Under the pieces are notes generated by a model. It ran no database searches and was not told the origin of the DNA. It was given only the letters and a program-made list of their open reading frames with translations. Both the position numbers and the translations under genes were made by a program. DNA of 64,000 nucleotides, from NCBI RefSeq assembly GCF_937863595.1, contig NZ_CALMGQ010000088.1:1-64000 (forward strand), written 5' to 3'. Shown piece by piece: positions 1 through 64,000 of this stretch (positions within the stretch are counted from its first letter, which is position 1; each line of letters opens with the position of its first letter). This DNA is from an uncultured Cytophaga sp. (GTDB lineage: Bacteria; Bacteroidota; Bacteroidia; Cytophagales; Cytophagaceae).

Positions 1-743
1 TGGGAGAAGAAGTTTTCCATACATTAAAATCTGTGATAAAAGGAAAAGGACTAAGTACAGGTGTAGGTGATGAAGGTGGCTTTGCTCCAAATTTAAAATC
101 AAATGAAGAAGCTGTTGAATTGATTTTAGAAGCCATAACGAAAGCAGGATATACTCCCGGCAAAGATGTAAGCATCTGCCTTGACCCTGCCACAAGTGAA
201 ATGTGGGAAGATGGGAAATATAAATTTTTCAAAAGTACTCAGAAATTAGTTTCAAGCGATGACATGATAAAACTTTGGGAAAGCTGGATAAACCAATATC
301 CAATCGTTTTGTTAGAAGATGGATTAGCCGAAAATGACTGGGATGGCTGGAAAAATCTAACAGATATTCTTGGTAAAAAAACTGAAATCGTTGGTGACGA
401 TTTGTTTTGCACAAATAAAAAAATATTAGAAAAAGGTATTGATAAGGGGGTTGCAAATTCAATATTGATTAAACTGAATCAAATAGGCACTGTTTCAGAA
501 ACCTTAGAAACAGTTGAACTCGCATACAAAAATGCATATAATTGTTTTGTTTCTCATAGAAGTGGTGAAACCGTAGATAGTTTTATAGCAGATTTAACAG
601 TCGGCATTAGTGCTGGCCACTTAAAAACTGGCAGTGGATGTCGCGGAGAGCGGGTAGAAAAATTCAATCAACTGATGCGAATTGAACATGAATTAGGAAA
701 AGTAGCTACGTTCGCAGGAGTTAAAGCATTTAAAAATCAATAA
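1..743 (+). CDS. eno: Enolase, 3' part (5' end outside window)
   Basis: C-terminal 246 or so residues of phosphopyruvate hydratase, the glycolytic enzyme that converts 2-phosphoglycerate to phosphoenolpyruvate in the cytoplasm. The reading frame is open from base 3, so the true start is upstream of the window. Visible family motifs are GDEGGFAP (catalytic Glu), the metal ligands in [19 protein letters not shown] and VGDDLF, the catalytic Lys in [16 protein letters not shown], and a KTG lysine near the C terminus. The segment [18 protein letters not shown] departs from the usual form IKTG(S/A)xxRxxRxAKYNQLLRIE, and SGETVDSF replaces the usual SGETEDT. It may be a divergent paralogue beside a canonical enolase elsewhere, which is an inference. 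A strong hairpin follows the stop codon. Confidence 0.95.
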
Positions 744-757
744 TCGTTTGTTCATAA

Positions 758-805
758 TTAACAGGCGTAGCTGATTGCATATAAGCAATTAGCTACGCCT
801 GTTAA
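758..805. terminator. Long hairpin after the enolase gene
   Basis: Inverted repeat with a 15-bp perfect arm (758-772 with 791-805), extended to 21 bp by a second block containing one G-U pair, around a 6-nt loop (779-784). A T-rich stretch (tttaaataatatt) follows but there is no uninterrupted U tract, so it may be a terminator or an mRNA 3'-end stabilising structure. Confidence 0.6.
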
Positions 806-890
806 TTTAAATAATATTCGTAGTCTAGTATATTTTTTTTAAAATACAGTATGTGGTTCAAAAAAGCACTTCATGTAAACATTCATTTGT

Positions 891-932
891 CTGGAAACTA
901 GAAGCTAGTGTCTGGAAACTAGTATCTAGAAA
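891..932. repeat. Heptamer array, CTAG dialect
   Basis: Six consecutive 7-nt units starting at 891, 898, 905, 912, 919 and 926, with consensus CTRGnAn (for example CTGGAAA, CTAGAAG). A seventh unit starts at 933 with CTA, which is the complement of the TAG stop codon of the MFS gene. The array therefore runs straight into the end of the coding region. Confidence 0.75.
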
Positions 933-2213
933 CTATTCCTCCACATAATCCAAATCTTTTCCAAACGTTTCAGGCAAGCGATATACCGCCCAAAAAGAGA
1001 TAGTAAATAACAGCACTGTAACAGCAATTGCTGCAGAAGTTAAGGAACCTAACTGCAAAAATTTACCATCTGTACTGCGCAAATAATCAAACAACAATGC
1101 AATAATTACCAAAGAACCCCGCACAAAATTTGGTGCAGTAGTAGCAGTAGTTGAGCGTAAATTTGTGCCAAACTGTTCGGATGCAACCGTTACAAACATT
1201 GCCCAGAAACCAGCGGAGAAGCCCAACAGCGTAATCATGATATAATAGGTAGTAGCAGTTGCATTAGAGAGATTTGTATAAATCAGAATCAAGCTTATGC
1301 AAAAAACATAAAAGATGTAAAATGCTTTTTTTCGACTTTTTAATAGTTGCGATAACATGCCACTTGCGATGTCACCAAATACCAAGCCCGTATAACAAAA
1401 CATAATGCTGTATTCTCGTTCTAATCCTGACGTTCCCACAATTCCCATTTCATTTGCGAATTCAGGAGCACGCCCAATCAAAATACCTATTACAAACCAA
1501 ATTGGAGAACCAATAATAATACAGTAAATATACTTTAAAGCAATTTTCTTATTTTTAAATAAATCAAAGAAATTACCATGCGCAACATCGGCACGTTTCG
1601 ATTTTTCGAACATCCCTGATTCAAAAACTCCAATACGAAGCAATAACAATGATAAGCCCAATGCTCCACCAATAAAATAAGCTGTTTGCCATGTCCAGAA
1701 TTTACCAACCAATGCTGCAACAATAGCACCTATTACACCAACCGAAGCAACAATCATGGTGCCGTAGCCACGCTTCTCTTTGCTCATTACTTCGCTTACC
1801 AAAGTAATCCCCGCTCCTAACTCACCTGCCAATCCAAAACCTGCAATGAATCGTAAAATACCATAGGCCATAAACGCTTGGTCTTTATCATGTAATAGAT
1901 CTACAAATCCGTTTGCAATGTTTGCTACAGAATACAGTATAATGGAACCAAACAATACCGATAAACGTCCTTTTTTATCACCTAAAATCCCCCAAAAGAC
2001 TCCGCCAATAAGCATTCCGATCATTTGAATATCCAAGAGTGTTTGAAATTCTTCAATGATATTTTCTGTGAACCCAATTCCTTTGATACTTTTCACCCCA
2101 ATAATTAAAAAGAGTACCAAATCATAGACATCTACAAAATAACCCAATGCAGCGACTAGCACAGTAGTTGTGATGGCATTTTTAACAGATATTTCCGTTG
2201 ATTGTATTTTCAT
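933..2213 (-). CDS. MFS transporter, metabolite:H+ symporter type
   Basis: A 426-residue inner-membrane protein with about 12 hydrophobic segments. The loop between TM2 and TM3 carries the MFS signature GGVFWGILGDKKGR (around residues 71-84), and LRFIAGFGLAGELGAG (around 125-140) resembles the GxGxGGE motif of the sugar and metabolite:H+ symporter branch. The substrate cannot be read from sequence. The gene stands alone, convergent with the enolase gene and divergent from waaA across an 85-bp spacer. Its TAG stop lies inside the first unit of a heptamer array. The ATG start at 2213 is preceded by no competing in-frame start. Confidence 0.85.
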   Translation of the reverse strand: MKIQSTEISVKNAITTTVLVAALGYFVDVYDLVLFLIIGVKSIKGIGFTENIIEEFQTLLDIQMIGMLIGGVFWGILGDKKGRLSVLFGSIILYSVANIANGFVDLLHDKDQAFMAYGILRFIAGFGLAGELGAGITLVSEVMSKEKRGYGTMIVASVGVIGAIVAALVGKFWTWQTAYFIGGALGLSLLLLRIGVFESGMFEKSKRADVAHGNFFDLFKNKKIALKYIYCIIIGSPIWFVIGILIGRAPEFANEMGIVGTSGLEREYSIMFCYTGLVFGDIASGMLSQLLKSRKKAFYIFYVFCISLILIYTNLSNATATTYYIMITLLGFSAGFWAMFVTVASEQFGTNLRSTTATTAPNFVRGSLVIIALLFDYLRSTDGKFLQLGSLTSAAIAVTVLLFTISFWAVYRLPETFGKDLDYVEE

Positions 2214-2298
2214 AAGTCATTTATTCATTAAAAATCGTTGCAAAATACAAAACACTTAGATGCTTATCAAACATACAATTTCGTACCTTGCAGTAATT

Positions 2299-3555
2299 AT
2301 GAAATTTATATACGATTTATCGATTCACTTCTATAATGGACTGATTTCACTTGCAAAACTAGGTGGAAACAAAAAAGCTGCCTTTATTTCTGATGGAAGA
2401 AAAGATACCTTTGGAAAAATCGATTCTTTCAAAAAAAATACGCCAGCATCTATTGCACTTTTTCATTGCGCTTCTCTTGGAGAATTTGAACAAGCAAAAC
2501 CTGTAATTGAATCGTTCAAGCGTTCATACCCAGAATATAAAATTGTTATAAGTTTCTTTTCTCCATCCGGTTTTGAAGTACGCAAAAATTATTCATTTGC
2601 AGATCTTGTAATATATCTACCATCCGATACAAAAAAAGAAGCTCAGCGTTTTATACATGAACTCTCTCCTAGTATTGTCTTTATTGTTAAGTATGAATTT
2701 TGGTTGAATCTATTAGATGCTATTGCAGCAAAAAAAATACCCTTGTATCTCATCTCTGGTGTATTTAGAAAAAACTTATTTTTCTTTCGAATGGGCGGTG
2801 GCTTTATGCGCAAACGGTTACATGCATTTACACACTTCTTTTTACAAGATTACAATTCAGGAGAATTATTGAAAAAAATTGGGTTTGCCAATTGGACTGT
2901 CTCTGGAGATACGCGCTTTGACCGAGTACAACAAACTGCTATTAGTACATTCACTATTCCAGAGGTGGAGCAATTCAAACAAAACAAACCAGTGTTAGTC
3001 ATTGGGAGTGGTTGGGCTGCAGACATGGATATTTTAATTCCGTTCATAAATACCTTTGAAAGAGAATTAAAAATTATTTTTGCTCCGCACGAAATCCATT
3101 CAAATGAAATAGATGAGATCATTTCGAAGATTTCTAAAACATGCATTCGTTTTTCTTCCTTTAATACGCAACAAGCATTGAACGCAGATGTATTAATCAT
3201 TGACAATATTGGTATGTTATCATCGATATATGCCTATGCAGATTATGCCTACGTTGGTGGAGCTTTTGGGAGTGGCCTACACAATATATTAGAACCTGCT
3301 GTATTTGGTTCACCTATATTTTTTGGACCGAATATTAAAAAATTTCCAGAAGCTACTTGGCTTATAAAATTAGGTTTTGCTAAAAGCATTGTTTCTACAG
3401 AATCATTTACGAACGAATTTAATCGAATTTATAATTCCACAGAGTTGAAGGAATCAATAAAAAAAGGTTTAAAAAGCACCATGCTTCAATCTTGTGGAGC
3501 AACAGAATGTATTATGAAAAATCTAGAATCTACTTTGAACCAGGCTGCACAATGA
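2299..3555 (+). CDS. waaA: 3-deoxy-D-manno-octulosonic acid (Kdo) transferase
   Basis: A 418-residue GT30-family glycosyltransferase that adds Kdo from CMP-Kdo to lipid A at the cytoplasmic face of the inner membrane. The N terminus has a short hydrophobic anchor. HCASLGEFEQAKP carries the family glutamate of the N-terminal Rossmann domain, and the C-terminal part has the nucleotide-sugar-binding pattern YVGGAFGSGLHNILEPAVFG. The start was set at ATG 2299 (MKFIYDLS) rather than 2260, because homologues begin at this point and the extra 13 residues are unlike them. The stop overlaps the rsgA start as ATGA, so the two are probably translationally coupled. kdsB, which makes its donor substrate, is at the far end of this window. 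Confidence 0.92.
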   Translation: MKFIYDLSIHFYNGLISLAKLGGNKKAAFISDGRKDTFGKIDSFKKNTPASIALFHCASLGEFEQAKPVIESFKRSYPEYKIVISFFSPSGFEVRKNYSFADLVIYLPSDTKKEAQRFIHELSPSIVFIVKYEFWLNLLDAIAAKKIPLYLISGVFRKNLFFFRMGGGFMRKRLHAFTHFFLQDYNSGELLKKIGFANWTVSGDTRFDRVQQTAISTFTIPEVEQFKQNKPVLVIGSGWAADMDILIPFINTFERELKIIFAPHEIHSNEIDEIISKISKTCIRFSSFNTQQALNADVLIIDNIGMLSSIYAYADYAYVGGAFGSGLHNILEPAVFGSPIFFGPNIKKFPEATWLIKLGFAKSIVSTESFTNEFNRIYNSTELKESIKKGLKSTMLQSCGATECIMKNLESTLNQAAQ

Positions 3556-4475
3556 AAGGTATCATATACAAATCAACAGGTTCATGGTATACTGTTAAAG
3601 CAGAAGACGGCAGCTTTTATAATGCACGCTTAAGAGGCAAATTTAAAAACTTAGGTTTAAAGGTTACAAATCCTTTGTCGGTGGGTGATTTCGTAGAAAT
3701 GAATATTGACCCATTAACTCCTACGGAAGCGCTTATACATGCAATAGCTCCACGCACAAATTACATCATTCGAAGATCTTCGCACAAAACAGCCTTTGGA
3801 CATTTGATTGCATGCAACATTGATCAAAGTATTTTATTAGTTACTCTAAAACAACCCAAAACATCCATCGGTTTTATCGACCGTTTTTTAATTTCGTGTG
3901 AAGCGTTTCGGATCCCTGCTGTAATTGTATTTAATAAATCCGATTTATACAACGAGGAATTGATGGAAGAGTATTTATACTTAAAGGATGTCTATACACC
4001 GCTAGGCTACACATGTATATTAACTTCTATGGAAAAAGAAAATGGCTTGGATGAACTGATGCCATTGCTATATGGCAAAACATCTGTAATCTCTGGTCAC
4101 TCTGGAGTGGGCAAATCTACTTTGGTTAATAAAATTTTTCCTCAGCTGGCATTGAAAACAGATATCATTTCGGGGCACTCACAAAAAGGAAAACACACGA
4201 CAACCTTTGCAGAAATGTATGATTTAAATGCCGATTCAAAAGTCATTGACACCCCTGGCATAAAAGAATTAGGATTGTTTGAAATAGAGGATCAAGTTCT
4301 TTCACATTATTTTCCAGAGATGAGGAAATTAATGGGTACTTGCAAATTTCACAATTGCATGCATACCAATGAACCTGGCTGTAAAGTTAAGGCTGCTGTA
4401 GAAGCTTTTATGATTGCCCCCTCCCGTTATGAAAGTTATTGTAGTATTGTATTCGAAAAAGATACGCATCGTTAA
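3552..4475 (+). CDS. rsgA: Ribosome small-subunit maturation GTPase RsgA
   Basis: A 307-residue circularly permuted GTPase acting late in 30S assembly. An OB-fold occupies roughly residues 1-70. The G motifs appear in permuted order: NKSD (128-131), GHSGVGKST (182-190), then DTPG (233-236). The C-terminal zinc knuckle is present (C264, C269, H271, C277, in CKFHNCMH and EPGC). The start at 3552 overlaps the waaA stop by 4 nt. An upstream in-frame start at 3492 would add 20 residues encoded inside waaA and is less likely. It converges with the histidine kinase gene, with about 80 bp between them. Confidence 0.93.
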   Translation: MKGIIYKSTGSWYTVKAEDGSFYNARLRGKFKNLGLKVTNPLSVGDFVEMNIDPLTPTEALIHAIAPRTNYIIRRSSHKTAFGHLIACNIDQSILLVTLKQPKTSIGFIDRFLISCEAFRIPAVIVFNKSDLYNEELMEEYLYLKDVYTPLGYTCILTSMEKENGLDELMPLLYGKTSVISGHSGVGKSTLVNKIFPQLALKTDIISGHSQKGKHTTTFAEMYDLNADSKVIDTPGIKELGLFEIEDQVLSHYFPEMRKLMGTCKFHNCMHTNEPGCKVKAAVEAFMIAPSRYESYCSIVFEKDTHR

Positions 4476-4555
4476 AAACGAAATAATATAAACTAATAGC
4501 TTGTAGCAAGTGCTGGTTCGAAAAGAACAAACCTATATTTCATGAAAAAAATTAT

Positions 4556-5824
4556 TTATTTCACGCCTGTAAATTCTATTCGTATCGTATGAATTTTATA
4601 TACGCAGGTATATGTAACCCTAAATTTATATAAGTCGCATATTTTTTTCACAATAGATAATCCCAAACCAACAGAAAGTTCGGAACTAGAATTTTTCAAA
4701 AATCGTTCAAACATTCTTTCTGATGCTACGGGTAACTCATTTCCCGTATTGGATATTTCTAAAATATTTTTAGATACTGTTATACTAATCGTACCACCAT
4801 CTTCAATATTATGCTTAATAGCATTTGATATTAAATTATACAATAAGGTTTCAATCAATATTTGATTTGCTGGAATAATTACTACTTTTAAAATTTCTAG
4901 CTGAATAGTAATATTACGTTCATCAATTAATTCTTCAAAATTTACTAATAGTGTCTCAATCAATTGGCCAATATTAATCCGAGACAATTCGCTGTATTGA
5001 TTGTTTTCAATTTTAGAAAGTAATATTAAGCCTTTATTTAATTGAGTTAATCTATTTATCGTATGAAAAACAGAACCAATTAAAGCCATCTCTTCGTCTT
5101 TTAAATTCTTAGATTGAATTAACAATTCTAATTTATTTCGAATGATAGCTAAGGGTGTTTGTAATTCATGTGAAGAGTTTTCATTGAATTCCTTTTGACT
5201 GTTAAAATCTTGGTAAATTCGCGTAGTCATTTTTTCAACAATTTCACTTAGTTCATTAAACTCATCTACCGTATATTTTTGATACGGTATTATTTTAACA
5301 TTAACTAAATCATAGTTTTTAAGACGATCCATTAAAAAATAAAATGGTTGCCAAATTTTATCTGAAATAAATCTGTTAATTAAAAGAACACCAACAATTA
5401 ACCCTAAAAACAAAATTACTTCAATCGGAAGTATTGATTTAATAAGGGATTCAGCTTCTGTCAGTGGTTGTCGTATGCTAATCTCATACAAATCATCTCC
5501 ATTTTTATAAACACTTTTCAGTTCTCGGTATTCAATATTCTTTCCTTTACTTGAATTATAGATCGTAGTGGTATAAAATTTTTCGTACACTTCACTTTCT
5601 ACACCTACCCGAATAATATTGATAAAATCATTGTTATGAATTTCTTTAAAATCTTTTTCGTATTTTAAATTCTGAACAACTTGATTTTTCTCTTGTGAGA
5701 GCGCTTCATCTATTGCATTAAACAATACATTCCTTATTAAAAAATAAAATAAAATTGTCCCTATTGTAAAAATAAATAGAGTATATACTAAATAATAGAT
5801 GGAACTTTTAACTGTAAGTTTCAT
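4556..5824 (-). CDS. Two-component sensor histidine kinase
   Basis: A 422-residue membrane kinase. TM1 is at about residues 8-30, a sensor region of about 100 residues follows, and TM2 is at about 129-150. The HisKA H-box is NSSHELQTPLAI with the phospho-acceptor His219. The ATPase domain has the N box (LISNAIKHN, around N334), a G1-like ISNTGNE in which Asn replaces the usual Asp, an F box (MFERF), and the G2 box GLGLS (386-390). Its ATG overlaps the response regulator stop by 4 nt, so the pair forms one transcript. The signal sensed is unknown; the extracytoplasmic loop has no recognised domain. Confidence 0.9.
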   Translation of the reverse strand: MKLTVKSSIYYLVYTLFIFTIGTILFYFLIRNVLFNAIDEALSQEKNQVVQNLKYEKDFKEIHNNDFINIIRVGVESEVYEKFYTTTIYNSSKGKNIEYRELKSVYKNGDDLYEISIRQPLTEAESLIKSILPIEVILFLGLIVGVLLINRFISDKIWQPFYFLMDRLKNYDLVNVKIIPYQKYTVDEFNELSEIVEKMTTRIYQDFNSQKEFNENSSHELQTPLAIIRNKLELLIQSKNLKDEEMALIGSVFHTINRLTQLNKGLILLSKIENNQYSELSRINIGQLIETLLVNFEELIDERNITIQLEILKVVIIPANQILIETLLYNLISNAIKHNIEDGGTISITVSKNILEISNTGNELPVASERMFERFLKNSSSELSVGLGLSIVKKICDLYKFRVTYTCVYKIHTIRIEFTGVK

Positions 5825-6498
5825 TCTGCATGAAATTTATAACCAATTCCATAAACGGTAGTTAAGTAATCTTTACACCCCGCATCTACAAGTTTACGTC
5901 GCATGTTTTTAATGTGCGTATAAATAAAATCAAAGGAGTTACTTTGGTCCATATGATCGCCCCATATGTGTTCAGCTATTGAATCTTTAGGTAAAACACG
6001 TCCTTTATTTGATATAAAAAACAACAATAAGTCAAATTCTTTACCCGTTAAAGTAACACGATTATCGTTTACAAATACCTCGTGATTTTCAGGAATCAAT
6101 CGAATCTCATTAAATACGATATCTGTATTACCATCAAATTGTCTTCTGCGAACGATTGATTTTAAACGAGCATTCAATTCTGCAAGATGAAATGGTTTTG
6201 TCAAATAATCATCCGAACCTAAATCTAATCCAACAATACGATCGTCTAAAGTATTTTTAGCAGAAATAATAATGATACCTCCTTTAATATTTTTAGCCTT
6301 AATTTCTTTTACCAAATCTAGCCCATTGCCACCAGGCATCATTAAGTCTATGATAAAACAATCATAAGCATAGGTATTTATTTTCTCTTGGCCTTCAGGA
6401 AAATCTCTTGCAACTTCACAGACGTATCCTTCATGAGACAAATAGGTTATAATAGATTGTCTCAATTCTTTTTCGTCTTCAATCAATAAAATTTTCAT
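5821..6498 (-). CDS. OmpR-family response regulator
   Basis: A 225-residue two-domain regulator. The receiver domain begins MKILLIEDE, with the acidic pair at E7/D8, phospho-acceptor D51 (IIDLMMPGGNG) and the conserved K101 (YLTKPF). A C-terminal winged-helix DNA-binding domain covers about residues 125-222 and ends TVYGIGYKF. The start is placed at ATG 6498; an upstream in-frame start at 6561 would add 21 residues before the canonical receiver N terminus. It is the first gene of a regulator-kinase operon and is divergent from the FMN reductase gene, which could be a target (inference). Confidence 0.92.
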   Translation of the reverse strand: MKILLIEDEKELRQSIITYLSHEGYVCEVARDFPEGQEKINTYAYDCFIIDLMMPGGNGLDLVKEIKAKNIKGGIIIISAKNTLDDRIVGLDLGSDDYLTKPFHLAELNARLKSIVRRRQFDGNTDIVFNEIRLIPENHEVFVNDNRVTLTGKEFDLLLFFISNKGRVLPKDSIAEHIWGDHMDQSNSFDFIYTHIKNMRRKLVDAGCKDYLTTVYGIGYKFHAE

Positions 6499-6596
6499 AA
6501 TTATATCCGTTGATAACCAAGCAGTAATGCTAAATTTACTTTTTTTAATTAACTTGAACAAATAAACACAACAATCTAAAGAAAAGTTGAAGTATC

Positions 6597-7121
6597 ATGA
6601 TCTGTGTAATTGCCTGTACCAATAGACCAAACTCATATTCCTTAAAAATAGCTGAATATTACATAAAATTACTTCAAGCAGAAGCTGTTGAATGTACATT
6701 AATCGACTTAAATACATTGCCCGAAAGTTATCTTTTTTCTGCATTATACCACAATCAAGGGAAAGATGAATCGTTTAATGGAATAAAGAAAACAATAGCA
6801 GATGCTGAAAAATTCATCTTTGTTGTACCAGAATATAATGGTTCTTTCCCTGGTGTACTAAAAGCATTTATTGATGGCTTAGATTACCCAGCAAGTTTCA
6901 AAAATAAAAAAGCTGCTTTACTCGGCATCTCTTCTGGGAATATGGGAGGCAGCTTGGCATTAAGTCATTTGACGGACATCTTAAACTACTTGGGAATGCA
7001 TGTACTTGCGTCAAAACCTCGAATAACACGGGTGGAACAAACATTTGTAGACGGAGAAATAAATGATGCCTTTGTGAAAGGGTTGATTGCAATTCAAGCC
7101 AAAGATCTTTTATCCTTTTAA
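6597..7121 (+). CDS. NAD(P)H-dependent FMN reductase family protein
   Basis: A 174-residue flavodoxin-like oxidoreductase. The FMN-binding loop is PEYNGSFPGVLKAFID (around residues 82-97), the signature of the NADPH-dependent FMN reductase/azoreductase family. The N terminus ICVIACTNRPNS matches the first phosphate-binding loop, and SSGNMGG the second contact. Likely a soluble cytoplasmic quinone, azo or flavin reductase; the physiological substrate is unknown. It is divergent from the two-component system and is followed 4 nt later by a small exported protein. Confidence 0.85.
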   Translation: MICVIACTNRPNSYSLKIAEYYIKLLQAEAVECTLIDLNTLPESYLFSALYHNQGKDESFNGIKKTIADAEKFIFVVPEYNGSFPGVLKAFIDGLDYPASFKNKKAALLGISSGNMGGSLALSHLTDILNYLGMHVLASKPRITRVEQTFVDGEINDAFVKGLIAIQAKDLLSF

Positions 7122-7125
7122 TCCA

Positions 7126-7647
7126 ATGAAAAAACGATTCCTAATTCCCATTTTATTTTTATGCATGATATTGTTTCATAACACTGTCATTGCCCAAACG
7201 GCAGATTACTATTTGGGTGTATTTTCAAACACAACCAATACTATTAAATTTACGATTGGCGTATACCCAAATTCAATCAATCAAAGTAAAAAAAATGACG
7301 GAACTTTATATTCAGCAATGCGCGTAGCCCTTGTGAATAATGAATTAGCCGAGCCTATAGAATGGAATGATTTTAAAATCTACATCTTATTAAAGGATGG
7401 AACGTTATTTTATAATTTCTTAACAACTGCAACAACAGGCGAGTATGCGTGCAAATATCAAGTTGCACCTGGTACAACCCATCTACAATATTATTGTTAC
7501 GATAAAGTATTCACCGAAGTAGATATCGAAAAAGTTTGGCTATGCTTTAGTGATAGTGAGTTCAAACCTTTATTCTTATATAAAGACGAAGTTAAAAAAA
7601 CTGAAGAGGAAAACCCTGCAAAAAAATCTATAAAAAAGAAACCTTGA
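7126..7647 (+). CDS. Hypothetical exported protein
   Basis: 173 residues, not recognised. It begins MKKRFLIPILFLCMILF with a clear Sec signal peptide ending near VIAQ (about residue 24). The mature part looks mostly beta-stranded, with a Lys-rich tail (KKTEEENPAKKSIKKKP). The start at ATG 7126 was chosen because it exposes the signal peptide; an earlier in-frame start at 7087 lies inside the FMN reductase gene. The stop codon falls inside the stem of the hairpin at 7638-7668. Confidence 0.7.
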   Translation: MKKRFLIPILFLCMILFHNTVIAQTADYYLGVFSNTTNTIKFTIGVYPNSINQSKKNDGTLYSAMRVALVNNELAEPIEWNDFKIYILLKDGTLFYNFLTTATTGEYACKYQVAPGTTHLQYYCYDKVFTEVDIEKVWLCFSDSEFKPLFLYKDEVKKTEEENPAKKSIKKKP

Positions 7648-7668
7648 GTATTTATTACTCAAGGTTTC
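7638..7668 (-). terminator. Intrinsic terminator of the dcw cluster (ftsZ end)
   Basis: Perfect 13-bp stem (7638-7650 with 7656-7668) and a 5-nt loop. Read on the minus strand the stem is followed at once by TTTTTT (complement of 7632-7637) and a further T-rich run, which is the classical rho-independent form for ftsZ transcripts. On the plus strand there is no U tract, and the stem contains the stop codon of the converging hypothetical gene. Confidence 0.85.
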
Positions 7669-7691
7669 TAATCTATCTTCAATGATATTTT

Positions 7692-9278
7692 TTAGTCTAC
7701 ATTATCATGTAAAAACTTATTGTTTCCTAAAATCTCATTATCGTCATTTAAATTAAATCTCGAAATATTTCTATCGGATGAATGCGGATAGTCTTTAAGA
7801 TTTACATTTTTTCGCTCAAAAGCTGGTCTATCCAGCATGTCTTTAAATTGCTCATGCGGAATATTTGGATTGCTATTTAAGCTTTTCAAACGTTTGATTC
7901 TTTCTTCCGATTGTTGCACCAATTTCTTACGTTGTTCTTCAGCAATACGACTTTCAGCACTAGGTACTGGATCTGGTTCCGCATTTACTTTTTGAACATC
8001 ATACACATATTCAGTATCCTCTGCAGAATTGGTATCTTCTACATTATTTTCAAAATTCCCATTTTGAGGTTTTGAAAATTCAAACGTGTAAGAATTCGTA
8101 ACGTCTGTAGTTTCAACAGGAACGTTCGTTATTGTTTCTTCGTTAGAAGTAGATGCTTCAAATGTCTGTTGAGTAGACGCATCGTCTCTCATTTCTATTC
8201 GTGTATCTTTTCCTTTTTTATCATCTATTGCATCAAATATTGTAATTTGTTTTGCAGATTCTAAATCATAGAATTTTTTTTCGTCTTTATCTATTTTAGG
8301 TGTGCCTGAAACTTTATTTGGTTGAAAACCTGTTGCAATAACCGTTACACGGATACTATCACCCAGGTCTACATCCAAACCTTGTCCCCAAATTGTTTCT
8401 TGTTCAATACCAGCTCGAGCTTCGATGTAATCTGTAATTTCAGATAATTCATCCATGCTCAACTCTGCATCTGGACCATACATAATAGATAACAAAATCT
8501 TTTTCGCTCCTGTAATATCCGTATTGTTCAATAATGGAGAAGACAATGCTTCTTCTACTGCGCGTGTACCTCTACCCTCGCCACTAGCAATACCAGAGCC
8601 CATTACAGCAGCACCAGAATCTTTCATTACTGTTTTAACATCTTCAAAATCGACGTTTACATCGCTTTCAACAGTAATAATTTCTGCAATACTTTTAGCA
8701 GCGGTAGATAAAATATTATCAGCCTTTGCAAAAGCTTCTCTTATAGAAAGATTGCCATATATATCTCTTAAACGATCGTTCAAAATAACAAGAACTGTGT
8801 CGCAATAGGATCTTAATTCTTCGATACCTTTTTCTGCTTGCAAAATTTTCTTTTTGCCTTCAAATCCAAATGGAGCTGTTACAATACCTACGGTTACAAT
8901 ATCCATTTCCTTTGCAAGTCTTGCAATGACTGGTGCTGCACCTGTACCCGTACCACCACCCATACCGGCAGTGATAAATACCATTTTAGTATTGTTGCTT
9001 AACAACTCTCTAATTTCTTCTCTGCTTTCAAGTGCTGCATTCTTTCCTCTTTCAGGATTTGCGCCTGCACCAAGCCCATCTGTTAAACCAATACCAATTT
9101 GTAATTTATTGGGTATTGGGCTACCATTTAAAGCTTGTACATCTGTATTACATACGATGAATTCAACATCTTTAATACCTTGGCTATACATATGATTTAC
9201 GGCGTTACTTCCGCCGCCCCCAACACCAATTACTTTGATGATGGATTTGTGATGACTCGGCAAATCAAACTTATACAT
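7692..9278 (-). CDS. ftsZ: Cell division GTPase FtsZ
   Basis: A 528-residue tubulin homologue that forms the cytokinetic ring. The nucleotide loop GVGGGGSNAV (18-27), the tubulin signature GGGTGTG (107-113) and the T7 synergy region NVDFEDV are intact. After the globular core (to about residue 330) comes a linker of nearly 200 residues, rich in acidic residues, Thr and Asn, with a charged coiled-coil-like segment (EEQRKKLVQQSEERIKRLK). The end FLHDNVD is the form usually seen in Bacteroidetes. It is the last gene of the dcw cluster, 29 nt after ftsA, followed by a terminator. Confidence 0.97.
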   Translation of the reverse strand: MYKFDLPSHHKSIIKVIGVGGGGSNAVNHMYSQGIKDVEFIVCNTDVQALNGSPIPNKLQIGIGLTDGLGAGANPERGKNAALESREEIRELLSNNTKMVFITAGMGGGTGTGAAPVIARLAKEMDIVTVGIVTAPFGFEGKKKILQAEKGIEELRSYCDTVLVILNDRLRDIYGNLSIREAFAKADNILSTAAKSIAEIITVESDVNVDFEDVKTVMKDSGAAVMGSGIASGEGRGTRAVEEALSSPLLNNTDITGAKKILLSIMYGPDAELSMDELSEITDYIEARAGIEQETIWGQGLDVDLGDSIRVTVIATGFQPNKVSGTPKIDKDEKKFYDLESAKQITIFDAIDDKKGKDTRIEMRDDASTQQTFEASTSNEETITNVPVETTDVTNSYTFEFSKPQNGNFENNVEDTNSAEDTEYVYDVQKVNAEPDPVPSAESRIAEEQRKKLVQQSEERIKRLKSLNSNPNIPHEQFKDMLDRPAFERKNVNLKDYPHSSDRNISRFNLNDDNEILGNNKFLHDNVD

Positions 9279-9307
9279 AGGACACGAAGTTTAGTAAAAA
9301 TGATTTA

Positions 9308-10678
9308 TTAATAATCTTGTTTATCGTCAATATCATCCATCAATAAACCTTTAAGTCTATCGCTGGCTTTTTTAAGATTGAAACCAAATAATGATTTCGA
9401 ATCGTTTTTATAACTTTTTTCTTGAACCTTCTGATTCTTATTATCTGAAGTTACAATTTTTTCTGTAGAATCGGAATATTTATTTGCACGTTGATCAATA
9501 GACCAAAAACCTGCCAATACTAAACCTACTGCTGTTGCATACAATGGACTCTTCACCAATTCTGTTTTACTTTTCCCAAGATGCTCATTCGGAAAACCAA
9601 TGCGTGTATGTTGCCCGGTCATCAACTCAAACAATTGTTTTAAGTTTTGTAACTGAGCGCCACCACCTGTAATTACGATACCGCCAGCTAAACGATCTTC
9701 GTAACCTGAACAGATAATTTCGGTATGTACCAATTCCAAAATCTCTTCCATTCTACATTGAATAATGGATGCTAAATTTTTAGCAGAGATCTCTTTTGCT
9801 GGTCTATCGCGTAAACCTTTTACAGTAATAATATCATTTGAACGTGCTTCACTTGCAAGTGCAGAACCAAACTTAAGTTTCAATTCTTCTGCTTGCTTGT
9901 GCATGATATTACAACCCGATTTAATATCGGATGTGATGATATCACCACCAAATGGAATAACTGCTGTATGACGAATGATGTTGTCATAGAAGATAGCGAT
10001 ATCTGTTGTACCCCCACCGATATCAACCAAACATACACCCGCTTCTTTTTCTTCTTCACTTAATACCGACATACTAGATGCGATAGGCTCAAGTATTAGA
10101 TTGTCAATCGTAAGTTCACCTTTCTGAACACAACGATTGATATTTTTTATAGCATTTGTATTGGCCGTAATGACATGAAAGTCTGCTTCCAAACGCACGC
10201 CTGTCATACCTACTGGATCTTTAATATTTTCTTCGTAGTCTACCGAATAAATTTGCGGCATAACATGAATAATTTCATTCCCAAAAGGCATTACCGTACG
10301 ATACATATCTGCAGATAAACGATTGATATCGTCTACAGAAATCTCTTCGTCACCATTTGGACGATTAAATCCATGATGATGCATCGAACTTTTTATATGC
10401 TGACCAGCAATACCAACATTTACAACTCCAATATCAATACCTGATTGATCGGATGCTTCTTTGATTGCTTTTTCAATGGCTGTTACCGTTAGGTTAATAT
10501 TCGTAACCATGCCACGAATAACACCTTCAGAAACTGCTTTGCCAATTCCAAGTATTTCTAATTTTCCGTACTCATTCTTTCTACCAACAATTGCACAAAT
10601 TTTGGTAGTTCCAATATCTAAGCCAACAACAATTTTGTCGGTTGAATTAGAGTTTGTATGATTGTTTTCGTTTTGCAT
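9308..10678 (-). CDS. ftsA: Cell division protein FtsA
   Basis: A 456-residue actin-like ATPase that tethers FtsZ filaments to the membrane. It shows the phosphate 1 motif GLDIGTTKICAIVG (around 19-32), the phosphate 2 motif LVDIGGGTTDIAIF, and the adenosine motif VITGGGAQLQ. A variable basic linker leads to a C-terminal amphipathic helix (ASDRLKGLLMD) suited to membrane targeting. It sits between ftsQ and ftsZ, the usual order. Confidence 0.96.
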   Translation of the reverse strand: MQNENNHTNSNSTDKIVVGLDIGTTKICAIVGRKNEYGKLEILGIGKAVSEGVIRGMVTNINLTVTAIEKAIKEASDQSGIDIGVVNVGIAGQHIKSSMHHHGFNRPNGDEEISVDDINRLSADMYRTVMPFGNEIIHVMPQIYSVDYEENIKDPVGMTGVRLEADFHVITANTNAIKNINRCVQKGELTIDNLILEPIASSMSVLSEEEKEAGVCLVDIGGGTTDIAIFYDNIIRHTAVIPFGGDIITSDIKSGCNIMHKQAEELKLKFGSALASEARSNDIITVKGLRDRPAKEISAKNLASIIQCRMEEILELVHTEIICSGYEDRLAGGIVITGGGAQLQNLKQLFELMTGQHTRIGFPNEHLGKSKTELVKSPLYATAVGLVLAGFWSIDQRANKYSDSTEKIVTSDNKNQKVQEKSYKNDSKSLFGFNLKKASDRLKGLLMDDIDDKQDY

Positions 10679-10689
10679 GGGCTCAAAAA

Positions 10690-11487
10690 TTATTCACAAA
10701 CTATTTGATTATCAAAAGATACATTCACTGTCTTATATGCATCCCAACCTTTCATTGGAAGTATATCTTTATAAAACATATCTATTTTTATAAACTTATT
10801 TTCTATTTCTATTGGCTTACCAAATTGAATAACATAATCACCAATTTGCGGCTGCATGATTACATTACCATTTGCTTGCAAGGTGATTTGAGAAATCATC
10901 TTTTTCCAATAATCATGTTGATCGATGTATTGAATAAGTTTAAAATAATTACTACCAACAGAATCGGCAAGTAAATAATTTTCTTTCATCAACCTGGACG
11001 CAAATGGTCCGTCAATGATTAAAACACGAGAAGTAAATTTATCTGAAGTCGACAGCGCTGTAGCATTGCTTCCAATGTAAGCATGCGGTCCATTTTGATT
11101 AACAATTCTAGCAATTGGTTTGCTTTGTACTATTTCAACCATTAAGGTTCCCTTGTGATCTGCACTTATTTGCGCATCTTCCACAAATTTAATGCTTTCC
11201 AATCGTAATTCTAGATTTTTCAAATCAATATCTCTATATTTTTTACCCACAATTTGATCGGCATCATTTAACGTTAAGGTCCGAACAATATCCGCTTCAT
11301 CTACAAAGTAGTTATCGGCTTCATAATTGATCTTTACCAAGGTAGACTTCACAACTCTATTGGCCTGTTGGTTCTCTACAAAGCTGATCAAAAAGAACAT
11401 AAAAACACCCATAGCAACAAACGTTAGTGTGTTCCAAAAAGGAGGTCCTATCTTCCAAGTCGACTTTATATTACTTTCCTTTGCCAT
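10690..11487 (-). CDS. ftsQ: Cell division protein FtsQ/DivIB
   Basis: A 265-residue bitopic protein: a short basic cytoplasmic N terminus, one TM segment (LTFVAMGVFMFFLISFV, about residues 20-40), then a periplasmic part with a POTRA-like beginning (KINYEADNYFVDEADIVRTLTL) and a beta domain. Sequence similarity to proteobacterial FtsQ is weak, so the call rests on topology and on position between murC and ftsA. ATG 11487 (MAKESN) is preferred over an upstream GTG at 11499. The start overlaps the end of murC by 17 nt. Confidence 0.85.
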   Translation of the reverse strand: MAKESNIKSTWKIGPPFWNTLTFVAMGVFMFFLISFVENQQANRVVKSTLVKINYEADNYFVDEADIVRTLTLNDADQIVGKKYRDIDLKNLELRLESIKFVEDAQISADHKGTLMVEIVQSKPIARIVNQNGPHAYIGSNATALSTSDKFTSRVLIIDGPFASRLMKENYLLADSVGSNYFKLIQYIDQHDYWKKMISQITLQANGNVIMQPQIGDYVIQFGKPIEIENKFIKIDMFYKDILPMKGWDAYKTVNVSFDNQIVCE

Positions 11488-12868
11488 ACTTATTTTCACA
11501 AAGCATTTTTATGGGTTGAATAAAACGATCGATATCTCCAGCGCCCGCTGTTACGACAACATCATAATTCAATTTTTCTAATTCATGAAGTAGTGAATCT
11601 TTCGTAACTACTTTTTTATTTTTAGAAGGAATTAATTCCAACAATGCTTCTGAAGTAATCCCCTCAATAGGTAATTCTCGTGCTGGATAAATATCCATCA
11701 ACAACAATTCGTCTGTCAATGCAAGGCTTTGAGCAAACTCATTCATAAAATCACGCGTGCGTGTATACAAATGTGGCTGAAAAATAGTTGCAACCTTCTT
11801 CCCTGGAAACACCATTCGTACAGCCTTCAACAACGCTTCCAATTCTGTAGGATGATGGGCGTAATCATCTACATATACGAGATTTTCATTCTTATAGATG
11901 TATTCAAATCTTCTTTTAACTCCACCAAATGTTGATAAGCTAGCCCGAATAGAATCAATCGATACACCAGCAAAATGTGCAGCTAAGAATGCAGCAGTAG
12001 CATTCATCACATTGTGCATACCCGGCATCTCAATGCGTATATTATTCCAGCGACTGAAATCGTGATCGATACTAAAGCTTACACCTCCATCTTCAACAAC
12101 AACGTTTTGAATGCGATAATCCGCTTCAATAGCCTCTCCGAAAGTTACGGATTTAGATGCCTGAGCAGGCACTTGAATATCTACGTCTACTCTTCTTATA
12201 AGAATACCGTTTGGTTTCAAACGTTTTACATATTCATTAAACGAATCATAAAATGCTTGTTCGTTCTCATAAATATCTAAATGGTCTGGATCCATATTGT
12301 TAATCACCGCTATATCCGGACTTAATTGCAAGAACGAACGATCGTATTCATCCGCTTCCGCAACAACCCATCCTGAACCATTCGCATGATTTCCAATTAA
12401 TACATTGGTATTGTAATTTTGAGTAATGCCTCCCAAAAATGCACTGCATGGCATACCCGATTCATTCATGATATGCGCAGCCATGGATGAGGTTGTGGTT
12501 TTACCATGCGTACCAGCAATACCTATCGTTTTGATTTCTTTGGTTAAGAAACCCAAAACTTGAGAGCGTTTATATAATTGATACGATTGATCTCTAAAGA
12601 AATTCAATTCACTTTGTTCTTTAGGAATTGCAGGCGTGAATATGATTAAAGATGAATCCTTGCTCTTAAACTCCGCTGGAATTTCATCCACATTATCAGA
12701 ATAGTGAATCCACATACCTTCAGCTTCCAAGGCTTTAGTTAAATCAGAAGAAGTTTTATCATAGCCTCCGACGGCATAGTTATTTTGCTTGAACCATCTG
12801 GCCAAAGCACTCATACCGATACCACCGATACCAATTAAATAGACGCTATGTATACTTTTTAAATTCAC
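11471..12868 (-). CDS. murC: UDP-N-acetylmuramate--L-alanine ligase
   Basis: A 465-residue Mur ligase that adds the first amino acid (L-Ala) to UDP-MurNAc in the cytoplasm. The N-terminal UDP-binding motif GIGGIGMSALA is at 13-23, the ATP loop GTHGKTTTSS at 119-128, and the conserved central and C-terminal motifs NNMDPDHLD and YVDDYAHHPTE are present. It overlaps ftsQ downstream and murG upstream (4 nt). Confidence 0.96.
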   Translation of the reverse strand: MNLKSIHSVYLIGIGGIGMSALARWFKQNNYAVGGYDKTSSDLTKALEAEGMWIHYSDNVDEIPAEFKSKDSSLIIFTPAIPKEQSELNFFRDQSYQLYKRSQVLGFLTKEIKTIGIAGTHGKTTTSSMAAHIMNESGMPCSAFLGGITQNYNTNVLIGNHANGSGWVVAEADEYDRSFLQLSPDIAVINNMDPDHLDIYENEQAFYDSFNEYVKRLKPNGILIRRVDVDIQVPAQASKSVTFGEAIEADYRIQNVVVEDGGVSFSIDHDFSRWNNIRIEMPGMHNVMNATAAFLAAHFAGVSIDSIRASLSTFGGVKRRFEYIYKNENLVYVDDYAHHPTELEALLKAVRMVFPGKKVATIFQPHLYTRTRDFMNEFAQSLALTDELLLMDIYPARELPIEGITSEALLELIPSKNKKVVTKDSLLHELEKLNYDVVVTAGAGDIDRFIQPIKMLCENKYGKGK

Positions 12869-13974
12869 TTTTTTAATTCATTCATGATTTCAACAACCGT
12901 ATCTACAATTTTCTCCGTTGCATTCGGTTTTGCAAAACCTTTTATATTTTTAATTAATAGCTCTTGAGAAGCTTTATCTTTCAACAATTCTAATGCTTTT
13001 TGTACTAATTCTTGTGGAGCATCCATATCCTTTACCATCCATGCAGCAGATTTTTCTGAAAGCGCTTTCGCATTCTTCGTTTGATGATCTTCTGCAACAT
13101 TTGGCGAAGGCACTAAAATACATGGTTTACCAACAATGGATAATTCTGAAATAGACAAAGCACCCGCCCTAGAAACGATAACATCTGCCATGGCATAGGC
13201 CTTATTCATATCTGCAATAAAATCGGTTACTTTAATGGTATCCGAATTGTATTTTTTCAATTCTTCGTAATAGGATTTGCCTGTTTGCCATAACACTTGT
13301 ACACCTGCATTCTTTAACTCTTCCAAATGGCGTTCTATGGAAATATTTATGGTACGTGCCCCCAAACTTCCACCCATTACAAATATGGTAGGTACTCCTC
13401 GTTTTAAACCAAAGAATTCGTGTGCTCCCAAACCATAAAATTTAAAATCCACGATATTTTTACGAACTGGATTTCCAGTATATATAATTTTATCCCCTGG
13501 AAAAAAACGCTCCATGCGATCATAGGCAACACAGATTGCTTTTACTTTTTTAGACAAGGCTTTATTAGCAATACCTGCGTAAGAGTTTTGCTCTTGAATT
13601 AAGGTCGGTATGCCTAACGCATTTGCAGCTTGCAATAATGGCCAGCTTGCATAACCGCCAACTCCGATTGCAATATCCGGTTTAAACGATTTAATTATTT
13701 TACGCGCATTCCAAAAACTCATTATTACTTTAAGTGGAAACGCAAGGTTGTCGATTGTAAGTTTACGTTGAATACCACTAATCCATAAGCCTTCAATCTT
13801 ATAACCAGCAGCTGGCACTTTTTGCATTTCCATACGACCTTTAGCGCCTACAAATAAAATATCCGCATCTGGAAAACGCGCTTTGATTTCATTTGCAATC
13901 GCTACTGCTGGATAAATATGTCCGCCAGTACCGCCGCCGCTAATGATTACTCGATATGGATTACGATGTTGCAT
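12865..13974 (-). CDS. murG: UDP-GlcNAc:lipid I N-acetylglucosaminyltransferase
   Basis: A 369-residue peripheral membrane GT28 enzyme that makes lipid II. The glycine-rich loop SGGGTGGHIYPAVAIA is at about 11-26, GVGGYAS is the second G loop, and the UDP-GlcNAc site region reads VSRAGALSISELSIVGKPCILVP. Its start overlaps the end of ftsW by 14 nt and its stop overlaps the murC start by 4 nt. Confidence 0.96.
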   Translation of the reverse strand: MQHRNPYRVIISGGGTGGHIYPAVAIANEIKARFPDADILFVGAKGRMEMQKVPAAGYKIEGLWISGIQRKLTIDNLAFPLKVIMSFWNARKIIKSFKPDIAIGVGGYASWPLLQAANALGIPTLIQEQNSYAGIANKALSKKVKAICVAYDRMERFFPGDKIIYTGNPVRKNIVDFKFYGLGAHEFFGLKRGVPTIFVMGGSLGARTINISIERHLEELKNAGVQVLWQTGKSYYEELKKYNSDTIKVTDFIADMNKAYAMADVIVSRAGALSISELSIVGKPCILVPSPNVAEDHQTKNAKALSEKSAAWMVKDMDAPQELVQKALELLKDKASQELLIKNIKGFAKPNATEKIVDTVVEIMNELKK

Positions 13975-15118
13975 ACTTCGGTTCGGATGAATTAGTAGAT
14001 TCTGAAATATCTCCTCTGCTTACACTTAATATAATTCCTAAAGACAATCCCGTAAATAATAAGGAAGTTCCACCCATACTTAATAAAGGCAAAGGTTGAC
14101 CCGTAATCGGACCAAGTCCTACTGCTACGCCCATATTTATCATTGCTTGTCCAACAAGACTAAATGCCAAACCAGCTGAAAGCAAGCCGCCATATGCGCG
14201 CTCACTATTTACAACTGTTTTCATACCTCGATATAGCAAAGCTAAATACAGAAATAATACAAACAAGCCGCCAATTAAACCATACTCTTCAATAATAATG
14301 GCATAAATAAAATCAGAAGATGATTGTGGTAAGAAATATTTCAAATCACTATTTCCCGGACCTCTACCAAATAATCCACCATTCCATATTGCAATGAATG
14401 CTTGCTCTGCTTGATAAGGTACTTCACCTGAATCATCGAAGAAATGTTCAATACGACTAATAGCAGTTTCCAGACGTTGACCAACTTTTAAAGCAATTGT
14501 ACCAAATATAGCTCCCACTAAAACAAGCATAACTAAATACTTGAGTGGCACACGACCAATAAACATCAACAACAAACACGTTGAAAATAAAATTAAAGCA
14601 GTAGATAAGTTGGACAAGGCAATAAGTCCACAAATCAATCCGCACCACAATACAATGGGAATAAAAGATTCTTTAAAGTTCTCAATATTTGCTTGACGCT
14701 TAGCAAGCATACTTGCCAAGTTCGCTATCAATGCCAGTTTGGCTAAATCGGATGGCTGAAAAGATTGATTGATAATTGGGATAACCAACCAACGACTTGC
14801 ACCATTTAATTCCCCCCCCATTATAAAAGTAAACACAAGAATAGGTACAGAAATAATTAATGCAAAACGACTCAAACGAGAATAGTATTTATAATCTACT
14901 TTATGAGCTAACCACACTAAAATTAAACTGCCAATAATCAAACCGCCATGTTTGATTAAATAATACAAGGTATCGCCATCCTTTTTTTGAAAAGCAAGTG
15001 AACTCGATGCGCTATAAACAACAGCGACACTAATTAATGAGAGAAACATAATAATAGCCCAAATGAATGGATCTCCTTTCAAATTCTCCTTTAACCAATA
15101 TGTTACTTTATTCAACAT
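13961..15118 (-). CDS. ftsW: Septal peptidoglycan polymerase FtsW (SEDS family)
   Basis: A 385-residue SEDS membrane glycosyltransferase that polymerises lipid II at the septum with its partner FtsI. About 10 TM segments are visible. SEDS hallmarks include the large extracellular loop ending SSSDFIYAIIIEEYGLIGG and the C-terminal PLPLLSMGGTSLL. Position between murD and murG is the standard one, which favours FtsW over RodA. Confidence 0.95.
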   Translation of the reverse strand: MLNKVTYWLKENLKGDPFIWAIIMFLSLISVAVVYSASSSLAFQKKDGDTLYYLIKHGGLIIGSLILVWLAHKVDYKYYSRLSRFALIISVPILVFTFIMGGELNGASRWLVIPIINQSFQPSDLAKLALIANLASMLAKRQANIENFKESFIPIVLWCGLICGLIALSNLSTALILFSTCLLLMFIGRVPLKYLVMLVLVGAIFGTIALKVGQRLETAISRIEHFFDDSGEVPYQAEQAFIAIWNGGLFGRGPGNSDLKYFLPQSSSDFIYAIIIEEYGLIGGLFVLFLYLALLYRGMKTVVNSERAYGGLLSAGLAFSLVGQAMINMGVAVGLGPITGQPLPLLSMGGTSLLFTGLSLGIILSVSRGDISESTNSSEPKYATS

Positions 15119-15127
15119 ATATTTTTA

Positions 15128-16480
15128 TTAACCTGCTAGTTCAACTACTAATTTCCTAAACTGATTTCCACGATCTTCATAATTCTTAAACAAGTCAAAA
15201 CTTGCACAAGCAGGAGAAAGTAGAATGGTATCACCTTTTTTTGCCGAATCGTGTGCGATGCGAATTGCTTCAACCATCGATGTGGCTTCTTTTATTTCTA
15301 TTTGTAGAGGAGCAAATCCAGAAATCACTTTTGAGTTATCAACTCCTAAAGCAACAATTGTATGAACCTTATCTTTTACTAAAGACGTAATCTGTGCGTA
15401 ATCATTTCCTTTATCCACTCCACCCATAATTAATACTACAGGTGTTTGCATGCTATCTAAGGCATACCAAACAGAATCTACGTTGGTTGCCTTTGAGTCA
15501 TTTACATATTTTACCCCATAAATAGAAGCAACAAACTCTAAGCGATGCGGTGCATTTCTAAAACTTTTTATCGCTTCAAATGCTTTTGTAGGATCGGCAC
15601 CAATTGCAATAGATGCATTCATAGCAGCCATCACATTCAACTGATTGTGCTTTCCTGAAATTGGGAATGTATCCACGTTACATGAAATAATTGTATCGTC
15701 TAAACCATGCACTTGAATTGTCTTCCCATCTGAATACGCACCTGTGCTATGCAATTGCGTTAATGATACAGGTTGATAACGTGCATCAATCGTGTATTCA
15801 CTTTTTGTTTTCTCTATTACTGCATCTTCAGAATAGGTAATATAAAAATCAGAAGGGGTAAGATTTTGAAATATTTTAAATTTAGAAGCAACGTAATTTT
15901 CAAATTTGTACTCGTAACGGTCCAAGTGATCTGGAGTGATATTTAACAACACTGCAACATGTGCTTTAAAAGTAGACATATCATCCAATTGAAAACTACT
16001 TAACTCCAATACATAAATTTCTTTTTCTTCTTCAATGATTTGTCTAGCGAAGCTCGTACCAATATTGCCACCTAAACCAACTGAAAAACCTAGCGTTGTA
16101 AGAATGTGATGCGTTAATAAGGTAGTAGTTGTTTTACCATTACTTCCTGTTATTGCAACAATTTTACAAGCCCCAACAATATGTCTATAAGCAAATTCTA
16201 TTTCAGAAATTACTTCAATACCTTTGGCACGAATTAATTTCATTATAGGAGCTTTTTCAGGAATACCTGGACTTTTTATAATAAGGTTAGCAGACAAAAT
16301 CTGATCCTCCGTATGCAATCCCTGTTCAAACGGGATATCTGCTGCTAGCAATTCATTCACATATTTTTCAGCAATCAAATTTGAATCAGACACAAATGTA
16401 TCATAGCCCTTTGCCTTTGAAAGCAAAGCAGCGCCTACACCACTTTCACCTGAACCTAATATGACAACTTTTTTATACAT
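15128..16480 (-). CDS. murD: UDP-MurNAc-L-alanine--D-glutamate ligase
   Basis: A 450-residue Mur ligase adding D-Glu. The N-terminal Rossmann motif is LGSGESGVGAA (8-18), the ATP loop ITGSNGKTTTT is at 110-120, and the central motif NITPDHLDRY and C-terminal NDSKATN and SPACASFDLFKNYEDRG are characteristic of MurD rather than the other ligases. It lies 3 nt downstream of mraY and 9 nt upstream of ftsW. Confidence 0.96.
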   Translation of the reverse strand: MYKKVVILGSGESGVGAALLSKAKGYDTFVSDSNLIAEKYVNELLAADIPFEQGLHTEDQILSANLIIKSPGIPEKAPIMKLIRAKGIEVISEIEFAYRHIVGACKIVAITGSNGKTTTTLLTHHILTTLGFSVGLGGNIGTSFARQIIEEEKEIYVLELSSFQLDDMSTFKAHVAVLLNITPDHLDRYEYKFENYVASKFKIFQNLTPSDFYITYSEDAVIEKTKSEYTIDARYQPVSLTQLHSTGAYSDGKTIQVHGLDDTIISCNVDTFPISGKHNQLNVMAAMNASIAIGADPTKAFEAIKSFRNAPHRLEFVASIYGVKYVNDSKATNVDSVWYALDSMQTPVVLIMGGVDKGNDYAQITSLVKDKVHTIVALGVDNSKVISGFAPLQIEIKEATSMVEAIRIAHDSAKKGDTILLSPACASFDLFKNYEDRGNQFRKLVVELAG

Positions 16481-16483
16481 GAA

Positions 16484-17695
16484 TTATCTTAATTTTAATG
16501 TAGCTAACGAAAGAATTGCTAATAGAATTCCTACAATCCAAAAACGGGTTACGATTTTAGATTCGTGAAACCCAGATTTTTGATAGTGATGATGTAAGGG
16601 CGACATTTTGAAAATCCGTCGACCTTCCCCATACTTTTTCTTGGTGTATTTAAAATAAGAAACCTGAATGATAACGGATAAATTTTCAATTACGAAAATG
16701 CCACAAATTACAGGAAGCAATAATTCTTTTCTTACAGCAATTGCCATAACAGCAATTACTCCACCTAAGGCCAAGCTACCTGTATCACCCATAAATATTT
16801 GGGCTGGGTAAGAGTTAAACCATAAGAAACCAATACAAGCTCCCATTAAGGCAGCACCAAAAATTACCAATTCTCCACTATATGGAATATACATGATATT
16901 TAAATAACTGGCAAAAATAGCATTACCCGATACATAGGCAAAAATGCTTAAGGTTGCAGCAATAATAGCAGAAGTTCCTGCTGCCAAGCCATCAATTCCA
17001 TCTGTAATATTTGCACCATTTGAAACCGCAGTAATTACTACGATTACTAATAACACATATAATACAGGTGTACAATTATCGGTTACCATACACGTAATGG
17101 ATCCGTAATCTAATTCATTATTTTTCAAAAATGGAATGGTTGTTAAACTAGACTCTACATCTGTATAAACTGCAGAACTCTGAATGGTTGAAACGCTTCC
17201 ATCAGGTAATATGTATTGTCTCACTACAACACTTGAATTATAAAGTAAGGTTAAGCCAACAACCAATCCCAGCGTAACTTGCCCAATAATTTTAAACTTC
17301 CCTTGAAGACCTTCTTTATTTTTTTTAAATACTTTAATATAATCATCCATAAAGCCAATAAAACCGAGCCATATAGTAGAAATTAATAAAAGGATGATAT
17401 ATATATTGGTAATTTTAGCAAATAACAAAGTTGGTATAACGATGCATAAAATGATCATCAAACCACCCATGGTAGGCGTACCTTTCTTTTCCATCTGACC
17501 TTCAAGTCCAAGGTCACGGATACTTTCACCTATTTGTTTGTTTTGAATAAATCCAATAATTTTTTTACCAAAAACCAATGCAATCAACAACGAAACAAAT
17601 GCCGCCATACCTGCTCGGAAAGAGATGTATTGAAATACGCCTGCACCAAGCAAGTCATATCGGTTTTCCAAATATTCAAATAAGTAGTATAACAT
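16484..17695 (-). CDS. mraY: Phospho-MurNAc-pentapeptide translocase MraY
   Basis: A 403-residue integral membrane enzyme that makes lipid I from UDP-MurNAc-pentapeptide and undecaprenyl phosphate. About 10 TM segments; the catalytic loops are [40 protein letters not shown] and [11 protein letters not shown]. An insertion of about 60 residues (roughly 165-225, including [19 protein letters not shown]) makes it longer than the E. coli protein of 360 residues. The ATG shares one base with the TAA stop of the preceding small gene, so it is tightly coupled to it. Confidence 0.96.
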
Positions 17696-18066
17696 TAGTT
17701 CGACTGATATTGAAGTTGAAAATGATATTGTTCATTATGGCCAATAATGTAATTCAACATGTTAATTACATTGTTTAGTAATTCAACACATGCATCACAT
17801 TCTCCACTTAGTGGATGTTTCATTTGAATTAACTTTAACCAATACCTTGTTTGCACAGACATTTCTGATGCAGTAGATATTGCTTCTGTAAAATCCATTT
17901 GACTTGTTGATGCCCAAGCGGTTTCAGAGTGCTTGCGAATAGACAAACCGTATTTTAATAGTCTTGCGGATAACTCCATTTCATTATTCTTTAACAGAAT
18001 AGCATAGAGTTCCATAATCCTATTAGAAAGTTCAAAAGTTCGGTTACTTAGTAGTTCGTAAGTCAT
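17695..18066 (-). CDS. Small helical protein of unknown function (dcw insert B)
   Basis: 123 residues, strongly helical by composition, no signal peptide and no TM segment. The layout of amphipathic helices separated by short turns, with [21 protein letters not shown] near the middle, resembles four-helix-bundle proteins of the 23S rRNA intervening-sequence/Avd type. That resemblance is judged by eye and is tentative. It shares a loose pattern with the neighbouring insert A (LDLSxRI...Y / MELSARL...Y, then ASK/ASE near a LxLI motif), which suggests an old duplication. It lies where murF normally sits and overlaps mraY by one base, so it is expressed with the cluster. No function is assigned. 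Confidence 0.75.
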
Positions 18067-18070
18067 TGGA

Positions 18071-18445
18071 CTAGTCTAAAGTTTTAAAAGCGTTTGCACG
18101 TTTGTTTGAATCCCTTCTTGCTTGCTCGATATGATCTACTAAGTCAGCAAAGTCTTTGTAGTCTTCCTCTAAGACAGGAACAATTTTATATATTTTTATA
18201 AATCGAATTAAATTCAATAGGCCTTTAGACTGCTTTGAAGCAGCAAGCATATTTAATCTATATTCATGATTTGAATTTGAAACTTCTGCTTGATGCAATG
18301 CATGTACAATTTCTGCATACAGCAAATCAATACGCTCAGACAAATCCAATCGATTTGCATCGCTGAGCAAAACAACAAATCGCTCAACTGAATATTTTAC
18401 AGTTGTCTGATTGAAATGTTTGATTTCTAAAAAAGTAGTTATCAT
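18071..18445 (-). CDS. Small helical protein of unknown function (dcw insert A)
   Basis: 124 residues, helix-rich and soluble, with a basic C terminus (EQARRDSNKRANAFKTLD). Not recognised with certainty; the helix spacing suggests a four-helix bundle like its neighbour. It begins 3 nt after murE ends and stops 4 nt before insert B begins, so murE, A, B and mraY read as one uninterrupted translational series. Base composition is like the flanking genes, which gives no hint of recent transfer. A structural or regulatory role in the division and wall machinery is possible from position only. Confidence 0.75.
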   Translation of the reverse strand: MITTFLEIKHFNQTTVKYSVERFVVLLSDANRLDLSERIDLLYAEIVHALHQAEVSNSNHEYRLNMLAASKQSKGLLNLIRFIKIYKIVPVLEEDYKDFADLVDHIEQARRDSNKRANAFKTLD

Positions 18446-18448
18446 AAA

Positions 18449-19909
18449 TTATTTACCTAATGTTGCCAATACTTCTTTTACAATTAATCGATCATCAAAA
18501 GCGTGTTTCACTCCTTTAATTTCTTGATATGTTTCATGACCTTTTCCCGCAATGAGAATAATATCGCCCGGGACAGCCAATGTACAAGCGAATTTTATAG
18601 CTTCTCTCCTATCTAGAACAGACAGGACTTTTTTCTTATCAACCACCCGAATTCCCTTAACCATTTGATCAATTATCTCCTGGGGTTCTTCATCTCTTGG
18701 GTTATCAGCAGTCAAAATGATATGATCACTAAATTGACATGCGATATCTGCCATGATAGGTCTTTTAGCTGAATCTCTATTTCCACCACAACCAACAACT
18801 GTAATCACTTTGTGCGATTCTTTTAACTGAGCAATTGTTTCTAATACATTCTTTAATGCATCGGGTGTATGTGCATAGTCAACAACGATGCATATTTTTG
18901 ATTCTGAAATAAATTGTTCAAAACGTCCATTCGTTGGTTCGATGGAAGACAATTGCATGAGCACTTCTTCTTTATCTTCCCCAAGTAAAACGGCAGTACC
19001 ATATACAGCCAGCAAATTGTACGCATTAAAATTACCTATCAATCGAAACCAAGCCTGAAAACCGTCGACTTCCATTTCCAAACCTTCCATACTTGTTGTA
19101 ACAAGTTTAGCTTTAAAATCGGCCATGGTTAGCAATGAATACGTATACGTTTTGGCACGTGTGTTTTGAATCATCACTCTACCACGCTTATCGTCTGCAT
19201 TAATCAATGCAAAAGAGTCATTTGGTAAACCATCAAAAAATAGTTTTTTAGCTTTGATATATTCATCAAAGGTTTTGTGATAATCTAAATGATCGTGGGT
19301 AATGTTACTAAATATAGCACCTACAAAATGCAAACCTGCAATACGTCTTTGAACAGCAGCATGTGAACTGACTTCCATAAAGCAATGTGTACAACCCGCT
19401 TCTACCATTTCAAATAATAATTTATTTATTGAAATAGCATCTGGAGTAGTATGAGTAGAGACAATTACTTTATCTTCAATTTTATTTTCGACCGTTGAAA
19501 TTAAACCTGTCTTATATGCTAGTTTTCTAAATAGCGTATACAATAAGGTTACAGTAGTCGTTTTACCATTCGTACCTGTTATACCAACCAACTTTAACTT
19601 AGTAGAAGGATTACCATAAAAATTAGCAGCAATTATCCCTAACGCTTCAGATGTATCTTTTACTTGTATAATTACACAGTCTGTATCCCCATCTAATACT
19701 GGAAGTTCTTCACAAACAATCACACCTGCACCTTTACGAATTACATCGTTCATGTATGTATGACCGTCGCTGCTTACACCCCTAACAGCTATAAACATGC
19801 ACCCAGCTTCAACCTTTCTAGAATCGAAACATATAGCAGCAACATCTGTATCCGTTCTTCCAGAAACCGATAATAAAGAGACCTTATATATTAAATCTTT
19901 TACCTGCAT
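18449..19909 (-). CDS. murE: UDP-MurNAc-tripeptide ligase (meso-DAP type)
   Basis: A 486-residue Mur ligase adding the third residue of the stem peptide. The ATP loop ITGTNGKTTTVTLL, the central motif NITHDHLDYH and YAHTPDAL are present. The specificity motif DNPRDEEP near the C terminus is the form associated with meso-diaminopimelate rather than lysine. It follows ftsI by one base and is followed by the two small helical genes instead of murF. Confidence 0.96.
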   Translation of the reverse strand: MQVKDLIYKVSLLSVSGRTDTDVAAICFDSRKVEAGCMFIAVRGVSSDGHTYMNDVIRKGAGVIVCEELPVLDGDTDCVIIQVKDTSEALGIIAANFYGNPSTKLKLVGITGTNGKTTTVTLLYTLFRKLAYKTGLISTVENKIEDKVIVSTHTTPDAISINKLLFEMVEAGCTHCFMEVSSHAAVQRRIAGLHFVGAIFSNITHDHLDYHKTFDEYIKAKKLFFDGLPNDSFALINADDKRGRVMIQNTRAKTYTYSLLTMADFKAKLVTTSMEGLEMEVDGFQAWFRLIGNFNAYNLLAVYGTAVLLGEDKEEVLMQLSSIEPTNGRFEQFISESKICIVVDYAHTPDALKNVLETIAQLKESHKVITVVGCGGNRDSAKRPIMADIACQFSDHIILTADNPRDEEPQEIIDQMVKGIRVVDKKKVLSVLDRREAIKFACTLAVPGDIILIAGKGHETYQEIKGVKHAFDDRLIVKEVLATLGK

Positions 19910-19910
19910 A

Positions 19911-22013
19911 TTAGTTTAAAACTAGGGTAATGTGATTGCCTTTATTATATCTCGTACCAGCTGTTATAGATTGAGAAACAACTCTACCTGAACCTTGATA
20001 ATTTACATGTAAGCCAATATTCTCAAGCACATATAAAGCATCTTTCAACTTCAATCCATTTACATTCGGAACAATACCAGTAACAATTTTCCGATCATAC
20101 CAGATAACTGTTTTATTTTCTAAGTGTGAAACAACCCAATCATCATTTGCATTCGAACTTTTGTGATGTGGTATTTTAAGTTCATCACATAAGTATTTCA
20201 TATCATCGAATAAGCCACCTTTTATTGCGGGATAAATACCTGGATTTTCCATTATTTTTTCCACCATTGGTTTATGCAATTCCAAATCTTGTGCAAATAT
20301 TTTATCTGCGACCTCTTTAAATACGGGTGCTGCAACATCTGAACCGTAAAGATTATATCCTTTCGGATTATCAATCACAACGATGCAACTATACTTCGGT
20401 CGATCTGCTGGAAAATATCCAACAAAAGATGTATAATAGGTACGCGTATAACTTTGTTTAACCAATCGTTGAGCGGTACCCGTTTTACCTGCAATCTTAT
20501 AATTCACATTTTTTATATTGGAAGCAGTTCCATTTTCGACAACACCTTCCAACATAATTTTTACTTTGCGGAGAGTTTCATCCGAACACATTCTGTCAAC
20601 TACAACCTCTGTTTCATAGCTGTCTAAAATATGATCCGCCACACGTGTTTGTTTTACAATCATTGGTCGAACCATTTTCCCATTATTGGCAACACCGTTG
20701 TAAAAAGACAAGGTATGTATAGGTGACATACTTAATTCATAGCCGATAGACATCCAAGGCAAAGTAGTACCACTCCACGTTTTTGATGCCGTTGATTTAA
20801 AATAAGGTTTAGCAACACCATCCATTTGAAATACAACTGGCTCTGTAAGCCCCATATTTCGGATGTATTCTAAGAATTTTTCTGGCTTAGCACCAAAGTA
20901 TTCATTTACCTTTTTAGAAATTGCAATGTTTGAAGATTTTTCAAACGCTTGTTGAAGCGTAATTTTTCCATAACCACCAGGCTTAGAATCACGCATCACA
21001 CGGTCATAAAATTCATATTCGCCATTTCCAGTATCAATGGTATCCGCTAAATTGATGTCCGTATCTTCAAACAAGGCAATTACAGAAGCCAATTTAAACG
21101 TTGAGCCTGGCTCCGTTAAGCCTTGGTTCCCCATTGCATAATTGTAATTTTCCGCATAACGTCCTTCTCCAACTTTCCCTAAATTTGCAATCGCCTTAAT
21201 TTCGCCTGTCGCAACTTCCATTAAAACAACACATCCATAATCTGCATCATGGGCAGCTAAATGGTTGCGAAGTGAAGCTTCGGCTACATCTTGAATATTG
21301 ATGTCGATCGTTGTCACAATATCAATACCATCAACGGGCATTATTTCATTTTCGTCATGCACTGGTTTCCAATTTCCGCCAGACATTTTTCTAAATAACG
21401 CTTTTCCATTCTTTCCAGCAAGCTCCTTGTTGAAACTGTATTCCAAACCAGCACCATTATTTTCTTCATTTACAAAACCAACTGTACGTTGTGCTAAAAA
21501 AGAAAACGGCATAAAACGTTTATCTACTTTTTCAAACACAATCCCACCCCTAGATCTTCCTTCCGAAAAAATAGGCCATTCAGACATCAGTTTTTTATCT
21601 TGATAATTAATTAGTTTATGATTTAGAATGATGTACCGTTTATTTCCTCTACGTGCATCGTTGATTTTTCTTTTATATTCAGATGCTGTTTTATCTTTAT
21701 AATAATTTTGAAGATTAATAGCCAATTTATCTATGCCTTTTCTATAAGTATCGTTATCCGCAATTGTTGGATCGATACATACTCTATAAAAAGGTAAAGA
21801 CGTAGCAAGTAAACTTCCATCTGCTGAAAAAATATTGCCACGTGTTGGCTTTACATCTTTAAAGTCCAACAAATTTTCTTCGTGTAGTTTGGCCCATCTT
21901 TCGCTTTTTAGAAATTGAATACTTACTATTTTATATCCAATGGCAAAAGAAAATAACAGTATTACCAAAAAGGCAATACGAATACGAAGGACGATGGATT
22001 TTTTAATATTCAC
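19911..22013 (-). CDS. ftsI: Septal transpeptidase FtsI (PBP3) with PASTA domain
   Basis: A 700-residue class B penicillin-binding protein that cross-links septal peptidoglycan with FtsW. N-terminal TM segment at about residues 8-28, dimerisation domain, then the transpeptidase with catalytic S304 in STFK, SSN at 360-362 and KTGT at 510-513. The last 60 or so residues (VPNVNGLKLKDALYVLENIG to the end) form one PASTA domain, which proteobacterial FtsI lacks but Bacteroidetes proteins often have. Its start overlaps ftsL by 11 nt. Confidence 0.95.
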   Translation of the reverse strand: MNIKKSIVLRIRIAFLVILLFSFAIGYKIVSIQFLKSERWAKLHEENLLDFKDVKPTRGNIFSADGSLLATSLPFYRVCIDPTIADNDTYRKGIDKLAINLQNYYKDKTASEYKRKINDARRGNKRYIILNHKLINYQDKKLMSEWPIFSEGRSRGGIVFEKVDKRFMPFSFLAQRTVGFVNEENNGAGLEYSFNKELAGKNGKALFRKMSGGNWKPVHDENEIMPVDGIDIVTTIDINIQDVAEASLRNHLAAHDADYGCVVLMEVATGEIKAIANLGKVGEGRYAENYNYAMGNQGLTEPGSTFKLASVIALFEDTDINLADTIDTGNGEYEFYDRVMRDSKPGGYGKITLQQAFEKSSNIAISKKVNEYFGAKPEKFLEYIRNMGLTEPVVFQMDGVAKPYFKSTASKTWSGTTLPWMSIGYELSMSPIHTLSFYNGVANNGKMVRPMIVKQTRVADHILDSYETEVVVDRMCSDETLRKVKIMLEGVVENGTASNIKNVNYKIAGKTGTAQRLVKQSYTRTYYTSFVGYFPADRPKYSCIVVIDNPKGYNLYGSDVAAPVFKEVADKIFAQDLELHKPMVEKIMENPGIYPAIKGGLFDDMKYLCDELKIPHHKSSNANDDWVVSHLENKTVIWYDRKIVTGIVPNVNGLKLKDALYVLENIGLHVNYQGSGRVVSQSITAGTRYNKGNHITLVLN

Positions 22014-22404
22014 GTTGCTTCTCTGTTATTTTTGTAGGTGGCACAGTACTTTCTGTTAGTCCAAGACTTTGAACTTGTTTTGCTACTTCAGATTGTTTGC
22101 TTTTAAACATCAAGTCTGCTTTCAGTGTAGTAAAATCAGCTCTTAAATCATTTACTTCTGAATTTAATCTACTCGTTTTACGAACAAGTTTATCTGCATA
22201 ATGTGCATTCGCTATATACAACATCATCATAAAAGCAAAAAACAATACCTTCGGCACATATTGAACAGGCAAGCCTTCATTGAATATATTCCCGATTGGT
22301 ATGTATTTATCTACAATAGAAAACATTCCTTTACCAGTAGCTTTAGTGCTCTTGGTAATAGGTTCTTCAACCTGTGGAGTAGCTCTTACTGTATTTTTTG
22401 CCAT
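22003..22404 (-). CDS. ftsL: FtsL-like division protein
   Basis: 133 residues with a Thr-rich basic cytoplasmic N terminus, one TM segment (KVLFFAFMMMLYIANAHYA, about residues 52-70), and a short periplasmic coiled coil (LVRKTSRLNSEVNDLRADFTTLKADLMF). This is the FtsL/DivIC topology. Sequence identity to known FtsL is low, so position between rsmH and ftsI is a main argument. It would form the FtsQ-FtsL-FtsB-type complex regulating FtsWI. Confidence 0.82.
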   Translation of the reverse strand: MAKNTVRATPQVEEPITKSTKATGKGMFSIVDKYIPIGNIFNEGLPVQYVPKVLFFAFMMMLYIANAHYADKLVRKTSRLNSEVNDLRADFTTLKADLMFKSKQSEVAKQVQSLGLTESTVPPTKITEKQREY

Positions 22405-22411
22405 ATTGAAA

Positions 22412-23308
22412 TTAAACTCTTTCTGCTATTCTTAAGCGTGCACTTCTAGCACGGTTGTTACGTTCTTTTTCTTCATCATTTGGATCAATAGCTTTACAAA
22501 CTGCGTTAAATGGTTTGTTGGTATTGCCATACAAATCCTTATCTGCATCTCCATGAAATTTGCCTTGTTGAACAAAATTTTTCACTAAGCGATCTTCCAG
22601 AGAATGGTAACTGATTATGGATAGTCTTCCGCCAGGTTTCAACACCTGCTGACTTTGTTCTAATAAATCTTTAAGTGCTTCAAGTTCTTCGTTTACTTCA
22701 ATTCGAAGTGCTTGAAATACTTGTGCATAATATTTACTTTCTTTTCCTCTGGGTGCATATTTAGAAAGTACTTCAATAAGTTCTGAGGTGCGATTAATAG
22801 TCTTGTTGATACGTTCTTTAACCAACGCTTGTGCTAAGGTTTTAGCATTACGAACTTCGCCATACATACCAAGAATGCTATGCAAACCATGTTCAGAGTA
22901 TTTATTTATAATATCTGCAGCGGTTTTTTCAATGGCACGATCCATGCGCATGTCTAATGGCGCATCATACCGAATGGAGAAACCACGCTCTGGAGTATCA
23001 ATTTGATGGGATGAAATTCCTAAATCACCCAATAAACCATCCACTTTATCTACCCCATTTAAGCGTAGGTATTTTTTTATGTATCTAAAGTTTGCGGGAA
23101 TAAGAGTAAAATTGGGACCAATTAAATCTTTAGCATTATCAACTGCATCTGCATCTTGATCGAAGGCATATAATTTACCACCTTTTAGATGTTTCAATAT
23201 TTCACGGCTATGGCCACCGCCACCAAATGTAACATCGACGTAGATACCCTCCGGATTAATAGCTAAGCCTTCAACACTTTCTTTTAATAAAACCGGAACG
23301 TGATACAT
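22412..23308 (-). CDS. rsmH: 16S rRNA (cytosine-1402-N4)-methyltransferase
   Basis: A 298-residue SAM-dependent methyltransferase modifying C1402 in the decoding centre of 16S rRNA. The SAM-binding motif VDVTFGGGGHSREIL (around 24-38) and the internal GDLGISSHQID and GGRLSIISYHSLEDR blocks are diagnostic of RsmH (MraW). It begins 6 nt after mraZ. Confidence 0.96.
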   Translation of the reverse strand: MYHVPVLLKESVEGLAINPEGIYVDVTFGGGGHSREILKHLKGGKLYAFDQDADAVDNAKDLIGPNFTLIPANFRYIKKYLRLNGVDKVDGLLGDLGISSHQIDTPERGFSIRYDAPLDMRMDRAIEKTAADIINKYSEHGLHSILGMYGEVRNAKTLAQALVKERINKTINRTSELIEVLSKYAPRGKESKYYAQVFQALRIEVNEELEALKDLLEQSQQVLKPGGRLSIISYHSLEDRLVKNFVQQGKFHGDADKDLYGNTNKPFNAVCKAIDPNDEEKERNNRARSARLRIAERV

Positions 23309-23314
23309 AAGTCT

Positions 23315-23770
23315 TTATTCGTTTTTTGTTGGTGCTAAATATTTCTCTGCTAATTGTGCTAATTCGGATGGGTCTTGAATCAAATACTTTTGATATAACT
23401 CCGGAGACCATATCTCCACTCTATTACCCATTCCTACTACTGTAATCTCTTTCTCAATCTGTGCATGCAGTACAAGCATCTTAGGAATCAGTAATCGGCC
23501 ATTTGCATCCAGTTCTATTTCATTGATTCCTCTAAAGAAATTCCGTTGAAATATTCTATACTCTTCACTGAATTCATTTAGACCAGCCACTTTGGAATAG
23601 ATTTTTTTGAACTCCGTTTGCGAATACAAAACAATACAAGATTCAAACCCTCTGGAAAGCACGATATTTCCGGCATCGATTTCGGGTAAATTTGACTTAA
23701 TACGAGCAGGCAGGACCATTCGGCCCTTCGCATCTACTGTACAGTCATATTCCCCTGAAAAGAATCCCAT
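23315..23770 (-). CDS. mraZ: Transcriptional regulator MraZ
   Basis: 151 residues with two AbrB-like swapped-hairpin half-domains: DAKGRMVLPARIK (around 13-25) and DANGRLLIPKML (around 87-98). MraZ proteins form ring oligomers that bind spaced direct repeats upstream of their own operon. Here three such boxes lie 61-85 nt before the start codon, overlapping the -33 element, so autoregulation of the whole dcw cluster is likely. It is the first gene of the cluster. Confidence 0.95.
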   Translation of the reverse strand: MGFFSGEYDCTVDAKGRMVLPARIKSNLPEIDAGNIVLSRGFESCIVLYSQTEFKKIYSKVAGLNEFSEEYRIFQRNFFRGINEIELDANGRLLIPKMLVLHAQIEKEITVVGMGNRVEIWSPELYQKYLIQDPSELAQLAEKYLAPTKNE

Positions 23771-23801
23771 ATATTTTACACTGATTTACAATTGGTTAAT
23801 T

Positions 23802-23831
23802 CAAATTTAATAAAGAAAAAGCAAAATCCAA
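23802..23831 (-). promoter_or_regulatory. Promoter of the dcw cluster (mraZ)
   Basis: Read on the minus strand: TTG (23831-23829), 19 nt, then TAAATTTG (23809-23802). This is an exact match to the Bacteroidetes housekeeping pattern TTG-N19-TAnnTTTG. The expected transcript start is near 23795, giving a leader of about 25 nt before the mraZ ATG at 23770. Confidence 0.6.
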
Positions 23832-23855
23832 CCACTATGACCCACTTTAACCCAC
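23831..23855 (-). promoter_or_regulatory. MraZ operator: three boxes at 10-nt spacing
   Basis: On the minus strand the sequence is GTGGG-N5-GTGGG-N5-GTGGT, that is three direct repeats with exact 10-nt periodicity (boxes at 23851-23855, 23841-23845 and 23831-23835). MraZ of E. coli is known to bind TGGGN repeats separated by 5 nt. The last box shares base 23831 with the -33 TTG, so MraZ binding would affect polymerase access. Confidence 0.7.
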
Positions 23856-24295
23856 ATATATAGCAATTTAAACCATTTTGTGGAAAAATAAACACATTGC
23901 TAACATTTATTTGAAGGTTACCCATATCTTATTCACCGTTTAAAAATTCAAAGAATAGAATTGTCCACTTTTCAGACGAAAATTTTATTTTAAACACAAG
24001 TCCGAAAATTGTCGATTTCATAAAAGGCGTGATACTAAAGGTGTAGAGAGGCTACAAAATTTCAGTTATAGAAATATTACAATATCCACATTCTAAAAAT
24101 AAATGTATATAAACTAAAACTATTCCTACAAATACCATGGACATTGAAGTTCAAGTGTCTGAAGGAAAATAAATATACTAAAAGGTATAAAAATGGAATT
24201 GTACTTTAGCACGCTATTGCACTAGTAACGTAGGGTTCAGGGAATGTTAATTCCAATAAAGTTATCAACAAATGGATAAGTTATTGCTGAAGCGC

Positions 24296-24325
24296 TTGCG
24301 GGGTAAGGGTTTTCCTATAATTTCG
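24296..24325 (+). promoter_or_regulatory. Possible promoter of the HU gene
   Basis: TTG (24296-24298), 19 nt, then TAATTTCG (24318-24325), one mismatch from TAnnTTTG. The predicted transcript start is about 30 nt before the HU ATG at 24364. Confidence 0.35.
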
Positions 24326-24363
24326 TATTACAATTATAACTTTTACAAACAAAACAACACATT

Positions 24364-24636
24364 ATGAACAAGGCAGAATTAATCGAAGCAATTGCAGGTG
24401 AATCAGGTTTAACTAAAGCAGATTCAAAAAGAGCTTTAGACGCATTTTTGAATGCAACTGGAAAAGCGCTTAAAAAAGGTGAATCAGTTGTATTGATCGG
24501 ATTTGGTAGCTTTAAAACTGCTATGCGTGCTGCTCGTAACGGTAGAAACCCGCAAACTGGCAAAGTGATTAAAATCAAAGCTAAAAAAGTAGTTAAATTC
24601 AAAGCTGGTACTGAACTTACTAAAAAAGTTAAGTAA
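24364..24636 (+). CDS. hup: HU-family DNA-binding protein
   Basis: A 90-residue nucleoid protein of the HU/IHF family. The start MNKAELIEAIAGESGLTKADS and the signature GFGSF(K)xxxRAARNGRNPQTG (DNA-embracing beta arm with the intercalating proline) are typical of HU. Monocistronic, closed by a strong terminator at 24659-24691. Confidence 0.95.
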   Translation: MNKAELIEAIAGESGLTKADSKRALDAFLNATGKALKKGESVVLIGFGSFKTAMRAARNGRNPQTGKVIKIKAKKVVKFKAGTELTKKVK

Positions 24637-24658
24637 TTAACCACACTAATTTTTTGAT

Positions 24659-24691
24659 AAAAAAACCCATTCTTATCGATTGGGTTTTTTT
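24659..24691 (+). terminator. Intrinsic terminator after the HU gene
   Basis: Arms 24659-24669 (A7 then CCCA) and 24681-24691 (TGGG then T7) with an 11-nt loop. A GC core followed by seven T residues. Confidence 0.85.
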
Positions 24692-24864
24692 ATGCCTTAA
24701 TTTTTAATCTGCTATTTTATCAAAAAAAGCAGATTTCCAATAGATTTCGATCCTCTATATGCAGTTAGATTAATTTAACTCACTAATACACTGACAACTA
24801 ATAAACATTTGTTTAATGTACTATTTAATTGGCTCTTTTGTTTCAGAACTAATTAAACTTTTAA

Positions 24865-24872
24865 TAACTTTG
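24865..24872 (+). promoter_or_regulatory. -7 element upstream of the efflux operon
   Basis: TAACTTTG, an exact TAnnTTTG. The nearest TTG (24838-24840) is 24 nt away, slightly too far, so the match is partial. Transcription would begin near 24879, downstream of the ATG at 24875, which argues for the next ATG at 24896 as the true start of the regulator. Confidence 0.4.
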
Positions 24873-24895
24873 TAATGAATCAAAATCCATTGATC

Positions 24896-25369
24896 ATGAC
24901 AGAAGAAATAGTATCAGAAAAGCAAAGAGGCCTTATTGAAAGATTGGGTGTATTTTATGAACAGGAAGGTTTTCACCCTGCTGGCGCTCGTGTACTTGCC
25001 TTGTTATTGATTGCCGATAGAAATGAATTAACATTCGATGAAATAAAAGATACACTAGCAATAAGTAAAAGTGCAACGAGTACTGCAATCAATTTACTGA
25101 TTACAACAAAACGGGTAGAGTATTTAACAAACCCTGGAGAGCGTAAACGATACTTTAGAGCTACTATTTCGAATTGGAAAATGCATATGAAAGAAAAACT
25201 TGAAGGATTTACAACCATTAACACCCTTATGGATGAGATAATCAATCAACGTCCTGCTGCGACTAAAGAGCTCAACGATAGTTTAAAAGAATTGAACAGT
25301 TTTATGCTCTACTTTCAAAAAGAAATTCCGCATTTAATTGAACGGTGGAAAGAATCTAAAAAAAAATAA
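24896..25369 (+). CDS. GbsR/MarR-type transcriptional regulator
   Basis: 157 residues with a winged-helix domain: VLALLLIADRNELTFDEIKDTLAISKSATSTAINLLITTKRVEYL contains the recognition helix region, followed by a wing (NPGERKRYFRA) and a C-terminal helical part. It looks like the GbsR branch of the MarR superfamily. It is the first gene before tolC, hlyD and acrB homologues, 60 nt ahead of them, and probably controls that efflux operon. ATG 24896 is preferred; ATG 24875 would add 7 residues. Confidence 0.85.
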   Translation: MTEEIVSEKQRGLIERLGVFYEQEGFHPAGARVLALLLIADRNELTFDEIKDTLAISKSATSTAINLLITTKRVEYLTNPGERKRYFRATISNWKMHMKEKLEGFTTINTLMDEIINQRPAATKELNDSLKELNSFMLYFQKEIPHLIERWKESKKK

Positions 25370-25429
25370 TATAGAACTACAATATAATTATACAACAAAC
25401 GACTTAAAGCCAACTCCTTTTAACAAACA

Positions 25430-26761
25430 ATGTATATGAGAATACCTCTCCTAGCCTTCCTAGTCTTGCTCTCAACTGCACAGGCAATGGCACAACAAAA
25501 ATATACGCTAAAACAGTGTATAGATTATAGTTTACAAAATCATCTTAGCAATCAGGTTTACAAAAACAACTCTGAAATTGCAAAGCAACAAGGTAGAGAA
25601 GCAATTGCGGGATATTTACCCCAAGTAAACTTAAACACGAATATGGATGATAACCTAAAATTGGCAACATCAATAATTCCTGCAGGACCATTTGGACCTG
25701 AACCACAAAAGTTTCAAATGGGACAAAAATATGTAACCGGTACTACAGCTCAATTGGATCAAGTCATTTATGACCAATCTATGATTTATGGTATCAAAGC
25801 AAACCAACCTAACAAAGAACTGGCAGTATTAAATGAAAAACAAAATCAAGAAACATTAATTTACAATACTACGGCAGCCTATATTGAAACAGTGATCTAT
25901 GCTGAAAAAATTCGTATCCTTTCGAACAATGAAACGAAATATAAAGAATTATTAAACATAAAAAAGTTGCAATACGAAAAAGGTACCGCTACACAAATAG
26001 ATTATAACCGCATTCTTGTTACCTATAAAAATATTGTTGCTGAGAAAACACTGGCTGAAACAAATAGAGAGTTAGGATTAAATAAGCTTAAAGATGCTAT
26101 GGGTATGACATTAGAAGAGTCATTTACAATTATCGATTCATTGGATTATGGACGTTTAATACCAGATTCAGATATCAATCAGTTTGATGTATCACAATTA
26201 TTTACATATAAAATCAATACGCAAAAAATACGTTTACAAGAGATTGATGTAAAACGCAAAAAAGCTGCATTCATGCCAACACTAACGGGATATGCACGAT
26301 ATGGTGCACAATCGTATAGCCAAACAAGCAGCACGCTTTTTCAAACATGGTTTGATTATTCTGCGATTGGTGTAAAACTAAGTATTCCAGTATTTAGTGG
26401 GTTTAGAAAAGAAAGTCAATTAAAACAAAGTCAATTGAATTTATTAAATCTTCAAAAGAACTTTATGATTACAAATAACACCTTAAGATTGCAAGCATTG
26501 AATGCGAACACGCAATTGAAGAAATCATACAACGATGTTACAAATAATAAAGAAAATTTAACTCTCGCTCAAGAAGTTTTCGATATAACAAACCTTCAAT
26601 ATCAAAAAGGTACCGGCACCCTAACAGAGCTTCTTAACTCAGAGTATTCGTTGAAAGAAGCGCAAAACAACTACATAACATCCATGTTGAATTTATTATC
26701 TTCAACACTTAACAATGAAAAAGCGAATGGCACTTTAATTCCTTTTGCAACTAAATTATAA
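25430..26761 (+). CDS. TolC-family outer membrane efflux protein
   Basis: 443 residues. Sec signal peptide MRIPLLAFLVLLSTAQAMAQ (using the second ATG at 25436), then the duplicated helical-barrel architecture of OEP proteins, with KYTLKQCIDYSLQNH at the start and long coiled-coil helices. The C-terminal repeat LTLAQEVFDITNLQYQKGTGTLTELLNSEYSL mirrors the first-half segment LLNIKKLQYEKGTATQIDYNRILV. It forms the outer-membrane channel for the HlyD and AcrB proteins encoded next. Confidence 0.92.
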   Translation: MYMRIPLLAFLVLLSTAQAMAQQKYTLKQCIDYSLQNHLSNQVYKNNSEIAKQQGREAIAGYLPQVNLNTNMDDNLKLATSIIPAGPFGPEPQKFQMGQKYVTGTTAQLDQVIYDQSMIYGIKANQPNKELAVLNEKQNQETLIYNTTAAYIETVIYAEKIRILSNNETKYKELLNIKKLQYEKGTATQIDYNRILVTYKNIVAEKTLAETNRELGLNKLKDAMGMTLEESFTIIDSLDYGRLIPDSDINQFDVSQLFTYKINTQKIRLQEIDVKRKKAAFMPTLTGYARYGAQSYSQTSSTLFQTWFDYSAIGVKLSIPVFSGFRKESQLKQSQLNLLNLQKNFMITNNTLRLQALNANTQLKKSYNDVTNNKENLTLAQEVFDITNLQYQKGTGTLTELLNSEYSLKEAQNNYITSMLNLLSSTLNNEKANGTLIPFATKL

Positions 26762-26783
26762 AAACCCTTTCCAGAACAGTCAT

Positions 26784-27845
26784 ATGAAGAAGATTTTAAT
26801 TATTGGCGGTATTGTGGCATTGATAGCCGTAATCGCATTACGTTTGATTAGCAATAAAAAAACAATCAATGAAAATAAGCAAGTTGTTGATCGTTCTAAA
26901 ATCCCAGTTTCGGTAACCATTGCATCTGTTGAAGAAAAACCTGTCAATAGTTCATTTCAATTACCGGCAACATTAAATCCGTTTGAAGAATCAATAATCA
27001 CTGTTACTGTTTCGGGAAAAATCACTCAACTCAGTATTGATAATGGTTCAAGGGTACACAAAGGTCAACTTATTGGATCTATAGATACAGATTTGAAAAA
27101 ATTAAATCTAGAGGCTATTGAATTATCAGAATCAAAATTAAAAAGTGATTACGAACGAACAAAAGAATTGTTTCAAGGAAAAGCTGCAACAGAAACAAAT
27201 GTAATTGATGCAAAATATGCGTATGACAACAAACATATTGAAGCAAATCAAATTCGCAAACAAATTTCAGATGGCAATATTATCGCTCCATTTAATGGAA
27301 TTATATCAAATAAAAATTTGAATATAGGTGAATTTGCAAATGTAGGAACAGCCATTGCTTCTATTGTAAATATTGAACAATTAAAAGCACAGGTATATGT
27401 GAATGAAAAAGATGCATATCGTTTAGTTCTTGGTCAAGCTGCTTTCATAACTTCTGAAGTATACCCTGGTGTAGAATTTAAAGGAAAAATTTCTTTTATA
27501 AGTCCAAAGGGAGATGCAAGTCATAATTACTTAATTGAAGTGACCTTACAAAATTCAGGGAAAAATACGTTAAAGGCTGGTACATACGCGTTAGTTGAAT
27601 TCAGATCTGAGACTATTCGTAATGTGTTACAAATACCTAAAAATGCGTTAGCAGAAGGGTTGAAAAATCCATATGTATACGTGGTAGAAGGTACAAAAGC
27701 AAAAATGAAAAAAATTACAATTGGTCGTGAATTGGGAGAAAACATTGAAGTCGTAAACGGACTTACTGTTGGAGAACAAATCATTATTAGCGGTCAAATT
27801 AATTTATTTGATGGAAGTAACATTCAGGTTGTCACTAGTAAATAA
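26784..27845 (+). CDS. RND efflux periplasmic adaptor subunit (HlyD/AcrA family)
   Basis: 353 residues with an N-terminal TM anchor (ILIIGGIVALIAVIALRLI). The lipoyl half-motifs flank a short helical hairpin: GKITQLSIDNGSRVHKGQLIGSID and GNIIAPFNGIISNKNLNIGEFANVG. Beta-barrel and membrane-proximal domains follow. It bridges the RND pump to TolC. ATG 26784 was chosen; the frame is open upstream only from a TTG inside tolC. It lies 22 nt after tolC and 8 nt before acrB. Confidence 0.92.
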   Translation: MKKILIIGGIVALIAVIALRLISNKKTINENKQVVDRSKIPVSVTIASVEEKPVNSSFQLPATLNPFEESIITVTVSGKITQLSIDNGSRVHKGQLIGSIDTDLKKLNLEAIELSESKLKSDYERTKELFQGKAATETNVIDAKYAYDNKHIEANQIRKQISDGNIIAPFNGIISNKNLNIGEFANVGTAIASIVNIEQLKAQVYVNEKDAYRLVLGQAAFITSEVYPGVEFKGKISFISPKGDASHNYLIEVTLQNSGKNTLKAGTYALVEFRSETIRNVLQIPKNALAEGLKNPYVYVVEGTKAKMKKITIGRELGENIEVVNGLTVGEQIIISGQINLFDGSNIQVVTSK

Positions 27846-27853
27846 GTAAAGGT

Positions 27854-30800
27854 ATGTCAATTACAGAAATAGCCGTAAAAAGACCGTTACTGATTACAGT
27901 AATATTCTTCACACTGATTTTATTCGGTTGGATTAGTTATACAAGTTTAGATTATAATTTACTTCCAAAATTTGAAGTAAATGTAATCACCGTACAAACA
28001 ATTTATAAAGGTGCATCTTCCGATGAAATTCAAAGCTCGATAACAAAGCCCGTTGAAGATGCTGTGGCTTCTATTGAAGGCATAGACATGATTACATCTA
28101 CTTCCATGGAAGGTGTATCCATGATTGTTATTCAATTAAAGCCCGGCACCAGCACCATTAATGCGCAACGGGATGCAGAACGAAAAATAAATGAAATTAA
28201 AGCGACTCTGCCAGATGACGTAGATGACCCCGTTATTAGACGTGTAAACTTAGATGAAATACCGGTTTTGAAAATTAGTGCGACTGCCAATATTCCACAA
28301 TCAAAGTTATACGATTTGATCGATCAAAAAGTAAAACCATTGTTATTAAATGTTGAAGGTGTAGGTACTGTAAATATTATTGGTGGAAACGAACGTGAGA
28401 TTAAAATCACGCTAGACAACGATAAATTACAAGCGTATGGAATTTCATCTTCTCAAATAAATCAAATTATAGCCAATAGCAATTCATCATATCCTGCAGG
28501 TAGTGTAGAAACAACTAACGATCGGTTGTCCATACGCATGAATGCTAAAGTTGCAACAGTAGATGAATTAAGAAATCTAGTTGTTGTAGAAAACAAAGAT
28601 GGTAGCAGAGTTTTGATTAAAGATGTAGCAACGGTAACGGATGGCTTAGCAGAATCTACAACAATCAATAGAATCAACGGACAAAGTGGTATCGGTATTG
28701 AAATTGTTAAACAATCAGACGCCAATACGGTAAATGTAAGTCAGTTTTCTAAAGTACAATTAGAGAAATTAAAAGAATTATATGCAACAGAAGGCTTTGA
28801 TTATAAAATTGCAACAGATCAATCTGTGTATACACTAGCATCTGCTGATGCGGTAACGCATGATTTATTTCTAGCAGTGTTAATTGTAGGAACGGTTATG
28901 TTGTTATTCTTACATAGCTTCCGCAGTTCTTTGTTTGTATTGGTTGCTATTCCTTCTGCCATGATACCAACATTTATACTGATGTATGTTTTTGGATTCT
29001 CCTTAAACTTAATGACATTAATGGGTCTATCCTTGGTTGTAGGTATTCTTGTAGATGATAGTATTGTAGTATTGGAAAATATTTTCCGTCATTTAGAGAT
29101 GGGTAAAAACAAAGTGCAAGCTGCATTAGAAGGTAGAAGTGAAATTGGTTTTACTGCGATTGCAATTACCTTGGTGGATGTCGTGGTATTCCTACCCTTA
29201 TCATTAAGTTCTGGTATTATTGGTAATATTCTTAGAGAGTTCTCATTGGTTGTGGTATTCTCAACCTTGATGAGTTTATTTGTATCCTTTACTCTAACCC
29301 CTTTACTTGCTTCTAGATGGGCTAAGTTAGAGATTTTAAATAAAAAATCATGGTGGGGATATATCAACATTAAGTTTGAAGATTTCTTAACAAGTTTAAA
29401 AGAAGCGTATGGAATTGGTTTGTATTGGGCCCTAAACCACAAAAGATGGGTTGGTCTAACCATTATCGCTCTTTTCATTGGTGCTTTAGCATTATTACCT
29501 GCAGGTTTTATAGGCTTTGCATTTATTAGTACAGGTGATCGTGGAGAGTTTGCAATTAAAGTAGAATTGGCACCCGAAACACCTTTGTATCAAACAAACT
29601 TAAAAGTTAAAGAGATTGAGACCATGTTATTGGCGCAACCTGAAGTAATCAAAGTATTTACAAACGTAGGTACACAATCTGGTGCTATGGGTGGTGGTTC
29701 TTCAAATTCTAATCTAGCAGAGGTTACAGTAACCTTGGTTGATAAATCTGAACGAACTATGTCATCTGATGTATTTGGTGCAGAGATGCGAAATAAAATT
29801 GGTGCAATACCTGGAATCAAAGTAACGGTGTTACCTGTTAGTATTACTGGTAATAGTCAGTCACCAATTATGATTGCCGTAAAAGGCACAGATATGGATA
29901 GTCTTTGGAAGGCGGCACGTATGTTAAAACAAGTAGTTGTTGAAACACCAGGTACAGACTATGTAGATTTCAGTACAAAAAGTTTAAAAACAGAAATAGA
30001 TATAAAACTAGATCGCGATAAATTATCTAACGTTGGCTTTAGTGTGCCTGAAGTTGGTAATGCTATACAGCTTGCCTTTAGGGGTAATGACCAAACGAAG
30101 TTTAAAGATAAAGGAGAAGAATACAGCATCAATGTTTCGTTAGACAAAGGAGATAAACAAGATATAGAAAGTGTTAAGAACCTTATTATTCGAAATAGTA
30201 AAGGAACATCTATCCGTTTGGGTGAAGTAGCTGACATTAAGGAAATACTTGGGCAATCAGTATTGGAACGCACCAATCGTATGAATTCCATAAAAGTAAC
30301 TTCTGCCGCTGTTGGGAGACCATCTGGAACTATTGTTGCAGATATACAAGCGCGACTTGAAAATGAAAAATTACCAGAAGGTATATTAATCGATTATCAA
30401 GGAGATGCTAAAAATCAAAAAGATGCCTTTGGTAGTCTTGGTATGGCAATGCTAATGGGTATAATATTGGTTTATTTGATCATGGTTGCATTGTATGAAA
30501 GTTTGGTATATCCATTTGTGGTACTCTTCTCTATACCTGTAGCTTTAATCGGCGCATTATTAGCCTTGGCATTAAGCATGCAAACTTTATCCATCTTTGC
30601 TATTGTAGGTTTGATTATGTTATTAGGTTTGGTAGCAAAAAATGGTATTCTGATTGTCGATTTTACCAATCACTTAAAAGCAGAAGGCATGAATCGTTTT
30701 GATGCATTGATAGAAGCTGGTAAAGAGCGATTGAGACCAATCTTGATGACAACCATTGCAATGATTACTGGGATGCTTCCAATTGCACTTGCAACAGGAT

Positions 30801-31000
30801 CTGGAGCAGAAGTTAAAAATGGTATGGCTTGGGTTATTATTGGTGGATTATCAAGTTCTTTAATCTTAACCTTATTCTTAGTACCTGTGATGTATATGAT
30901 TATAGATAGTGGAGTTGAGCGCGTAAATAAATTCTTCAGAAAGCGTTTTTTCAAAGAATCTAGAAAACAATTGCTCGTAAAGGAAACCATTGATTATTAA
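27854..31000 (+). CDS. RND efflux transporter, AcrB/HAE family
   Basis: A 1048-residue inner-membrane proton-drug antiporter of the resistance-nodulation-division superfamily. Twelve TM segments in two repeats, two large periplasmic loops, and the TM4 proton-relay sequence LVVGILVDDSIVVLENI with adjacent Asp residues. The second repeat has LGLVAKNGILIVDF. The HAE1-like N terminus is SITEIAVKRPLLITVIFFTL. It completes a three-component pump with the upstream TolC and adaptor. The substrate is not predictable. Confidence 0.94.
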   Translation: MSITEIAVKRPLLITVIFFTLILFGWISYTSLDYNLLPKFEVNVITVQTIYKGASSDEIQSSITKPVEDAVASIEGIDMITSTSMEGVSMIVIQLKPGTSTINAQRDAERKINEIKATLPDDVDDPVIRRVNLDEIPVLKISATANIPQSKLYDLIDQKVKPLLLNVEGVGTVNIIGGNEREIKITLDNDKLQAYGISSSQINQIIANSNSSYPAGSVETTNDRLSIRMNAKVATVDELRNLVVVENKDGSRVLIKDVATVTDGLAESTTINRINGQSGIGIEIVKQSDANTVNVSQFSKVQLEKLKELYATEGFDYKIATDQSVYTLASADAVTHDLFLAVLIVGTVMLLFLHSFRSSLFVLVAIPSAMIPTFILMYVFGFSLNLMTLMGLSLVVGILVDDSIVVLENIFRHLEMGKNKVQAALEGRSEIGFTAIAITLVDVVVFLPLSLSSGIIGNILREFSLVVVFSTLMSLFVSFTLTPLLASRWAKLEILNKKSWWGYINIKFEDFLTSLKEAYGIGLYWALNHKRWVGLTIIALFIGALALLPAGFIGFAFISTGDRGEFAIKVELAPETPLYQTNLKVKEIETMLLAQPEVIKVFTNVGTQSGAMGGGSSNSNLAEVTVTLVDKSERTMSSDVFGAEMRNKIGAIPGIKVTVLPVSITGNSQSPIMIAVKGTDMDSLWKAARMLKQVVVETPGTDYVDFSTKSLKTEIDIKLDRDKLSNVGFSVPEVGNAIQLAFRGNDQTKFKDKGEEYSINVSLDKGDKQDIESVKNLIIRNSKGTSIRLGEVADIKEILGQSVLERTNRMNSIKVTSAAVGRPSGTIVADIQARLENEKLPEGILIDYQGDAKNQKDAFGSLGMAMLMGIILVYLIMVALYESLVYPFVVLFSIPVALIGALLALALSMQTLSIFAIVGLIMLLGLVAKNGILIVDFTNHLKAEGMNRFDALIEAGKERLRPILMTTIAMITGMLPIALATGSGAEVKNGMAWVIIGGLSSSLILTLFLVPVMYMIIDSGVERVNKFFRKRFFKESRKQLLVKETIDY

Positions 31001-31068
31001 AATGTGTTGTATATGTATTGTTATTGTTTCCTTAATTAATAATGGTTGTAGTTTAGTTTATACAGTTG

Positions 31069-31094
31069 AGAGCTCCAAAGAAATTTGGGGCTCT
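31069..31094 (+). terminator. Terminator of the efflux operon
   Basis: 11-bp stem with one G-U pair (31069-31079 with 31084-31094) and a GAAA loop, followed by TTCTGTTTG. It lies between acrB and the oppositely oriented TPR gene. Confidence 0.7.
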
Positions 31095-31108
31095 TTCTGT
31101 TTGTGCTG

Positions 31109-31798
31109 TTATGGATTTCTATATTCTAGATATTCACCTTCAACTATTTCATTTTTATAATTAGATTTATTTACTTTAATACTTAGAGAATCTCGTCTTT
31201 GTTTCCATTGTAAATCTTCTGGCTTTTCCTTCAAATAGCTATCATACGATTTAATTGCTCTTTGCAAAAAACCTTTTTTTTCTTGAGCCATACCTAAATT
31301 TAAAAAAATAATATAATTTCTACTGGCTGCAAATTCAAAATCAGTTATTGCTAAATCAAGACTATCTAATTCCATATATACCAAACCTCGATCAATATAT
31401 GCATCTACATATGATTCCGACACATTAATCGCTTTCGTATATTTTAAAATAGCTGAATCTCTGTCCCCTTTATAATAATACACATCTCCTATAAATCGAT
31501 TTAGGGAAGCCTTATCTTCTGGGTATTTTATTATTCTCAATTCGGAAATTTCAATTATTTTTGGATATTCCTCTAACGTCATAAGACTATCTATCTCATT
31601 ATGATAGACATAATCAGAAGCTTTTTTCCGTTTAATTTCCATACTATTTTTTCTAATGGTATCTTCAATGATTCCCAATCTAAAATCTTCATAAAGACTA
31701 ATCAAGCTCTTAATAAATAAAAGTCCAACCATACCAATAAAGCAATAGACAACCCATCTAGCTACTTTTGAATTTCTAATCTTATCAGACGTTGGCAT
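31109..31798 (-). CDS. TPR-repeat protein with N-terminal membrane anchor
   Basis: 229 residues. One TM segment (WVVYCFIGMVGLLFIKSLISL, about 15-36) is followed by about four TPR-like units, the clearest being ASLNRFIGDVYYYKGDRDSAILKYTKAI and AYIDRGLVYMELDSLDLAITDFEFA. Probably a scaffold facing one side of the membrane; no partner is indicated. Convergent with the efflux operon. Very AT-rich, like the next genes upstream. Confidence 0.75.
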   Translation of the reverse strand: MPTSDKIRNSKVARWVVYCFIGMVGLLFIKSLISLYEDFRLGIIEDTIRKNSMEIKRKKASDYVYHNEIDSLMTLEEYPKIIEISELRIIKYPEDKASLNRFIGDVYYYKGDRDSAILKYTKAINVSESYVDAYIDRGLVYMELDSLDLAITDFEFAASRNYIIFLNLGMAQEKKGFLQRAIKSYDSYLKEKPEDLQWKQRRDSLSIKVNKSNYKNEIVEGEYLEYRNP

Positions 31799-31884
31799 AA
31801 TTTATATTATATATTTCCATTTTGTTAAATTTAGGGAATTACGATAACGGATATTTATTATTGAAAAGGCTCGTTACTAATTAA

Positions 31885-31918
31885 GTCGTCGGACCAAGTG
31901 AAAAAATGATCTAACGAC
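31885..31918. repeat. Degenerate REP-like hairpin
   Basis: GTCGTCGGACCA, an A6-centred loop, then the imperfect complement ATCTAACGAC. It resembles the better conserved hairpin at 57637-57668 (same outer GTCGTC, same GACCA core, same A6 loop) and looks like a decayed copy. Confidence 0.45.
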
Positions 31919-31987
31919 TGCTCAAAAGGATAAATTTTTACTAAATGACGTTACTATTTATTTAGAAAATAACATAACGACTACCCC

Positions 31988-32401
31988 CTACTTACGTTTC
32001 GTTTTGGGTGCTGTGTAATTCGTATTTTTATTAATAGGATTCTTAACTAGAGAATTAATAACTTTTAAGCCTTCACGCAGCTCTCTTTTTAATTTAACAA
32101 TGTAATTCCATTGTTGAATGAATATCCAAAATGAAATAGGGAATACGAGTATTAATAAAATTTGAAAACGTAAGGATAACGTATAATCCTTGTACATCAG
32201 TTCTGGAATTGCATTTGTTGAAATGCTTGAATTATCAATCAGTAATAATGATCTATATTCAGAATAAAAACCGACATAATTTCTCAAAAAAGAAAAAAAC
32301 CGATTTCTATTGATTGAAAACAACATACTAAAACGCACATCCAATATTTTTTGAGCATCTTGATTAATAAGCAAGCGATTTTCTGATAGAGTATTTTTCA
32401 T
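31988..32401 (-). CDS. Hypothetical membrane-associated protein
   Basis: 137 residues, not recognised. One strong hydrophobic segment in the C-terminal half (FQILLILVFPISFWIFIQQW, about 79-98), followed by a basic tail (KLKRELREGLK and PKTKRK). The start overlaps the stop of the upstream 208-residue membrane protein by 4 nt (ATGA), so the two are co-translated and may form a complex. Confidence 0.6.
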   Translation of the reverse strand: MKNTLSENRLLINQDAQKILDVRFSMLFSINRNRFFSFLRNYVGFYSEYRSLLLIDNSSISTNAIPELMYKDYTLSLRFQILLILVFPISFWIFIQQWNYIVKLKRELREGLKVINSLVKNPINKNTNYTAPKTKRK

Positions 32402-33024
32402 ATTTTTTCTTCAACAATAGGTTGATTCAACACAAGCGCGTATAAATAAATCATTGCCATATAAGGCAATATGTATATGATGGTAAGAAAAAATGAATAT
32501 ATAGAATAAAAATCACCATATAAAAGATTAAGACTCACGAATAGACTTATGGATTCAATTATAAAAAATACACCTATTAACTTCAACGCTTTACCTATTT
32601 TACCAGAACATGTATTTAATAGCAATTGAATTGAGATGCCAATTATTGAAGCATATACAAAAAAGATTGGAATGTATTGATAAACTTCCTTTTTATAAAT
32701 ACTTACTATTTCGGCATCCCTTACATAACTTAACACCAGCAAATAGGTGTTCATAAATAGAAAATACGCTATTGTAAGTAGGTAGATAACGAAAATAAAA
32801 AGTGAGATCTTTTGTTTCAATTCGAAGCGAACAAATACATATAAATAGTAGATGCCTATTAAACTACATATATCCCTAAGAATAGTTATTATAAAATACG
32901 CCCTTAAATCTACTCCTCCTAAGTTTCCATAAGCAATAAAAAAGATCATTATAGCCAATACTAAAATAATACCTTTCAATTGATTATTGTTAGTGATAAT
33001 ATTATCTAAAAATTTCTTATCCAT
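32398..33024 (-). CDS. Hypothetical polytopic membrane protein
   Basis: 208 residues with about six hydrophobic segments (for example GIILVLAIMIFFIAYG and IGVFFIIESISLFVSLNLL) and few charged residues. No family motif recognised. It pairs with the downstream 137-residue protein. The very high AT content may only reflect Phe, Ile and Tyr codons of a membrane protein. Confidence 0.6.
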   Translation of the reverse strand: MDKKFLDNIITNNNQLKGIILVLAIMIFFIAYGNLGGVDLRAYFIITILRDICSLIGIYYLYVFVRFELKQKISLFIFVIYLLTIAYFLFMNTYLLVLSYVRDAEIVSIYKKEVYQYIPIFFVYASIIGISIQLLLNTCSGKIGKALKLIGVFFIIESISLFVSLNLLYGDFYSIYSFFLTIIYILPYMAMIYLYALVLNQPIVEEKI

Positions 33025-33289
33025 GGTGTTAAAATATAGCGTGAATATAAAAATAGATAATTTGTATCACATTAGAGCATAAATAAAAAAGCAATTTGTA
33101 AGCGCAATAACTCGTTGGCCGAAAAAAATAAAACTGGAATAGACGAATCAAACGTATCTTGTAATTATACGTGCATTGCTGAATTCCATCTGAACTAGGA
33201 ACACAATCCTCAAATAATTGACATTCAAAATATCATACTTCAAATCAAAATGAACAACCTAATTTATATTGTTAGCAGATATCGTACTT

Positions 33290-34117
33290 TCAAAATAAAT
33301 TTCTTTTTAACCTACTCCAAAAACTCAATTGGGATTTATTCGTTTCACATAATCGTTTATATTCTTCTAAAAAACGAATCAAGTCTAATGGTAATGATCC
33401 CCCAACTCTAGGATTTAGTTCAAATATTTTTGGAACATTATTTTGAATTTTATAATCAAAACACCCAACTCCATTATAATTTATTTTTTGTAATAACTTC
33501 TCGAAAACAGCTGCATGATCTGTATTTACAGGAACAATAACTGCAGTTTTAAAAGGAGGACTTTCCATTCCTTTAACAAAACTCGACTTCGGAAATGTGA
33601 ATTTAAAAGTTTGGCAATATTCAAGCTTATTATTCGTAAAGATAAAATGTGTTGTATGCTCATCAATACCAAAAATATATTCCTGTTTAAAATAATTACC
33701 ATCTGATACTAAATGTGCCAAAGCACTATCCTTTTCAGCACTATCTACAATATGTGAATTTTGCCCCCACTCGTCTAGATTTTTTTTTAAGATATATGGA
33801 AATTGGGCATCTTCAGATAAAATTTTAGGAATATTATCTTCAAACCCATTTTTAATTAAAAAATCATTGAACGAATATTTATCATTACAAAAATCAACAA
33901 CCTCATTAGATGCAACAAGATATTTGCAAGATAGATCTGAAAACCGATTATTGAGAATATGAATATCTTTTTCATATAAAGGAATCACAATGTCATATTT
34001 ACGCAAAGTGCTAATTTTTGAAAAATCTGCATATCTAAAATCATAATCCTTTTTATTATATCGACCTTCGGACTTCATTTTCCAATCATCCTTATCACTG
34101 AACAAAATTTTAAACAT
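33290..34117 (-). CDS. ATP-grasp domain protein
   Basis: 275 residues. The ATP-grasp fold is indicated by FPYILKKNLDEWGQNS (around 107-121, with the ATP-binding lysine), KQEYIFGIDEHT, and the metal site FELNPRVGGS with E233, N235 and R237. Such proteins usually join an acid to an amine or thiol by way of an acyl-phosphate. It resembles the CarB/PylC-like group with a short N-terminal pre-ATP-grasp region. It is an orphan: no obvious biosynthetic partner is next to it, so the substrate is open. Confidence 0.8.
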   Translation of the reverse strand: MFKILFSDKDDWKMKSEGRYNKKDYDFRYADFSKISTLRKYDIVIPLYEKDIHILNNRFSDLSCKYLVASNEVVDFCNDKYSFNDFLIKNGFEDNIPKILSEDAQFPYILKKNLDEWGQNSHIVDSAEKDSALAHLVSDGNYFKQEYIFGIDEHTTHFIFTNNKLEYCQTFKFTFPKSSFVKGMESPPFKTAVIVPVNTDHAAVFEKLLQKINYNGVGCFDYKIQNNVPKIFELNPRVGGSLPLDLIRFLEEYKRLCETNKSQLSFWSRLKRNLF

Positions 34118-34204
34118 ATTATTATTTTATTTGTAGATAATGTAAATAATTCCTTAATACAACATCACATTTTCATTTCAGATAATTTACATTACAAAAC
34201 CCAA

Positions 34205-36847
34205 TTAATCTCTTTTAAATTCATGAATCAATGTAGCAACCAATCCTGTCCAGCCTGTTTGGTGGGATGCACCACAACCTCTACCATTGTCTCCATGAAA
34301 GAATTCATAAAATGAAATTAGATTTTTGAAATGTGGGTCTTTGTTAAATTTATCAACTTCTCCATTTACAGGCCTTTTTCCATTTTTATCTAATCTGAAA
34401 ATATTTATTAATCTGTCCGATAATTCTCCTGCAATATCTTTTAGTGTTAACATCTTGCCACTATCTGTTGGATATTCGATTAAGAATTCATCTCCATAAT
34501 AGGAATGGAATTTCATCAAACTTTCAACAATCATATAATTTATGGGGAACCAAATAGGACCTCTCCAATTTGAGTTTCCACCAAACATTGCAGAGTCTGA
34601 TTCTCCTGGCTTGTATGCTACCGAGAATACCTTTCCTTGATAATTAAATTCGTAAGGTTTTGCTTCGTGTTCTTTAGAAAGTGCACGAATACCAAAGTCG
34701 GATAAGAACTCTGTTTCATTCAACATTCGCTTCAACACCATCGTCATACGATGTCCACGGAGTAAGGAAAGTAATTTTGTATTATGATCTCCATCATCCG
34801 TCCAACGAGATACTTCACTTGCTAAATCGGGTCTATTTGCTAAAATCCATTCAAGTCTTCGTTTAAAATCAGGGAGTTTATCAACGCTTGGTTTATTCAA
34901 AACTTCAACAGCAAAGAGTGGAATAATCCCAACAATGGATTTCACTTTTAAATGTTGACTTTTACCATTCGGCAAGTGAATGATATCGTAATAGAATTGA
35001 TCGTCCTCATCCCACAAGCCTACTCCTGTATCACCAATATTATTCATGGCGCCTGCAATGTATAAGAAGTGTTCAAAATACTTAGAGGACAAATCTTGAT
35101 ACACAGGATTAACTAATGCAAGTTCGGTAGATATTCGAAGCATGTTCAATGAATACATTGCCATCCAACTAGTACCGTCCGATTGTTCTGTTCTACCGCC
35201 AATTGGTAGAGGTTGACTGCGATCAAATACTCCAATATTATCTAATCCTAAGAAACCGCCTTCAAATATATTTTTTCCGTTTTTATCTTTTTGATTTACC
35301 CACCAAGTAAAGTTCATGGTAAGTTTGTGTAAAATACGCTCTAAGAAAGCTGTATCACCCACACCACCATTACGTTCTTTATCTAATTCATATACACGCC
35401 ACGTTGCCCAAGCATGTACAGGAGGGTTCACATCACCAAAATTCCATTCGTAAGCAGGAATTTGTCCGTTGGGATGCATATAGTATTCACGCAACAAAAT
35501 GGTTAGTTGACGTTTTGCAAAATCAGGGTCAATTTGTGCTAAAGGAATGCAATGAAAAGCCAAATCCCATGCGGCATACCATGGATACTCCCATTTATCA
35601 GGCATAGAGATTACATTGGAATTGTTTAAATGTTCCCAATGACTATTTCTTCCTTTTTTTCTTTTTTCAGAAATGGTATCTTTTCGAACGGGGTCTCCAT
35701 CTAACCACTGCTTCACGTTAAAGTAAAAGAACTGCTTGCTCCACATCATCCCAGCATAGCCTTGACGTTGAATCAAACGCAGCTCATCTTCTTTTACACC
35801 ATCTTGTACTTCATTATAAAATTCATCGGCTTCGCGCAACCGATCTGCAAAAATCTTATCGAAATCTTCAAAAGGTTTTGCAAGAGTTTTATCTGTAAGT
35901 CTCGTACGAACAACTTTTGTTTCACCCGGCTTAACTTTCATTTTATACATGGAAGAAGCTTTCGTGCCTTCTCTTTGCAGCATGTTTACTGCACTTGTAT
36001 TGTCGTCAACAACGTAATCGTTGATACCATCTTTACAATAACTGTATTTATTGGCTTTGTTGTATAATCGTTTGTTGTTGGATTCATTTTCACAAAACAA
36101 CAAGCGATCAGATTGATCGGAATAAAAGTTTCGCTTTCCAATAAAATCATGTTCAACTAAAATAGACCCATCTTTTTGTGCAGACATTTTAGGTTTAGCA
36201 AAATCATATCCCCACGTCCAGATATTACGAAACCACATCGTTGGCAATACCGTTATTTCTGCCTCTTCCGGACCACGATTGATAACACTTACCTTAATAA
36301 GGATATCTTCCATATCCCCCTTTGCATATTCAATAAATACATCAAAATATTTATCTTCATCAAATACACCAGTATCAATTAATTCGTATTCAGGTTCATG
36401 TCTGGAACGTTGATTGCCATCTATTAACTTTTGGTATGGAAATTCTGCTTGTGGATATTTGTACAGCATCTTCATGTAGGAATGTGTTGGCGTACTATCT
36501 AGGTAGTAGTACAATTCTTTCACATCTTCGCCATGATTTCCTTGATTCCCTGTCATCCCAAACAGCCGTTCTTTCAAGATGGGATCCTTTCCATTCCACA
36601 AGGCAACTGAAAAGCACAACAATGATTTATTATCTGAAATACCTGCAATCCCCTCTTCACCCCAACGATAGGTATAACTACGCGCCATATCATGGGTTGT
36701 ATGTTCCCATGCAGATCCGTCTTCACTATAATCTTCGCGTACAGTCCCCCATTGACGGTCTGTTAAAAACGGTCCCCAGTTTTTCCATGGATTATTTTCT
36801 TTACTCGTCTTTAATCGATTGTGTTCTGCTGTATTGTAATTAGACAT
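34205..36847 (-). CDS. GH63-type glucosidase (MGH1-like)
   Basis: 880 residues without a signal peptide, so probably cytoplasmic. It starts with the family-typical block around NPWKNWGPFLTDRQWGTVREDYS and contains GNQGNHGEDVKELYYYLD, then an (alpha/alpha)6-barrel with WEYPWYAAWDLAFHCIPLA and GGRTEQSDGTSWMAMY, and ends FYEFFHGDNGRGCGASHQTGWTGLVA. Bacterial members act on alpha-glucosides or glucosyl/mannosyl-glycerate-like compounds; the exact substrate is not clear from sequence. It follows a small exported protein gene by 43 nt. Confidence 0.85.
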   Translation of the reverse strand: MSNYNTAEHNRLKTSKENNPWKNWGPFLTDRQWGTVREDYSEDGSAWEHTTHDMARSYTYRWGEEGIAGISDNKSLLCFSVALWNGKDPILKERLFGMTGNQGNHGEDVKELYYYLDSTPTHSYMKMLYKYPQAEFPYQKLIDGNQRSRHEPEYELIDTGVFDEDKYFDVFIEYAKGDMEDILIKVSVINRGPEEAEITVLPTMWFRNIWTWGYDFAKPKMSAQKDGSILVEHDFIGKRNFYSDQSDRLLFCENESNNKRLYNKANKYSYCKDGINDYVVDDNTSAVNMLQREGTKASSMYKMKVKPGETKVVRTRLTDKTLAKPFEDFDKIFADRLREADEFYNEVQDGVKEDELRLIQRQGYAGMMWSKQFFYFNVKQWLDGDPVRKDTISEKRKKGRNSHWEHLNNSNVISMPDKWEYPWYAAWDLAFHCIPLAQIDPDFAKRQLTILLREYYMHPNGQIPAYEWNFGDVNPPVHAWATWRVYELDKERNGGVGDTAFLERILHKLTMNFTWWVNQKDKNGKNIFEGGFLGLDNIGVFDRSQPLPIGGRTEQSDGTSWMAMYSLNMLRISTELALVNPVYQDLSSKYFEHFLYIAGAMNNIGDTGVGLWDEDDQFYYDIIHLPNGKSQHLKVKSIVGIIPLFAVEVLNKPSVDKLPDFKRRLEWILANRPDLASEVSRWTDDGDHNTKLLSLLRGHRMTMVLKRMLNETEFLSDFGIRALSKEHEAKPYEFNYQGKVFSVAYKPGESDSAMFGGNSNWRGPIWFPINYMIVESLMKFHSYYGDEFLIEYPTDSGKMLTLKDIAGELSDRLINIFRLDKNGKRPVNGEVDKFNKDPHFKNLISFYEFFHGDNGRGCGASHQTGWTGLVATLIHEFKRD

Positions 36848-36890
36848 CTTATTAAATGCGCTTAGCGCTTCTTTATATGAATTATTCGCT

Positions 36891-37361
36891 TTAGTCTATT
36901 ATTGGGAATAGTTTGTAATCAATCATATACGTGCGAGGTGTATATATTCGAATTACCTTTTTAATCATTCGCTTGCCTTGTAACTCAAACGCTATTTGAT
37001 AATAATCTTCCATTAATTTCACATCCAATATTAATTCACATACAGAAGTGCTGGTAGGGGTAACGTGATATACGTTCCGTTCTTCTGTAGATTTTTCAAC
37101 AATAGCATCGTTACTTGAAAGGATTTGATTGAACAGGACATTTTCCATGCCTTCTACTACCCTACAATAAACAGTAGTGACTTCTGCTCGCTTAAGGTTG
37201 GTTAGAGGGATCATTGAGTCTCCTTTGAGTTCGTAAAACGCTACCTTAGGAATACCGCCTTCGTTATGATTTAATGATTTATCCTGTTGTGCAAAGCTGC
37301 ATAGTTGAATATGAAAACATAGAATCAGAACGAAAAGCTTAATGATTTGAAACATGCGCAT
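36891..37361 (-). CDS. Hypothetical exported protein
   Basis: 156 residues with a signal peptide (MFQIIKLFVLILCFHIQLCSFAQ; the start may be the third codon, ATG 37355). The mature domain seems beta-rich: GGIPKVAFYELKGDSMIPLTNLKRAEVTTVYCRV. A distant resemblance to GldM-type C-terminal domains was considered but cannot be supported. It is upstream of and in the same direction as the GH63 gene. Confidence 0.65.
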   Translation of the reverse strand: MRMFQIIKLFVLILCFHIQLCSFAQQDKSLNHNEGGIPKVAFYELKGDSMIPLTNLKRAEVTTVYCRVVEGMENVLFNQILSSNDAIVEKSTEERNVYHVTPTSTSVCELILDVKLMEDYYQIAFELQGKRMIKKVIRIYTPRTYMIDYKLFPIID

Positions 37362-37543
37362 TTTTTGAAATAGCTAAGATAAAAAAATATTTGTTTAGAC
37401 ACCTATTTATGAACTATCTTGCCTGTGCTACGATTAATTATTTGTACTATTTAATCAAATTTGAAAGTACCTATTACTGAAAATTTAAACGAGAATTCTT
37501 ACATTTCGAACATTCGAATACTGTATTATTAATACGAGAAAAA

Positions 37544-37996
37544 ATGATTGGGGTTATACAACGTGTAAAAAAAGCTCAAGTAGAAATAAATGGGGCTATC
37601 TATTCGAACATTCAAGAGGGTTTATTGGTACTATTAGGAATTACTCATGCAGATGAACAAGCCGATGCAGATTGGATGGCAACTAAAGTTTGTGGTTTAC
37701 GAATTTTTTCAGACGACAATGGTAAAATGAACAAATCACTGACAGATATAAACGGCGAATTGCTGATTGTCAGCCAGTTTACATTATTGGCAAGTACCCA
37801 AAAAGGAAATAGGCCTTCTTTTATTGAAGCAGCACGGCCAGAACAAGCCATTCCTCTATACGAACAATTTATACGTTCTTGTCAGCTTAACATCACAAAA
37901 TATATAGCTACGGGCATATTTGGTGCAGATATGTTGGTAACATTAGCTAACGATGGACCCGTTACCATTATCATAGATTCTAAAAATAAACATTAA
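37544..37996 (+). CDS. dtd: D-aminoacyl-tRNA deacylase
   Basis: 150 residues. It hydrolyses D-amino acids from mischarged tRNAs. It starts MIGVIQRVKKAQVEI, with the two family motifs SQFTL (catalytic Thr region) and NDGPVT (cross-subunit Gly-Pro). The length equals that of typical DTD1 proteins. It is followed 2 nt later by a MazG-like gene, so this is a two-gene quality-control operon. Confidence 0.94.
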   Translation: MIGVIQRVKKAQVEINGAIYSNIQEGLLVLLGITHADEQADADWMATKVCGLRIFSDDNGKMNKSLTDINGELLIVSQFTLLASTQKGNRPSFIEAARPEQAIPLYEQFIRSCQLNITKYIATGIFGADMLVTLANDGPVTIIIDSKNKH

Positions 37997-37998
37997 TT

Positions 37999-38328
37999 AT
38001 GCATCTAAAAGAACTACAATCCAATGTAGACCAATGGATTAAAGAACATGGGGTACGTTATTTCAACGAATTAACCAATACTGCATTGCTGGTTGAAGAA
38101 GTAGGAGAAGTTGCTCGTATTATGGCACGTACCTATGGAGAACAATCGTTTAAAGAATCGGATAAAGATAAAAACTTAGCGGATGAATTGGCAGATGTTC
38201 TTTTTGTATTGACTTGCATAGCCAATCAAACAGGAATTGATCTTGAAAAAGCCATGCAAGAAAATATGCAAAAAAAAACAAATCGAGATAGAGACCGACA
38301 TAAGAATAATGACAAGCTTAAGTCTTAG
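37999..38328 (+). CDS. MazG-like nucleotide pyrophosphohydrolase
   Basis: 109 residues, all-alpha NTP-PPase fold. The metal-binding pattern EEVGEVAR (EExxE) and, further on, LADELADVLFVLTCIAN (ExxD) are complete. Members hydrolyse NTPs or dNTPs, often damaged ones. The basic tail (KKTNRDRDRHKNNDK) is unusual in its density of Arg and Lys. Coupled with dtd. Confidence 0.88.
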   Translation: MHLKELQSNVDQWIKEHGVRYFNELTNTALLVEEVGEVARIMARTYGEQSFKESDKDKNLADELADVLFVLTCIANQTGIDLEKAMQENMQKKTNRDRDRHKNNDKLKS

Positions 38329-38418
38329 AAAATATAAATTGCCAAAATGCACATTAGCATTTGAATAAAAGCGTTAAATAGTTAATTTTATGCGTATAAC
38401 CATTAAAACCATAAACCG

Positions 38419-39495
38419 ATGAGTGCTTCTAAAGCAGTGAACTTTCCGATTGAACGTACACAACATTCAAGATTGTCTGAAACTGATTTTTCGAACTTGG
38501 AATTTGGAACGGTCAACTCGGATCACATGTTTGTGGTTGATTATAAAAAAGGTACTTGGGTAGATCCTAAAATTATTCCTTTTCAAAATATTTCAATTAG
38601 TCCAGCGTGCAGTTCATTGCACTACGGTCAAACGGTGTTTGAAGGCATGAAAGCATTCAGAGCACCCAATGGTGATTTATTAGTTTTCAGAATTGAAAAA
38701 CATTTGGAGCGCATGAACAACTCAAACCGTCGTTTATGTATTCCAGAAATTCCTGCTGATTATTTTTACAATGCTATTGAAGAATTGGTACGTTTGGATC
38801 AAGACTGGATTCCAAATAAAGAAGGTTGCTCTTTATATTTAAGACCATTCATCTTTGCAAACGACCCATTCATAGGCGTTAAACCTTCTTCAGCATATAA
38901 ATTTATGATTTTTACCTGCCCTGTTGCAGGTTATTACAAAGGTACTGTGAAGGTAATTATTGAGTCGGATTTTGTACGTGCTTCTCCAGGAGGTATTGGT
39001 GCAGCTAAGACGGGTGGTAACTATGCAGCTTCTTTATTGCCTGCAAAAATCGCTTCGGATAAAGGCTACCAACAAATATTATGGACAGATAGTAAAGAGC
39101 ATAAATATTTTGAAGAGTCTGGCACAATGAATTTGATGTTTGTAATCAATGATGTATTGATTACACCTTCGTTGGATGGCTCTATCCTACCGGGTATTAC
39201 GCGTGACACGATTTTAACGATTGCTAAAGATTGGGGAGTTAAAGTAGAAGAACGAAAAGTGAGCATTGAAGAAGTACTTACTGCGTTTGACAATGGTACC
39301 CTTCAGGATGCATTTGGTACAGGAACCGCAGCAACCATTACTCAGATTGCAGAAATACACCACAACGGCAAAGACATGGTATTGCCTGCTGTTGAAACAA
39401 GAACTTTATCCAATAAATTGAATCAAACGATTCTTGATTTAAAACATGGTATTGGTGAAGACAAACATAATTGGGTACATAGAATTAAAAAATAA
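38419..39495 (+). CDS. ilvE: Branched-chain amino acid aminotransferase
   Basis: 358 residues, PLP-dependent fold type IV, BCAT2-like branch. It transfers amino groups between Leu/Ile/Val and 2-oxoglutarate. Motifs are LHYGQTVFEGMKAFR, the PLP lysine K197 in GAAKTGGNYAASLLP, GYQQILWTD, and the phosphate site FGTGTAATI. The start MSASKAV at 38419 is the first ATG. Closed by the terminator at 39514-39550. Confidence 0.94.
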   Translation: MSASKAVNFPIERTQHSRLSETDFSNLEFGTVNSDHMFVVDYKKGTWVDPKIIPFQNISISPACSSLHYGQTVFEGMKAFRAPNGDLLVFRIEKHLERMNNSNRRLCIPEIPADYFYNAIEELVRLDQDWIPNKEGCSLYLRPFIFANDPFIGVKPSSAYKFMIFTCPVAGYYKGTVKVIIESDFVRASPGGIGAAKTGGNYAASLLPAKIASDKGYQQILWTDSKEHKYFEESGTMNLMFVINDVLITPSLDGSILPGITRDTILTIAKDWGVKVEERKVSIEEVLTAFDNGTLQDAFGTGTAATITQIAEIHHNGKDMVLPAVETRTLSNKLNQTILDLKHGIGEDKHNWVHRIKK

Positions 39496-39513
39496 TCATT
39501 ATCAGAATTATAC

Positions 39514-39550
39514 AAAAAAAAACGCTGTTGATGAGACAGCGTTTTTTTTT
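39514..39550. terminator. Terminator after ilvE
   Basis: GC core ACGCTGT (39522-39528) pairing with ACAGCGT across a 7-nt loop, flanked by A9 and T9, so it can work on both strands. Confidence 0.88.
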
Positions 39551-39685
39551 ACACAATACTTCATATGTGTTTGAATTGAATAAACATTTTCAAACGTTTT
39601 ATCAACAAGCCCATAAACGAGGGGTAAGCATCTGCACATATCCCTAATTTTTTTATTAAGTTTGCACAAATATAAATCCTATACT

Positions 39686-39982
39686 ATGTTAAGTCCTTCA
39701 GAATATACTAAATTATACAAAACACTAGACGAATACTTCGCATCAGATGCATGTAAAACTGCTTTTATGAAAAGTGATGGCTCAGGTGTTGATTATAATT
39801 TAATCACATTATGTGTAGACGAGCTCATTTGTGAAGAGTTTGCCTATGACAATCCAAACAAAATAAGTGATAAAGTGAATAAACTTAATGGCAAGAATGA
39901 TTTTGATAAAACATTGATTGCTTTGAAAAATCCAAAGAAAGAGGTTGTTGCTAGCTTTAAATATTCTACCATCCGTGACTAA
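39686..39982 (+). CDS. Hypothetical small protein
   Basis: 98 residues, soluble, not recognised: MLSPSEYTKLYKTLDEYF at the start, two cysteines in the middle (LCVDELICEEF), helical by composition. ATG 39686 was chosen; a TTG at 39662 would overlap an apparent -7 element TAAGTTTG (39657-39664), which fits a transcript start just before the ATG. The gene is isolated and followed by a 20-bp perfect inverted repeat. Confidence 0.7.
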   Translation: MLSPSEYTKLYKTLDEYFASDACKTAFMKSDGSGVDYNLITLCVDELICEEFAYDNPNKISDKVNKLNGKNDFDKTLIALKNPKKEVVASFKYSTIRD

Positions 39983-39983
39983 C

Positions 39984-40033
39984 TATATATCTGTAGGTTA
40001 ATTAAGTAATTAAAATTAACCTACAGATATATA
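39984..40033. terminator. Perfect 20-bp inverted repeat after the small gene
   Basis: Arms 39984-40003 and 40014-40033 are exact reverse complements around a 10-nt AT-rich loop. The stem is only about 30 percent GC and is not followed by a pure T run, so it may be a terminator or an operator-like palindrome. Confidence 0.55.
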
Positions 40034-40208
40034 ATTCATTTTTGATTTTTTATACCTTCCTTTTTATTTGCTCCAATACCCTTTAGTTTGTACCTTATTT
40101 AAGAACATATATTAGATGTACTTAAATAGTGTGTTAGATGCAAGCATTTTTATTTAAACCTGACACACCTTAATTACCGTATATGTATTAGATTAAGACA
40201 AAACGGCT

Positions 40209-41996
40209 ATGTTTAAAAAAATTTTTATACCCATATATTTAATTATTTTCATAGGCTTGGTCTATGTTCTTTTTTTCAGAGATACAACCAAGCACCCAGA
40301 TTGGGAACCTTTTAATGAAACTATTTTTCACAAAGCAAAACGTGAAAACAAATTTGTAGTATTACAATTAGCGGCCAATTGGTGCCATTGGTCTCATGTA
40401 ATGGAAGAAAAAACTTATGCCAATCCATTAATAATTGAGTACTTAGATAAAAATTATATTGTTTGTAAAGAAGATTATGATTTACGACAAGACTTAACCA
40501 GTTTATATACAAACTATGGCCCGCCAACAACCATTATTTTTGATGCTGATGGTAACGAACTATTAAAGGAAAGTGGATTCATAGACAACGATCGATTTAT
40601 GGCATTGCTCACGCAATTACGAGCAAACCCAAGTCCATTATTTAGCAACAAACCCTCTCTGAATATAGAACACACAACAGATTCATCCAAACAAAAATCT
40701 CTTGATTATTTAAAAGAGAAGTTTATTAACTCCTTAGATTATGAAAATGGTGGATTTAATTTTGGTCAAAAATTCATAGACTTTAAAACATTTGAATATG
40801 CTTTTAATCAAAGTAGTATCGATACCAGCATGCACAAATGGGTAGAGAATAGTATTATTAATTCTACCGGAATTTATGATAACGTTTGGGGAGGAGTCTA
40901 TCAATACGCAAACAACAATGATTGGAAACAAGTACATTATGAAAAACTGTTAGAGGTACAAGCACGATATATAAAAATGTATTGTTGGTATTATAAACGA
41001 TACAATGATATTGATGCGCTCAAAAAAGCGGAAGGCATTGCTGCTTATGTTGTGCGTTTTTTAGAAGCTAAGGATGGTACCTATTACAATGCACAAGATG
41101 CCGATCTTATGCCAGGTATAAAAGCAACAGATTATTTTAAATTAAATAATGAAGGCAGAATTGCTCAAGGAATACCCGCAATTGATGAAAATAGTTATAC
41201 AAACAGCAATGCAGAAATTACGGAAGCTTTTTTGATATTATGGGCTACAAATAACAATCAAGTTTACTTAGATAAAGCTATTAAATGTGCGTATGTATTA
41301 ATGAATGATTATAAAATCAATAATGCCTATACACACAGTACAAATAAACTTTCAACCATTTCATTGAAAGATAATTTAGCTATGGTTAAAACGTTGATTC
41401 TTTTATACCGTGCAACATCAAATACACTTTATAAAAAAGAAGCTGCAAAATTACTCAGGGAAATTACACATACATTTAATTCCGGAAATGGCTATTTGTA
41501 TTCATTTGTTGGCAGTAGCCCATTAAAAGCGACGTATAACATCTCTGAAAATATTGAAGCATGCAGATTATTAAATTACAGTTCCTATTTCTTTAAAAAT
41601 TCAGCTTATAAATTTGCCGCTGAAAATATTATGCAATTTCTTATAAAACCTGAACTCATAAAAACATACTCAACAGAAGCAGGAATATTGAGTGCAGCAA
41701 ATGAATTATTGGAAGAACCGAATACGGGTGTATACATGCAAAAAACAACTCCCGCCCAACAAGCTGCATTTATAAAATCATGTATCTCCTTTCCAAAATT
41801 CTACTTCAATAATGAAGTGTATACAAACCAAACTATCAGTTCTGAAAAATATGAATTATTTCAAGCGTATGACAAAAACTTTATGATTTTATGTACGTCA
41901 ACTGTTTGTAGTTCGCCTCAATACACCATACAATCCTTTACAAACCTATTATATAAACGCTTGTTTAACGAAACAAAAAAACAAGCCAATTTCTAA
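40209..41996 (+). CDS. YyaL/DUF255-like thioredoxin-domain protein, membrane anchored
   Basis: 595 residues. N-terminal TM anchor (FIPIYLIIFIGLVYVLFF), then a thioredoxin-like domain with NWCHWSHVMEEKTYANPLIIEYLDKNYIVCKEDYD, then an (alpha/alpha)6-type C-terminal region. The motif is normally WCHWCH; here the second Cys is Ser62 while Cys59 remains, so classical disulfide exchange within the motif is not possible. YyaL-type proteins are widespread and poorly understood. The gene is flanked by long spacers and closed by the terminator at 42135-42168. Confidence 0.85.
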   Translation: MFKKIFIPIYLIIFIGLVYVLFFRDTTKHPDWEPFNETIFHKAKRENKFVVLQLAANWCHWSHVMEEKTYANPLIIEYLDKNYIVCKEDYDLRQDLTSLYTNYGPPTTIIFDADGNELLKESGFIDNDRFMALLTQLRANPSPLFSNKPSLNIEHTTDSSKQKSLDYLKEKFINSLDYENGGFNFGQKFIDFKTFEYAFNQSSIDTSMHKWVENSIINSTGIYDNVWGGVYQYANNNDWKQVHYEKLLEVQARYIKMYCWYYKRYNDIDALKKAEGIAAYVVRFLEAKDGTYYNAQDADLMPGIKATDYFKLNNEGRIAQGIPAIDENSYTNSNAEITEAFLILWATNNNQVYLDKAIKCAYVLMNDYKINNAYTHSTNKLSTISLKDNLAMVKTLILLYRATSNTLYKKEAAKLLREITHTFNSGNGYLYSFVGSSPLKATYNISENIEACRLLNYSSYFFKNSAYKFAAENIMQFLIKPELIKTYSTEAGILSAANELLEEPNTGVYMQKTTPAQQAAFIKSCISFPKFYFNNEVYTNQTISSEKYELFQAYDKNFMILCTSTVCSSPQYTIQSFTNLLYKRLFNETKKQANF

Positions 41997-42134
41997 TTAA
42001 TCATAAACAGGATGGGGCTTAAAGTGAATTGAATTTTATATTTGAAACTAGATTTCTAGATACCTTAACACAACAAACACAAAACATTTAGATATTATGA
42101 ATCAATTTTACTGCATAATAACTATTGAAGACAT

Positions 42135-42168
42135 AAAAAAAGTGCGGATATAAATCCGCACTTTTTTT
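42135..42168. terminator. Bidirectional terminator
   Basis: Perfect 15-bp stem (A7 GTGCGGAT with ATCCGCAC T7) and a 4-nt loop. It serves the YyaL-like gene on the plus strand and the FAD oxidoreductase on the minus strand. Confidence 0.92.
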
Positions 42169-42191
42169 ATAAAATATTTAATTCAATATCC

Positions 42192-43436
42192 TTATGCAGA
42201 TGGTTGTTGATCCATTTCAATAACATGTGCCAATGTTTTCAATATTGTAGCATGCTTTTTAACAAATGGATTTGTTTTGTCCCACACATAACCAGCCAAT
42301 ACAGAACATATCATACGCTTGTGATCCATATCTGGATTCTTCGCAAAGAAAACAGTATGTAAAGATCCATCATACCAACCTGTAACAAAAGAGCGGAATG
42401 TATCAATACCATGCATCATGTGATCTACAAACTCTGTTTGCCAATCTACCGTTTCGCCTTTTAAGAATTTAACTGCAAGCTTACCCCCCTTAGAACCTGA
42501 TTCCATGGCGAATGTAGCACCAGAAGAAAATATAGGATCTAAAAATTCAGTAGCATTACCAGTTAACACAAAACCGTCTCCATATAATTGCGATGCAGAA
42601 ATAGCAAAACCTTCCAGATTTTTGGGCTCAAATAAAAACTCAGCATTCTCAAAACGTTCTGCAATATGACCTTCACTTGCAATCATAGCGCGCATTTTTT
42701 CTTCTTGCGTACCTTCAAATTGATTTAAATATTCAGGGTTGCCAACAAAGCCTACAGAAGTAATGCCTGTGGCAAAAGGTATTACCCAAATCCAAACTTT
42801 CGGTTTGTGAACCACAGCTGTAATTCTATTTCCTTCTACTTCAGCACCTGGGCGCTTGGGATCTTTAATATGTGTAAATAAGGTTTTTCTTGATTCAAAA
42901 CCGGATGGCTTATCTAAATTAAATAAACGTGGTATTACACGGCCATAGCCACTTGCATCAACAATGAAGCGCGCTTCGATTTCTCTTTTATTGCCGTTCG
43001 CATCTTCTACGGTAGTAACAGAATCGGTTCCCGTAAATTTAATATCTGTAACACCCAATTCATACTCTACATCTACACCTTGTCTAGCTACTTCATCAGC
43101 AAGTGTTTTGTCAAAATCTGCACGGGTTACTTGCCATGTCCACTTCCAACCTTCAGAATATTGATCTACAAAATTGAAATCTGCAACTTCTTTACCACGC
43201 ACAAATTTAGCACCCGTTTTTTGTTGAAAACCTTTAGCTTTGATTGCATCAATGAAACCTGCTTCTTCCAAGTGTTCCATACATCTTGGCAGTAAGCTTT
43301 CACCAATTACAAATCGAGGAAATTTTTGTTTTTCAACAATTTTAACTTTGAAACCTTCTTTGTTAATCATTGCTGCTGCAACGGTTCCTGCAGGACCAGC
43401 ACCAATAACTAATACATCTACTTTTTCTCTTTCCAT
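42192..43436 (-). CDS. FAD-dependent oxidoreductase, tryptophan-halogenase/geranylgeranyl-reductase-like
   Basis: 414 residues. N-terminal dinucleotide fold VLVIGAGPAGTVAAAMI (9-25), FPRFVIGESLLPRCMEHLE, and a late DPIFSSGATFAMESG that matches the FAD-binding GD-type motif of this group (here TEFLDPIFSSG). Related enzymes reduce polyprenyl chains or halogenate aromatics; many Bacteroidetes have one in flexirubin or aryl-polyene loci, but no such cluster is visible here. It is the second gene after the ComB-like phosphatase (21-nt gap). Confidence 0.82.
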   Translation of the reverse strand: MEREKVDVLVIGAGPAGTVAAAMINKEGFKVKIVEKQKFPRFVIGESLLPRCMEHLEEAGFIDAIKAKGFQQKTGAKFVRGKEVADFNFVDQYSEGWKWTWQVTRADFDKTLADEVARQGVDVEYELGVTDIKFTGTDSVTTVEDANGNKREIEARFIVDASGYGRVIPRLFNLDKPSGFESRKTLFTHIKDPKRPGAEVEGNRITAVVHKPKVWIWVIPFATGITSVGFVGNPEYLNQFEGTQEEKMRAMIASEGHIAERFENAEFLFEPKNLEGFAISASQLYGDGFVLTGNATEFLDPIFSSGATFAMESGSKGGKLAVKFLKGETVDWQTEFVDHMMHGIDTFRSFVTGWYDGSLHTVFFAKNPDMDHKRMICSVLAGYVWDKTNPFVKKHATILKTLAHVIEMDQQPSA

Positions 43437-43457
43437 TTTATTAGAATAAAAACTATT

Positions 43458-44183
43458 TTAAAGTACAACTTTTTCTAAATGAGCATTGACAATTTTACCA
43501 TCACGCATGATTGGTAAAACGTCATATATATCTTTTGTTAAACAAAATTCAATATCTTTCATTATGCCTAAGCCTTGCAATCTTCGAACATGCGAAGAAT
43601 TGGATAAGAAACCTATCATATCCGATTTGGCAGAATAATATAAATTCAATGCGGTGAGAACGGAATCTTCATCATGAGAAAAATCTCCTTTTAAAGCATC
43701 AACTACAGCACCCGCAAAAAGGGTATCTTCTAAATTCATCTTACCTTTCCAACCTGCACAATGCATCAATACATCGTTTGGCTGCGCACGCAAATAATTA
43801 ACGACCGTTGAAAAATTTAAAAAGGAACCTACTAAAATTTCTCTCGCACCAGCAGATTTTACAATAGCTTGTGTTCCGTTGGTAGTTGTTACAACAATCT
43901 TCTTGCCTTTTATAGATTCGTCTTGGTAACTAAATGGAGAATTTCCTAAATCAAATCCATCAACCTTTTTACCATCGCGTTCTGCCGCAGTTAAATACCC
44001 TTGTTCTCCCAAGGCTTTGCATTCTTCCAAACTTGCTACTGCTGTTATGCTTTCTATTCCATTTGCCAATGCTGTTGTCATACATGAGGTAGCACGTAGT
44101 ATATCGATTACAACAACGACCTTACCTTCTGTTTTATGCAAATGCACCATTTCGGGTGACAAACAAACATCAATTTTTTTCAT
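43458..44183 (-). CDS. ComB-like 2-phosphosulfolactate phosphatase
   Basis: 241 residues with the ComB family blocks VVVIDILRATSCMTTALANG, DLGNSPFSY, TTTNGTQAI and GWKGKMNLEDTLFAGAVV. ComB dephosphorylates 2-phospho-3-sulfolactate in methanogen coenzyme M synthesis. In Bacteroidetes, which do not make coenzyme M, a link to sulfonate metabolism such as capnine-type sulfonolipids is plausible but only inferred. A candidate -7 element (TAATTTTG on the minus strand, 44231-44224) precedes the start by about 40 nt. Confidence 0.85.
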   Translation of the reverse strand: MKKIDVCLSPEMVHLHKTEGKVVVVIDILRATSCMTTALANGIESITAVASLEECKALGEQGYLTAAERDGKKVDGFDLGNSPFSYQDESIKGKKIVVTTTNGTQAIVKSAGAREILVGSFLNFSTVVNYLRAQPNDVLMHCAGWKGKMNLEDTLFAGAVVDALKGDFSHDEDSVLTALNLYYSAKSDMIGFLSNSSHVRRLQGLGIMKDIEFCLTKDIYDVLPIMRDGKIVNAHLEKVVL

Positions 44184-44220
44184 TGGTAGTTACCTGTTTC
44201 TAGTTGCTAGTTACTAGACT
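44184..44220. repeat. Heptamer array, CTAG dialect
   Basis: About five 7-nt units, clearest at 44200, 44207 and 44214 (CTAGTTG, CTAGTTA, CTAGACT on the plus strand). It begins directly upstream of the ComB-like start codon at 44183. Confidence 0.7.
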
Positions 44221-44352
44221 AAACAAAATTAGTCTTGAGATTAATAATTAGCTCCTATTATTTTTAATTTACTTTAATTCTGTTTTGTCAATTTTGCACT
44301 TTGGTACAATTATCTGCAAGTAGTTTGTCGAAAAGACAAAACCACGTCAAAA

Positions 44353-44387
44353 TTAGTTGCTAGGTTCTAGTTACTAGTTGCTAGACT
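44353..44387. repeat. Heptamer array, CTAG dialect
   Basis: Five units of 7 nt at 44353, 44360, 44367, 44374 and 44381 (TTAGTTG, then CTAGGTT and others). Same orientation as the array at 44184 and inverted relative to that at 44466. Confidence 0.75.
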
Positions 44388-44465
44388 AGTAAAACACAAC
44401 CAACTATTTTATTTATTTAAATTTCATTCTTAATACTTAATGTCAAATAGTGAACGTTCCATTGT

Positions 44466-44493
44466 CTCACAACTAGCACATAGAAACTGGCAA
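44466..44493. repeat. Heptamer array at the gcvT stop codon
   Basis: Units at 44466, 44473, 44480 and 44487 (CTCACAA, CTAGCAC, then ATAGAAA and CTGGCAA). The next unit begins CTA at 44494, the complement of the gcvT TAG stop codon. Confidence 0.7.
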
Positions 44494-45600
44494 CTATTTC
44501 TTCACAAAAGGAAACTTAACTACTTTCGCTTTAATTAATTTACCTCGAATTGAAACATAAATTTCTGTATCAACTTTAGCAAATGCCTTTTCAACATAGC
44601 CCATACCAATACCAATTCCCAAGCAAGGAGATTGTGTTCCAGATGTAACCTCTCCTATTCTTTTGCCAGCAGCATCTGTTAATTCATAATGACCACGTGG
44701 TATACCACGTTCTACCATTGAAAAACCAACCAACTGACGTGTAACGCCCGCATTCTTTTGCTCTTGAATTTTATCTGATGCAGTAAATTTCTTTGTGAAT
44801 TTTGTTACCCAACCAAGACCTGCTTCAATTGGGTTTGTTGTATCCGTAATGTCATTTCCATACAAACAATATCCCATCTCTAAACGTAAGGTATCACGAG
44901 CGCCTAAACCAACAGGCTTCATACCTACCGTTTCACCAGCTTTCATTAATTTTTGCCAAACATCGATAGCGATTTCATTGGGTACATAAATTTCAAATCC
45001 ACCGGCACCCGTATACCCAGTTGCAGAAATAAATACATTTTTATGCCCTGCCAAATCAATGTGTGCACAGGTATAATATTCCATTGAAGCAACATCAAAC
45101 GTAGTGAGTTGTGCTACGACTTCGTGCGCTCTTGGTCCTTGAACAGCGAACAAACATGTATCTTCTGAGATGTCATTAAATGAAACCCCTTCAGCAGGCA
45201 TGTGTTTTAAAAACCATGATTTATCTTTATCAATATTCGACGCATTTACAACAATGTAATATTCTTCAACGCCTATTCTGTATACCAACAAATCATCAAT
45301 GATACCTCCTTCGGGATTTGTTAAAGCAGTATATTGAATTTTACCAATAGCTAAAACAGATGCATCGTTGGTAGTAAGTTGTTGAATAAGATCTAACGCT
45401 TTAGGACCTTTCAATACAAACTCTCCCATATGCGACACATCAAACATCCCCGCTGCATTCCGCACCACCATATGTTCTTCAATATCTGAAGAATAACGAA
45501 CAGGCATCAAATACCCTGCAAACGACACCATTTTAGCACCTAGGGAAATATGAATATTTTCTAATGGAATATGTTTAACGTCTTCAGCTATTTCACTCAT
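44494..45600 (-). CDS. gcvT: Glycine cleavage system T protein (aminomethyltransferase)
   Basis: 368 residues. It transfers the methylene group from H-protein-bound aminomethyl to tetrahydrofolate. The blocks GAKMVSFAGYLMPVRY, FDVSHMGEF, ATGYTGAGGFEIY and RDTLRLEMGYCLYGNDI (with the catalytic Asp region) are all intact. The other glycine cleavage genes are not nearby. It lies 88 nt downstream of rnhB and ends in a heptamer array. Confidence 0.95.
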   Translation of the reverse strand: MSEIAEDVKHIPLENIHISLGAKMVSFAGYLMPVRYSSDIEEHMVVRNAAGMFDVSHMGEFVLKGPKALDLIQQLTTNDASVLAIGKIQYTALTNPEGGIIDDLLVYRIGVEEYYIVVNASNIDKDKSWFLKHMPAEGVSFNDISEDTCLFAVQGPRAHEVVAQLTTFDVASMEYYTCAHIDLAGHKNVFISATGYTGAGGFEIYVPNEIAIDVWQKLMKAGETVGMKPVGLGARDTLRLEMGYCLYGNDITDTTNPIEAGLGWVTKFTKKFTASDKIQEQKNAGVTRQLVGFSMVERGIPRGHYELTDAAGKRIGEVTSGTQSPCLGIGIGMGYVEKAFAKVDTEIYVSIRGKLIKAKVVKFPFVKK

Positions 45601-45688
45601 AATAATAAATACTTTTTTAATTCAAAAACTAAACTAAATCGCCGTGGTTGGTCGAAAAGATACAGCCTACGGATAAATTTTTATTCTT

Positions 45689-46291
45689 TTAAAATAAATC
45701 TAATTGCTTTGGCTTAAAATGAAACGTTGTTCTGTGGTAAGGTGTTAAGCCTAGAGTTTCCATCGCCAAACGATGTTTCTCAGTAGCATAGCCCGCATTC
45801 ACATCCCAACCATATTCTGGATGGATTTTTGATAATTTTTCCATCAAATGATCTCGATGTGTTTTCGCCAAAATAGATGCGGCTGCGATGGACAAATATT
45901 TTCCATCTCCTTGTACAAAACATTCGTGTGCAATACCAGGATAAGGTTTAAAACGATTTCCATCAATCAATAATAAATCAGGCGTTTGCTTCTTCAATCC
46001 TTTGATTGCTTTATGCATCGCTTTCATGGTTGCATTTAAAATATTAACCTGATCGATGATTGTATGCGATACTTCCGCAACACTATAATCTATGGCATCC
46101 CGAATAATATCTAGACGCAATACTTCACGCTGTTTACTCGTCAATTTTTTAGAGTCATTCAATAAAGCATGCTTGTAATTTGTGGGAAGAATAACCGCAG
46201 CAGCAACTACTGGTCCAGCCATGCAGCCACGACCAGCTTCATCCACACCGGCTTCAATTTTTCCTTCTAAATAATTCGACAAAAGAGACAT
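45689..46291 (-). CDS. rnhB: Ribonuclease HII
   Basis: 200 residues. It removes ribonucleotides from DNA. The catalytic DEDD set is visible in GVDEAGRGCMAGPV (Asp-Glu), LLIDGNRF (Asp) and the later acidic position near KTHRDHLME. The start was set at ATG 46291 (MSLLSNYLEG); the frame is open 39 codons further up, but that extension is unlike the family. Confidence 0.94.
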   Translation of the reverse strand: MSLLSNYLEGKIEAGVDEAGRGCMAGPVVAAAVILPTNYKHALLNDSKKLTSKQREVLRLDIIRDAIDYSVAEVSHTIIDQVNILNATMKAMHKAIKGLKKQTPDLLLIDGNRFKPYPGIAHECFVQGDGKYLSIAAASILAKTHRDHLMEKLSKIHPEYGWDVNAGYATEKHRLAMETLGLTPYHRTTFHFKPKQLDLF

Positions 46292-46473
46292 AGTTTGGCA
46301 AAGATAAGAAGGTATTTGCTTAAACCCTATGGGGATAACGTGAGCAAAGTCATAAATATGACTGATTTTCAAAAAAATGGCTGGTTTGATGATTAAAAAA
46401 GAAATCATATAGATTTCGTTACTTTTTAAAACTGCACAATTGTTCGTAATTTGCAGGTAATAATCCCAATTTT

Positions 46474-47034
46474 ATGCCAACAGAATTTGACAATCCATGG
46501 AAAACAATTCGTTCGAAAGAAATTTATGAAAATCCATGGATTTCTGTACGAGAAGAAGATGTGTTAAAACCGAATGGCGAACCAGGAATTTACGGTGTTG
46601 TCTCATTTAAAAACAAAGCAATCGGTATCGTTCCCATTGATTCAGAAGGATATACCTATTTGGTTGGTCAGTTCCGCTATACCTTAAATGCATATAGCTG
46701 GGAAATACCCGAAGGTGGTGGTCCAATGAACGAAACACCTTTAGAAGCTGCCAAACGCGAACTTCAAGAAGAAACAGGCTTAATTGCAAGTACTTGGAAA
46801 GATTTAGGGCGCATCCACACCTCCAATTCGGTTACGGATGAAGAGGGATTTTTATTCTTAGCAACCGACCTCACTCCTGGTCCCAGCAACCCAGAAGATA
46901 CTGAACAATTAATTATAAAAAGAGTATCTTTGAAAGATGCTGTAGCAATGGTTATGAATGGGGAAATTACCGATAGCTTAACGATTGCAGGATTATTGAA
47001 AGCATCTTTATTAGTACAGAGTACGGAGTATTAA
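46474..47034 (+). CDS. NUDIX hydrolase (ADP-ribose pyrophosphatase-like)
   Basis: 186 residues. The complete Nudix box GGGPMNETPLEAAKRELQEETGL fits Gx5Ex7REUxEExGU. The surrounding sequence (YRYTL-like QFRYTLNAYSWEIPEGGG) is typical of NUDIX enzymes acting on ADP-ribose or other nucleoside diphosphate sugars. The last residues VQSTEY and the TAA stop are encoded by a heptamer array (47014-47048), so the present C terminus may have been set by the repeat. Confidence 0.88.
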   Translation: MPTEFDNPWKTIRSKEIYENPWISVREEDVLKPNGEPGIYGVVSFKNKAIGIVPIDSEGYTYLVGQFRYTLNAYSWEIPEGGGPMNETPLEAAKRELQEETGLIASTWKDLGRIHTSNSVTDEEGFLFLATDLTPGPSNPEDTEQLIIKRVSLKDAVAMVMNGEITDSLTIAGLLKASLLVQSTEY

Positions 47035-47048
47035 GTACGAAGTATTAA
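47014..47048. repeat. Heptamer array, GTAC dialect, overlapping the NUDIX stop
   Basis: Five units at 47014, 47021, 47028, 47035 and 47042 (GTACAGA, GTACGGA, then GTATTAA, GTACGAA, GTATTAA). The NUDIX TAA stop at 47032-47034 is the end of unit three. Confidence 0.8.
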
Positions 47049-47093
47049 AAAATCACTTGCTTTTATTATTCAAATTAAAAATAATATAATCAC

Positions 47094-47128
47094 GTACTTC
47101 GTACTCTGTACTTAGTACTTCGGAATTA
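47094..47128. repeat. Heptamer array, GTAC dialect, inverted partner
   Basis: Units at 47094, 47101, 47108 and 47115 (GTACTTC, GTACTCT, then GTACTTA, GTACTTC) ending five bases before the plsC ATG at 47133. Its reverse complement matches the array at 47014 at 17 of 18 bases over the best stretch, so the two can pair. Confidence 0.8.
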
Positions 47129-47132
47129 ATAC

Positions 47133-47891
47133 ATGACTAAACTAATAGAAAAAATATACATGGTCTGGGTATGGACCACCTTTGCACTGGTTTTTGCTTG
47201 CTTGTTTATACCATTTTGTATAACGGTACAAAAAGAATCTTGGAAAAAGTATGGACATTTTTTAAATAGAATATGGGCACATACTGTTTTCTTATTCTGT
47301 TTTCTTCCTACAAAAATAGAATGGAGATTTAAAGTAAATAAGAAAAAGCAATATATATACTGTGCAAACCATGCCTCCTATTTAGACATACCAACCATGT
47401 GCTTTGCATTGCCGGGTTACAATGTATTTATTGGAAAATCATCCTTGGGTAGAGTACCCCTATTTGGATACATGTTCCGAAATTTATATGTGTCGGTTGA
47501 CAGAAAAAGTACAAAAAGTAAATACGAAACAATTGTACAATCGATGAAGAAGATTGACATGGGATACAACCTTGCTATTTTCCCGGAAGGAGCCATATCT
47601 AGAAAACATGCTCCTGTATTGATGGATTTTAAAGATGGTGCATTCAGAATTGCGATAGAAAAACAAGTAGCTATTGTACCCGTTACTATTGTAAACAATT
47701 GGCTCATCCTTCCAGATGATGGGAAGTATTTCCCACGTAGAAGATTAATGAAAACAATTGTTCATGAACCCATTGAAACAATTGGGTTAACGATGAATGA
47801 TGTTGATCGATTAAAAGAACAAACCAAGCAAGTAATTGGAAACGAATTAAGAAAATATTTCCCTATAGAATATAACGAAGCACAGATATGA
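47133..47891 (+). CDS. plsC: 1-acyl-sn-glycerol-3-phosphate acyltransferase
   Basis: 252 residues. It acylates lysophosphatidic acid in phospholipid synthesis at the inner membrane. N-terminal hydrophobic segment (VWTTFALVFACLFIPFCITV); motif I NHASYLD (the HxxxxD catalytic pair), motif III FPEGAISRK, motif IV VPVTIVNNW. The ATG overlaps nothing; the stop overlaps gatC by 4 nt. Confidence 0.92.
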   Translation: MTKLIEKIYMVWVWTTFALVFACLFIPFCITVQKESWKKYGHFLNRIWAHTVFLFCFLPTKIEWRFKVNKKKQYIYCANHASYLDIPTMCFALPGYNVFIGKSSLGRVPLFGYMFRNLYVSVDRKSTKSKYETIVQSMKKIDMGYNLAIFPEGAISRKHAPVLMDFKDGAFRIAIEKQVAIVPVTIVNNWLILPDDGKYFPRRRLMKTIVHEPIETIGLTMNDVDRLKEQTKQVIGNELRKYFPIEYNEAQI

Positions 47892-48175
47892 ATTTAGATG
47901 CAAAAACCATCGGAAAAATTGCTCACTTAGCACGATTAGAATTTGATGAAACTTCTTTAGAGGCATTCTCTACAGATTTCAACAAAATGTTGACTTGGAT
48001 AAATAAATTAGAGGAAGTAAACACCGACAATGTAAAACCATTGGTTCATATGAGCGCAGAAGTAAATGTTCTTCGTGAAGATATTGATAAAGTTACCATT
48101 ACTCATGCAGAAGCATTGCTGAATGCGCCTAAAAAAGATTCGGATTATTTCAGAGTTCCTAAATTCCTTTCTTAG
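47888..48175 (+). CDS. gatC: Glutamyl-/aspartyl-tRNA amidotransferase subunit C
   Basis: 95 residues, the small linker subunit of the GatCAB complex that forms Gln-tRNA(Gln) or Asn-tRNA(Asn). The typical start is IGKIAHLARLEFDE, then FNKMLTWINKLEEVNTDNVKPLVH and LREDIDK. gatA and gatB are not adjacent. Coupled to plsC by a 4-nt overlap. Its TAG stop lies inside the first unit of a heptamer array. Confidence 0.93.
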   Translation: MNLDAKTIGKIAHLARLEFDETSLEAFSTDFNKMLTWINKLEEVNTDNVKPLVHMSAEVNVLREDIDKVTITHAEALLNAPKKDSDYFRVPKFLS

Positions 48176-48206
48176 TTGCTAGTTACTAGTAACTGGTTTC
48201 TAGACA
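48172..48206. repeat. Heptamer array, CTAG dialect, at the gatC stop
   Basis: Units at 48172, 48179, 48186, 48193 and 48200 (TTAGTTG, CTAGTTA, then CTAGTAA, CTGGTTT, CTAGACA). The TAG of unit one is the gatC stop codon (48173-48175). Confidence 0.8.
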
Positions 48207-48260
48207 AAAAAAATACTAAAATAAAATTATAAGTAATATGCAGTTGTTAGTATAACTTGT

Positions 48261-48288
48261 CTGGTAACTAGCAACTGGAAACTGGCGA
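48261..48288. repeat. Heptamer array, CTAG dialect, inverted partner
   Basis: Four units at 48261, 48268, 48275 and 48282 (CTGGTAA, CTAGCAA, then CTGGAAA, CTGGCGA), ending six bases before the ATG of the next gene. Orientation is opposite to the array at 48172, with a spacer of 54 nt. Confidence 0.8.
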
Positions 48289-48294
48289 CAACCT

Positions 48295-51294
48295 ATGAAC
48301 GATTTATTCTTTTGGCTACAGTGGAAAAGCTCTTATAAAGCTCTCTACGTAGCCCTTTTAATTTTATTTTTTGCAAGCATCCTAGCAGTAGGCATTAGCT
48401 ATGTATATGGAGACATCTATGCTATAGGCTGGGATACAACGGGTGAATGGAAAACCTTAAACTTACGTTTGGATACTTTTTCGGTAAACCAATTTCAAAT
48501 TCCTCAGGAAAGCGAACAGTTTTTATTATTAAAACGGTTTGTTCCGAATGACTTACAGATACACCCATGGATATCCTATACATTTTTAGCAAGTGTTATT
48601 ATAGGATTTATTATTATACTAACAGCTATTAGTTATTTAGATTTATGGCTATACATAATAGGCATGTTGTTATTCCTAGTATTTGTAGTAACAATGAACA
48701 CAGAGTTGCTCGGTATTTTAAATCAATACAATCGATTGCCAGCTGTGATGATTCTACTTTTATTCGGTGGTATAACCTATTATTTTAACGCATATGGAAA
48801 AAACATTGATTTTTTCCTACGCCTATTATCCATTAGCACAGCAGTAGTTGCGGTTGGTTGTTTCATACAGTTTGGCAGCGCTGTTGAATATCCATTGATG
48901 TATGTTTCAAATTATGCCATTATCATTCCCATTATTATTTCCATTATTTTCATGTTTGTTGTGGGTTATGATATACTGCAATTTGCGGTTGTGGTTACTT
49001 CCTATGGCAAATCAACGTTTAAAACAAAAGGAAATTCCATGTGGAATTTCATTATCATCGGTACATTATACATTACAAATTTATATCTGATTTACTATAA
49101 GCCAGCGTTTGTTAAAGAATTAGACCTCGTTTTATTACACCCCTTTGCAATACTTGCTATTTCTGGCATTTTAGGGATTTGGTTGTTTGAAATGAAAAAA
49201 GAGGTAACAGGAACTATTCCCTTTAAACCACTAGGAGCCTTATTATATCTATCTTTTGGAATCATCACGTATACTACAATCGCATACGGATATGCTACTA
49301 CAAATGACCCTTTAATTATAACGCTTGAAAAATCAGCTTTATACATTCAAATTGGAATGGGGCTTGCTATTTTCATATATGTACTTAGCAATTTTTGGAC
49401 ACGATACAAAAAACAAGAACAAGTTTATAAAGCGTTTTACACGACCTATCAAGTTCCATTTTTTGTAGCAAGAAGTTTGGGCTGGGCAATCGTTATGTAC
49501 TTTGTTTTTTCAACTAATCGGTACGTGTATGTTAGTGCAAAGGCAGCCTATTACAATAACATTGGAGATGTATATTTATATACAGGACAAGATGCATTAG
49601 CAGAATCTTATTACAAGGAAGCATGGTCTTACGATTTTCCTAATCAACGATCCAATTTTTCTTTGAGTACATTTTATAAAAATCATGATAACAAAGCAGA
49701 AGCATTTCAATATCATGAAAGTAGCTTAACTCGGAATACAACTCCTTATGCATTTGCAAGTATCAGTGAGTTTTATTTAAATAACAACCAATTATTTCCT
49801 GCACTTTTTATGCTGCAGGATGGATTGAAAAAATATCCGAATAATCCCTACCTCTTAAATAATTTAGGATATCTATACACAAAATTTGACACTTCTGACT
49901 CGGCTGTTTATTTCTTTAACAAAGCAGCTACCCATACAGAAGATGATATCCCAGCATCCAATCTATTAGCGTACTTTGGCGCACAAGGAAAATTTAAAGA
50001 ATGTGCAACAATTTTATCTAAAGAAAATACGCATCCATCGTATACCTATCTGTCAAATAAAATTGCAATTGCTACCTTACAAGGTAACTCAGAAAGTAGC
50101 ACGGTATTACCCAATCCTATTTTAACAGATTCAATCGTATCTGCTGAAACCTTTACGTATATCTATAATTATACCTTCAACAAACTCGCTATCAAAGATT
50201 CGTTATTAGATTCGTTGTTAGAGCGTCTAAGTAATAATGAAGGAAACGCATTTTATAGAGGCGACTTGCTGTATGCAAAAGCACTACATGTTTATTTTTC
50301 ACAAACTAATGTAGGCGAATCGTTACAATTGCTACAAACAATCATAGAAGAAACAAACAAGCCTTTATATGTTATCACATTGGCAAATTTGCAACTTAAA
50401 ATGGGACTGTATCAGCAAGCCTACAATACGTATCGATTATTAATTAGTCATCCAGACCAACGTTTGTTTGCTTACAAATGTTTGGCTGCAAATGCCTCTG
50501 GTAATGTAGCTGAAGTATCAGAGCTTCTACATGTTTTAACAAATAGTTTAATTCCTGAAGTAGCTGAAATCGCTAAAATCATTCAAGCGTCTTCAACACT
50601 TTCAACGAAAGTTACAATTGCATCATTTAATGATCAAGAAAAAGTTCAATATCTGCACTATCAGACATTAACTAAAAACACATTTGAAAGCTATTCAAAA
50701 GAAATTCAAGATACGGTTCAATTGATATTATTTGAAATAGATCGCATATCAAGTCTGAATGAACAGAAACAGTATGCAGAAGCAATGAATGTATGGAACA
50801 ACATGAAAAAGCCAAACGACATACCGGAAGAAATACTGGCGAAAGCTAATCTAGAAAAATTAAAAATCCTGAATGGATTAGAGCAGTGGGAAGTATTAGA
50901 GTCAGAACTTAAATCAACTGTTTTACGCACTCAAGATTTAGGCTATATCGATTATTTTACGGCACGCAGACTAGAATATAGTAAAGACAGCATGTCGGCT
51001 AAAACATATTATGAAAAAGCCATACATACAATTGGATATGATCCGCATGTGCAAATTGATTATGCAAACTATATTTCAAAAACAGTAGGCGAACTTGAAG
51101 GCGCAGAAAAATTAGTAGAAGCAAAAAAATATATCACATACTCCGTCCCATTAAGTATTGCCTATATAGAAGCTTTTACTAAAATTGGTTTATTTAAATC
51201 TGCAGAGGATGAGTTAAATGAAATTCAATCAAAATTAACTGCATCAGAAATTACCGATCTTAAAAGTAAATTTTACGTTACTCCAACTTATTAA
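48295..51294 (+). CDS. Large polytopic membrane protein with TPR repeats
   Basis: 999 residues. The first 430 or so residues hold about ten TM segments (for example ALYVALLILFFASILAVGISYVYG and SYTFLASVIIGFIIILTAISYLDL). The rest is a series of TPR-like helical pairs, including IGDVYLYTGQDALAESYYKEAW and YLLNNLGYLYTKFDTSDSAVYFFNKAA. The function is unknown. The topology suggests a membrane platform presenting a long repeat solenoid to the periplasm or cytoplasm. The start sits six bases after a heptamer array. Confidence 0.78.
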   Translation: MNDLFFWLQWKSSYKALYVALLILFFASILAVGISYVYGDIYAIGWDTTGEWKTLNLRLDTFSVNQFQIPQESEQFLLLKRFVPNDLQIHPWISYTFLASVIIGFIIILTAISYLDLWLYIIGMLLFLVFVVTMNTELLGILNQYNRLPAVMILLLFGGITYYFNAYGKNIDFFLRLLSISTAVVAVGCFIQFGSAVEYPLMYVSNYAIIIPIIISIIFMFVVGYDILQFAVVVTSYGKSTFKTKGNSMWNFIIIGTLYITNLYLIYYKPAFVKELDLVLLHPFAILAISGILGIWLFEMKKEVTGTIPFKPLGALLYLSFGIITYTTIAYGYATTNDPLIITLEKSALYIQIGMGLAIFIYVLSNFWTRYKKQEQVYKAFYTTYQVPFFVARSLGWAIVMYFVFSTNRYVYVSAKAAYYNNIGDVYLYTGQDALAESYYKEAWSYDFPNQRSNFSLSTFYKNHDNKAEAFQYHESSLTRNTTPYAFASISEFYLNNNQLFPALFMLQDGLKKYPNNPYLLNNLGYLYTKFDTSDSAVYFFNKAATHTEDDIPASNLLAYFGAQGKFKECATILSKENTHPSYTYLSNKIAIATLQGNSESSTVLPNPILTDSIVSAETFTYIYNYTFNKLAIKDSLLDSLLERLSNNEGNAFYRGDLLYAKALHVYFSQTNVGESLQLLQTIIEETNKPLYVITLANLQLKMGLYQQAYNTYRLLISHPDQRLFAYKCLAANASGNVAEVSELLHVLTNSLIPEVAEIAKIIQASSTLSTKVTIASFNDQEKVQYLHYQTLTKNTFESYSKEIQDTVQLILFEIDRISSLNEQKQYAEAMNVWNNMKKPNDIPEEILAKANLEKLKILNGLEQWEVLESELKSTVLRTQDLGYIDYFTARRLEYSKDSMSAKTYYEKAIHTIGYDPHVQIDYANYISKTVGELEGAEKLVEAKKYITYSVPLSIAYIEAFTKIGLFKSAEDELNEIQSKLTASEITDLKSKFYVTPTY

Positions 51295-51317
51295 TTCAAA
51301 TTTTCAATTTTACAACC

Positions 51318-51869
51318 ATGAAAATTTATACAAAGGGTGGCGACAAAGGAAAAACATCTTTATTAGGTGGTACACGGGTTGCTAAATACAGTGATCGTAT
51401 TGAAGCCTATGGTAGCACAGATGAATTGAATAGTTGCATTGCTTTATTGATTGAAGAGTTGCCTACTCATTCAGAGCAAAAAGAATTGTTAAAAGAAGTT
51501 CAATATAAAATTTTTGAATTAGGTGCTTCATTAGCAACGGAAAAAGACAAACAAGAATTATATGCCCCCAATCTTAAAGAAGAGCATATTCTACATTTAG
51601 AGCAAGCAATAGATACCATGCAAGCGTTGTTGCCTGCACAAAAATATTTCATCTTGCCAGGTGGACATAAATCTGTAGCTATGGCACATTTATGCAGAAC
51701 TGTTTGCAGAAGAGCTGAACGCCAAGTTGTTCTATTGAATGATACAGAACCTATCCATCCAATGATACTCCCCTATCTAAATCGTTTATCGGACTATTTA
51801 TTTGTAGTATCCCGAAAATTGGCGCTTGATTTTAATATTGAAGAAGTATTTTGGATACCTGAGAAATAG
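51318..51869 (+). CDS. ATP:cob(I)alamin adenosyltransferase (PduO type)
   Basis: 183 residues. It forms adenosylcobalamin. The N-terminal ATP-binding block KIYTKGGDKGKTSLLGGTRVAK and the later RTVCRRAERQVV and LNRLSDYLFVVSR are the PduO-type signatures, with the five-helix-bundle length of 180-190 residues. The rest of the B12 pathway is not in the window. It follows the TPR membrane protein by 23 nt. Confidence 0.93.
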   Translation: MKIYTKGGDKGKTSLLGGTRVAKYSDRIEAYGSTDELNSCIALLIEELPTHSEQKELLKEVQYKIFELGASLATEKDKQELYAPNLKEEHILHLEQAIDTMQALLPAQKYFILPGGHKSVAMAHLCRTVCRRAERQVVLLNDTEPIHPMILPYLNRLSDYLFVVSRKLALDFNIEEVFWIPEK

Positions 51870-51878
51870 CGTTGTTCA

Positions 51879-51913
51879 AAATTCAAATAACAAAAAACAA
51901 ATTCCAAACTACT
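51879..51913. repeat. Heptamer array, A-rich dialect
   Basis: Five units at 51879, 51886, 51893, 51900 and 51907 (AAAATTC, AAATAAC, then AAAAAAC, AAATTCC, AAACTAC), ten bases after the adenosyltransferase stop codon. Because it is A-rich the period is less certain than in other arrays. Confidence 0.5.
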
Positions 51914-51979
51914 GAAATCAACACCAAGAAAAGCATTGAGGCATTAATCCATGATTAGTTCCATTTGTTCGCCACGGAG

Positions 51980-52000
51980 TATTTGTTATTTGTTATTTAT
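51980..52000. repeat. Heptamer array, T-rich inverted partner
   Basis: Three units, TATTTGT twice and TATTTAT, at 51980, 51987 and 51994. The orientation is the complement of the A-rich array at 51879, with a spacer of about 66 nt. Confidence 0.55.
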
Positions 52001-52020
52001 AAAAGCCTTAGCCTTTTTGT

Positions 52021-52028
52021 TATATTTG
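52021..52028 (+). promoter_or_regulatory. -7 element of prfB
   Basis: TATATTTG, an exact TAnnTTTG, 23 nt before the prfB ATG. No TTG is found at the expected 17-23 nt upstream, so support is partial. Confidence 0.35.
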
Positions 52029-52051
52029 TATCTTATTACTAGCACACCTCA

Positions 52052-53128
52052 ATGACCAACGAACAACTAAAGGATTTAAAAGCTGACATTCTTGCTTTAA
52101 GAGGCTATCTTGGCTATGACACCAAAATGGACGAAATTAAAGCGGAGCAAGAATTATCCCTATCCCCTACTTTTTGGGATGATTCTAAAGAAGCTGAAAA
52201 AATACTTCGAAGCATAAAAAATAAAAAAGTATGGACCGATCCATACGATGCATTGGTAACTAAACTTGGTGACTTAGATGCATTAAATGAATTTTATCAA
52301 GCAGGTGATATTGACGATAAAGAAATGGATGCTGAATTTGCGTCTGTTTTAAAAGTGTTGGAAGAACTTGAGTTCAAAAAAATGTTGAGCGCAGAAGAAG
52401 ATCAACTCAGCGCAGTTCTTGAAATTAACCCAGGCGCAGGTGGAACCGAAAGTAACGACTGGGCAGACATGCTGATGCGTATGTACATCATGTGGGGTGA
52501 AAAAAATGGCTACACGGTACGTGAAATTGTAAACCAACCCGGTGAAGTTGCAGGTATCAAATTTGCATCTCTAGGTATCGAAGGACAATTTGCCTACGGA
52601 AATTTAAAATCTGAAATTGGTGTACACCGCTTGGTACGTGACTCACCATTCAATGCAGATGGAAAGCGTCAAACATCCTTTGCATCCGTATATGTATACC
52701 CTGAAGTAGATGAAACCATTAATATCGAAATTAACATGGGCGATATTGAATGGGATACATTTAGAGCAGGTGGCGCCGGTGGACAAAATGTAAACAAGGT
52801 TGAGACAGCAGTACGTTTGAAACACAAGCCTTCTGGTTTGATTATAGAATGTCAACAAGAGCGCTCACAAATTATGAATAAGGATAAAGCGTTGAAATTA
52901 TTAAAGTCTCGCTTATATCAAATTGAAATTGACAAACGTAACGAAGCGAAGGCTGCGGTTGAAGGAACAAAAAAGAAAATTGATTTCGGTTCTCAAATTC
53001 GGAATTATGTCTTGTTCCCTTATAAATTAATTAAAGACGTGCGCACGGGTGTTGAACGTACGGACGTAGACAATGTACTTGCAGGAGATTTAAATGAATA
53101 TATTAAAGCATATTTATTGATGCAGTAA
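52052..53128 (+). CDS. prfB: Peptide chain release factor 2
   Basis: 358 residues. It terminates translation at UGA and UAA. The stop-codon-recognition tripeptide SPF is at 198-200 and the catalytic GGQ at 243-245 in [12 protein letters not shown]. The usual programmed +1 frameshift site (CUU UGA C after RGYL) is absent: residues 17-22 read RGYLGY without any in-frame stop, codons AGA GGC TAT CTT GGC TAT at 52100-52117. The protein is therefore made from one continuous frame. Confidence 0.95.
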
Positions 53129-53132
53129 GAAT

Positions 53133-53204
53133 AGTCACTAGGTTCGAGTTGCTTGGTTCGAGACGATAAAATTAAAAGTTTAGAGTTACTAGGTGGGTTT
53201 GCTA
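53133..53204. repeat. Two degenerate heptamer arrays in direct orientation
   Basis: Units at 53133, 53140, 53147, 53154 and 53161 (AGTCACT, AGGTTCG, then AGTTGCT, TGGTTCG, AGACGAT), and a second, looser array at 53184-53204. Both are followed or ended by AGACGATA, so the block appears duplicated head to tail, starting five bases after the prfB stop. Confidence 0.6.
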
Positions 53205-53232
53205 GACGATATAATTGTAACGCGTACTCTTT

Positions 53233-53277
53233 CTATAAAAAAAAACCTTTGCTAGAGCGCAAAGGTTTTTTTTATAG
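53233..53277. terminator. Bidirectional terminator after prfB
   Basis: CTAT A9 CCTTTGC pairs with GCAAAGG T8 ATAG across a 6-nt loop (53253-53258), with a single unpaired A. Confidence 0.92.
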
Positions 53278-53474
53278 TGTTTCCTTCAACATTAATATTG
53301 AATCAAAAAAATCTATTTAATATCTTCCAATTAAATAGATTATATATCTTTTAATTATTTTTTCAACATTTCCATATTGTTATTTTTAATTACAAAAAAT
53401 GCTAGTTGTTTAATTCATTAATCTGTAAATTCTATATATAAAATAAATTAAATAGAACACAACAACCAGCAATT

Positions 53475-55604
53475 ATGAAAAAGAATACTTCTACAAATTC
53501 CAATCTTAAAAAAAAAGATTTACAAGTAAACACAACCGATGCGACAGATCAATTCATGACAACTGACCAAGGTGTCCGTATCAACGATGACAATAATACA
53601 TTAAAAGCGGGCGATCGTGGCCCCTCATTATTGGAAGATTTTATCATGCGCGAAAAAATTACGCATTTTGATCATGAACGTATTCTAGAAAGAATTGTAC
53701 ATGCAAGGGGTTCAGCAGCGCATGGTTACTTCCAAGTATATGAATCGATGGAGAAATATACCAAAGCAGGATTCCTCCAAGACCCATCTATTCAAACCCC
53801 TGTATTTACGCGTATCTCTACTGTTGCAGGTTTCCGCGGTTCAACCGATTTGTCCCGTGATGTTAGAGGATTTTCCGTTAAGTTTTACACGCAAGAAGGC
53901 AATTACGATTTAGTTGGGAACAACATGCCTGTATTCTTTATACAAGACGCCATGAAATTTCCAGACTTAGTGCATGCTGTTAAGACAGAACCACACAATG
54001 AAATGCCCCAAGCTGCTTCTGCACACGATACGTTTTGGGATTTCATATCCTTAATGCCTGAATCCATGCACATGGTCATGTGGGTGATGTCAGACAGAGC
54101 GATTCCTCGTAGCTTGCGCATGATGGAAGGATTTGGCGTACATACATTCCGTTTTATTAATAACAAAAATGAATCGCATTTTGTAAAATTCCATTGGAAG
54201 CCACTATTGGGTACACACGGTGTAGCATGGAATGAAGCTCAAAAAATTTCAGGTAAGAATTCCGATTTTCATCGTCAAGATTTATGGGATTCTATTGAAT
54301 CTGGAAATTTCCCAGAATGGGAATTAGGCGTTCAAATTATTCCAGAGGCAGATGAATTTAAATTCACATTTGATCTATTGGATCCAACAAAACTCATTCC
54401 AGAAGAAGAAGTTCCTGTAATGAAAATTGGCAAAATGGTATTGAATCGAAACCCGGATAATTTCTTTGCTGAAACAGAGCAAGTGGCATTCCATCCTGGA
54501 CATTTAGTTCCTGGTATTGACTTCTCTAACGACCCATTGTTGCAAGGAAGATTGTTCTCTTACACCGATACGCAACTGTCGCGTTTGGGAACACCAAACT
54601 TTCATGAGTTGCCTATTAATCGTAGCATAGCGCCTGTTCATAACAACCAGCGCGATGGACAGATGCGACAAGAAATAAATACGGGGCGGGTAAGTTATCA
54701 ACCAAACTCTTTGGGTGGTGGCTGTCCCTTTCAAGCTAAAATGGATCAAGGTGGATTTGTAAGTTTTAACGAACGTGTCGATGCACATAAAGTACGTGAA
54801 CGCAGTGAAAGTTTTTCAGATCATTTCAGTCAAGCAACGTTGTTTTACAACAGCCAAACGGATGTTGAAAAAAATCACATCATTAAGGCGTTACGTTTTG
54901 AATTAGGTAAAGTAGAAACAGAAGCCATACGTGCACGCATGGTTAATCTGTTAAGTCAAGTAGATAAAACGCTTGCAGACAAAGTTGCTGTAGGTTTGGG
55001 TATTACCGTTCACAAGCCTGAAAAACCTATGAATAAAGGTGTTGGCGCAGATGCAGATCCAAAAAAACACGAACCTAAATCGGTAGAACAAAAAACGAAG
55101 AGTTCGAATGCATTGAGTATGATAAAGAATCCTACCGTTACAGATTCTATCAAGACGAAACAAGTTGCCTTTATTTGTGCAGATGGCGTTCATAATCCGA
55201 GTGTTGTAAGTTATAAAAATGCATTAGAGAAAAAAGGTGCTGTTGTTAAAATCATAGCTCCGAATTTAGGTTTCTTAAAATTAGAAGATGGTAAAAAACT
55301 TAAAGTGGATCAAAGTTTATTAATTGCGTCTTCAGTATTATTCGATGCTGTATTTATTCCTTCAGGTAAAGGAATTAATGCGTTAAAAGAAAATAAAGAA
55401 GTTGCAGAATTTATAACGGATGCATTCAAACATTGTAAAGTAATTGGTGGAGAAGAAGAAGGTGCTGCCTTAATTCAATCCATTCAAATAATAAAAGAAG
55501 CAGGCAAAAAACTAGATGAAGGTGTGGTGTTAAATAAAGACACTACGGCGTTTATTAAGGCACTTGGTAAACATCGTTTCTGGGAAAGAGAAGAATTGGT
55601 GTAA
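53475..55604 (+). CDS. katE: Large-subunit catalase (HPII/KatE type)
   Basis: 709 residues, clade 2 heme catalase, which breaks down hydrogen peroxide. The distal His77 is in VHARGS, the active-site Asn near 149-150 in VGNNMPVFF, and the proximal heme Tyr363 in RLFSYTDTQ. After the core (to about residue 500), a linker (PKKHEPKSVEQKTKS) leads to a C-terminal flavodoxin/DJ-1-like domain beginning KQVAFICADGVHNPSVV, the hallmark of large-subunit catalases. The gene stands alone with its own terminator. Confidence 0.95.
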   Translation: MKKNTSTNSNLKKKDLQVNTTDATDQFMTTDQGVRINDDNNTLKAGDRGPSLLEDFIMREKITHFDHERILERIVHARGSAAHGYFQVYESMEKYTKAGFLQDPSIQTPVFTRISTVAGFRGSTDLSRDVRGFSVKFYTQEGNYDLVGNNMPVFFIQDAMKFPDLVHAVKTEPHNEMPQAASAHDTFWDFISLMPESMHMVMWVMSDRAIPRSLRMMEGFGVHTFRFINNKNESHFVKFHWKPLLGTHGVAWNEAQKISGKNSDFHRQDLWDSIESGNFPEWELGVQIIPEADEFKFTFDLLDPTKLIPEEEVPVMKIGKMVLNRNPDNFFAETEQVAFHPGHLVPGIDFSNDPLLQGRLFSYTDTQLSRLGTPNFHELPINRSIAPVHNNQRDGQMRQEINTGRVSYQPNSLGGGCPFQAKMDQGGFVSFNERVDAHKVRERSESFSDHFSQATLFYNSQTDVEKNHIIKALRFELGKVETEAIRARMVNLLSQVDKTLADKVAVGLGITVHKPEKPMNKGVGADADPKKHEPKSVEQKTKSSNALSMIKNPTVTDSIKTKQVAFICADGVHNPSVVSYKNALEKKGAVVKIIAPNLGFLKLEDGKKLKVDQSLLIASSVLFDAVFIPSGKGINALKENKEVAEFITDAFKHCKVIGGEEEGAALIQSIQIIKEAGKKLDEGVVLNKDTTAFIKALGKHRFWEREELV

Positions 55605-55650
55605 CTTAATATTCATGAATGGTCTGTGTGTCACAAACCAAGGTCACAAT

Positions 55651-55682
55651 AATAAAGGCTGCTGCAAATGGCGGCCTTTATT
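55651..55682 (+). terminator. Hairpin after the catalase gene
   Basis: Nine-bp outer stem AATAAAGGC with GCCTTTATT (55651-55659 with 55674-55682), extended by a partial inner pairing, then TTTGCATTTTT. Confidence 0.65.
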
Positions 55683-55791
55683 TGCATTTTTAAATAATAT
55701 ATTTTTTTGTAATTAGTATCATACGTATTAAATAAAATGCACAATCACAGAGAATCATAATTCAGTTCATATCACACCAATAAAAAAATCA

Positions 55792-56520
55792 TCATTCATA
55801 ATTACTTAAGTTCATTAAACCCTGCATGGTATGCGCATTTGCAATTGCATTTCCTCCCCAAGAATTGTCAAAATAAATAAAAGATGTCGTTGCATCCGAT
55901 TTTTTTATAGCATCACTGAAAGATTTTAATTCTTTATCTGAATAATTGGATTTATACAATTCAGTATTCCCATGTAACCTAAGGTATACCGATTCTGTTG
56001 TTTGAATAAATTTTTCGGGTAACCCTGGATAACTTGTTATACAAAAAATAAGCTTATGCGCTTTTAAAGCAGCATTCACTTCATCATTCCACCAACTGAC
56101 ATGTCTAAATTCCAACACATTTTTAAAAGATGAATCTAATTGGCTTACAATTCGATTTAGTACCGCAGGCGTATAGGCCAAGCTTGGTGGCAACTGAAAT
56201 AGAATGCAATCTAATTTTTCCTTTAAACCTTCTGAGACGGTGGTATAAAAATCAGTTATAAGCTCTTGTGTCTCAACAAATTTCTTATAATGTGTAATTA
56301 CTTTATTAGCTTTAATGGAAAACCGAAAATCTGCTGGAGTTTTTTTATACCAAGTAGTTAAGGTTTTAACAGTAGGTGGTTTATAAAAACTTGCATTTAT
56401 TTCAACTGTATTGTAGTGCTGACAATAAAACTCAAGCCACTTACTTTGTGGTAAGCCTTCTGGATAAAAAAGACCTTTCCATTCTCTATAATTATATCCT
56501 GAACATCCGATGTGTACCAT
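55792..56520 (-). CDS. DUF72 family protein (YecE-like)
   Basis: 242 residues, predicted TIM-barrel. It starts VHIGCSGYNYREWKGLFYP and contains YNTVEINASFYKPP, the DUF72 signature, and CILFQLPPSL, FRHVSWWN and LRLHG further on. No biochemical function is firmly established for the family. ATG 56520 was chosen; the frame is open upstream only from a TTG. Confidence 0.9.
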   Translation of the reverse strand: MVHIGCSGYNYREWKGLFYPEGLPQSKWLEFYCQHYNTVEINASFYKPPTVKTLTTWYKKTPADFRFSIKANKVITHYKKFVETQELITDFYTTVSEGLKEKLDCILFQLPPSLAYTPAVLNRIVSQLDSSFKNVLEFRHVSWWNDEVNAALKAHKLIFCITSYPGLPEKFIQTTESVYLRLHGNTELYKSNYSDKELKSFSDAIKKSDATTSFIYFDNSWGGNAIANAHTMQGLMNLSNYE

Positions 56521-56704
56521 AAACTGCAACTTTAATTAAGTAAAATATCAGATTAGAATATTACGTCGGAATAGCGAATTTTTTGTTACATGTTTTATTG
56601 GGAATTTTACAAAAGTATTCTTTGTATGTATTATAATTTAGGTAATAAATTGAATTCGTATTTAATCATCGGTTTGGAATTTGTTTTGTGTTATTTGGAA
56701 TTTA

Positions 56705-57487
56705 TCAGATCATCCCTTCTACCACACCCATTCCAAACAAAGCAAAATCATACTTCACCGGATCTTTGGGATCTAAGCCTTTGAGGTTTTCTGTTAGCTC
56801 AACTGCCGTCTTCCAATCTACTTGGGTGCGCGTAATAAGCCCTAGCTGACGTGCGATACGATCTACGTGTACATCACAGGGACAAACCAATTGCGCAGGT
56901 TGTATGCCTTTCCAAATCCCAAAATCTACGCCTTTCTTATCTCTTCGTACCATCCAACGCAAAAACATATTAAGTCGTTTGCATGCAGACTTTGTTTCAG
57001 GAGAAGAAATGTGTTTGCGTGTCCGATGCGGGTGTTCAAAAGAGAAAAAATAATTTCGAAAGGCAATCAAACCACCTTCAATATTTAAGGAATTTTTATT
57101 CATCCCTGTTAAAAATACTTCTTCCATAGAAGTGAATGCGGAATACAATTCTTTTAAAGCATATACAAAATACAACAAATCGGTATCGTTAAATGTTCGG
57201 TGAACAAAGCCTTCCAGCTGCTTTAAGTCTATATCTTCATGCTGTGTAATAAATTGATGCGGAGCTCCATCCATCCGTTCAATCAAGTCCGTACATTTAT
57301 TGATGATCGTTTTTCGTTGTCCCCAAGCCAAAACTGCAGCAATAAATCCCATGATCTCAATGTCCTCCTTCTTCGTAAACCGATGTGGAATACAAATTGG
57401 ATCTAGAGCAACGAAATCAGTTGTATTGTATTGCTTGTATTTTGATTCAAGTAAATTATACAACACATCTCTGGAGTATTTATTCAT
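56705..57487 (-). CDS. TIGR02757 (DUF2400) family protein
   Basis: 260 residues. The family pattern is clear: DPICIPHRFTKKEDIEIMGFIAAVLAWGQRKTI, FNFFSFEHPH-like YFFSFEHPH, CKRLNMFLRWMVRRDKKGVDFGIWK and PCDVHVDRIARQLGL. The helical core resembles helix-hairpin-helix DNA glycosylases such as EndoIII, so a nucleic acid role is possible but undemonstrated. Confidence 0.9.
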   Translation of the reverse strand: MNKYSRDVLYNLLESKYKQYNTTDFVALDPICIPHRFTKKEDIEIMGFIAAVLAWGQRKTIINKCTDLIERMDGAPHQFITQHEDIDLKQLEGFVHRTFNDTDLLYFVYALKELYSAFTSMEEVFLTGMNKNSLNIEGGLIAFRNYFFSFEHPHRTRKHISSPETKSACKRLNMFLRWMVRRDKKGVDFGIWKGIQPAQLVCPCDVHVDRIARQLGLITRTQVDWKTAVELTENLKGLDPKDPVKYDFALFGMGVVEGMI

Positions 57488-57537
57488 GTGTATTTTTTAT
57501 TCTAAGGGCGATTTGTGGTTTGTGAAAATTTACTCTT

Positions 57538-57583
57538 CTAGGGGCGATGCCCCTAGCTTTGATATGTCAGGCTTTCAGCCTGA
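57538..57583. repeat. REP-like double hairpin
   Basis: Two perfect small palindromes in a row: CTAGGGGC-GAT-GCCCCTAG (57538-57556) and TCAGGCT-TTC-AGCCTGA (57567-57583). GC-rich islands in AT-rich spacer DNA, as expected of repetitive extragenic palindromes. Confidence 0.65.
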
Positions 57584-57636
57584 GCCGCGAACGGTGAAAG
57601 ATTTGCGTGAGTGCTGATGATTTTGATTTTCAAACA

Positions 57637-57668
57637 GTCATCAGACCACAAAAAAGTGGTCTGACGAC
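57637..57668. repeat. REP-like hairpin with A6 loop
   Basis: 13-bp stem with one mismatch: GTCATCAGACCAC (57637-57649), loop A6, GTGGTCTGACGAC (57656-57668). A decayed relative occurs at 31885-31918. Confidence 0.65.
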
Positions 57669-57703
57669 AGCGTTATATGTCAACAACACACATACCTTTT
57701 ATT

Positions 57704-57787
57704 TTTGTACTTTGTACTCAGTACTCAGTACTTTCCCTGACCACTGACCACTGTTTACTGACCACTATATTCTGTTTACTGACCACT
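57704..57787. repeat. Twelve-unit mosaic heptamer array at the cellulase 3' end
   Basis: Twelve consecutive in-phase 7-nt units from 57704 to 57787. The first four are of the GTAC dialect (TTTGTAC, TCAGTAC), the fifth is a transition (TTTCCCT), and the last seven are GACCACT or GTTTACT types with one ATATTCT. The TAA stop of the cellulase (57776-57778) and its last codons SGQ lie inside the array. Confidence 0.85.
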
Positions 57788-59548
57788 CTTCTTAAGATCC
57801 AACGCCTCTCCCATTCCGGGCAATAGTTTTTGATCGGAATCCATAATACCAAACCAAACTTGCCAAGCGATATCCATTTCTGAGAAAATTTCTCCCATGG
57901 TTTTAAAGTAGGCGTTCAAGTCTTCTATCTTAGCGGTGTTTGGCAATGCGCCCCATTCGTTACAAATCAATGGGACTTTATAATCGTATGCCCAATTTTT
58001 AACTTTAGCCAATCTATTTTTTATGAATTGTTTGTTCCCTTCCTTGTAATAGGTTCGAGCTTGATCTTTGATCCAGCTCGGTGTACCTTCAACAATACCA
58101 AAATCACGAAACTCTGTAGACCAACGCTCTGGAGTATATGGAAAGGGAATATGTTTCACCGTTCCCATATTTGTCCATGATGCACCTTGATGCGAAAAGA
58201 TAAATGGATCGTACATATGAAATGCATAGATCACATACTTATCATTCAAAGGTTTATTTTTTACCAATTCATCTAAACTATACCATTTGGTATCGCCAAA
58301 AATAATGGGTCTTGTCTTATCTACTTTCCGGATTGAATCAATCATCATTTGTGCAAGTAAGGTCCAATCTGCCTGATCAATGTATTCACCTTCTGCCAAG
58401 CTTAAGCCAGGTTCATTGGTCAATTCAAAAAATAAATCTGGGCGTTTTTCTGTTACAAAATGTTGCGCAACCACACGCCATAAAGATGAAACTGCGATTC
58501 TATATTTTTGATCTTTAGAAGCAGCTCTGCTATAACTTCCATCGTATGCATGATAATCTATGGTCAATGACAAACCATAACGCTTCGTCCAGCTATTCAT
58601 TGAGTCTAATAGCGTATACAACATCGGCTCTATTACAATTTTCTTATTCGTTCCATTCAACACATTCAATCGATCTACTACATATAAATCTAAATCAATT
58701 GGAAAACGAATCCCTTCTATTCCTTGGTCTGCTTGCAGTTTAATGATGGCTTCATTATACTTCCAATCTTTTGGGTTAGCAGATATTATTTTATTTGCTT
58801 CAGCCCAACTCGCCAAATTCATTCCTTTATTCAAATACTTTTTAGCGAGGTCGTTTAACGGGCTTGATACATTTCCTTTAAGAGCGACAGCTGCGGGTAT
58901 TTCTGCAGGTCGAATAACCATATCATTTTGCTTTACATATGTTATTTCTTTTACAAAACGAATCTCATCTATTTCAAAACTACCCGATTTTTGATCTACG
59001 TTCCATACCAGTTTAATCGAATTGTCTAGATTTAAATCAACTTTCTTTCCCCAACCCTCTTGGTTAATCATAGCAAAATCTATGGTAACCAAGGTCCACT
59101 CATCGCTTTGAGGAATATTTATTTGATAATAATCATAATCCTTAATTTCTATCGTTTCAACACGCAGCTTATGCGCTACACCTTTGTGCCAATAGGATAT
59201 ACCTGCAAATTGAGAAGGATTAACCGTTACAGATTTGGTAATGCTTGTAGCGATAGCATAATAAGGAGACCATTGATAGGATGCTTTCTCAAGAATCACA
59301 TCTGCATGCAGCATACCTTTAGATGCATGACCACCGGTGGTTACAAAACACGATTGAAAAGAAGGCTGAGTGATGCGACTTTTACCTCCATCGCGATTAT
59401 CATTAAAGCTATACCAATAGCCGCCCAAGCTATTTTGAGTATTGCCATCTTCAAAATCTTCAATAAGAGGTGCTGGTGTTTGCTGCTGCGCAGAACAGAC
59501 GATTCCCACACAGATAAAAAATAAGGTAAGGATATGATTTCTTTTCAT
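57776..59548 (-). CDS. GH5 family cellulase/endoglucanase with N-terminal carbohydrate-binding-like domain
   Basis: 590 residues. Signal peptide (ILTLFFICVGIVCSAQ, about 1-21), so exported. Residues 28-200 form a beta-rich CBM11-like domain (IEDFEDGN at the start, SFEIDEIRFV at the end). The GH5 catalytic barrel covers about 230-585, with the acid/base E379 in FELTNEP, H444 and Y446 in YAFHMYD, and the nucleophile E531 in ICNEWGA. No C-terminal secretion domain is visible. Endo-1,4-glucanase is most likely. The C-terminal SGQ and stop codon come from a heptamer array. Confidence 0.9.
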   Translation of the reverse strand: MKRNHILTLFFICVGIVCSAQQQTPAPLIEDFEDGNTQNSLGGYWYSFNDNRDGGKSRITQPSFQSCFVTTGGHASKGMLHADVILEKASYQWSPYYAIATSITKSVTVNPSQFAGISYWHKGVAHKLRVETIEIKDYDYYQINIPQSDEWTLVTIDFAMINQEGWGKKVDLNLDNSIKLVWNVDQKSGSFEIDEIRFVKEITYVKQNDMVIRPAEIPAAVALKGNVSSPLNDLAKKYLNKGMNLASWAEANKIISANPKDWKYNEAIIKLQADQGIEGIRFPIDLDLYVVDRLNVLNGTNKKIVIEPMLYTLLDSMNSWTKRYGLSLTIDYHAYDGSYSRAASKDQKYRIAVSSLWRVVAQHFVTEKRPDLFFELTNEPGLSLAEGEYIDQADWTLLAQMMIDSIRKVDKTRPIIFGDTKWYSLDELVKNKPLNDKYVIYAFHMYDPFIFSHQGASWTNMGTVKHIPFPYTPERWSTEFRDFGIVEGTPSWIKDQARTYYKEGNKQFIKNRLAKVKNWAYDYKVPLICNEWGALPNTAKIEDLNAYFKTMGEIFSEMDIAWQVWFGIMDSDQKLLPGMGEALDLKKSGQ

Positions 59549-59696
59549 AGTTCAACTGTATTAAATATGGTTTAAAATACTGAAAAATAATGAGGAAGCA
59601 ATACTTAAAAACCTTTATACTAGTTACTGAATAAAAAAGTGTTGGCAGAGAGAAAAATAAAATTTCTAATGTTGATGGAAAAAATTTTAACAAAAA

Positions 59697-59767
59697 GCAG
59701 TCAAAGACTGCCAAATAATACACACCAGTCAAAGACTGGCGCGAGGTAAGTCAAAGACTGGCGCCAG
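59697..59767. repeat. Three copies of a GTCAAAGACTG palindrome
   Basis: GTCAAAGACTG at 59700-59710, 59728-59738 and 59750-59760. The first two extend to perfect 6-bp hairpins (GCAGTC-AAA-GACTGC and CCAGTC-AAA-GACTGG). Copies two and three are followed by GCGC and GCGCCA. REP-like. Confidence 0.65.
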
Positions 59768-59801
59768 GTATTGCGAGGTCTGCTCACTAGAGCGTTCACT
59801 C

Positions 59802-59850
59802 TACACATTACATTTTACACTTTTTTATCTGACCACTGACCACTCGTTTA
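59802..59850. repeat. Mosaic heptamer array
   Basis: Seven in-phase units: TACACAT, TACATTT, TACACTT (59802-59822), a transition TTTTATC, TGACCAC twice (59830-59843), and TCGTTTA. It combines the dialects seen separately at 61891 (as complement) and 57739. Confidence 0.75.
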
Positions 59851-59900
59851 TAAAAAAAGCATACAAACAAAGTCTCTCAACTTCACTTGTATGCTCTTGT

Positions 59901-59930
59901 CTAGCAGCTAGTACCTAGCAGCTGAAACTA
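59901..59930. repeat. Heptamer array, CTAG dialect, at the LysM gene stop
   Basis: CTAGCAG, CTAGTAC, CTAGCAG and CTGAAAC at 59901, 59908, 59915 and 59922, two bases from the LysM gene stop codon (59931-59933). Confidence 0.75.
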
Positions 59931-61055
59931 TTAAGGTATATACATCAACGTTGCTGCAAATCTAGCTCCAGACCCACCTAAGCGATCGTATGCTTTTTTA
60001 GAAACTCGAATAATGGTTTTATTATCTGGACCCATATCGGTTAATTTACCTACTACACGTACATACACTTTTATACCATTGGATTCATTTAGTAATTGAA
60101 TAATAGTACCTACTGGAGCCGTTTTATGATAGGCCAAATACTTCGGTGTATCTTGATTGTCTGCCATAACATCTGCAAAGCCACTTTCTGTTATTTTCTT
60201 AAAATCAGAAGCTGGAACAGCTTTGGTTGGAGGCGTCTGCGTTTGCATGGTTTCTAAACGCACCTTATCTTGTTGCAATTGTATCGTGTCAGCTTCTACG
60301 TTTACGGGTGTCGTAGGCTTCGTTGGAGTAACGGGTGTAGTGGTTGTTTTTGTAGTAGTTGTAGTAGTTGTAACAGTTGGTGTAGTTGCAGGAGGCGTAA
60401 CTGCAACATCCGCTCCGGAAACTTTTACAATTTGTCCTACTTTAAGTGCTCCAATACCTGGATTCGATTTTTTAATATCTTCAACGCTTACACCATATTT
60501 GCGAGCAATAGAATATAATGTTTCTCCAGAAGCAACTTTGTGTTCAACCGATTCTTTACTTGTCTTGGTGTTAGTTGGTTTTTGAGTTGTTGTTTCAACA
60601 GCTTTTGTTGATAGATTCAATTCTTGTCCAACGCTGATAGAAGAAGTTAAACCTGGATTCGCTTTCTTCAACTCATCTACCGACATAGAATACTTTGTTG
60701 CAATGCTATACAATGTTTCTCCTGCTGCTACGGTATGTGTTTTAGATGACTCAAGAGTGGATGCTGGTGGCGCAATATATAAGATTGGAGAAGGCACTTT
60801 TAAAATTTGTCCAACTTTTAAGCCTTCTGACCATTCTGGATTTGCTTTTTTTACTGCATCCACAGATGCATTGTATTTTTTTGAAACAGAATACAATGTT
60901 TCGCCAGATGTGATGCGGTGTAAAATAAATAATTTTCCATCTTTTCTTTCGACACCAATCGAATCACAAATTTCAGCTTTTGAAATTGTGTTTATCGAAA
61001 GTGCTATACCTAAAACTAAAAAAAAGCGATTTAAAATTTTTTTATTTAATAACAT
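59931..61055 (-). CDS. LysM repeat protein with C-terminal RlpA/DPBB-like domain
   Basis: 374 residues. Signal peptide (NRFFLVLGIALSINTISKA), then three LysM peptidoglycan-binding repeats, each with a SGETLYS or AGETLYS start (about residues 45-90, 105-150 and 170-215), a Thr/Pro-rich linker with poly-Thr, and a C-terminal domain of about 95 residues (GFADVMADN to LMYIP) like the double-psi beta-barrel of RlpA. Probably a cell-wall-bound envelope protein. ATG 61055 was chosen; ATG 61070 is also possible. It overlaps the upstream gene by 14 nt. Confidence 0.85.
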   Translation of the reverse strand: MLLNKKILNRFFLVLGIALSINTISKAEICDSIGVERKDGKLFILHRITSGETLYSVSKKYNASVDAVKKANPEWSEGLKVGQILKVPSPILYIAPPASTLESSKTHTVAAGETLYSIATKYSMSVDELKKANPGLTSSISVGQELNLSTKAVETTTQKPTNTKTSKESVEHKVASGETLYSIARKYGVSVEDIKKSNPGIGALKVGQIVKVSGADVAVTPPATTPTVTTTTTTTKTTTTPVTPTKPTTPVNVEADTIQLQQDKVRLETMQTQTPPTKAVPASDFKKITESGFADVMADNQDTPKYLAYHKTAPVGTIIQLLNESNGIKVYVRVVGKLTDMGPDNKTIIRVSKKAYDRLGGSGARFAATLMYIP

Positions 61056-61854
61056 ACGCGTGCAATTCATTATTATTTTTAACTATAATTAATTGATCTT
61101 TTACTACAAAGAAAGTATCCATTCCGATACCTTTAAGACCTACTTGAAGCTCTTCATGCAATAATAAAGCCCCTTTTTCATCGGCAACCAACATTTTATT
61201 GGTCAATTTGTCTTCTATGTAAATATAATAAGAAATAAGGACCTTATCGCCTTTCTCTAGATATTCTATCATTCGAACGGCTTTTTCCTTGGCTACAATT
61301 TCAATATATTCTTGAATCTTAGTGAAAAAGGAATGTCCTTCTTCAAAATGAAACGGATACGTGATGAGTGATGTTTGCTGCGTTTTCTTGTTAAATGTAG
61401 CGAAAAGTTCCTTCATCGAATAGGTACCTTTAAGCTCCCCATCGTTCCAATCTAGCTTAGAATAGACGCTCTCGTCTTCCCCTACAACTTCTGATATCAG
61501 AATACCATCCGACTCCACATGCATTACCTGCGCTTCCTCTCTACCCCATTTTACTTTACCCGTAAGAGCATCAATAACAGCAAATCCACGTTGCTCGGGC
61601 ATATCAGGGTCATTAAACTTCACAATCAACACATTTCCCTTTTCAGCAATTTTCAAACTGCTCCACCAAGGGTCTAAAATAGCTTGATTGGACCATAATT
61701 CTTTCTTTTTTTCGATGTCTATACTACTGAAAACAGCTTTACGGGTATCGCCATTCCTACTTTCTACAAAAAGAATACCACTCTCATTATCAGCAACAAC
61801 TTTCCAGATGGTACCATTAAAAATCTTAGAAAAAGAGGGAGTATATACAGACAT
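61042..61854 (-). CDS. Bacteroidetes hypothetical protein, possibly DUF4905
   Basis: 270 residues, soluble, beta-rich, with repeated short strands resembling a beta-propeller (SGILFVESRNGDTRKAVFSSID and FAVIDALTGKVKWGREE, a PQQ-like blade). It has no signal peptide, so cytoplasmic. I believe it belongs to the DUF4905 family, but this is from memory of its pattern. Co-transcribed with the LysM gene. Confidence 0.7.
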   Translation of the reverse strand: MSVYTPSFSKIFNGTIWKVVADNESGILFVESRNGDTRKAVFSSIDIEKKKELWSNQAILDPWWSSLKIAEKGNVLIVKFNDPDMPEQRGFAVIDALTGKVKWGREEAQVMHVESDGILISEVVGEDESVYSKLDWNDGELKGTYSMKELFATFNKKTQQTSLITYPFHFEEGHSFFTKIQEYIEIVAKEKAVRMIEYLEKGDKVLISYYIYIEDKLTNKMLVADEKGALLLHEELQVGLKGIGMDTFFVVKDQLIIVKNNNELHAYVIK

Positions 61855-61890
61855 AGGTATTATTTGTTAATTTTAAGTCAAAGGTAGGAG

Positions 61891-61925
61891 AATTAAGTGT
61901 AAAGTGTAAAGTTTTGAGTGTAAAG
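61891..61925. repeat. Heptamer array, TGTAAAG dialect
   Basis: Units AATTAAG, TGTAAAG, TGTAAAG, TTTTGAG and TGTAAAG at 61891, 61898, 61905, 61912 and 61919. TGTAAAG is a rotation of the complement of TACACTT, found at 59816. Confidence 0.75.
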
Positions 61926-61927
61926 TA

Positions 61928-61951
61928 TTCTACGATAATTAGATCGTAGAA
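61928..61951. promoter_or_regulatory. Perfect hairpin upstream of the NfeD gene
   Basis: TTCTACGAT, 6-nt loop, ATCGTAGAA. It ends 15 nt before the ATG at 61967, so it would lie in the leader or at the promoter and could act on translation or as an operator. Confidence 0.45.
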
Positions 61952-61966
61952 AGTAAAAAAACAAAA

Positions 61967-63292
61967 ATGAAAAAATATATAGCCTTATTATCGTTCCTTT
62001 TATTCGCACTAACAAAGGTTGCAGCGCAAAAGGTTTTTGTAATCAATATCAGACAAGAAATTGATCCGCAAATGTCGCATTTTGTTGATTTAGGATTAAA
62101 AGCTGCAACTCGTGATAGTGCAGATTACATCATCATCGATATGGATACCTATGGTGGGGCGCTTACAGATGCAGATAAAATAAGAACGGCATTATTAGAT
62201 TATCCGAAACCTGTATACGTGTACATCAATAAAAATGCAGCGTCTGCAGGTGCATTAATATCCATTGCTTGCGATTCTATTTATATGGACCGTGGATCCA
62301 ACATTGGTTCTGCAACCGTTGTAGATGGCGAAGGTAAACCTGCGCCTGATAAGTACCAATCCTTTATGCGTGCAATGATGCGCAGTACAGCAGAAGTAAA
62401 TAATCGCAACCCTGACATTGCAGAAAGTATGGTTGGTACTGTTGTAGGGACCGATAGCATTACGGTAGGTAAAGTTACAGCATTTACAACATCTGAAGCC
62501 ATCGCAAATCACTATTGCGAAGCAGAAGTACGTTCATTAACGGATTTATATAAACGGTTGCATTTTGAAAATGCACACATCACAGTATTTGAATTGAGCA
62601 CGGTAGATGAGATTGTAAATTTATTTATGAATCCAGCCTTACGCGGCTTAATTTTATTACTCATAATCGGAGGTATTTATTTTGAATTACAAACACCAGG
62701 AGTTGGTTTTCCCTTGATTGCTGCAATGATTGGTGTAGCGCTGTATTTTATACCTTCCTACCTAACGGGTGTAGCAGAATATTGGGAAATTATTTTATTC
62801 TTTGTGGGAATCGTATTGCTCTTCCTAGAAATAGCTGTTATTCCTGGCTTTGGAATAGCTGGAGTCTCAGGGCTTTTTTGTATTGTAATTTCTTTGATAT
62901 TAGCAGGTCTAAATAATCACATATTTGATTTTACTTTTGTTCCTGAAAATGATATTATTTTAAGTTCTGCCACCGTATTAATTTCATTCACCTTAGGTAT
63001 GGTGTTGGTTTTTGTTGCCGGAAATCAATTTATGAAAAGTGCCTTATTCAATAGAGTTACCTTACAAGACACCTTTCAAGCAAGCGAGGGATTTACTTCT
63101 AACTTTAATGAAAATACGTTTGTAGGAAAACTAGGCATCAGTTATTCTGTATTACGACCAAGTGGCAAAGTACAAATTGATGGAAAAATTTATGATGCAT
63201 ACTCCCGTGGCGAATATATAGCAGAACAGAAACGTATTGAAGTGATTCAACAAGTAGGCAGTTCTTTAAAAGTAAAAGAAGTACATGACTAA
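61967..63292 (+). CDS. NfeD-family membrane protein with ClpP-class serine protease domain
   Basis: 441 residues. Signal peptide (IALLSFLLFALTKVAAQ), protease domain at about 22-200 with the oxyanion and serine region KNAASAGALISIACDSIYMDRGSNIGSA, then four or five TM segments (about 215-345) and a C-terminal OB-fold domain (about 370-438). This is the full-length NfeD arrangement; relatives cleave stomatin-like partners, but no stomatin gene is adjacent. The stop overlaps the kdsB start. Confidence 0.9.
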   Translation: MKKYIALLSFLLFALTKVAAQKVFVINIRQEIDPQMSHFVDLGLKAATRDSADYIIIDMDTYGGALTDADKIRTALLDYPKPVYVYINKNAASAGALISIACDSIYMDRGSNIGSATVVDGEGKPAPDKYQSFMRAMMRSTAEVNNRNPDIAESMVGTVVGTDSITVGKVTAFTTSEAIANHYCEAEVRSLTDLYKRLHFENAHITVFELSTVDEIVNLFMNPALRGLILLLIIGGIYFELQTPGVGFPLIAAMIGVALYFIPSYLTGVAEYWEIILFFVGIVLLFLEIAVIPGFGIAGVSGLFCIVISLILAGLNNHIFDFTFVPENDIILSSATVLISFTLGMVLVFVAGNQFMKSALFNRVTLQDTFQASEGFTSNFNENTFVGKLGISYSVLRPSGKVQIDGKIYDAYSRGEYIAEQKRIEVIQQVGSSLKVKEVHD

Positions 63293-64000
63293 TTCAAATT
63301 CAATTGTAGTAATCATACCTGCGCGTTATGCATCTACACGTTTCCCGGGTAAACCATTGGTATTAATCAATGGTAAAACCATGATACAATGTGTATACGA
63401 TCAAGTAAAAAGCACACCAGAAATTTCAGAAGTAATTGTTGCAACAGACGACGATCGGATTGAAGCGGAAGTCATTCGTTTCGGCGGTAAGGTAGTACGG
63501 ACGAAACCCGAACATCCAAGCGGTACAGATAGATGTTTTGAGGCCTATCAACAATTGAATAAAAAATATGATTTCATCATTAATGTACAAGGTGATGAAC
63601 CTTTTATTCAACCCCAACAAATACGAACCTTAGCAGGTATTTTAAAACCAGATACACAACTTGCTACGTTGATTAAAATAATTGAAGACGAGGAAACGTT
63701 ATTTAATACAAACACACCTAAAGTTGTAATCAATACAGACGGGGAAGCACTTTATTTTAGCAGACAAACAATTCCGTATCTGCGACAATTTTCCGATAAA
63801 AATGATTGGTTGAAACAACATACCTTTTACAAACACATTGGCATGTACGCATACAGACCGGATGTATTGGAAAAGATCACTCAACTCGCTCCTTCATCCT
63901 TAGAATTATCAGAGTCTTTAGAACAATTACGATGGCTCGAAAATGGTTATCGCATACAAACGGCAATAACAGACATTGAAACAATTGGAATTGATACGCC
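63285..64000 (+). CDS. kdsB: CMP-Kdo synthetase, 5' part (3' end outside window)
   Basis: The first 238 codons are present. 3-deoxy-manno-octulosonate cytidylyltransferase makes CMP-Kdo, the donor used by WaaA. It begins MTNSNSIVVIIPARYASTRFPGKPL, where the last part is the CTP-binding signature, followed by VATDDDRI, HPSGTDR, NVQGDEPFI and KHIGMYAYR. The ATG lies 8 nt inside the end of the NfeD gene. The frame stays open to the window edge, as expected for a protein of about 250 residues. Confidence 0.94.
   Translation, partial: MTNSNSIVVIIPARYASTRFPGKPLVLINGKTMIQCVYDQVKSTPEISEVIVATDDDRIEAEVIRFGGKVVRTKPEHPSGTDRCFEAYQQLNKKYDFIINVQGDEPFIQPQQIRTLAGILKPDTQLATLIKIIEDEETLFNTNTPKVVINTDGEALYFSRQTIPYLRQFSDKNDWLKQHTFYKHIGMYAYRPDVLEKITQLAPSSLELSESLEQLRWLENGYRIQTAITDIETIGIDT

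Follow-up and report, generated by a model that had tools for sequence, protein, structure and literature searches.

The DNA analyzed is a 64,000-nucleotide stretch (the window) of a draft genome (3.97 Mb in 188 contigs) from the same genus as Cytophaga aurantiaca DSM 3654 (G001). Within it, a GH5 cellulase gene (57776–59548, minus strand; PF00150, E 1.4e-27) is followed on the same strand by a DUF2400 gene (56705–57487; PF09674, E 7.6e-90), and a spacer with short hairpin repeats (57488–57775) separates the two. A heptamer array is located at the cellulase stop codon and forms the 3' end of the gene. Between 57704 and 57787, lag-7 identity is 0.62, as compared with 0.14 at lag 6 and 0.09 at lag 8, and exceeds the lag-7 identity of every one of 60 shuffled 64-kb windows (maximum 0.558), which confirms the 7-nt periodicity reported in the initial annotation. 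That annotation counted twelve in-phase units, whereas scanning for arrays returned two abutting ones, at 57693–57732 and 57735–57787, both on the minus strand. Block 1 (57704–57732 of the first run) reads AGTACTG AGTACTG AGTACAA AGTACAA in the sense direction, belongs to a unit type or dialect designated d1, and is nearly perfect (lag-7 identity 0.91). Block 2 (57739–57787 of the second run) reads AGTGGTC AGTAAAC AGAATAT AGTGGTC AGTAAAC AGTGGTC AGTGGTC, belongs to dialect d2, and has a lag-7 identity of 0.60 with a higher-order period of 21 bp. Because the ACT anchor common to both blocks stands at phase 0 in block 1 and at phase 6 in block 2, an offset of one base, the single phase does not hold; any two adjoining arrays can be written on a ruler of sevens. 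Almost no positions match across the junction. Given the shift of the anchor, accretion of two arms is a simpler account than the rewriting of one array in a constant phase. The predicted RNA fold of the window array alone has a z score of -3.7.

The cellulase terminates in LKKSGQ, and the codons for S, G and Q together with the stop are located within block 2, in agreement with the initial description of the last codons as repeat units. The array begins directly after the last conserved AAGAAG of the gene. Orthologues in four genomes and in named MAGs end in LKKK, LKKN or (G018) LK without such an array, and comparison with relatives revealed no conservation of the region as protein-coding sequence. 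At the same position in C. aurantiaca, a different dialect (TGAATTA, TAAGTTA, TGAATTG) begins and runs for three or four units, which were seen by eye and fall under the array-scan threshold. A solo arm of dialect d6 (AAATTCCAAATAACACAAAACAAATTCCAAA), found by a 31-mer pattern search with one mismatch, lies beside the DUF2400 stop codon (56673–56703, minus strand). Array-pair alignment detected no clear partner for the array on the opposite side of the cellulase-DUF2400 spacer, and a profile search found no gene in it for S23p, the protein family described below; searches of phages gave no match for either the cellulase region or S23p. The hairpin repeats of the spacer (CTAGGGGCGATGCCCCTAG, CAGGCTTTCAGCCTG, GCAGTCAAAGACTGC and CCAGACTGAAGTCTGG, at 57540–57680) also occur between genes in L002, L013 and L036. 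In this genome, 19 of 26 matches resembling GCAGTCAAAGACTGC lie no more than 300 bp from an array of period 7, against a background of 27%.

Other intergenic regions of the window contain arrays in pairs. A complete d1 bracket without an ORF, whose inverted arms (47013–47048 and 47093–47127) reach both flanking genes, has a predicted fold with a z score of -5.9. Two more ORF-less brackets have arms of d5 (48169–48289; arms 48169–48203 and 48261–48289; z -6.1) and of d6 (51875–52002; arms 51875–51912 and 51980–52002; z -2.2); the d5 arms are inverted as judged by dialect, the alignment score by itself leaving their orientation undecided (14 against 12). Two d5 arrays in direct orientation share a single intergenic region (44189–44217 and 44354–44384), d3-like and d2 arrays are present upstream of the cellulase gene (59795–59844, minus strand), and d3-like arrays are found between genes further right (61854–61974). 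The predicted RNA folds of eight ORF-less brackets beat those of shuffled sequences with z scores from -2.2 to -11.5, these brackets having been picked for symmetry and the d1 and d5 units being partly self-complementary. A recurring spacer motif close to CGCCGTGGTTGTGTCTTTTCGACCAACCAC is present at 44320–44349 of the window, in L026 (6842–7339) and its C. aurantiaca orthologue, and in L030 and L039. Matches were confined to this genome and C. aurantiaca, with none in the sample from a further genome, G002 (a single contig of 4,433,218 bases).

Both dialects of the window array are found again throughout the genome, with 60 blast matches, and d1 lies next to d2 in L002, L009 and L019 as well. 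In 412 kb taken regardless of arrays, 42 period-7 arrays were detected as compared with 3 after shuffling, and periods 5, 8, 10 and 11 were near the shuffled values; one 1.9-kb contig in this sample (L038) is all N and adds one to the count at every period. The genome-wide excess of period 7 anticipated in the initial annotation is therefore present. Excesses at periods 6, 9, 12 and 15 are the expected codon effect, and that at 14 is expected from period 7. Relative to genes, which were called as ORFs by a simple script, arrays lie a median of 4 bp from the nearest edge, against 32 bp for random placement, and intergenic regions bearing them are longer (median 241 versus 152 bp). Arrays are located at both ends of genes genome-wide and are oriented from gene to spacer; read in that direction, 86 of the 104 gene-edge arrays in this genome are purine-rich. 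Several contigs start inside heptamer arrays (L097 at 1–65, L107 at 1–55, L029 at 1–133, L089 at 1–114), an indication that drafts tend to break at such sites and that arrays may be undercounted.

Partner arrays within one intergenic region were aligned and found to be inverted in 42 cases, direct in 8 and undecided in 48 in this genome; part of the underlying sequence had been chosen for having arrays, which affects densities and not orientation. The ratio of inverted to direct partners was 11:1 in C. aurantiaca and 6:1 in G002. These three alignment-based counts are free of the partial circularity of dialect-based orientation counts, the dialect lists having been made by eye and partly from the same arrays. 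The two arms of an inverted bracket were of the same dialect in 31 of 37 cases (random expectation 20%), and inverted brackets span the distance to both genes with a leftover of 15 bp in total. Slippage of one motif, already doubted in the initial annotation, is insufficient as the sole explanation since the arms form inverted pairs of a single dialect. The reverse arrangement, in which the gene rather than the spacer would be the bracketed unit of a cassette, was rejected, as dialects agreed in only 9 of 26 comparisons across genes. The order of units was no closer within a bracket than between brackets (p=0.76), which provides no support for conserved stem pairing; stem covariation and recent copying of a hairpin were accordingly set aside. 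A search for a common core of solo spacers yielded only one 30-bp motif, at 9 places in 909 kb, 4 of them near arrays.

Comparison with relatives indicates both retention and turnover. The arm-type 31-mer AAATTCCAAAWAACAAAAAACAAATTCCAAA has 53 copies in this genome, 23 in C. aurantiaca and 13 in G002, with none for a reversed control, and inverted partners are visible at several of its sites. It is present in five of 345 sampled Bacteroidota genomes, the source genome included, and occurs exactly in one genome from another family (G292). Sister species can differ in dialect at orthologous sites between genes: one region has a d4 bracket here and a d2-like bracket in C. aurantiaca. In another case a d1 bracket is kept in both genomes and a gene-adjacent d4 array is present only here, and other orthologous regions differ in size (405 versus 67 bp, 142 versus 34 bp).

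At two loci a gene for a four-helix-bundle protein was seen beside or within a bracket. A family search of this genome then recovered three PF05635 genes that pass the Pfam cut-off, and each is located inside a heptamer bracket, of dialect d1 (L159), d9 or d6. Most bracket copies in the genome contain no S23p gene. The initial annotation mentions neither the inverted pairing nor an association with S23p. To the three loci were added 16 plasmid loci, mostly cyanobacterial, and, for about 57 further Bacteroidota genomes, the locus that scored best in each; these loci are best matches to the Pfam model, none was selected for arrays, and 70 were usable. The best period was equal on both sides in 64 of the 70 (7 in 56 loci, 8 in 8) at a permissive threshold, and the bracketed loci come from Bacteroidota, cyanobacteria and others. 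The same two-sided test for period 7 or 8 was positive for 3 of 90 genes at recA loci, 26 of 626 genes of this genome and none of 19 other genes within the S23p loci. At a stricter threshold, period-7 arrays were detected at 78 of 114 S23p flanks, as compared with 47 of 157 flanks of other genes at the same loci (p=4e-10) and 1 of 38 recA flanks in S23p-positive genomes (p=1e-13), and other periods occurred at 2–9%.

The two S23p arms match one another as inverted copies, with a mean score of 19.2 within a locus and 7.0 (sd 0.44) between loci, and the inverted match beats the direct one 53 to 7; since the loci come from different genomes, genome-specific dialects may contribute to the first difference and not to the second. 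Read inward, 53 of 66 5' arms are purine-rich, and arm length has a median of 5.7 units with a wide spread. Unit sequences vary freely among loci, with AAAGCTA, AGTAGGG and GACGCGA marking the range. The sequence of the unit is thus free in these arms, and its length and mirror symmetry are constrained.

Units of 8 nt were found on both sides of S23p in L186, L205, L211, L216, L219, L291, L292 and L293, and when the one-sided loci L203 and L207 are included, five octamer loci cluster on the S23p tree. A single octamer lineage was not adopted as an explanation, since the 6 changes required (9.5 after shuffling) reflect clustering partly of near-copies on a poorly resolved tree. The profile search of solo spacers gave no S23p remnants besides the known copies, and the proposal that ORF-less brackets are decayed S23p elements was rejected on that result. 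S23p is present in 192 of 247 sampled Bacteroidia genomes. Arrays were found at 2 of 134 recA-locus flanks in S23p-positive genomes and 0 of 86 in S23p-free ones, and array density does not follow S23p copy number. The S23p-free genomes displayed no clear excess of period 7, as would fit a dependence of arrays on S23p at the level of whole genomes, but the recA loci of S23p-positive genomes are almost equally poor in arrays. A weak PF05635-like gene in the window (17752–18045, minus strand; 26.2 bits, under the cut-off) is packed tightly among genes without arrays and is maybe a relative with another role.

Five four-helix bundles assemble into the S23p pentamer (2GSC; PMC4990558), and the structure 2RLD likewise has five chains. 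Its homology to Avd has been noted previously (PMC10053308); the match of S23p to the Avd model of diversity-generating retroelements is weak here (E 9e-7, under the cut-off). In Coxiella burnetii, an S23p ORF lies within the intervening sequence (IVS) of the 23S rRNA gene, whose 28-bp terminal stem is cut by RNase III, and tandem GACAGAT heptamers, 2 or 3 depending on the strain, stand just upstream of the ORF (PMC4990558). Excision of IVSs from RNA by RNase III has been published for Coxiella and others (PMC4990558), and insertions in CPR rRNA genes encode the same protein, also named IVP, at several sites that are shared by ORF-containing and ORF-less copies (PMC11270868). The S23p-bearing brackets resemble IVSs in the ORF, the inverted termini with a predicted stem and the tandem heptamers beside the ORF. 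The brackets differ in occupying the gaps between protein-coding genes, or the ends of genes, instead of rRNA, in having tandem arrays as arms on both sides, and in the many ORF-less copies present in one genome.

Taken together, the anatomy and position of these elements, the inverted pairing of arms of one dialect and the association of brackets with S23p, each of which is directly observed, lead us to favor the view that IVS-like insertion elements have heptamer arrays as their terminal arms and that the window array is probably made of arms of ORF-less copies. Against this view count the missing S23p gene and clear partner arm at the window site, the solo spacers without S23p remnants or a common core, the independent unit order of paired arms and the failure of array density to track S23p copy number. 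An element would start with tandem units of 7 nt, or of 8 nt in a minority of cases, which are usually rich in purines when read inward; a spacer would follow, and then units of the same kind in inverted orientation. In its complete form the spacer would encode the four-helix-bundle protein S23p/IVP (PF05635, TIGR02436), a relative of Avd. The window array has the tandem 7-nt units of the complete form and lacks its S23p ORF, and its assignment as an arm is suggested by dialect, position and the genome-wide pattern. At the cellulase 3' end, the arm of an ORF-less d1 copy would stand beside that of another copy (d2), and an inserted arm would have replaced the last codons of the gene and would now supply its stop. 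The elements are presumably mobile and may settle wherever the host tolerates them, be it a gene border, an operon, a protein linker or, by published precedent, an rRNA helix. By analogy with the Coxiella IVS, their arms could pair in RNA and be cut by RNase III.

S23p or a partner enzyme may set the unit length and drive the spread of the elements, and the ORF-less copies may depend on it. A more speculative extension, to which we give appreciably less credence, is a class of bacterial mobile elements in which the length of the repeat and its mirror symmetry, and not its sequence, define the ends. In this class the Avd-like pentameric S23p, or an enzyme acting with it, would set a 7- or 8-nt step, each lineage would have a unit sequence of its own, ORF-less copies would spread through the DNA between genes, and known heptamer repeats would be left over from it. 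As a guess, a pentameric S23p ring that takes up one 7–8-nt unit per protomer, in a TRAP-like manner, would explain why length is kept and sequence is free.

Among the alternatives, the one that survives best is that another transposase mobilizes the ORF-less brackets as miniature elements, with S23p as a repeated passenger, and we consider it unlikely. It would accommodate the finding that, of several hundred brackets expected, no more than 3 contain an S23p gene above the cut-off, as well as the absence of S23p remnants from solo spacers and the independence of array density from S23p number. A passenger gene, however, should often occur unbracketed, whereas S23p is bracketed at nearly every locus in several phyla, with a different unit sequence each time. 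Slightly less probable still is that the arrays are plain simple-sequence repeats, slippage favoring 7-nt units in unselected DNA and coding limits accounting for their position at gene ends. The independent order of units in the two arms of a bracket and the existence of very uniform arrays (L097, L026) agree with slippage, which does not predict the excess of inverted pairs (42:8 between genes and 53:7 at S23p loci), the shared dialect of both arms (31:6), an identical 31-mer across several genera or the link of S23p with a unit length of 7 or 8. Simple slippage repeats have no systematic mirror partner; the arrays of this genome do have one overall, the window site being without a clear partner.

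We regard as improbable a third explanation, in which the arrays are functional binding sites for a host protein with a 7-nt step that controls translation or protects mRNA ends and are selected at gene borders. Unit variation that appears position-specific by eye, the abutment of arrays on start and stop codons, the stems in predicted folds of brackets (z down to -11.5) and the translational regulation proposed for TAACTGA repeats by MacGregor 2015 (PMC4679880) all fit such a role. They have to be set against the different dialects, or none, in orthologous intergenic regions, the free unit sequence across S23p loci and the likeness of the two arms of a bracket in dialect only. A fourth possibility, that just the window array arose by chance or is a local repeat unrelated to the bracket family, finds its one argument in the spacer without a clear partner arm and is very improbable given the 60 genome-wide matches to its dialects and the adjoining d1 and d2 arrays of L002, L009 and L019.

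STRR elements of cyanobacteria are defined as near-uniform tandem copies of a single heptamer, and the window array, with two dialects and variable units, falls outside that definition. The contrast drawn with cyanobacteria in the initial annotation is doubtful, as plasmid S23p elements there bear similar heptamer arms, many with mixed units. STRR and the GGGAATC and GGGGA(C/T)T repeats of Xanthomonas and Nostoc are, like the arrays here, tandem 7-nt repeats between genes and sometimes inverted; the accessible part of their description presents them as simple repeats without a partner gene and reports no systematic inverted pairing or S23p link (PMC4692102). The TAACTGA repeats of Beggiatoaceae, cyanobacteria and Bacteroidetes are of the same heptamer kind, stand near start and stop codons and sometimes include mixed heptamers, and are treated in the text available as one motif and a possible translational signal, with no brackets or S23p link reported there (PMC4679880). 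The window units are AGTACNN and AGTGGTC/AGTAAAC and not TAACTGA.

MITE-like elements such as Correia/nemis and ERIC are short and ORF-less, have inverted ends and are present in many copies at gene borders, and nemis RNA is cut by RNase III. Unlike these, the elements described here have tandem 7-nt arrays as ends, with sequence free between families, and neither a shared core nor a parent transposase was identified for the brackets. MITEs also share internal sequence and have target-site duplications; among the orthologous regions compared, no empty site was close enough to reveal such a duplication.

Heptamer repeats between genes have been on record for many years in cyanobacteria and other bacteria, with no agreed origin, and S23p/IVP, widespread and without a known function, has been known mainly from inserts in rRNA genes. 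The data presented here join the two across Bacteroidota and cyanobacteria, with single examples elsewhere; in the open-access literature, no text tying heptamer arrays generally to S23p was found. S23p thereby gains a partner that acts in cis and whose binding can be tested. On the more speculative reading given above, a length-defined class of mobile elements would have left behind the known heptamer repeats of cyanobacteria, Beggiatoaceae and Bacteroidetes.

The data also offer an explanation for IVP genes in cas operons and suggest that such arrays can rewrite protein ends and linkers. Plasmid S23p brackets are located between nrdB and nrdA, between cas6 and cas4, between cas10/cmr2 and cmr3, and between an iron-sulfur assembly gene and sufB. 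IVP genes in cas loci have been listed among CRISPR-Cas-associated functions (PMC3936711); they lie between cas6 and cas4 or cmr2 and cmr3, as do the S23p genes with arms in the cyanobacterial plasmid loci L281, L282 and L292. In contrast to a CRISPR-Cas function, the arms suggest that these genes may be insertions into the operon. In G096 (L204, 1058–3301), an S23p element with AGTAGCC-type arms lies antisense within a methylase ORF that is open for 747 codons, between the residues GEPDI and GLDIYDP, where the linker in a homologue from Hymenobacter is about 30 residues long. A second array in the G096 methylase ORF, without S23p, is located in another variable linker and codes for SEQWSVASGQ. 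The L204 stretch is open on both strands.
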